From a virus: DNA of 23,877 nt. The translations under genes were made by a program, and so were the position numbers. The DNA is taken from the IMG/VR virus record IMGVR_UViG_3300049830_000167, positions 1 to 23,877 of that record; one strand, written 5' to 3'. Shown in pieces: positions 1 to 23,877 of the stretch (its first letter is position 1; the number at the start of each line of letters is the position of its first letter). The notes under the pieces were generated by a model. The model saw nothing but the letters and a program-made list of their open reading frames with translations. It was not told the DNA's origin and made no database searches.

Positions 1-411
1 CATATGGATTTGATGTGGCGGCACCGCAAGCCCCGATCATTCCCCACGATGAATCAACCGGTGATGTACCACAACCCTGTCGTGATGATGACGACGCCGG
101 GCGTAAAACTCGGCTGGCAGCGACCACAAAACGACTTCGGCAGCATCATCGAGGTTGAGGGGAGCGAGTTTGAGAAGTCCGACTTTGGGCACACCAAAGC
201 CGTCGACCTGTTCGTGCAGATGATGCGCGGTTTCAAATTCGATGTATGGGGAGATCAATTCTTAGGCGCAGGCACATCGCTGCTGGCGGCTGAGAGGCTC
301 GGCAAGCGACTCTTGGGTATGGAGTTGAGCGCAACCACTCTCGCAGTTGCGCTCGAAAGGTTTAGTAAGTCGGGGCTTGAGCCTCGACTCGCTCAAACGA
401 GTTCTAGCTGA
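1..411 (+). CDS. DNA methyltransferase, C-terminal part (5' end outside window)
   Basis: The frame is open from the first base, so the gene probably begins upstream; the ATG at 4 is unlikely to be its start. The last 70 residues resemble the C-terminal end of beta-class N4-cytosine/N6-adenine methyltransferases. FGHTKAVDLF looks like the H-T-K-P motif X region. It is followed by GDQFLGAGTSLLAAERLGKR and a GMEL strand, matching motif I (usual form DPFxGxGTxxxAAxxxxR..GxE), which binds S-adenosylmethionine. The proline of DPF is Gln here. The catalytic DPPY/NPPY motif IV would lie upstream and is not in the window. The gene converges on the radical SAM gene with a 19-bp overlap. An orphan phage methyltransferase is the best reading. 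A decayed copy cannot be excluded, because only the tail is visible. Confidence 0.62.
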   Translation, partial: HMDLMWRHRKPRSFPTMNQPVMYHNPVVMMTTPGVKLGWQRPQNDFGSIIEVEGSEFEKSDFGHTKAVDLFVQMMRGFKFDVWGDQFLGAGTSLLAAERLGKRLLGMELSATTLAVALERFSKSGLEPRLAQTSSS

Positions 412-1283
412 TGAGCATCATCATGCGCTTGTTCATCCCGTCCCGTTATCCCAACGCCATTGGCGTTGTTTTGTGGGATGTATTTTGGGTTGTAGTAGCC
501 CTCTGGCAGGAAAGGCTGCAAATCCTTTTTGATGTAATGCCGCACGCCCAGGCGGCTTACCAGCTCGACGATGCGGTGGGTGTATTCCTCCCAGTCGGTG
601 GTGGAAGTCATCTGCAGGTAGTTGGCCCTGCCGATTTTGAACAGATCCACAAATTCGTGCGTTCGCTCGATCAGCGCGAGCGACGCTTTGGTATTCAGCG
701 TGGGTTCAAGGCTGACCCATGTAAAAATCCCGTGCCCGTGAAACGTCTTGAGCGTGGCGATGCGGTCACCCGGCAACGCTGCGCCGCGCTCCCACTTAAG
801 GGAGAACGCATCATCGAGACTCGTGAGCGTGGACGCGAACGCATCGCGATCAGGGCGGAACATGTCGATGAACGGCAGTGCGCGCTTGCCGCCCTTCGTG
901 AGGGTGCAGAACGCCAGGCCGTGGCTAGCCAGAGTTTCGAGCGCAGGCCGCGTGAGCGACATGTCGTTAGGGTTGAACGGGTCCGTGGTGAAGCTAAGCA
1001 TCACCTGTTCGGTGATGCCACACGCCTTGTATTTGCGCGCGTCTTTCATGAGCGCGCTCATGAAATTCTCGCGCGGGGTCGCGTCTTCGTCAAACTCCTC
1101 GCGCGTTATGCGCAGGACGCTCGGCACGTAGCAATATGCGCATTTGTGGCCGCAGCCACGATACGGATTTGTGGCAAGCTTTGCATACTCGCCCGCTTGC
1201 CCGCGTGGGGCATAGATGATTGGGCACCCCGCCACGCTCCAGCCGTTATCTTCCACCCTGCAGGGGGTCTCTTTTGTCGTCAT
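393..1283 (-). CDS. Radical SAM protein, SplB/Rv2578c-like family
   Basis: The 296-residue product has the radical SAM [4Fe-4S] signature C44-x3-C48-x2-C51 within NPYRGCGHKCAYCYVP, the form typical of the SPL/Rv2578c branch (COG1533, 'DNA repair photolyase' annotations). Downstream strands such as MLSFTTDPFNP (near 95), FCTLTKGG (near 126) and FTWVSLEPTLN (near 193) fit the partial TIM barrel and the SAM-binding region. The length is normal for the family. The substrate is unknown: the family includes spore photoproduct lyase, but most members are uncharacterised. The start overlaps the end of the upstream ribbon-helix-helix-like gene by 38 bp on the same strand, so the two are probably one transcript from the promoter at 1469-1496. 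A role in phage DNA repair or modification is inference from the family and the neighbouring methyltransferase. Confidence 0.85.
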   Translation of the reverse strand: MTTKETPCRVEDNGWSVAGCPIIYAPRGQAGEYAKLATNPYRGCGHKCAYCYVPSVLRITREEFDEDATPRENFMSALMKDARKYKACGITEQVMLSFTTDPFNPNDMSLTRPALETLASHGLAFCTLTKGGKRALPFIDMFRPDRDAFASTLTSLDDAFSLKWERGAALPGDRIATLKTFHGHGIFTWVSLEPTLNTKASLALIERTHEFVDLFKIGRANYLQMTSTTDWEEYTHRIVELVSRLGVRHYIKKDLQPFLPEGYYNPKYIPQNNANGVGITGRDEQAHDDAHQLELV

Positions 1284-1452
1284 GAATCTCCTTGTCGATC
1301 AATGCTCGGATTTGCGCCGATACGCTCCCGCTCCGTGATAGCAGGAATTCAAGGTGCGACTTTAGCAGCGTCACGGTACGCCGTGTCATTGGCTCGGTAT
1401 TTGATATCGGCTTACGCCCCGAGCCAGGGCGCTTGCCTCCATAGCTACTCAC
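1246..1452 (-). CDS. Small ribbon-helix-helix-like putative DNA-binding protein
   Basis: The product is about 68 residues. It opens with the GGKRPGSGRKP motif common at the N-terminus of small phage and plasmid DNA-binding proteins. A pattern compatible with ribbon-helix-helix follows: a basic strand (TRRTVTL), then two helices (KSHLEFLLSRS, SVSAQIRALIDKEI). A regulatory role for the adjoining radical SAM unit is inferred only. The start is odd. The only in-frame start upstream of the motif is a GTG at 1452 that overlaps the last base of the AGGAGG ribosome site (1452-1457). The ideally placed ATG (1440-1442, 9 nt after that site) is in another frame and gives 18 codons. A single missing G would restore an M-G-G-K-R-P-G-S start. 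Confidence 0.6.
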   Translation of the reverse strand: MSSYGGKRPGSGRKPISNTEPMTRRTVTLLKSHLEFLLSRSGSVSAQIRALIDKEIHDDKRDPLQGGR

Positions 1453-1468
1453 CTCCTGATTGTATCAC

Positions 1469-1496
1469 ATTCTATCAGGTTTAGCAGACATGACAA
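1469..1496 (-). promoter_or_regulatory. sigma70-like promoter for the leftward radical SAM unit
   Basis: Read on the reverse strand there is a -35 box TTGTCA (1496-1491), a 16-nt spacer and an extended -10, TGaTAGAAT (hexamer 1474-1469). Both hexamers match consensus at five of six positions. A second overlapping -10-like TGaTACAAT lies just downstream. Transcription would start near 1462, only a few bases before the AGGAGG at 1457-1452. The promoter lies over the start of the small terminase gene, so it makes the two divergent units share control DNA. Confidence 0.6.
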
Positions 1497-1972
1497 CAGA
1501 CGAGCACAGCAATACAGCGTCAAACAGCACCGGGCGAGCGGCACCCGGCAAGCCGTTTCGCAAAGGCGACCCGCGCATAAACCGCAAAGGCCGGCCGCGC
1601 GGCTTCGATGAGCTGCGCAAAATGGCGATCCGTATCGCTGGCGAGACGCTGACCAACAAGGCGACCGGCGAGCAATCAACCGTTGTCGACGCGATCCTAC
1701 GGCGCTGGATTGCATCTGACGACTGGCGCGCGTCTGAGGCATTCATGCAATATGCGTTTGGCAAGGTCCCTAACCGGGAGGAGATCAGCGGGCCTGATGG
1801 TGGCCCGATACCAACGTCGTTTGTGATCGACATTGGCGTAGACGACAACGCTAACAGCAGCGATAGCAATGGTGAACAGGGTGAGCAAAACGAAAGCGCC
1901 AATGACGCGAGTGCTGAAACACGCGGGGACGCCTCAGCAGGTCCAGTTCTGGATCAACCCGGCGAGGTTTAG
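1490..1972 (+). CDS. terS: Terminase small subunit-like protein
   Basis: The 160-residue product starts at ATG 1490. A TTG 30 nt earlier is in frame but has no ribosome site. The PGKPFRKGDPRINRKGRP motif followed by a helical segment (FDELRKMAIRIAGETL, VVDAILRRWIASDDWRASEAFMQYAFGKVP) is typical of short proteins encoded immediately before the large terminase in many prophages and annotated as TerS or DUF5681-like. The C-terminal 45 residues are acidic, Asn/Ser-rich and probably disordered. TerS binds the packaging start site and recruits the large subunit. The large subunit gene begins inside this one with a 104-bp overlap, which supports translational coupling. Assignment rests on motif and position; no structural motif proves it. 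Confidence 0.7.
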   Translation: MTTDEHSNTASNSTGRAAPGKPFRKGDPRINRKGRPRGFDELRKMAIRIAGETLTNKATGEQSTVVDAILRRWIASDDWRASEAFMQYAFGKVPNREEISGPDGGPIPTSFVIDIGVDDNANSSDSNGEQGEQNESANDASAETRGDASAGPVLDQPGEV

Positions 1973-3170
1973 GGCATTTGTCGGCGGCATCGGTAGCGGC
2001 AAGACACGCGCAGGATGCGTTGAAGTGATGAGACAACCGGCAATGAGCGTGGGGATGGTAATCGCACCAACGTATCCAATGTTGCGTGATGCCACGCAGC
2101 GCACATTGATCGGCCTTGCTAAGCGTGGTAATGTGCTCAAGGATTTCAACAAAAGCACGAACATCGCCATGCTTAACGACGGCAAAGAGATTGCCTTTCG
2201 CAGTGCTGACAATCCCGACAGCCTACGCGGGCCTAACCTTGACTGGTTCTACATTGATGAGGCCGCCATGTGTGGGCACGACGCCATGCTCATCATGTTA
2301 GGCCGGTTGCGCGGGAGCGGGAATATCCCGCGTCAAAACTTACGCGGCTGGGCGACGACCACACCGCGCGGTAAGAATTGGGTGTGGCAGATGTTCGCCA
2401 ATGGCGATCCGAGTGAGTTTGCGCTCATCCGCGCATCGACGCGCACCAACACCTATCTGCCGGCCGACTTCATCAAGAGCGTTGAAGGCTCATATAGTGA
2501 ACGTTGGCGCGCGCAAGAACTTGAAGGCGAGTTCGTCGACGATAACGGCTCGGTGTTTCGCGGCGTGCGCGAGTGCGCTACATCCGCCAAGCTCGACAAA
2601 GGCGGCGATGGGCGCACCTACATCGCTGGGCTGGACTGGGGCCGCAGCAACGACTACACCGTGCTAACGGTGTTCGACGCGCGGGATAAGCGCGAGGTGT
2701 TCAAGGACCGCTTCAACCAAATAGACTACACCGTGCAGCGCAATCGCATCCGCGCGGTTCACGAGCGCTTCGGCATTACAACGATCATCGCCGAGGCAAA
2801 CAGCATGGGTCAGCCGAATATCGAAATGCTTCTACGCGACGGCCTGCCGGTGCAATCGTTCACAACGACCAACGCCACGAAGGCGACGATTATCGAGGCG
2901 TTGGCGTTGGCGTTTGAACGGCGCGAGATCGGCATCCTAAATGACGACGTGTGCATCAATGAGTTACAGGCGTTTGAGATGGAGCGCATGACGAGCGGCA
3001 TGATGCGCTACGGCGCGCCGAGTGGTATGCATGATGACACGGTGATGAGTATGGCGCTCGCGTGGTATGGCGTCGAAGGGCGAGCGACGCCGAGTTGGGT
3101 GAGGTTCGCAAAAAAGCAAATGGAATCCATGGACGCGACAAAGGTGAACGATATGGCAGAGGTGGCATGA
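1869..3170 (+). CDS. terL: Terminase large subunit (packaging ATPase-nuclease)
   Basis: The 433-residue motor protein shows all expected motifs. Walker A is GGIGSGKT (39-46), Walker B is LDWFYIDEA (D130, E131) and the coupling motif is TTTP (163-166). The C-terminal RNase H-like nuclease has acidic residues D256 (AGLDWGRSND), E309 (IIAEAN) and the pair D389-D390 (MHDDTVMSMA). It cuts concatemeric DNA and drives it into the prohead through the portal. ATG 1869 is used here. ATG 1902 is an alternative that would remove 11 non-conserved residues, and neither has a clear ribosome site. The stop is 1 nt before the portal start. The length is on the short side for the family, but the protein is complete. 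Confidence 0.95.
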   Translation: MVNRVSKTKAPMTRVLKHAGTPQQVQFWINPARFRAFVGGIGSGKTRAGCVEVMRQPAMSVGMVIAPTYPMLRDATQRTLIGLAKRGNVLKDFNKSTNIAMLNDGKEIAFRSADNPDSLRGPNLDWFYIDEAAMCGHDAMLIMLGRLRGSGNIPRQNLRGWATTTPRGKNWVWQMFANGDPSEFALIRASTRTNTYLPADFIKSVEGSYSERWRAQELEGEFVDDNGSVFRGVRECATSAKLDKGGDGRTYIAGLDWGRSNDYTVLTVFDARDKREVFKDRFNQIDYTVQRNRIRAVHERFGITTIIAEANSMGQPNIEMLLRDGLPVQSFTTTNATKATIIEALALAFERREIGILNDDVCINELQAFEMERMTSGMMRYGAPSGMHDDTVMSMALAWYGVEGRATPSWVRFAKKQMESMDATKVNDMAEVA

Positions 3171-3171
3171 T

Positions 3172-4950
3172 ATGACAGACAACACATTAACGACAACCAG
3201 CGGCGAACCTAACACCTCGCTCACGCCAAGCCAGGCCATGGCACAGGCTTACGCCGGGACCTGGGGCGCAAATGGTCTATTTGTCCCTGGCACACCGATG
3301 CAGCCGATCGTCGCCGACGATGAGAAGCCGCGCGTATTCGATTACCCGATCGGTATTAACCTCTATCTCACACCGCGCACCGGCTATGGATTACTGCCAT
3401 TTAGTATGTTGCGCAATTTCGCCAACTCGTGTGACGCGGTGCGCATCGTGATCGAGGCCATCAAGCGCGAGATCCGCGCCATGGAATGGGACATCATCCT
3501 AGATGAGAATAGCGACGATGATGATACCGATTACACCGACGAGATCACACGACTGCGCGAGTTCTGGAAGACACCAGATGGCGCGACTGAGTTTGATGCT
3601 TGGTGCAATTCCGTGCTAGACGATCTGCTGGTCGTTGACGCAGTATCGCTATGGACCGACGTTGATGGCACATCAACCATCGTCGGTGTTGAGCAGATTG
3701 ATGGTACGACGATTCGACCGCTGCTTGATCAGCGCGGCCGCACACCACGCGCACCAATTCCGGCCTATATGCAAGCCGTGAAAGGGATGAACTGGCAATG
3801 GTTTAGCGCCGATCGGTTGCTCTACCGGCCATTTAACACGTCGGCAGGCTCGCCATATGGCATGTCGCCGATTGAGTTTTTGCTCTTGCGCATCAACGAA
3901 ACACTGCGCCGACAGTATGCGCAGACGACCTACTGGGACACGACCAACATACCCGAGGCATTTGCGTTTTTACCGGCTGAGTGGTCACCGGATCAAATCG
4001 AAGGCTTTCAAACCTACATCGACAACATGCTGGCCGGTAACGTCGGCAAACTGCGCCGGTTAAAGTTTTTGCCATCGCCAGGCAGCGGCACACCGGTGCA
4101 CGAGTTCAGGCGGCCTGATGCGCAGCAAAGCATCATCTATGACGAATGGATGATGCGCATGACTTGCTGGGCGTTCGGCTTCCTGCCGAGTGAGCTTGGC
4201 CTGATGGCCGGGCGTGGCTTAGGCGGGAAGGGGTTCAGCGAAGGTCAAGAGAATTCATTGTTTCGATTTGGCATCGGGCCGCTTGTGCAGTATCTGCAGA
4301 ATCTGTTCAGCGGCATCGTCAAGCGCCAAACGAAGGCGCCTTTGGTGTGGCGCTTCAAAAATGTCGGGCCTGAAGAGGACAAGAAGGCCGAGTTTGATTT
4401 GGATGACGCGCGTTTGCGCAGTGGCGTGGTCGATATCAATGTGCTCCGTGCCAAGGCTGGTCAGGAGCTTGTGCCAAATGCCAAACCGTTCATCGTCATC
4501 GGCACGCAAGCCATATTGCTGCAAGACCTGTTCGCCGACAAACCTGCGCCGATTGCGCTACCGACATTACCGGCTGGCAGTGGTCCGCAGGATGCAATAC
4601 CGCCTACGCTTGGCGCGCCTGGCCAGACACAAGCGCCTACACCTACGGCTGCGCCCAGCGCACCCGCCGACAAACCTGCCGCAAAAGCCGATCATGCGCA
4701 GCTCGCGCTTGCACTCGACCACTGGCGCGAGAAGGCTCGGCGCAGGCTCGGCGATGGCAAGGCGCCTGACTGCGAGCCGCCAGCGTTGTCGAAGAGCATC
4801 ATCCCGGAGCCGTTGCAGTCGGCTATCCGTTCTGCGCTCGTTGGCGCGAAGACCGCGACGGACATCATCCACGTATTTAACCTGGCGAGTAACCCGGTCC
4901 CGTCGAGTCGCACGATAGCCCCTCGGAGTGCCACCTTCCCAAAAGCCTAG
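3172..4950 (+). CDS. Portal protein (zero-frame product, 592 aa)
   Basis: The dodecameric portal forms the DNA channel at one capsid vertex. The product has a conserved portal core (roughly 70-440), including NSCDAVRIVIEAIKREIRAM, a clip/stem region and the helical AQTTYWDTTNIPEAF segment. A Pro/Ala-rich linker (about 490-520) follows, then a helical tail (ALDHWREKARRRLGDGK ... SIIPEPLQSAIRSAL) typical of portals that lie next to or are fused with MuF domains. The ATG lies 1 nt after the terL stop, with AGAGGTGG as ribosome site. The end is remarkable: the last codons read TTC CCA AAA GCC TAG, so the -1 slippery heptamer CCCAAAA lies two codons before the stop. A portal-MuF fusion of 858 residues is therefore likely as a second product. 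Confidence 0.92.
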   Translation: MTDNTLTTTSGEPNTSLTPSQAMAQAYAGTWGANGLFVPGTPMQPIVADDEKPRVFDYPIGINLYLTPRTGYGLLPFSMLRNFANSCDAVRIVIEAIKREIRAMEWDIILDENSDDDDTDYTDEITRLREFWKTPDGATEFDAWCNSVLDDLLVVDAVSLWTDVDGTSTIVGVEQIDGTTIRPLLDQRGRTPRAPIPAYMQAVKGMNWQWFSADRLLYRPFNTSAGSPYGMSPIEFLLLRINETLRRQYAQTTYWDTTNIPEAFAFLPAEWSPDQIEGFQTYIDNMLAGNVGKLRRLKFLPSPGSGTPVHEFRRPDAQQSIIYDEWMMRMTCWAFGFLPSELGLMAGRGLGGKGFSEGQENSLFRFGIGPLVQYLQNLFSGIVKRQTKAPLVWRFKNVGPEEDKKAEFDLDDARLRSGVVDINVLRAKAGQELVPNAKPFIVIGTQAILLQDLFADKPAPIALPTLPAGSGPQDAIPPTLGAPGQTQAPTPTAAPSAPADKPAAKADHAQLALALDHWREKARRRLGDGKAPDCEPPALSKSIIPEPLQSAIRSALVGAKTATDIIHVFNLASNPVPSSRTIAPRSATFPKA

Positions 4951-5003
4951 AGGCGCGCAAATCGCTGGCGAAGACTGGCGAAACACAACAGCCGACGCGC
5001 GCC
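4938..5003 (+). promoter_or_regulatory. Candidate -1 programmed ribosomal frameshift signal
   Basis: CCCAAAA at 4938-4944 has the X-XXY-YYZ form in the portal frame (C CCA AAA), so both tRNAs can re-pair after slipping back one base. Seven nucleotides downstream an all-GC arm, GGCGCGC (4952-4958), is perfectly complementary to GCGCGCC (4997-5003) across a 38-nt loop. This spacing is the usual one for a stimulatory structure. The -1 frame then stays open to the MuF stop at 5747. Heptamer, phase, spacing and frame are all seen directly; frameshift activity is inferred. Confidence 0.65.
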
Positions 5004-5747
5004 CGGCAAGACATTGAAGATGAGTTAGCCGATTGGTTCGAGACGCAGTTTGGCACGTTGCTTGACGACCTGCCAGATATGGGAGATGGCGTCATCGGCG
5101 AGGTAAACGCTACTGCACTGCAAGATCCGGTGAATCCGTTCTGGTCTACATTCACGCGCGTGCTCAGCGCGGTTGCGCCACTACTCGTGTCGGCTGCACA
5201 AAGCGCTGTTGCCGAAACGCAAGGCGACACGATGTTTGCGGCGCCTGCTGCCGACGTGAGCGTGAGCGCCGGCGTGTCGTGGGACCTGGTGAATCAGTCT
5301 GCCGCCAGCTGGGCTGATGCACGCGCCGGCGCGCTGGTGACGGAGCTGGCCGACGAAACTCGAGATGCCATCGCGAGAGCCATCGCCTCATGGATGCGCG
5401 ACGGCAGGCCGCTAGGTGAGTTGTCAAAAGCCATCGATGCCATCATCGATAATCCAGTGCGCGCGCGACTCATCGCGGCGACTGAGGTCACAACGGCATT
5501 TGCTAAAGGTAATAGCGCTGCGTGGCAAGCCGCTGGGCTATGGGGCCGCATGTGGCAGATCGTGCAAGACGGCCATGTGTGCCGGATATGCGAACCGTTG
5601 CACGACCAGGTGCAGCCGTTTGGCTTACCATTCATTCACCCGGAGACCGGAGACGAGATCGACGATCCTGGCGTGGATAGTCATCCGCGCTGTCGGTGTT
5701 ATCTACTGCCGGTAGTCAGGATGCCTAGCGATTGGCAAGGAGCATGA
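4944..5747 (+). CDS. MuF-like head morphogenesis domain, entered by -1 frameshift from portal
   Basis: The C-terminal part matches the phage head morphogenesis (Mu gpF-like) family. It has the ATEVTTAFAKGNSAAW helix, then a Cys/His segment with CRIC, DQVQPFGL and HPRCRCYLLPV. Such proteins are minor capsid components that act with the portal. The frame is open from 4893 but has no ATG or GTG before the conserved region. The first possible start is TTG 5058 with no ribosome site, and coding-like sequence (ARQDIEDELADWFETQFG) lies upstream of it. Independent initiation therefore looks poor, and entry by frameshift from the portal gene explains the layout. If a simple caller is used, the gene will appear as 5058-5747 (229 aa). 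A sequencing indel is the alternative. The stop is followed after 1 nt by the next ATG. Confidence 0.82.
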   Translation, partial: SLEARKSLAKTGETQQPTRARQDIEDELADWFETQFGTLLDDLPDMGDGVIGEVNATALQDPVNPFWSTFTRVLSAVAPLLVSAAQSAVAETQGDTMFAAPAADVSVSAGVSWDLVNQSAASWADARAGALVTELADETRDAIARAIASWMRDGRPLGELSKAIDAIIDNPVRARLIAATEVTTAFAKGNSAAWQAAGLWGRMWQIVQDGHVCRICEPLHDQVQPFGLPFIHPETGDEIDDPGVDSHPRCRCYLLPVVRMPSDWQGA

Positions 5748-5748
5748 T

Positions 5749-6234
5749 ATGTATTCATGTGGAGCAGATGAGTTTGCACAATGGGTTACCGTGACGCTTG
5801 ACGGGCGGGACATTACCGATAGCTGCATGGGTTTTGATACGGACCAGGGATGGGCACTCATCTATGTCAGAAACGAGTATGGCAATCCGGTCATTGATCT
5901 TGATGACCCGCGTGGCCTAGGGATTAAACGCAACGTGTTTCACGGCGTTGTTCAGGTCGAGTGCAAGCCTGACGCAACTCCCATCCAGCGCGAAATATTC
6001 CGGCTCATCAAACTGTATAGGGAGCAGGGAGCAAGTGTTAGCCCTGTTTATCCCGCGCCGGACACCCCTGGGCGCAAGCCTACGTGCGCATGCGAGCTGG
6101 GCAAATGCGAGGGCCGAAGCAAAGACACCTGTTGGATGTGGTGGGCCGGTCTGTCTGGGCTAAGGCCAGAGCGCGCTTGGGCACCAGGCAATGCGGAGTA
6201 TCGCAAGAGGGTGGAGGACATGAACAGGCCATGA
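5749..6234 (+). CDS. Hypothetical phage protein with Cys-rich C-terminus
   Basis: The 161-residue product is not recognised. The N-terminal 85 residues read as a beta-rich soluble domain (WVTVTLDGRDITDSC, WALIYVRNEYGNPVIDLDD, VFHGVVQVECKPDA). The C-terminus carries a cluster C-A-C-x4-GKC-x7-TC that could bind a metal. The start has a good ribosome site (AAGGAG, 4957-style junction repeated from terL/portal: stop, one base, ATG) 1 nt after the MuF stop. The end overlaps the next start as ATGA. The position in the head module suggests a minor head or accessory structural protein, but no family was recognised. Confidence 0.75.
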   Translation: MYSCGADEFAQWVTVTLDGRDITDSCMGFDTDQGWALIYVRNEYGNPVIDLDDPRGLGIKRNVFHGVVQVECKPDATPIQREIFRLIKLYREQGASVSPVYPAPDTPGRKPTCACELGKCEGRSKDTCWMWWAGLSGLRPERAWAPGNAEYRKRVEDMNRP

Positions 6235-6647
6235 TCCGTTTTTACGTTGACGAGAAAGAGTTTTATCGCTACTCGCAGTCGCTCGCTGAGTTGGCAGACT
6301 CCGGCATCGATCGTGCGATTGCGACAGGCCTTGAGCGCGGTCTCTACATCATTCATCAAAACTTGCCGCCATACCCACCGGTGCGCGAAGGCCAGAAATA
6401 TGTGCGCACTGGCACGCTTGGTCGCAGCATCACGACCGAGGTAGAGGCACAAGGCACCACGTTTATTGGCCGCATCGGCACGGCTATCAACTACGCGCCA
6501 TATGTAATTGGTGACGATAGCCAACAAGCGTGGATGCACGCTGGTCGCTGGTGGCAGTTGTCGCAGGAGGCTGGACGCGACGTAGGTCAGATCGTCGGCG
6601 AGATCCAAGATGCATTTAACGACGAACTTCAGAAGGCGAAGCTATGA
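6231..6647 (+). CDS. HK97 gp10-like minor head-tail protein
   Basis: The product is 138 residues from the ATG that overlaps the preceding stop (ATGA at 6231-6234). A longer frame upstream to 6084 is only read-through over the previous gene. The motif NLPPYPPVREGQKYVRTGTLGRSI is characteristic of HK97-gp10-type and related tail-completion proteins, where P-x-x-T-G-x-L-x-x-S precedes a beta domain. The rest (GRIGTAINYAPYVIGD and a C-terminal amphipathic helix) fits. Its place before the protease and capsid genes, rather than among the connectors, is unusual, so the functional name is tentative. Its last 32 bp overlap the convergent reverse-strand gene. Confidence 0.68.
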   Translation: MIRFYVDEKEFYRYSQSLAELADSGIDRAIATGLERGLYIIHQNLPPYPPVREGQKYVRTGTLGRSITTEVEAQGTTFIGRIGTAINYAPYVIGDDSQQAWMHAGRWWQLSQEAGRDVGQIVGEIQDAFNDELQKAKL

Positions 6648-7284
6648 TGCTAGCTGTCCGAATTCTTATCCGTGCCGTGCGCTGTATCAGATCGTCGTCC
6701 CAAAAGCCAAGAAGTCCCAGCGCTAGGCAGTATTCCATAAACCGATCTCTAGCCGTTTTATGGTGTGGAATCTCCGTGTGCGAATAGGCGGCATAATATA
6801 TCTCTAGGTCACGTTTTAGTTGTGGGATATGTTGCTCATAGGCATCGAGCGCTTGCCACGATATATCTACCTGCGACCATCCACCATGCGTGATATTGTG
6901 ATATATCAGATCCATGATGACATGAATCAGTGTGGCATTTTTCTCGCCGCGTAACACTTTTGATACTTCGTCAATGATGCTTTTGTCGATAGGTAGGCCT
7001 ATGCCATACATATCTGTTTGGCCGGGCAACAGAAACTTGTACACATATTGAGTTTCTTTTGACCCCGGAATCTTTGTGATCGCAACTGGGCCGCGATGAT
7101 ACCTGCGTTCAAAGCCGCACCGGCCACAGATTGCAATGTATACCTGTGGCTTGCTATTGTCGATAGACCAGTTTTCTCTAGCCGCTAATAATGCCGGGCT
7201 TGGACGCGGTGTTGCCTCAAGCGCATTGAATCCGCATGCCGGGCAATCAATAAACTCGCCTATCGGGTCAGCCATATGTCGCAT
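6616..7284 (-). CDS. Zinc-ribbon-like hypothetical protein, reverse-strand insertion (moron)
   Basis: The product is 222 residues starting at ATG 7284, preceded by AGAGGGGG with about 5 nt spacing; the ORF extends to 7347 without support. Two CxxC knuckles (C14/C17 in DCPACGF and C53/C56 in ICGRCGF) predict a zinc ribbon with a 35-residue insert. The rest is mainly helical (IIDEVSKVLRG, LIHVIMDLIYHNITH, LKRDLEIYYAAYSH, RFMEYCLALGLLGFWDDD). No family was recognised. The gene runs against the late operon and is richer in A+T (samples of 40-50 % GC against about 60 % in flanking genes). This, with its own upstream DNA, marks it as acquired cargo between head genes. It overlaps the gp10-like gene end by 32 bp. 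Confidence 0.75.
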   Translation of the reverse strand: MRHMADPIGEFIDCPACGFNALEATPRPSPALLAARENWSIDNSKPQVYIAICGRCGFERRYHRGPVAITKIPGSKETQYVYKFLLPGQTDMYGIGLPIDKSIIDEVSKVLRGEKNATLIHVIMDLIYHNITHGGWSQVDISWQALDAYEQHIPQLKRDLEIYYAAYSHTEIPHHKTARDRFMEYCLALGLLGFWDDDLIQRTARIRIRTASIIASPSEVRR

Positions 7285-7328
7285 TTTACCCCCTCTACCG
7301 ACATGCCATCGAAGGCATAGAACAAACG

Positions 7329-7337
7329 TGTTAGAAT
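7329..7337 (+). promoter_or_regulatory. Extended -10 promoter candidate upstream of the capsid module
   Basis: TGtTAGAAT at 7329-7337 is an extended -10 (TGnTATAAT with one mismatch). The -35 region is poor (TCGAAG near 7309), as is usual for extended -10 promoters. Transcription would begin near 7344 and run straight into the terminator at 7390-7460. The short motif could occur by chance. Confidence 0.4.
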
Positions 7338-7343
7338 CGGCGC

Positions 7344-7460
7344 ACAACTAAAAACGCGGTGTTGGACGGCCACGGTAATCTGATTGATTAACGCGAGGCG
7401 CTGAAGAACCAAGTAGGAACATTTTGTTCCGAAAGGTCTTCAGCGCCTCGCGTTTTTTTT
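7344..7460 (+). ncRNA. Candidate approximately 115-nt terminated RNA or leader
   Basis: This is the stretch between the extended -10 and the end of the U-tract. It encodes no ORF with a ribosome site. It contains a short unstructured-looking leader followed by the compound hairpin at 7390-7454. The leader also holds AAAACGCG (7351-7357 region), which repeats the base of the left arm and could pair with the CGCGTTTT end of the right arm as an alternative to the terminator. It could be a free small RNA, an attenuator of the capsid genes, or merely a terminator with upstream spacer. Confidence 0.35.
7390..7460 (+). terminator. Strong intrinsic terminator upstream of capsid genes
   Basis: The left arm 7390-7410 pairs with the right arm 7435-7454. 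The arms form 20 base pairs with one bulged A. An inner hairpin, GGAACA/TGTTCC (7416-7421 and 7425-7430), lies inside the loop. The right arm runs directly into eight consecutive T (7453-7460). It works in the + direction only, because the reverse side has no U-tract. It lies 44 nt before the protease start, and no promoter is visible after it, so late transcription must read through it or be controlled by it. Confidence 0.88.
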
Positions 7461-7503
7461 GTTTTCCACCAGCCGTCTGCCTGCCGCGTTAACAGAGGCA
7501 CGC

Positions 7504-9078
7504 ATGACAATCAAAAATGCGCAAACGAACACGGCATCCGTGCCGAGCGCGCTGGCAGACAAACTAAATTTCTTCATCCCCATCGCCAAGGTCGACGTCG
7601 CCAAGCGTGAGGTGTGGGGTGTGGCCGCCGAGGAAGCGCCGGACAAATCCGGTGAAATCATGGACTACGCGGCCAGTAAGCCTGAGTTTCAGGCATGGTC
7701 CGATTCCATTTCGAAAGCCACAAACGGCGCGTCACTTGGCAATGTGCGTGCGATGCATCAGCCTATCGCGGCCGGCAAACTCGTTTCGCTTGAATTCGAC
7801 GATGACGTGCGCAAGGTGACAGTCGGCGCAAAGATCGTCGACGACAACGAGTGGACCAAAGTCACGGAGGGCGTCTACACCGGTTTCAGCATCGGTGGCA
7901 CCTACGGTTGGCAGAAATTTGACACGGCCATCGGCAAAACGCGCTACCAGGCCAAACCGAGCGAGATCAGCATCGTCGACAACCCGTGCATGCACGGCGC
8001 GACATTTCAACTGGTGCGTGCTGATGGCGCAAGCGAGATGCACAAGTTTGCCGGCACACCTGGCGCAGGCGATACACCCAGTGCGCCCAGCGATGCCGCA
8101 CCCGATGATCCAGCGCTTGCCAAACTCGCAGGCGACATTGCAGCACTCGCCGCAACGCTCACCAAATCCGGTGCGCGGCATAGCGCAGGCGATATGCAGA
8201 TGCTGCAATCGATCCACGACAGTGCCATGTCCCTCGGCGCAGCCTGTGCGGTGACGAAGGCCGATGAGGCTGGCGCGCTGAGGAAAGACGGCACGCCCGC
8301 TGACGATGATGATCCCGAATTTCTGGCGTTCATCGCGCACCTGGACGTATCGAGTATCGCTGACGCGCTCAAGCTCGTGAGTGCCATCGCCTCAAACCAC
8401 GTCGGCTATAGCGCCGATGTGTCGTCGAAGCTGATGTCAGCGGTTCAGATTTTGACATCGGCACTCAGTGACCGCGTATCCGATCAGGCCACGGCTACGC
8501 AAGCAGCTGCTATCGATGCCGCACAAGATGCCTCAGATGCGGAGGTGGTCGATTTGACCGGCGAGTCAGATGAGCCGATGCAGGCAATCACTAAGGACGA
8601 TGGTGGCGATGACTCCGGCGGTGACGACGGAGATATGCAGCAGGCTGCTAAAGCTGCACCGGTTGCTTCAGTTTCACCCTCCACAGAGGACGACATGAAT
8701 AAAGACATCACAGAACAGCTCAACAAATTTCAGGCTGAGCTGATTACCCAGGTTAAAGAAATTCTATCGGCGATGACAACACCGCTGCAAAAAATGAACG
8801 GCACGCAGGAAGACATGTCCAAGCGATTCGATGCAGTAGCGGCTGAGATCAGCGCGCTGAGTGGTCGGATCACGAAGATCGAGATCACTCCTGTCGGCGT
8901 CGGGCCTGTTTTGCGTGAGGTTGGCATGACCGCGACGAATGGCGAGGACGCACTCATGACGTCACTCGACGAACTCATCAAGATCGAGAACGATCCGACG
9001 ATTCGGCAAGCGCTGCAACAGCGGCGCACAAACGTGGCATTGAAAGCTGCGCTACGTACCGGCAATCGCATCGGCTAG
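7504..9078 (+). CDS. Prohead protease fused to scaffold domain
   Basis: The product is 524 residues from ATG 7504, which has an AGAGG ribosome site; an in-frame TTG at 7459 is inside the terminator. Residues 22-175 look like the HK97 S78/XkdF-type prohead protease: AKREVWGVAAEEAPDKSGE, then H85 (VRAMHQPI), then S129 (YTGFSIGG), then KPSEISIVDNP with E154/D159. H85 and S129 are the likely catalytic pair. Residues 180-390 are Ala/Asp-rich and low in complexity, as in scaffolds. Residues 398-480 form a coiled coil (ITEQLNKFQAELITQVKEIL onward). The protease cleaves scaffold and itself during capsid maturation. The major capsid gene follows. An internal ribosome site at 8686-8689 may yield the scaffold alone. 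Confidence 0.85.
   Translation: MTIKNAQTNTASVPSALADKLNFFIPIAKVDVAKREVWGVAAEEAPDKSGEIMDYAASKPEFQAWSDSISKATNGASLGNVRAMHQPIAAGKLVSLEFDDDVRKVTVGAKIVDDNEWTKVTEGVYTGFSIGGTYGWQKFDTAIGKTRYQAKPSEISIVDNPCMHGATFQLVRADGASEMHKFAGTPGAGDTPSAPSDAAPDDPALAKLAGDIAALAATLTKSGARHSAGDMQMLQSIHDSAMSLGAACAVTKADEAGALRKDGTPADDDDPEFLAFIAHLDVSSIADALKLVSAIASNHVGYSADVSSKLMSAVQILTSALSDRVSDQATATQAAAIDAAQDASDAEVVDLTGESDEPMQAITKDDGGDDSGGDDGDMQQAAKAAPVASVSPSTEDDMNKDITEQLNKFQAELITQVKEILSAMTTPLQKMNGTQEDMSKRFDAVAAEISALSGRITKIEITPVGVGPVLREVGMTATNGEDALMTSLDELIKIENDPTIRQALQQRRTNVALKAALRTGNRIG
8695..9078 (+). CDS. Candidate nested scaffold (internal in-frame start)
   Basis: ATG 8695 is in the frame of the protease/scaffold gene. It is preceded by GAGG with 5 nt spacing (8686-8689), better than many true starts in this operon. 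It falls exactly at the boundary between the acidic linker and the coiled coil, giving a 127-residue helical protein. In phage lambda, Nu3 scaffold is made in the same way from within gene C. The second product is inferred. Confidence 0.45.
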   Translation: MNKDITEQLNKFQAELITQVKEILSAMTTPLQKMNGTQEDMSKRFDAVAAEISALSGRITKIEITPVGVGPVLREVGMTATNGEDALMTSLDELIKIENDPTIRQALQQRRTNVALKAALRTGNRIG

Positions 9079-9108
9079 TCATCTCGCTCATCACAAGGAC
9101 AACTAGCA

Positions 9109-10626
9109 ATGAACGCAATTCAATCGCTGAGTAGCCTCTCGCAAGAGACTATCCAGCTGTTCAACACGGCTACCGCGACGGCTAATGGCAAGCCTGGTAG
9201 TCCGATGCTCAACAAAAACGTCACGCAGGCGCTTGGTCTGACGTGGTATGACCTGCAAGCGCCTGCCAAGAACCTATTCCCGGTCATCACACCACTGCGC
9301 AATAAGATCCCGCGCGTGATGGGGAACGGCGACACGGCTACGCGCTGGAAGGCCGTGACCGGTATCAACATCGCCAACCTGCGCGCCGGCGTGCCTGAAG
9401 GCACTCGCAACGGCTTCGTGCAAACGCAGGTCGTCAACAAGCTTCAGAGTTACAAGACCCTTGGGCAGGAAGACTTTGTGACGTTTGAGGCCATCAACGC
9501 CGCGAAGAATTTCGAGGACATCCGCTCGACGACCGTGCAGCGGCAAATGTGGTCAGTGATGATCGCTGAAGAGCAGGTCATCGTCGGCGGCAACTCCGAT
9601 ACCGGTGTTGCGCTTGGTGTGACGCCAACGCCAACCGTGACCAACAGCGGCACCGGTGGCACCATCGCCGCAGGCACGTATAGCGTGATCGCGGTTGCAC
9701 TCACGCATCAAGGCTGGATCACGTCGTCAGTCGCGAGCGGCGTGCCAGGTGTGCAGACGGTAACGCAGCCGAACGGCTCGACGTTCACCTACAACCCAGG
9801 CACCGGCACCAAGAGCGCATCGTCAACGACCACGACCAGTGGCGCGACATCGACGATCAGTGCGAGCGTGACCTATGTTCCAGGCGCGACGGCATATGCC
9901 TGGTATGCAGGCCCGGCCGGGTCAGAGCGGTTGCAGGTGATCAGCACATTCAACAGCACGGCGCTGACAACGCTGAGCGGCACCAATCAGCTCATCAGCA
10001 CGTCATTCACCGCTGACTACTCGCAAAACCAATATGAGTTCGATGGTTTGCTGACGCAGGCTTACATCCCCGGCAGTGGCGCAACGATCCTCACTCAGCC
10101 TGTTGGCACACCTGGCACCGGCTCGCAGCTCACCGGCTCAAGTGGTGATGCAAGCGTCGATCAATTCGAGTTTGTTCTGAAATCGATGTGGGACAACAAG
10201 CGCTTGTCGCCAACGGTCGTATATCTCAACTCGCAGGAGATCGCGACGGTGACCAAGCTCGCCATCAAGAACAACGGCGCGCCGATCATCCGCTTGAACG
10301 GCGACTTTAGCGGTGGTGCGAATGGTGTCACGGCTGGCAGCGTCGTTGGTTCATATTTGAATCGCTATGCGATGTCTGGTGGTCAGTTGCTATCGCTACA
10401 ACTGCATCCGTTTGTGCCACCCGGAACGGTCATCTTCCACGCGGACACGATTCCATACCCGCTCAGCGGCGTATCGAACGTAGCTGAGATCCACCTCCGC
10501 CAAGACTATTACTCGATAGATTGGCCGATCACGCAACGCCGGTATGAAACCGGCGTCTACACCGACGAGTGCCTGGCGCACTACTTCCCAGGCGCAATCG
10601 GTGTCATCAACAACATCGCGCCGTGA
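9109..10626 (+). CDS. Major capsid protein, HK97-like, with inserted domain
   Basis: The 505-residue product directly follows the protease/scaffold gene. The start has AAGGA 9 nt upstream. N-terminal NLFPVITPLRNKIPRV, then GINIANLRAGVPEG, then the E-loop-like and spine-helix region (EDFVTFEAINAAKNFEDIR ... EEQVIVGG), and C-terminal VSNVAEIHLRQDYYSIDWP and FPGAIGVINNIAP fit HK97-fold major capsid proteins. Residues about 172-305 interrupt the fold with a Ser/Thr/Gly-rich beta domain resembling fibronectin/Ig repeats (GTIAAGTYSVIAVALTHQG, YVPGATAYAWYAGPAGSERL). This insert is expected on the capsid surface. No separate N-terminal delta domain is visible, consistent with a separate scaffold. Confidence 0.9.
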   Translation: MNAIQSLSSLSQETIQLFNTATATANGKPGSPMLNKNVTQALGLTWYDLQAPAKNLFPVITPLRNKIPRVMGNGDTATRWKAVTGINIANLRAGVPEGTRNGFVQTQVVNKLQSYKTLGQEDFVTFEAINAAKNFEDIRSTTVQRQMWSVMIAEEQVIVGGNSDTGVALGVTPTPTVTNSGTGGTIAAGTYSVIAVALTHQGWITSSVASGVPGVQTVTQPNGSTFTYNPGTGTKSASSTTTTSGATSTISASVTYVPGATAYAWYAGPAGSERLQVISTFNSTALTTLSGTNQLISTSFTADYSQNQYEFDGLLTQAYIPGSGATILTQPVGTPGTGSQLTGSSGDASVDQFEFVLKSMWDNKRLSPTVVYLNSQEIATVTKLAIKNNGAPIIRLNGDFSGGANGVTAGSVVGSYLNRYAMSGGQLLSLQLHPFVPPGTVIFHADTIPYPLSGVSNVAEIHLRQDYYSIDWPITQRRYETGVYTDECLAHYFPGAIGVINNIAP

Positions 10627-10634
10627 GACTAACG

Positions 10635-10674
10635 CGCCGGGTGATATCCAGACCGACAGCGATATCACCTGGCG
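10635..10674 (+). repeat. Stem-loop directly after the major capsid gene
   Basis: The arms 10635-10648 and 10661-10674 pair over 14 positions, with one G-U in RNA, around a 12-nt loop. The core GGTGATATC/GATATCACC is perfect. It starts 9 nt after the capsid stop and has no U-tract, so it is not a normal intrinsic terminator. It is more likely a 3' mRNA stabiliser, processing site or partial terminator. Confidence 0.7.
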
Positions 10675-10692
10675 GCAAACACCAACGCAACC

Positions 10693-10896
10693 ATGAAATT
10701 CACATCATCTTTTGGAAGTGTGTCGTTTGGCTCGCGCGAATTCACCGCAGCAGACGGCGTGATCGACATCGATGACGTGTTCGTGGCTGACTTCGCGCAT
10801 CTCATTAGCGCCGGATTACTAACTCCGGTTGTCGAGAAGGTTGCCGAATCATCCACTGAACCAATTGTCGATAAGCCGCTTGAGAAGTCCGAGTGA
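10693..10896 (+). CDS. Small hypothetical head protein
   Basis: The 67-residue acidic protein begins MKFTSSFGSVSFGSREFTAADGVIDIDD. It has a short beta-rich N-terminus, then a helix (ADFAHLISAGLLTP) and a charged tail. Similar small ORFs of unknown function often sit between major capsid and connector genes in siphovirus genomes. No ribosome site is visible, so translation may depend on the capsid mRNA and its stem-loop. It could be a capsid accessory or decoration protein, but no family was identified. Confidence 0.65.
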   Translation: MKFTSSFGSVSFGSREFTAADGVIDIDDVFVADFAHLISAGLLTPVVEKVAESSTEPIVDKPLEKSE

Positions 10897-10908
10897 TCGC
10901 CTCGCATC

Positions 10909-11514
10909 ATGGCTGACTACTGCACGATTGAGGAAGTGCGCACCGAACTGGCAAAGCAAGGTGTGACGCAGGTTGATGAGGACGCCATCGTTGAGCGCAT
11001 ACCGCGCTCAACAGGTCTCATCAACAGCTACTGTCATCACTCGTTCGATGACGAAGTTGTGACGAACGAGTTTCGCGCAGGTAGTCAGGTGCTCATGAGT
11101 CCGGATGGCATCCTGACCATCAGCGCCTCGAAAGGCAATGTGCAGTCGATCACATCGGCGAGTGTGTCTCAGGATCTAGCGACTTGGACCACGCTTGATG
11201 CAACCAAATCGTGGACGAGCGGCGACACATACGGTGGCAAATTCGTCATGAATTTCTTTGCTCCTACTGCGCCGGTCAATCGTCTATCGCCTACGTTTGC
11301 GCGCATCTCGTATCGAGGCGGCTTTGCGCCTGACTCGTCGGATGCAACTGTGATTACCGGCATTGCCGCGCGCTGGACGGCGTTTTTGTTTCTCAAGCGC
11401 GAAGCGCCGTTCGACGTGACGGCATTCCCGGCAGTTGGACAGGTGTCAGTCCCGAGCGCGATGCCGAGCGATCTCGCAAAGGCGCTCGTCAACTATGTGA
11501 GGCGGCGCGTATGA
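10909..11514 (+). CDS. Head-tail connector protein (gp6/gp15-like)
   Basis: The 201-residue product has an N-terminal helical part (CTIEEVRTELAKQG..., DAIVERIPRSTGLINSYCHHSF) that matches the start of phage head-tail adaptor proteins: a helix, then a hairpin leading to a small beta domain. A C-terminal helix (LAKALVNYVRRRV) closes it. The order capsid, this gene, tail terminator-like gene and tail tube supports a connector ring below the portal. The stop overlaps the next ATG (ATGA). No ribosome site is seen at its start. Confidence 0.65.
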   Translation: MADYCTIEEVRTELAKQGVTQVDEDAIVERIPRSTGLINSYCHHSFDDEVVTNEFRAGSQVLMSPDGILTISASKGNVQSITSASVSQDLATWTTLDATKSWTSGDTYGGKFVMNFFAPTAPVNRLSPTFARISYRGGFAPDSSDATVITGIAARWTAFLFLKREAPFDVTAFPAVGQVSVPSAMPSDLAKALVNYVRRRV

Positions 11515-12221
11515 CGACAGGTCTAACGCGCTACGACGTGCGACCGACTCGGCAGGCCCTGGCCAGCATCTGTCGCGCCTCACTCGCCTCAGTAGGGCAG
11601 GGCGCGAGTCTGTCGGCCACAGTGGCCGGTGGAGCGGTGACAGGCGTGACGGTGAACGCTAGCGGCAGCGGCTACGGCGAGTATGCGCGGCTGATGTTTG
11701 CTGGTGGCAGCGGCAATGCTGGTTACGGCGCAATGGCGACGGCGCAGTTGTCAGGCGGCGCGATCACATCGGTGTCGATGGTGACCGGTGGCGCTGGTTA
11801 CAACGCTATCCCGCTCGTCACTGTTGCGCCATACATGAACGCGGTCTACAGCACGATCCCGCTTGTGTTCAGCGACACACCGCCATTCATGTTCTTTTAC
11901 TACGTCGAAGGCACCAGCCGACCTTTGGCCTATGGACTGTCCGAGGTGCTAGATCGCAACTACATCATTAATGCATTTGCGTGTCAGGCACTGGCCCAGG
12001 AAGTGGCGCAAGCCGATCAGATGAGCGAAGAGTTTATCGGTGTATTTCACGATCTCATTTGGCGTGATCGCACGCTCGGTGGCGTGGTCAGTGATACCTA
12101 CATCGAACACGAATCGTTTAGCACATTTGAGACCAAGCCTAGCGCAAGCGGTGGTCAAAAGTTTATGGCGGATGTGTTCAGGATTCACATATCGGCATCT
12201 GCGCCTGCACAACCAAGTTAA
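11511..12221 (+). CDS. Tail completion/terminator-like protein with GSGY repeat module
   Basis: The 236-residue product starts in an ATGA overlap with the connector gene. Flanking segments (1-33 and 107-236) look like a tail terminator or tail completion protein: an N-terminal helix, then VYSTIPLVFSDTPPFMFFYYVEGTS, EVLDRNYIINAFACQAL and a C-terminal strand (FMADVFRIHIS). Residues 34-106 are a different, Gly-rich module with two GSGY-type turns (NASGSGYGEYARLMFAGGSG, VTGGAGYNAIPLVTV). The same kind of module is inserted in the next gene product. Function rests on gene order (connector to tube). Confidence 0.55.
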   Translation: MTTGLTRYDVRPTRQALASICRASLASVGQGASLSATVAGGAVTGVTVNASGSGYGEYARLMFAGGSGNAGYGAMATAQLSGGAITSVSMVTGGAGYNAIPLVTVAPYMNAVYSTIPLVFSDTPPFMFFYYVEGTSRPLAYGLSEVLDRNYIINAFACQALAQEVAQADQMSEEFIGVFHDLIWRDRTLGGVVSDTYIEHESFSTFETKPSASGGQKFMADVFRIHISASAPAQPS

Positions 12222-12258
12222 TCAATCACGGCGCAGCGCGCCGAATGGAGAGTGAGCA

Positions 12259-12939
12259 ATGGCTCCTGTTAGTTCTAAAAATACCATCATCGAGATGTGT
12301 CCGACAGATACGGATTGGGTTTTGCCTAGCCCGGTTCCGTATTACTCGTTCATCGGACGCAGTTCGGACGCGAAAGAGGATCAGAAGCGCAAGACCTCGG
12401 TGGTAGATGTCTATGGCGCATCGCCGATTGTCGTTGGCGGTTTCTTCACCTACACCATCGCGTGCAAGGCTTACGTCGACTTCACCGTCGGTCTTGTCTC
12501 TGGCGTGGCAATCACTGCCGCAGGCACAGGTTACACGTCTGCACCAACGATCACGCCATCAGGCGGCGGCGGCACCGGCTTTGCCGCGCAGGCTATCACC
12601 AACACCGCCGGTAACGTGGTCGGTATCGTCATTACCAGCTTCGGCACCGGCTATACCACTGCGCCGACGCTCGCCTTCTCAGGCGGTGGCGGTGGCAGCG
12701 GTGCGACGGCAACGGTCACGATCAACGATTACTCATCGATCCGCGACCTGCCGCTGTTCACGTCCAACCAAGTCAACGTCCGCGTGTCGCCAGTCGGCAA
12801 CGGCGCAGGCACGCGCAAGCCAAACTTTGTCGGCACCGTTGTTCCATCGTCCGTCGCTTTCGATATGACAGTAACCGGCCTATTTGCCTTCACGTTCCAA
12901 GCCGAAGGCTCAGGGCAGATCGTGTCGAGCGTGTATTAG
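12259..12939 (+). CDS. Major tail (tube) protein with inserted GTGYTSAPT repeats
   Basis: The 226-residue product has a GGAGAG ribosome site. Its position, after connector genes and before chaperone and tape measure, and its all-beta content fit a tail tube protein whose rings polymerise around the tape measure. Residues about 80-155 hold two near repeats, AAGTGYTSAPTITPSGGGG and SFGTGYTTAPTLAFSGGGG. This is a module widely found in phage surface proteins. The tube core would be 1-79 plus 156-226 (VNVRVSPVGNGAG, VAFDMTVTGLFAFTFQAEGSG). The fold of the core is inferred. Confidence 0.65.
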   Translation: MAPVSSKNTIIEMCPTDTDWVLPSPVPYYSFIGRSSDAKEDQKRKTSVVDVYGASPIVVGGFFTYTIACKAYVDFTVGLVSGVAITAAGTGYTSAPTITPSGGGGTGFAAQAITNTAGNVVGIVITSFGTGYTTAPTLAFSGGGGGSGATATVTINDYSSIRDLPLFTSNQVNVRVSPVGNGAGTRKPNFVGTVVPSSVAFDMTVTGLFAFTFQAEGSGQIVSSVY

Positions 12940-12955
12940 TCGCTCATAGTCGCGG

Positions 12956-12994
12956 TGTGCGCTTGCGGCTACTCTACCTCTACGCAAGCGCACA
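12956..12994 (+). repeat. Perfect 12-bp stem-loop after the tail tube gene
   Basis: TGTGCGCTTGCG (12956-12967) is perfectly complementary to 12983-12994 around a 15-nt loop. It lies 16 nt after the tube stop and 23 nt before the next ATG. No U-tract follows. As after the capsid gene, it could stabilise or process the upstream high-copy message or reduce downstream transcription. Confidence 0.72.
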
Positions 12995-13017
12995 TCTCAT
13001 CGTGAATCAACATAGAC

Positions 13018-13497
13018 ATGTCGTTATCAGCATCGCCTACATCAGCGCCTGTGCCTGCGTCGAAACTGACGCCGATCAACTTTCGCTTCCCTGATGCCAA
13101 CACACCTGGCATCATGGGTTTCTTTCAGGAGTTGCCTGAGCGCATCGCTGCGCTTCGTGCGTTTGAATCGGCACTCGCGCAAGGCGTGATGCCAACACCA
13201 GATCAGGTCAACCGCATTGTCGATTTGCTCTCATTTTTTGCGCTGGATGAGCCTGACAAGCATGTTGTGCGCGTCTACATCTTGGACCGCATGAGCATGA
13301 GCGATATCGCCATGGCATGCAGACTAATCGCGAATATGGCTCATGGAGCAGCGGAGTCATCACCCGCGCAGGCAGCTAACCGCGCCGTCGTAGAGCAAAC
13401 ATCAGTGACGCAACCGGTCGAAAGCGCGCTTGAACGCATGATGCGTGACGCAGATCAGTGGGAAGCCGCGCAGCAAATCGCTTCCAGGTCGCACTAG
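13018..13497 (+). CDS. Tail assembly chaperone-like protein
   Basis: The 159-residue product sits between tail tube and tape measure, where lambda G-type tail assembly chaperones lie. It is mostly helical (PGIMGFFQELPERIAALRAFESAL, PDQVNRIVDLLSFFAL, VRVYILDRMSMSDIAMACRLIANM), in keeping with that group. The C-terminus (90 onwards of the helical core) is polar. Such genes often have a -1 frameshift extension (G/GT), but I found no convincing slippery sequence near the end here. The ATG lacks a ribosome site. The identity is positional. Confidence 0.55.
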   Translation: MSLSASPTSAPVPASKLTPINFRFPDANTPGIMGFFQELPERIAALRAFESALAQGVMPTPDQVNRIVDLLSFFALDEPDKHVVRVYILDRMSMSDIAMACRLIANMAHGAAESSPAQAANRAVVEQTSVTQPVESALERMMRDADQWEAAQQIASRSH

Positions 13498-13518
13498 ACG
13501 CGCGGCGACCAGTAACTC

Positions 13519-13542
13519 AGTGCTCACGCAAGTGCTCACGCA
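13519..13542 (+). repeat. 12-bp perfect tandem duplication before the tape measure start
   Basis: The unit AGTGCTCACGCA occurs twice in direct succession (13519-13530 and 13531-13542), and the second copy touches the ATG of the tape measure gene. No Shine-Dalgarno-like sequence is present in this leader. The duplication may be recent. Confidence 0.9.
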
Positions 13543-16500
13543 ATGGCAAATACCGTCGAGACGACATTTACCGTGGATGCCTCCAGTGGCATCACGTCAA
13601 CGCAGGACCTCGGCGATGCGGTAGACAAACTCGTCCAGTCGTTTAAGAATGCCAACCAAGCAGCGGCTGGCGATACAGCGCTAGAGGATGAATTCAAGCG
13701 CGTCGATGCGGTTGTTGCCGATACGCAGCAGCAGATCGACAACTTATCGGCATCGGTTGAGTCACACAAACAGGTCGTCGAAAGCACAAGTCAATCGTAT
13801 AAAGCCGTCGGTGACAATGCCAAAAGCGCATTTTCGGACCTGGCCGACATGCTCGCCAGCTCCACAGTTGGATCGAGCGAGCTAGGGCAGGCGTTTAGCC
13901 AACTCGGTTCGACAATATCAAGCGTTGGTAGTGCAGCCAGTGATGCAGCAGCCGCAGTAGGCGAAGGTATGAGTGCCATCGCTGCCGGCGCGGCCGTCGC
14001 AGCGGTTGCAATATCCGGTCTGCTCGGCGTATTTGGCTTGCTCGTTGCCGCTGGCGTAGCGCTCGCGTCTCAAGCTGCCGACTGGGGTCGCACCGTAGCC
14101 GCGATTCAAAATGCGACCGACGCGACAGCTGAGTATGCATCGGTGCTTGGCGTTGCGCTCAAGGAATCCGGTGTGGATACCGCAACCGGTATCCAGCTGT
14201 TCGGCCAATTTGAGCGTCTGGCCGACAACGCTGCGGCACGCGAGAAAGCGCGCAAAGATCAGCAGACACAAGAGACACAAAAGGCAAATGAGAAGCAGAT
14301 AGAGCTTGCGACGAGCACGTCGGAGAAGGAAGACGACATCCGGGCAAAGGCAGCCACGCGCGCAAACGACCTACGCGAGAAGCTGTCGAACGAGGAAGAC
14401 AAAGCGGCCGCGCGTGACTTGGAGCGCACACAAGCATACACACAAGCGGTTCAGGATGTCAAAGATCGCGCCGCAGAGCAGGATCAGCAACGCGGCGAGA
14501 AACACACGCAAACGCTCGGTGACCTAAACGCGCAGGTCACGAAGGACGATGAGACCTATGCGCGCAAGCTCGCCGACGATCGCGCGGCGTATGACAAAAA
14601 GCGTATCGACGATGCGCAGACGACAGCCGAACGGCTCGACAACCTGGAGTATGCGCATACGCAGCGCGCGCATGACCTTGATGAGTCGCTCGCCAAAAGC
14701 CGCGAGCAATACGCACGGGATGAGCAGGATCGCCAAGCACAGTTCAACGCGCGCCAGGTTGATGAGCAGGTCGCGACAAATCAGAAACTGGTTGACCTAG
14801 CCGAGCGCCACAAAGATCAGCTGCAGGCGATTGACACATCGGTTGCGGATCTGCGCGACACATTCGCACAACAAGAGCAAGATCGCGCTGAGCAGCTATC
14901 GCAAAAAATCGCCGACATCAGCGATAGGTTGTCGCAGAAGCAGCAAGATTTGCAAGGTCGCCTTGCGGATCAAATTGCGGCGCTGGATGAGTCTGCTGCG
15001 GCCAAGCGCGAGTCGTTGCAAAATCGCGTCGATACAGCCAAGACCGAATTTGACCGGCGTGCATTTCAATCCGAACTTGACAACTATAGCAAACTCGAAG
15101 ATCAAAAAAAGGCCAAGCTTCAGGAGAAGGAGAAAGACCAAGAGGAAGCCGCCAAGGCGGCTGCTGATGCTGCGACAAAGAAGGCCGAGCAGGCCGCGCA
15201 GGCTGCCGAAGAGAAAGCGGATGCTGCGTTTCAGCGCAAGCTCGTCAAGCTCCAGGAGCAAGCCGCGAAAGAGAACGACGTTTACGCCGAGCAAACTGCG
15301 CGCATCAATGCTGAACAGGCTAAGCGCGCTGAAGCCGAGCAGGAAGCGTTCAATCAAACTCAGGTGCGTGCAGCACGTTCAAATCAACAGCAGATAGAAG
15401 CGCTGCAAGATCGCATCGCGCGCGAGAACGATCAATACAAGCGTCAGACCGAGGATGTGCGCGATCAACTCGCCAAACGCCAAGCCGACCAGCTCGCGGC
15501 ATACCAAAAACAACTCGCCGATGCCGAACGCGCGCACACCGACCAGCTCGCGGCGCTAAACAAACGCATCGAACGTGAGAACGCCAGTTACAGCGAGCAG
15601 ACCGAAACGCATACCGAAGAGTTGAAACGGCGCGTCGATCATCTCGACGCGCAATATAAAAAGAATACCGATAACGCTGCGGCCGCGCTTGTGATTCAAA
15701 TCGCCGACAACAAAAAAGCGCAAGACCGTTTGTTGTCAGACACCAATGATCGCATTGCCGATATCGAGAAGGCATACAAAAAGTCGTCCGATGCGATTAG
15801 TGATAGCTTGAATAGCAAGTTCGATCTTGCCGCAGACCACTTGTCGCCGTTTGAGCGCGGCATGAAGGCGCTCAACATCAGCTTTGAAGAGTTTCAGAAA
15901 CTCACGCCGGCCGAGAAGATAGATGAGGTGCTGCGCAAGCTGGCGGCATTCCCAGAAGGCGCGAACAAGGCAGCCGTCGAGATGGATCTGTTTGGTCGTG
16001 CCGGTAAAGATGTCAACGAGATATCTAAAACCTATGCGTCGCAAACACTGCCGGATTTGACGGAGAAGACGAGGCAGTTTGGTCGGCTTCTATCTGAAGA
16101 TGGCGTCAAAAGTGCGCGCGAGTTCAACATTCACATGGAGGATACAAAGCTCAAGCTGGAATCGGTTGCTCTCAAAATTGGCACTGACCTAATACCGGCT
16201 GTAGACAAAATGTTGACGGCGTTTGATATTTTTTGGAATACCACCGGCCCGCAGATCGTGAATGTGCTCAACAAACACATCATTCCTGCATTTGAAACAC
16301 TGTTAGGCGTGGTGACCAAGCTGTTTGAATTGTTCTCGCCTCATGGACCAAACGTGATAGCCAAGTCTCTGGACGATATAGCGCGCAACCCGATCGTGCA
16401 AGCGCTTCTCGGTGCGGTCGGCGGTCAGGCGGTGTTATTTGGCCTGGCTAACAGCGCAAACACCATCCTCGGCGGATCGTCTGGCGTGCCACAAGCAGGC

Positions 16501-16614
16501 GGCACACCGGTGACAAACAACTACACCGTGAACGCCAGTTACGTCAATGATCCAAATCGCCAACCAGTTGATGATCTGCGCACACTCTCACTATTGCAAG
16601 GAGGCACGCACTGA
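13543..16614 (+). CDS. Tape measure protein (TP901-like core split by long coiled coil)
   Basis: The 1023-residue product sets tail length. At the usual approximately 0.15 nm per residue that is a tail near 150 nm. Residues 1-140 are helical and Ser/Gln-rich. Residues 140-176 hold hydrophobic segments (AIAAGAAVAAVAISGLLGVF). Residues 180-230 (TVAAIQNATDATAEYASVLG, GIQLFGQFERLADN) begin the conserved TP901-type core. The core's continuation, MKALNISFEEFQKLTPAEKI and KAAVEMDLFGRAGKDV, appears only from about 766 onwards. Between them (about 233-765) is a Lys/Glu/Gln/Asp/Ala-rich coiled coil, including a 51-residue repeat. The C-terminus has helices (PAVDKMLTAFDIFW) and a polar end. The gene has no ribosome site. 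Confidence 0.92.
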   Translation: MANTVETTFTVDASSGITSTQDLGDAVDKLVQSFKNANQAAAGDTALEDEFKRVDAVVADTQQQIDNLSASVESHKQVVESTSQSYKAVGDNAKSAFSDLADMLASSTVGSSELGQAFSQLGSTISSVGSAASDAAAAVGEGMSAIAAGAAVAAVAISGLLGVFGLLVAAGVALASQAADWGRTVAAIQNATDATAEYASVLGVALKESGVDTATGIQLFGQFERLADNAAAREKARKDQQTQETQKANEKQIELATSTSEKEDDIRAKAATRANDLREKLSNEEDKAAARDLERTQAYTQAVQDVKDRAAEQDQQRGEKHTQTLGDLNAQVTKDDETYARKLADDRAAYDKKRIDDAQTTAERLDNLEYAHTQRAHDLDESLAKSREQYARDEQDRQAQFNARQVDEQVATNQKLVDLAERHKDQLQAIDTSVADLRDTFAQQEQDRAEQLSQKIADISDRLSQKQQDLQGRLADQIAALDESAAAKRESLQNRVDTAKTEFDRRAFQSELDNYSKLEDQKKAKLQEKEKDQEEAAKAAADAATKKAEQAAQAAEEKADAAFQRKLVKLQEQAAKENDVYAEQTARINAEQAKRAEAEQEAFNQTQVRAARSNQQQIEALQDRIARENDQYKRQTEDVRDQLAKRQADQLAAYQKQLADAERAHTDQLAALNKRIERENASYSEQTETHTEELKRRVDHLDAQYKKNTDNAAAALVIQIADNKKAQDRLLSDTNDRIADIEKAYKKSSDAISDSLNSKFDLAADHLSPFERGMKALNISFEEFQKLTPAEKIDEVLRKLAAFPEGANKAAVEMDLFGRAGKDVNEISKTYASQTLPDLTEKTRQFGRLLSEDGVKSAREFNIHMEDTKLKLESVALKIGTDLIPAVDKMLTAFDIFWNTTGPQIVNVLNKHIIPAFETLLGVVTKLFELFSPHGPNVIAKSLDDIARNPIVQALLGAVGGQAVLFGLANSANTILGGSSGVPQAGGTPVTNNYTVNASYVNDPNRQPVDDLRTLSLLQGGTH
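15271..15729 (+). repeat. Three 51-residue repeats in the tape measure coiled coil
   Basis: The landmark E-N-x-x-Y-x-x-Q-T recurs at residues 577, 628 and 679, exactly 51 residues (153 bp) apart. The preceding segment has a shared form (IEALQDRIAREN, LAALNKRIEREN). Sequence identity outside the landmark is moderate, so the duplication is old. The third unit degenerates towards its end. Confidence 0.7.
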
Positions 16615-17519
16615 TGGCAACGGCAGGCGGCGAAACGTTTCAGCTCATTCGAGGCGGAACGACGATAGACATCAGCGACATGATGTCCTATTCCGTCGTC
16701 GAGTTCGATGGTTTGGGTATGCCGCCAACGCGCAGACTCGTGCAGCGCGGGCCATTACAAAACGGCGATACCGACGTTGGCTACCGGCTTGACGCGCGCA
16801 TCGTGCGACTTGTGCTGTGGGCATTCGCGTCTACGCCACAATCGATGCACGCGCGCCGAGATCAACTGCTTGGCATGATGCGGCCTGGTGTGTCATCCGA
16901 CACGATCAAGCTTCTGTGGACGTATACCAATATCACCGGTGCGACCAAGCAACGGCAAATAGATTTGCACTATCTAAACGCCATGAGCCTGCCATCAAAG
17001 GATCTCGTCCGATTTAATGGCAGGGTAGCAGTGGAGCTGCGCGCGGCTGACCCGACGTGGTATGACCCGGTAGGCCAAACGGTGCAATTTGCGCAGACTG
17101 GCGGTGGTACGCCATTCCCTGTGCCGGTGCTCATCCCGATGACATTTGGTGCATCGACACTGAGCGGCACCACGGCCATACCGCTGTTAGATGTCAATGC
17201 GGTGGATGTGTATCCGACGATCATCATTGCCGGGCCGATTACGGGACCGGTCATCACCAACGTGACAACCGGCGACAAGCTCGATTTCACTGGTTACTCA
17301 ATTGGCAACGGCATCACATACACGATCGACACGCGCTATGGATACAAAACCGTGATCGACTCCGGCGGCGTGAGTCGCATTAGCCAATTGACAACCGATA
17401 GCAGCCTGGCGACGTTCCGGCTTGTTCCTGGGACAAACTCAATCGGCGCCTACGGCACAAGCATCACAGGATCGACATCGATCACCGTTCAATACAACCC
17501 GCGCTTTATTGGCACGTGA
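16614..17519 (+). CDS. Distal tail (Dit-like) protein
   Basis: The 301-residue product follows the tape measure with a TGATG junction and an AAGGAGG ribosome site. The N-terminal half (FQLIRGGTTIDISDMMSYSV, RGPLQNGDTDVGYRLDARIVRL, SMHARRDQLLGMMRPG, GRVAVELRAADPTWYDP) matches the order of strands and helix of siphovirus distal tail proteins. These form the hexameric ring that joins tube to baseplate. The C-terminal half (PVPVLIPMTFGASTL ... YPTIIIAGPITGPVITN ... LVPGTNSIGAYGTSITGSTSITV) matches the second Dit domain, typical of 'phage tail family' proteins. The length is usual. Confidence 0.75.
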   Translation: MATAGGETFQLIRGGTTIDISDMMSYSVVEFDGLGMPPTRRLVQRGPLQNGDTDVGYRLDARIVRLVLWAFASTPQSMHARRDQLLGMMRPGVSSDTIKLLWTYTNITGATKQRQIDLHYLNAMSLPSKDLVRFNGRVAVELRAADPTWYDPVGQTVQFAQTGGGTPFPVPVLIPMTFGASTLSGTTAIPLLDVNAVDVYPTIIIAGPITGPVITNVTTGDKLDFTGYSIGNGITYTIDTRYGYKTVIDSGGVSRISQLTTDSSLATFRLVPGTNSIGAYGTSITGSTSITVQYNPRFIGT

Positions 17520-17531
17520 GGAGCATTAGCA

Positions 17532-19052
17532 ATGTCAGAATCAAGTTTTGGCTGGACAACCAGCAATGTCGGCGATGGCCCGAGCGGCGGTTACTCATCA
17601 GCCACATACACCACGTTTCAGCGCGAGATGTTTACTACCAACCCAGCGGCTGAGAGTGTGTTGTACGGCATTGGTGGCTCGCTCGGCGTGACTGGCGCAT
17701 CGTCACCGGTGAGTGTCGCGAGCGGTGACGCGATCGTGTATGGATATCCGTATCGCAGTGATGCGGCTACAAGCGTGACAATACCAACACCGACGTCGGC
17801 TACGCGCATTGACCGCATCGTGCTACGTGCGGTGTGGAGCACGCAGACGGTTCGCATAACGCGCATCGCAGGCACCGAAGGCGGCGGTACGCCGGCCCTC
17901 ACGCAGACGGCCAACACCACATGGGATGTGCCACTTGCAAATGTGAGCATCACAACCGGTGGCGTTATCACCGTGAGCGATCAGCGGACGTTTGTGAAAG
18001 ATCCTGGCGCGTATGGCTGGTTCACACAGGCGCTGACGGTTGCTGGCAACTTTACGGCTGTATCGTTGCTCACGAACAACTCAGGCGCAGCAAATGACGT
18101 AGTGGCAACCTACCTGAATGGCAGTATGGGTTCAGATGCGACTCTGGGTTCACTGCTAATGTTGATACGCGGAATTCCATCTGCTACCGGTGCATCGCGC
18201 CAAGGCCATATTGGCTTTGGCGACAACTCTGGCATGCGCGACTTGTATCTAAACAGTAACGGCGCTGGCGCATACGGCAATGTGATCGTAGGTGCCAACT
18301 TGACATCGCTCGCCAACATTACCGCAGCGGCGCTCAAAATCGATTCCACCGCGTATCTGGCGTTTAGCGGCGCTAACCCGATTCTCAACTTTGACGGCAA
18401 TGACTTTGTTCTCTACAACCGCACGACAAATATCTACTCTTTTTACATCGGCGGCACCGTCGTCGCGACTCTCGATTCAGCTGGTACGTTCACGCCAACA
18501 GCTATCGGCGCAGGCGTGGTGAGCACGGCCGCTCTTGCGGCGCAAGCGGTGACAACGGCCAAACTTGCCGCTAATGCGGTGGGTGCGGCCCAGCTCGCCG
18601 CTAATGCGGTGGGTGCGGCCCAGCTCGCCGCTAACGCAGTCGGCGCGACGCAGTTGGCTAACGGCGCAGTTGGCACCACACAGTTAGCCGCTAATGCCGT
18701 TGACGATACTATCGCGGGAAACCGCATCCCGCAGGTCTATCGCCGACAGGGGAACGACGCGACAAACTGGGCCGTTCCGGGGACGACAAACTACACACCC
18801 GGCCTAGTACGCATTCAGGCAGGCAACGCTACCCTAACATTTGTCTCTACGACTCAGGTAGGCATTAGCATAACGTTCCCCGTGGCCTTTAGTTCGAGCC
18901 CGCTGGTTTTTGTGTCTGCAAATAACGGCGCGGGTCCGTTTTATGCCGTTTGGGGTAATGCCACTTCCACGGTAGTTGGGATCACATGCTATTCGCCCAG
19001 CACGTTCACGGGTGGCGTAAATGTTTCGTGGTTCGCAATTGGGCCACAATAA
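17532..19052 (+). CDS. Tail fibre / receptor-binding protein with decapeptide repeats
   Basis: The 506-residue product has a GAGGAG ribosome site 9 nt before the ATG. The N-terminal 160 residues form a baseplate-attachment-like beta domain (TRIDRIVLRAVWSTQTVRITR, TWDVPLANVSI, ITVSDQRTFVKDPGA). The middle, about 170-330, is a beta-rich shaft. Residues about 346-395 consist of five decapeptides of the form LAANAVGAAQ, expected to make a trimeric stalk. The C-terminal domain, from about 410 (LTFVSTTQVGISITFPVAFS, PLVFVSANNGAG, VNVSWFAIGPQ), resembles small H-type-lectin-like or receptor-binding tips. It probably decides host recognition. The stop is immediately followed by the next ATG. Confidence 0.75.
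   Translation: MSESSFGWTTSNVGDGPSGGYSSATYTTFQREMFTTNPAAESVLYGIGGSLGVTGASSPVSVASGDAIVYGYPYRSDAATSVTIPTPTSATRIDRIVLRAVWSTQTVRITRIAGTEGGGTPALTQTANTTWDVPLANVSITTGGVITVSDQRTFVKDPGAYGWFTQALTVAGNFTAVSLLTNNSGAANDVVATYLNGSMGSDATLGSLLMLIRGIPSATGASRQGHIGFGDNSGMRDLYLNSNGAGAYGNVIVGANLTSLANITAAALKIDSTAYLAFSGANPILNFDGNDFVLYNRTTNIYSFYIGGTVVATLDSAGTFTPTAIGAGVVSTAALAAQAVTTAKLAANAVGAAQLAANAVGAAQLAANAVGATQLANGAVGTTQLAANAVDDTIAGNRIPQVYRRQGNDATNWAVPGTTNYTPGLVRIQAGNATLTFVSTTQVGISITFPVAFSSSPLVFVSANNGAGPFYAVWGNATSTVVGITCYSPSTFTGGVNVSWFAIGPQ
18567..18626 (+). repeat. Two perfect 30-bp tandem units in the fibre gene
   Basis: The 30-bp unit 18567-18596 is repeated without change at 18597-18626 and followed by diverged units at 18627 onward. 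Each encodes one decapeptide of the stalk. The perfect DNA identity points to recent slippage or recombination and a way to change stalk length by ten residues at a time. Confidence 0.9.
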
Positions 19053-20165
19053 ATGGGTGCAGAATATCAAATCCTAACCTACGACACTGCGGGTAATCGG
19101 ACAAATGTCATCACGGATTACTTGTGGTTGCAATACAAGAAGGCCGTCAACGAGCCTGGCTTGTTACAATTCCGGCTAACAGGAACACACGGCGCAATCT
19201 CAACGATGGTCGACAAAGGCGTCGTCGAGGTCTTGCGGCGCAACCCGGACGTCGGCTTAGGTTGGTATACCGACTTCACTGCCATCTATCGCGGCCAATC
19301 CGATAATCAAAATGAGCTGCGTGTATGGGAAGCGGCTGTGCCTGGCATCACGCACATGTTGAGTTGGAACCTGATCGCGTGGTATGCCAATACCGTAAAC
19401 CGTTCGGTGTTCGCAAGCGTTGCAGCAGAGACGATCATGAAGACGCTCGTGAACTACAACGTCGGCGCAAATGCAACGGCTGCTAATGGCCGCTACGTCG
19501 ATGGCGTTGACGGCTCATCGAGGCTGTGCGGCATGTATACCATCACCGTGCAAGCAGACGGCGGCACCGGTGCGACGATGACGATCGGTTGTGCTTGGGA
19601 CAAGCTGCTTGACACGCTGCAATCGCTATATGCGCGCGGTTCGGGTGGTGATTTTGACCTCATCAAAACCGGCCCGACAACGTTCGACTTTCGTTGGTAT
19701 GCCGGTCAGCGTGGCACCGACAAAAGCGCGACGGTGCTACTGTCGCTCACGCGCGGCAATATGGCCGACATCAAATACGACTATAACCGTATCGATGAGG
19801 CGACGGTCGCTATCGTCGGCGGGCAAGGACAAGACACATCGCGCATCATCGCAGTCCGAAATGGTGCGGATTATTCGGCCACGAATCGTATTGAGACATT
19901 CGTCAACGGCTCGTCGTATGCGTCAGCCGGCGCGCTGAATGCAATCGGTGATGGCGCGCTCTACACCAAACGCGCGCGGCAAAAATTCACGTTCGGCGTG
20001 ATGCAGTCCTATAACGCCTACTATGGCTTGCATTACAACGTCGGCGATCTCGTGTCAGCCAGCACGCGCGGAACGACCGTAACTCAAAAAGTCGTCGCTG
20101 CTACCGTACTATTCGATAGCAATGGCGACGAGAAGATCGCGATTGATCTAGCGACAAACGGGTGA
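19053..20165 (+). CDS. Gp37-like tail hub / baseplate protein
   Basis: The 370-residue product begins directly after the fibre stop (TAA ATG) with no ribosome site, so translation is probably coupled. It resembles the siphovirus ReqiPepy6 Gp37-like family: an N-terminal beta domain (YQILTYDTAGNRTNVITDYLWLQY, GLLQFRLTG, VVEVLRRN), a central part with WDKLLDTLQSLYARG, and a C-terminal domain (TRGNMADIKYDYNRIDEATVAIVGGQGQ, YNVGDLVSASTRGT). Members are tail-tip hub components below the Dit ring. No lysozyme or peptidase motif was seen. Confidence 0.72.
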   Translation: MGAEYQILTYDTAGNRTNVITDYLWLQYKKAVNEPGLLQFRLTGTHGAISTMVDKGVVEVLRRNPDVGLGWYTDFTAIYRGQSDNQNELRVWEAAVPGITHMLSWNLIAWYANTVNRSVFASVAAETIMKTLVNYNVGANATAANGRYVDGVDGSSRLCGMYTITVQADGGTGATMTIGCAWDKLLDTLQSLYARGSGGDFDLIKTGPTTFDFRWYAGQRGTDKSATVLLSLTRGNMADIKYDYNRIDEATVAIVGGQGQDTSRIIAVRNGADYSATNRIETFVNGSSYASAGALNAIGDGALYTKRARQKFTFGVMQSYNAYYGLHYNVGDLVSASTRGTTVTQKVVAATVLFDSNGDEKIAIDLATNG

Positions 20166-20175
20166 TGGGTGAGAT

Positions 20176-20598
20176 ATGGCGAGCATCAATGAGCAGATAG
20201 CACACGCGATAGCCAGCATGGACACGCGGCTTCTTGATCTAGAGCGTGCTGAGCCAAAAATGGTTGCGCCAGGATTCAACATCATCACGGCCACGATTGT
20301 CGTGGCAAGCAATGGCATCGGCAATCCGTTTGGCGTGTATGCATCACCTGGCAATTTTGCCGGTGTGTTTATAGTTAACGAGACCGCAGCCGATGGTCAC
20401 GTTGCCATATTCGCTACCGGCGCAAGCGGCATCATCAAGGTCGCTGACGTGAGCGGCACCTACACGACCACAATCAATACCGCGAGCACACACAACGTAT
20501 ACCTGGACGGCAATCTAAACGTGACGATACAGAACAAGCGTGGCGCATCGCGCACCTATAACGTGATGGGCTTCGCTACCAGGCTCGGGTCGAATTAG
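20176..20598 (+). CDS. Small tail-tip protein, helix plus beta domain
   Basis: The 140-residue product starts with GGGTGA as ribosome site. Residues 1-28 make an amphipathic helix (INEQIAHAIASMDTRLLDLERA), a likely trimerisation or docking segment. The rest is a beta-rich domain (FNIITATIVVASNGIGNPFG, FAGVFIVNETA, HNVYLDGNLNVTIQNKRGA). No family was recognised. As the last late gene, behind the hub, it may be a tip or fibre accessory protein. Its stop overlaps the stop of the opposite-strand gene. Confidence 0.65.
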   Translation: MASINEQIAHAIASMDTRLLDLERAEPKMVAPGFNIITATIVVASNGIGNPFGVYASPGNFAGVFIVNETAADGHVAIFATGASGIIKVADVSGTYTTTINTASTHNVYLDGNLNVTIQNKRGASRTYNVMGFATRLGSN

Positions 20599-20885
20599 GC
20601 GTCTGGGGTATTGCTTGTCAGCGCAGCATCAGACGCTCGATCATCGTCCACAGGCGTCCATTTAACCCACCACGTGATGCTAGGATCGCCGCGCTCTTTG
20701 CGCTGCGGTGCCTGGAATTTCACTAGCCTATCCGACCGACGTCGATCGACCTCTTGCTGCGTCAACACGCCGGCATCCAGCATGAGACTTTCGTCATCCG
20801 TGAAAGCAATGACAATGATATTGCCGTTGCAGGCAACCGCTTGCACTGTCTTGCCGATCATCTGGCTCGGGTCAGTGATTCTCAT
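20595..20885 (-). CDS. Small GKTV/FTD-motif protein (paralogue A)
   Basis: The product is 96 residues from the ATG that overlaps the previous stop (TGATG at 20883-20887). The N-terminal half MIGKTVQAVACNGNIIVIAF TD parallels the gene at 22533-22868 (VVGKTVKGIYCEERLVFMSF TD). The shared pattern is GKTV-x5-C-x8-FTD. This suggests a small beta-hairpin domain. The C-terminal half is polar with ITWWVKW. The function is unknown. It is the last gene of the leftward chain and meets the late operon tail to tail. Confidence 0.7.
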   Translation of the reverse strand: MRITDPSQMIGKTVQAVACNGNIIVIAFTDDESLMLDAGVLTQQEVDRRRSDRLVKFQAPQRKERGDPSITWWVKWTPVDDDRASDAALTSNTPDA

Positions 20886-21274
20886 CACTCGTCAATCCTT
20901 TTGCGCACGGTCTTCCAGCGCAACCGGCCCGACGGCTGCGGATATGTCACGCTGAGCAGAAATAGATTTGGGTCTCTGGTCGACTGCGCTATATACCAAA
21001 TCTTGCCGATCACCGTCGTCATCTTGCGCTTGGCGTGCACTGACATTTGAAACTCAATTTCTTTGCCGATGTTCCACTGAGGGAACTTGGCGACGAACCG
21101 TTCAATCGGCGCACGATGAACGACAGTGATATCGCTGTCGACGCCATCGAGCTGACGTTGCAACTCGGCCTTGCGCTCTTCTAGTGACGCGATCGTTGTC
21201 ATGGTGTGGTATGCGCGCCACGGCGGTAGGGCGGATAGACGCGCATCAATGGCGCTCAGTTCATTGTCGGTCAT
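20885..21274 (-). CDS. Hypothetical protein with N-terminal coiled coil
   Basis: The 129-residue product has an AGGAGG ribosome site about 8 nt before the ATG. The N-terminal part is helical (LSAIDARLSALP, SLEERKAELQRQLDGVDSD). The C-terminal part is a basic beta-rich segment (IEFQMSVHAKRKMTTVIGKI, LFLLSVTYPQPSGRLRWKTV). No family was recognised. Its leader contains a 16-bp hairpin that ends inside the AGGAGG and, further upstream, a 13-codon ORF, so its translation may be regulated. Confidence 0.72.
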   Translation of the reverse strand: MTDNELSAIDARLSALPPWRAYHTMTTIASLEERKAELQRQLDGVDSDITVVHRAPIERFVAKFPQWNIGKEIEFQMSVHAKRKMTTVIGKIWYIAQSTRDPNLFLLSVTYPQPSGRLRWKTVRKRIDE

Positions 21275-21287
21275 TTGTATATTCCTC

Positions 21288-21358
21288 CTGGCGCGCCCAG
21301 CGCATGACGAATGTGTCCATACTCAAATGCGCTTCTGATATAGCGCTGGGCGCGCCAG
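21288..21358 (-). promoter_or_regulatory. 16-bp perfect hairpin reaching into a ribosome site
   Basis: The arms 21288-21303 and 21343-21358 (CTGGCGCGCCCAGCGC and its complement) pair perfectly over 16 bp, around a 39-nt loop. In the leftward transcript the second arm ends with the first two bases of the AGGAGG used by the 129-aa gene. Folding would therefore mask part of that site. There is no U-tract on either side. Confidence 0.8.
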
Positions 21359-21369
21359 TGCGATAGGGA

Positions 21370-21411
21370 TTAACTACCCCAGTTGGCTAACCACGCGAGA
21401 AACTCTATCAT
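21370..21411 (-). CDS. 13-residue leader-type ORF
   Basis: The peptide is M-I-E-F-L-A-W-L-A-N-W-G-S, followed by TAA. The ATG (21411) has a perfect AGGAGG at 21417-21422 with 5 nt spacing, the best ribosome site in the window. The stop is 11 nt before the hairpin 21358-21288. The peptide is hydrophobic with two Trp, like leader peptides that stall ribosomes or very small membrane-active proteins. Being so short, it is supported only by its ribosome site and context. Confidence 0.45.
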   Translation of the reverse strand: MIEFLAWLANWGS

Positions 21412-21437
21412 TCACACCTCCTGATATAGATTCATGC

Positions 21438-21455
21438 CGCGCCATTATCGGCGCG
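21438..21455 (-). repeat. Short GC hairpin between DUF4326 gene and leader ORF
   Basis: CGCGCC (21438-21443) pairs with GGCGCG (21450-21455) around a 6-nt loop. It lies 4 nt after the DUF4326 stop in the leftward direction, with no U-tract there. A T-rich stretch lies on the other side, but no rightward gene would need termination. It may separate the mRNA segments. Confidence 0.45.
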
Positions 21456-21459
21456 TTGG

Positions 21460-21822
21460 TTATTTGTTTGCGATCGCCAACAGTATATCCGCATGGCATG
21501 GTTGATCCAGCGCGCACCAGCACGCCAGATCGTGGCCGCGCAACTCGCGTTTGACATCATCAATGCTGATGCCGAGCTGGCCGCGTAGTAGTTTGGTGCG
21601 AAACGCGGCTACGGCTTCGGCTGCATCGATGATCTCGCGATTGAGCACAATTGCCGCAAACTCAATATCGCCGCGTTTTTTGCGCAAATTGCCTTGCACG
21701 AGATGGCTTCCAACACGAAACGGGTTACCCCACTTCGACGGCCGCCCGACGCATATCGCGCCTTCAGGCTTGCGCCAGCCGCGTGAGCGCTTGAGCTGAA
21801 TTCGCTTCGGTGTCGTGCTCAT
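21460..21822 (-). CDS. DUF4326 domain protein
   Basis: The 120-residue product matches DUF4326. It has an N-terminal RIQLKRSRGWRKPEGAICVG, then RPSKWGNPF (about 27-35), a helical middle (FAAIVLNREIIDAAEAVAAF) and the C-terminal LRGHDLACWC with a PCHADILLAIAN ending. The conserved Cys-Trp-Cys and Cys-His pairs probably bind metal or build the active site. DUF4326 is common in phages, but its activity is not established to my knowledge. The ATG overlaps the preceding stop (ATGA), and AGGAGGG lies inside the end of that gene. Confidence 0.85.
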   Translation of the reverse strand: MSTTPKRIQLKRSRGWRKPEGAICVGRPSKWGNPFRVGSHLVQGNLRKKRGDIEFAAIVLNREIIDAAEAVAAFRTKLLRGQLGISIDDVKRELRGHDLACWCALDQPCHADILLAIANK

Positions 21823-22265
21823 TTGCCCTCCTGCTCAGCACGCGCGGTGATGGCTGCATCGAGGATGCAATTTTTGATGAGCGTCCACACATCGCGCGGC
21901 GGACCTTCATCCTCAAGACGGCCGGTAGCAACATTTTCGCGTTGACCAACCGGAGACCAAGCCTTGCGCGACAGGCAATAATCATAGTTGTTTCTGTGAT
22001 CCACGCCAAGCCTTGCGCTCGTCGGTGAAATAGCCATGCTAGCGATGAGGCGATAGTCTCCATCGGGAGTCAGACACCGAACGTCAACAGCTATGTCCAT
22101 CAACTCACCAGCCTCATCACTGGCCTCATCCACGGCCATCTCCATGACGAATTGACCGCCAACGCACGCGACGACGCGCCAACCGCGCCTGCCTTCACGA
22201 CCGAGCCTGTCCAGGGTCTCACCGCGATTTGAGTCAAAATCGACGATCTGGTATTTGTATTTCAT
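21819..22265 (-). CDS. DUF4177-like N-terminal domain protein
   Basis: The product is 148 residues from the ATG in an ATGA overlap with the upstream gene; a TTG two codons earlier is less likely. The N-terminus KYQIVDFDSNRGETLDRLGR, then EGRRGWRVVACVGGQFVMEM, has the strand-helix-strand pattern and 'G-x-x-GW' of DUF4177-type small domains. The remaining 100 residues (MDIAVDVRCLTPDGDYRLIA, VWTLIKNCILDAAITARAEQ) are unfamiliar. The similarity is by pattern only. The function is unknown. It is part of the coupled leftward chain. Confidence 0.65.
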   Translation of the reverse strand: MKYKYQIVDFDSNRGETLDRLGREGRRGWRVVACVGGQFVMEMAVDEASDEAGELMDIAVDVRCLTPDGDYRLIASMAISPTSARLGVDHRNNYDYCLSRKAWSPVGQRENVATGRLEDEGPPRDVWTLIKNCILDAAITARAEQEGK

Positions 22266-22567
22266 TCGCAATTCTCAATTGTCGTATCAGCGATGGATTG
22301 AATCGCCAAGACGATTTCGGTGAACGAGTGATGATCGGAGATTACCAAGTGTTGGCGCAACACAGATTCCGCGTTAGCTGTCGTGCGTAGGAGGTGCCGC
22401 GATTCCTCCTCCGAACGAAAGAACCGACAGCGAACTACATCATCACCTGGATCGTAATCCACAAAGCCATAATCCATGAGGCCAGGGTTACGACTAGACA
22501 CATAGATAATCTGTGTGCCTGGCGACAAGCGCTTATATCGTAGCTTTACCGTCGTCGCTGTCCCCAT
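22262..22567 (-). CDS. Hypothetical protein
   Basis: The product is 101 residues with an AAGGAG ribosome site 5 nt before the ATG. The first half is beta-rich and basic (VKLRYKRLSPGTQIIYVSSR), with acidic DYDPGDD. The second half is helical (EEESRHLLRTTANAESVLRQ, FTEIVLAIQSIAD). No family was recognised. The gene overlaps the end of the upstream gene by 35 bp and the start of the downstream gene by 4 bp. Confidence 0.65.
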   Translation of the reverse strand: MGTATTVKLRYKRLSPGTQIIYVSSRNPGLMDYGFVDYDPGDDVVRCRFFRSEEESRHLLRTTANAESVLRQHLVISDHHSFTEIVLAIQSIADTTIENCE

Positions 22568-22868
22568 ACTTCTCCTTCAATCTCGCCAGTTCTTCGCGCT
22601 CTTGCGCCATGAGACTGTATGTCTCTATGCGCTTGTGGGCTATAAACTCATCCTTCGTGATGAGATCCCGCAAGTAAGCGCAATCGATATCCGTTTCATC
22701 GTCTGTCGATATGCACGCACAATCATCGGCATCGTTGAACACCGTGATTTGGATGAACGTGCCATCGGTAAACGACATGAATACCAATCGCTCTTCGCAG
22801 TATATGCCTTTTACCGTCTTGCCGACGACATTGGCGTCAGCGGCGATGCGTTTGTCAAGTGCGCTCAT
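22533..22868 (-). CDS. GKTV/FTD-motif protein (paralogue B)
   Basis: The product is 111 residues from ATG 22868, in an ATGA overlap with the preceding gene and with GGATGGAG upstream. The longer ORF to 23024 only covers that gene. Residues 15-37 share GKTV-x5-C-x8-FTD with the 20595-20885 product. A Cys/Asp-rich middle (DADDCACISTDDETDIDCAY) follows, then a charged C-terminal helix (YSLMAQEREELARLKEKYGD). The function is unknown. The shared N-terminal domain with different tails suggests duplication and divergence. Confidence 0.7.
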   Translation of the reverse strand: MSALDKRIAADANVVGKTVKGIYCEERLVFMSFTDGTFIQITVFNDADDCACISTDDETDIDCAYLRDLITKDEFIAHKRIETYSLMAQEREELARLKEKYGDSDDGKATI

Positions 22869-23119
22869 GCTCCATCCTTCCAGTCGGTCACAGGCCGATA
22901 CACTCTCGCTCGGCTCGGCCACTGGCATGATACCTGCCGCAGCCATCGCCTTGACACCAGCTCGACAAGTGCGCGATCGACACACGCGCGATGAGTGACG
23001 ATTCCCTGACGGCTGACGATCCATGCGCGCTCATCATCGTTACGCAGCGGGGGAGGGTAGCAGATAACCGCTTCATCGCGGTTCAGCTGGAGTCTCTGTA
23101 GAAGATCCATCGCTTTCAT
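22865..23119 (-). CDS. Small protein, possible winged-helix type
   Basis: The product is 84 residues from ATG 23119, which has AAGGAAGGA about 7 nt upstream. The ATG 12 nt later is a second choice, and the ORF to 23149 has no ribosome site. The segment ACVDRALVELVSRRWLRQV, then RARVYRPV, has the look of a recognition helix and wing of a small winged-helix domain. This is only a pattern impression. The gene overlaps the upstream gene by 47 bp and the next by 4 bp. Confidence 0.55.
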   Translation of the reverse strand: MKAMDLLQRLQLNRDEAVICYPPPLRNDDERAWIVSRQGIVTHRACVDRALVELVSRRWLRQVSCQWPSRARVYRPVTDWKDGA

Positions 23120-23459
23120 TTTTATTGTCCTTCCTTGTCTTGAATTCAAACGCCGTTATCGCCGCGTTGGCGATTGCCTCGGCGGCTGACGCACCAACTG
23201 TTGTGATATCCGACTCGTAATTGGCTACAAACCAATTGCTGCCACGGTAAAACAATCGCCATGACGGGCGGAATAGCGTTATCGCCTCATTCAGATCCGT
23301 GCTGTATTGCGGCAGGTAGCCGACATTCTCGATCACCGGGTGACGAATGGTGTGGCCTTCGCCATCGTCGATATCAAACCATGCAACGATGTGGCCTAGA
23401 GCCTCGGCGATGGCGATGTCGAGGGTCCGATCGGCGGGCGTGTTGTTAATGTCGCTCAT
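23073..23459 (-). CDS. Phage ABA-sandwich-domain-like protein
   Basis: The product is 128 residues from ATG 23459 (ATGA overlap with the 45-aa gene). The same frame runs on to 23801 only through the hexanucleotide repeat and should not be included. The sequence pattern IAEALGHIVAWFDID, then LPQYSTDLNEAITLFRPSW, and GASAAEAIANAAITAFEF matches phage ABA sandwich-type proteins: the conserved 'P-x-YSTD-x-x-A' with a C-terminal A/S-x-x-x-A helix. The C-terminus is a hydrophilic tail. The role of this family is not known. Confidence 0.75.
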   Translation of the reverse strand: MSDINNTPADRTLDIAIAEALGHIVAWFDIDDGEGHTIRHPVIENVGYLPQYSTDLNEAITLFRPSWRLFYRGSNWFVANYESDITTVGASAAEAIANAAITAFEFKTRKDNKNESDGSSTETPAEPR

Positions 23460-23593
23460 GCGACGTCTCGCTTCGTCAGTATCACGACGACGCCATCGCG
23501 CATCTCTACGCCCGTCACGCGCTCGTCGGAAGCCTCTCCCCATTCGGATACCCAGACGCTCGCGACCGGCCGGACCGAAATCGCGCGCGACAT
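23456..23593 (-). CDS. 45-residue hypothetical protein between GY-rich and ABA genes
   Basis: This short gene begins at ATG 23593, 2 nt after the GY-rich stop, with AAAGGTG 8-9 nt upstream. It ends in an ATGA overlap with the ABA-like gene. The product MSRAISVRPVASVWVSEWGE, then VEMRDGVVVILTKRDVA, reads as a small beta-rich protein. Coupling on both sides and ordinary composition support a real gene, although it is too short for most gene finders. Confidence 0.6.
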   Translation of the reverse strand: MSRAISVRPVASVWVSEWGEASDERVTGVEMRDGVVVILTKRDVA

Positions 23594-23595
23594 CC

Positions 23596-23820
23596 TCAGC
23601 ACCTTTGCGCGTTTTGTCGATCGGGGCCGGCGCCGTTGCCGTAGCCGTAGCCGTCGCCGGAGCCGTTGCCGTAGCCGTCGCCGGAGCCGTAGCCGTCGCC
23701 GTCGCCGTAGCCGTCGCCGTAGCCGTAGCCGTAGCCGTAGCCGTAGCCGTAGCCGTAGCCGTAGCCGTAGCCGTCGCCGGAGCCGTAGCCGTAGCCGTCA
23801 ACTAGAAGAATTTTGTCCAT
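23596..23820 (-). CDS. Gly-Tyr dipeptide-repeat protein
   Basis: The product is 74 residues: an N-terminal MDKILLVD, then 29 consecutive Gly-X dipeptides (X = Tyr, Asp, Ser or Asn, plus one Ala and one Pro at the end; nine GY in a row at the longest), then DRQNAQRC. Low-complexity small proteins of this style occur in several phages without known function. A Gly-Tyr-rich chain is expected to be disordered and self-associating. The ribosome site is weak, and the ATG overlaps the end of a probable upstream gene. All three frames across the repeat are open. This one is chosen because it has a compact start and is followed by a coupled gene. Confidence 0.6.
   Translation of the reverse strand: MDKILLVDGYGYGSGDGYGYGYGYGYGYGYGYGYGDGYGDGDGYGSGDGYGNGSGDGYGYGNGAGPDRQNAQRC
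23623..23796 (-). repeat. Hexanucleotide tandem repeat (29 units of GGCNNC type)
   Basis: Twenty-nine 6-bp units lie in succession, mostly GGCTAC on the reverse strand (GTAGCC on the forward). Nine perfect units are uninterrupted at 23719-23772. Unit gain or loss keeps the frame, so it changes protein length by GY pairs rather than switching the gene off. Confidence 0.95.
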
Positions 23821-23877
23821 TTCACAGAGTCCGCCGCAATCATGTGGACGACTGCATGCATGCCAGCTTTCACATCG
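23802..23877 (-). CDS. C-terminal end of an upstream gene (partial)
   Basis: This frame is open from the window edge to a TAG at 23802-23804 and encodes 24 residues (VKAGMHAVVHMIAADSVKWT and a few more). It overlaps the GY-rich start by 19 bp, which is the overlap style of this operon. Too little is visible to name it, and chance remains possible. Confidence 0.35.
   Translation of the reverse strand, partial: DVKAGMHAVVHMIAADSVKWTKFF

Follow-up and report, generated by a model that had tools for sequence, protein, structure and literature searches.

Probable -1 ribosomal frameshifting at the portal-MuF junction of a viral genome and its relatives

The portal gene of the virus described here probably encodes two products, the portal protein alone and a portal-MuF fusion, which are made by -1 programmed frameshifting at a CCCAAAA heptamer close to the portal stop codon; there are no protein, reporter or read data behind this reading. 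The sequence, the phase of the heptamer, its conservation, its enrichment over synonymous shuffles, the result with the control group and the recurrence of the layout have been shown. The slippage itself, its efficiency, the incorporation of the products into the ring and the copy number of MuF are all inferred.

In the proposed mechanism, ribosomes translating the portal gene would arrive at C_CCA_AAA (positions 4938-4944), where most of them would stay in frame and terminate at the TAG at 4948 to yield portal alone (592 aa). A fraction would slip back by one base, with the two tRNAs re-pairing on CCC AAA, and a stem starting 7 nt downstream would help the slip. The slipped ribosomes would translate the -1 frame through MuF to 5747 and yield a portal-MuF protein of 858 aa. 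The portal ring, through which the DNA enters the capsid, may then be mosaic, some subunits carrying MuF and others lacking it, and the ratio would be set by the slip efficiency. In the close relatives the frames would be swapped (frame 0 leading to the fusion, the -1 frame to portal alone) and the two products would be the same.

Portal and MuF reading frames of the window

The window, i.e. the whole stretch of DNA that was analysed, is the 23,877-bp IMG/VR virus record IMGVR_UViG_3300049830_000167, which carries a terminase gene (1869-3170) as well as further head and tail genes. The portal gene occupies 3172-4950 of the plus strand (stop codon TAG at 4948-4950), and its 592-aa frame 0 product is 50-64% identical to the portals of the close relatives. 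It matched positions 33-479 of PHROG 2662 (E 8e-35), a portal-MuF single-chain family with 717 profile positions; the match to Pfam Phage_portal (E 5e-4) was under Pfam's cut-off. A helical domain located 5' of the junction (4720-4881, plus strand, HWREKARRRLGDGK...DIIHVFN in the portal frame) could be aligned across all close relatives and the Arthrobacter phages, and by direct reading this segment is protein-like in the portal frame only.

MuF is encoded in the -1 frame, which is open between 4893 and 5747 of the plus strand (TAA upstream at 4890, TGA at 5745-5747). The part translated after the slip would be 4944-5744, 267 codons, and the predicted portal-MuF fusion would be 858 aa long. 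The frame matched the C-terminal half of PHROG 2662 (E 1.4e-24, positions 479-716 of 717) and scored slightly under the Pfam cut-off for PF04233 (E 1.1e-5, 26.6 bits vs 29.6). Both halves of the family, the N-terminal portal and the C-terminal MuF, are therefore present in the window; the criterion that fails is that of a single uninterrupted frame, MuF being in the -1 frame. The window MuF protein alone, when used as query, retrieved no relatives, and neither did an initial scan of genome contigs.

The heptamer at 4938-4944 (plus strand) reads C_CCA_AAA in the portal frame and is followed by GCC and the TAG at 4948. It meets the X_XXY_YYZ criterion of -1 programmed ribosomal frameshifting, in phase with the upstream frame, and no other strict slippery heptamer lies in phase anywhere in the 592 codons of the portal ORF. 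With the window alone, synonymous shuffling gave a P of ~0.11 for a heptamer in the last 30 portal codons; chance cannot be dismissed on this basis, and the significance of the site rests on the relatives. A 7-nt spacer (4945-4951) separates the heptamer from a predicted stimulatory stem with an inner hairpin (4952-5003, plus strand), in which 4952-4958 (GGCGCGC) pair with 4997-5003 (GCGCGCC). This stem is part of the predicted fold (MFE -24.5 kcal/mol, z -1.40), and 18 of 200 shuffled sequences folded equally well. For a stimulatory structure a distance of about 5-9 nt is expected. On its own, the window stem is not exceptional and is weak evidence. Weak evidence is also provided by a Shine-Dalgarno-like GGAG at 4925-4928 (plus strand; anti-SD duplex -6.1 kcal/mol), which is a possible stimulator; an upstream Shine-Dalgarno sequence as a general stimulator was rejected because it is not conserved in the relatives. 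The proposed junction coincides exactly with a trypsin cleavage point (between TFPK and SLEAR), thus detection of the junction peptide requires another protease.

A rival explanation is that ribosomes start MuF independently of the portal, or re-initiate by coupling, at the TTG at 5058 or at a non-canonical codon such as the CTG at 4965 or the ATT at 5013. It is supported by four relatives (L013, L016, L211 and L215) that have separate MuF genes with an overlapping ATG. Against it, direct reading of the -1 frame (4893-5747) revealed no ATG, GTG or TTG upstream of the TTG at 5058, and this TTG has no Shine-Dalgarno sequence (later in-frame starts are ATG 5079 and GTG 5130); no start codon in the vicinity is served by a ribosome site. 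Moreover, a start at 5058 would drop sequence that is kept in relatives (QPTRARQDIEDEL), and the conserved heptamers and stems would be left unexplained. Separate initiation is thus very improbable.

A first-pass annotation, made from the sequence alone, had claimed a CCCAAAA in the -1 phase near the portal TAG, a 7-bp GC stem 7 nt past it and an open, MuF-like -1 frame of 267 codons, in which there is no ATG or GTG upstream and the TTG at 5058 lacks a ribosome site. It had also stated that single-chain portal-MuF fusions are known. All these claims held, the first by direct reading of coordinates and phase and the last through PHROG 2662, with the qualifications given above for the shuffled stem and for the PF04233 score.

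The junction heptamer in close relatives and Arthrobacter phages

The close relatives found in IMG/VR were L017, L097 (with the near copy L098), L099 (with the near copy L100), L101, L102, L103 and L104. In all seven distinct relatives portal and MuF form one unbroken ORF. In the six that have a junction heptamer, it lies 51-60 residues past a WREK motif (72 residues in the window). Four of them (L097, L099, L102 and L103) have C_CCA_AAA at the junction, in the phase and place observed in the window. CCCAAAA is found there also in the cultured Arthrobacter phages Sonali (L007) and Mufasa8 (L009), which are ~26% identical; their genes, of 1000 codons, contain no other strict heptamer. Other heptamers occupy the junction in L017 (C_CCT_TTT and T_TTT_TTA) and in L104 (A_AAA_AAA and A_AAA_AAG), and L101 was the sole sequence among the ten that had no strict heptamer. 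Taken together, an in-phase heptamer occurs in nine of the ten sequences (the window, six close relatives, Sonali and Mufasa8) inside one stretch of 60 alignment columns at the junction, whereas in 2000 synonymous shuffles no 60-column stretch anywhere in the gene contained more than six. The criterion that a frameshift site be conserved beyond protein constraint is thus met. The residues encoded by the junction heptamers vary (PK, PFL or KKK), which shows that amino acid conservation is not the explanation; a conserved Pro-Lys motif was rejected, as L017 and L104 have other residues.

The sequences 3' of CCCAAAA were predicted to fold more stably than dinucleotide shuffles in L099 (z -5.7), L102 (z -4.1), L103 (z -3.0) and L097 (z -2.6), with long stems that begin about 6-7 nt past the heptamer. 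In the consensus stem, both partners of 4 of the 12 pairs differed in one or more of the four sequences, the alignment being approximate. A short CCCUCC/GGAGGG hairpin is present downstream in Sonali and Mufasa8, whose folding energies as a whole are unremarkable (z -0.6 and -1.3). No stem was found in L017 (z 0.6), in which a GGAGG is present upstream. The L102 fusion was modelled with AlphaFold at low overall quality (mean pLDDT 51, pTM 0.37), and only the local pattern of the model was used: the slip site (residues 574-575) was predicted to lie in a low-confidence, linker-like stretch (570-586) between two helical regions.

In Sonali and Mufasa8 (L007:2144-5128, L009:2134-5133) portal and MuF are separated by a NUDIX-like domain, and one Mufasa8 record is annotated as a MutT/NUDIX hydrolase.

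These results support, by comparative evidence, the claim of the first-pass annotation that -1 recoding occurs at the junction, and widen it to the relatives. The conservation test suggested there for heptamer and stem was positive in a form that had not been foreseen: the relatives have a single frame, and most of them keep an in-phase heptamer, usually with a stem.

Single-frame fusions in all seven relatives would, taken alone, suggest a one-base deletion in the window. According to this rival explanation, 1 nt was lost near the junction in assembly or sequencing, the real gene is a frame 0 fusion and the slip makes portal alone; recoding would still operate and only the frame carrying MuF would change. 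It is also in favour of this explanation that no second, near-identical contig was found to confirm the window, so an indel is not excluded. Since the heptamer has the same register relative to the portal frame that is seen in the relatives, the shift would be expected between it and the conserved AKTGETQQPTRARQDIED, at about 4945-4965. This region has no run of more than three bases (the junction sequence at stake is CCCAAAAGCCTAGAGGCGCGC), and the window layout recurs in 12 other heptamer-bearing loci. We consider the indel unlikely. A simple assembly error as the whole explanation was rejected on account of the heptamers in the relatives and the recurrence of the layout.

Wider sets of portal-MuF loci and the two layouts

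Heptamers in the linker were counted in three wider sets of fused loci. In the first viral set they were present in 12 of 21 loci (shuffle mean 5.9, maximum 12 in 300 runs), a marginal enrichment that is at most suggestive. The other two sets were scored under one and the same rule. Heptamers were found in 18 of 29 fused loci from bacterial genomes (shuffle mean 6, maximum 11 in 1000 runs) and in 19 of 26 fused loci of a further viral set (shuffle mean 6.5, maximum 12 in 500 runs). The bacterial loci came from isolates of Methylobacterium, Herbaspirillum, Acinetobacter, Alkanindiges, Limnobacter, Paludibacterium, Chromobacterium and Trinickia, and also from MAGs assigned to Chlorobiota, Planctomycetota and Acidobacteriota. 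No excess was detected in the controls, i.e. portals with no MuF detected in frame (9/53, 6/38 and 4/21 vs 7.4, 5.4 and 2.6 expected). Since the MuF model derives from the discovery group, divergent MuF may be hidden among these 'no MuF' controls. Relatedness among the loci is not accounted for in the shuffles; near copies were taken out manually in the earlier sets, and a 90% identity threshold was used for the last one.

When all heptamers of the wider sets were considered, the phase test was uninformative because A-runs match in several phases. It became informative once limited to two-block heptamers: the -1 phase was favoured 27:12:7 in fused linkers, as compared to 18:20:12 in controls (sets pooled through the bacterial-genome set, without the further viral set).

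In portals L002, L003 and L004, for which no MuF was detected, an extra C-terminal ParB-type-like stretch (VADGNHRTASIEDAG) was noticed by eye only.

These counts bear on two further rival explanations. The first is that the heptamers reflect chance or protein-level conservation in a Pro/Lys-rich linker, without recoding. It can be said in its favour that the linkers are rich in P and K, that a strict heptamer is absent in 9/21, 11/29 and 7/26 fused loci of the three sets and that phases are poorly separated for A-runs. Against it, protein-preserving synonymous shuffles do not reproduce the counts, the controls show no excess, the different heptamers encode different residues and the window layout recurs; the explanation retains very little credibility. 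The second is that RNA polymerase slippage on A-runs, rather than ribosomal slippage, gives the two products. Long A-runs are common in the wider family, where phase is a weak control (runs of at least eight A in 12 of 59 fused loci vs 3 of 94 controls). Polymerase slippage is possible at such runs. However, CCCAAAA, CCCTTTT and CCCTTTC contain no long homopolymer and the window is not readily explained in this way; as the source of the two products, polymerase slippage is considered very improbable. For these three heptamers ribosomal -1 slippage is the simplest account. In measurements in E. coli CCCAAAA and CCCTTTT shifted above 0.10% without stimulators, and CCCTTTC is listed as a high-level shifter (PMC4066793).

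The loci show two layouts. In the fused relatives frame 0 encodes the fusion, and a -1 slip would meet an early stop after a median of 12 codons; in L044, L061, L081 and L105 the stop would be immediate, as CCCTTTTGA becomes CCC TTT TGA. The window has the opposite layout, in which frame 0 encodes portal alone and the slip would yield portal-MuF. Because the register of the heptamer relative to the portal frame is preserved, the frames were probably exchanged just 3' of the heptamer. MuF lies in the -1 frame in 17 loci, and in 13 of them the overlap contains a heptamer (the window, L054, L165, L169, L170, L173, L188, L197, L218, L220, L227, L243 and L244). Seven of these 13 lack any start codon as far as 90 nt 3' of the portal stop, and in L169, L170 and L218 a TTG or GTG overlaps this stop. 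The four loci without heptamer are L211 and L215 (ATG over the portal stop), L166 (TTG there) and L029. The Pfam cut-off for MuF (PF04233) was passed by the -1 frames of L054, L165, L169 and L170, and also by L099 and L102. On a tree of 63 portals, on which six such loci could be placed, the window layout required four changes or more, each of them imposed by branches with good support. The layout of the window, with the heptamer, thus recurs in 12 other loci and arose at least four times independently.

Some individual loci deserve mention. L029:2615-3361 encodes a -1-frame MuF that lacks both a strict heptamer and a good start codon, and its expression is unexplained. In L173 (5329-5643) the -1 frame is only 90 codons long and the remainder of MuF lies in a different frame, which is a second break; L243, with a portal of the same length as L173, is unbroken. 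In the MuF protein of L013 (4624-6336), and also in that of L015 (3724-5478), there is a splicing domain of the intein type (PF14890, E 7.5e-8, narrowly below the cut-off).

Comparison with known systems

Single-chain portal-MuF fusions (PHROG 2662; gp3 of Sonali) have the two domains of the window in the same order, and such fusions have been described in Microbacterium phage clusters EA3/EA5/EA8/EB (PMC7302621). They are annotated as one product, whereas the window encodes the two domains in separate frames, and the relevant passages on the known fusions do not mention recoding. In SPP1 a MuF-type protein, gp7, is bound to the portal gp6, but it is encoded by a separate gene. Recoding in the structural module is known from the tail assembly chaperones G/GT of lambda, HK97 and SPP1, where a -1 heptamer at the gene end gives a fixed short/long ratio (PMC6316719); the position of the heptamer is similar, but the genes are others and the proteins unrelated. 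Likewise, the -1 frameshifts in the major capsid genes of phages T7/T3 and Lactobacillus phage A2 (PMC5009743) produce two virion proteins per gene, in the present case portal and an internal MuF domain instead. In dnaX a -1 slip truncates the product (tau/gamma) soon after the site. The fused relatives would resemble dnaX in this respect; in the window, in contrast, the slip would lengthen the product, and the proteins are unrelated.

No report of portal recoding was found in the open-access literature searched (supplementary tables excluded), and portal is not mentioned in the PRFect paper, the GeneTack paper or the relevant part of the 2016 recoding review. Within this literature the portal-MuF site may therefore have gone unrecognised. 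A bolder reading, which we consider probable, is that a frameshift site at the portal-MuF junction is widespread in tailed phages and prophages of several bacterial phyla, that portal rings contain MuF-bearing and MuF-less subunits in set proportions, and that MuF has switched repeatedly between frame 0 and frame -1 because both frames are always expressed. How a few copies of an internal protein attach to a symmetric ring is an open question, to which recoding at the junction would, if true, be a simple answer. The suggestion of the first-pass annotation that recoding fixes few copies of MuF per portal ring is plausible only; it is inferred, without data on efficiency or stoichiometry. It would also follow that there are two forms of many portals for which the annotation gives a single long product, and that a difference in frame between portal and MuF is not necessarily a frameshift error. 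Two cultured Arthrobacter phages and many prophages of isolates offer experimental access.

Apart from the junction, some other features of the window were noted. A Radical SAM protein gene (PF04055; 393-1283) adjoins the packaging genes on the opposite strand, and a DUF4326 protein (PF14216, E 9e-22) is encoded on the minus strand past the tail genes (21460-21822). A 30-bp tandem repeat (three copies, 18546-18634) is located inside the ORF 17532-19052, and a 6-bp repeat, GCCGTA (27.8 copies, 23632-23798), lies within a minus-strand ORF.
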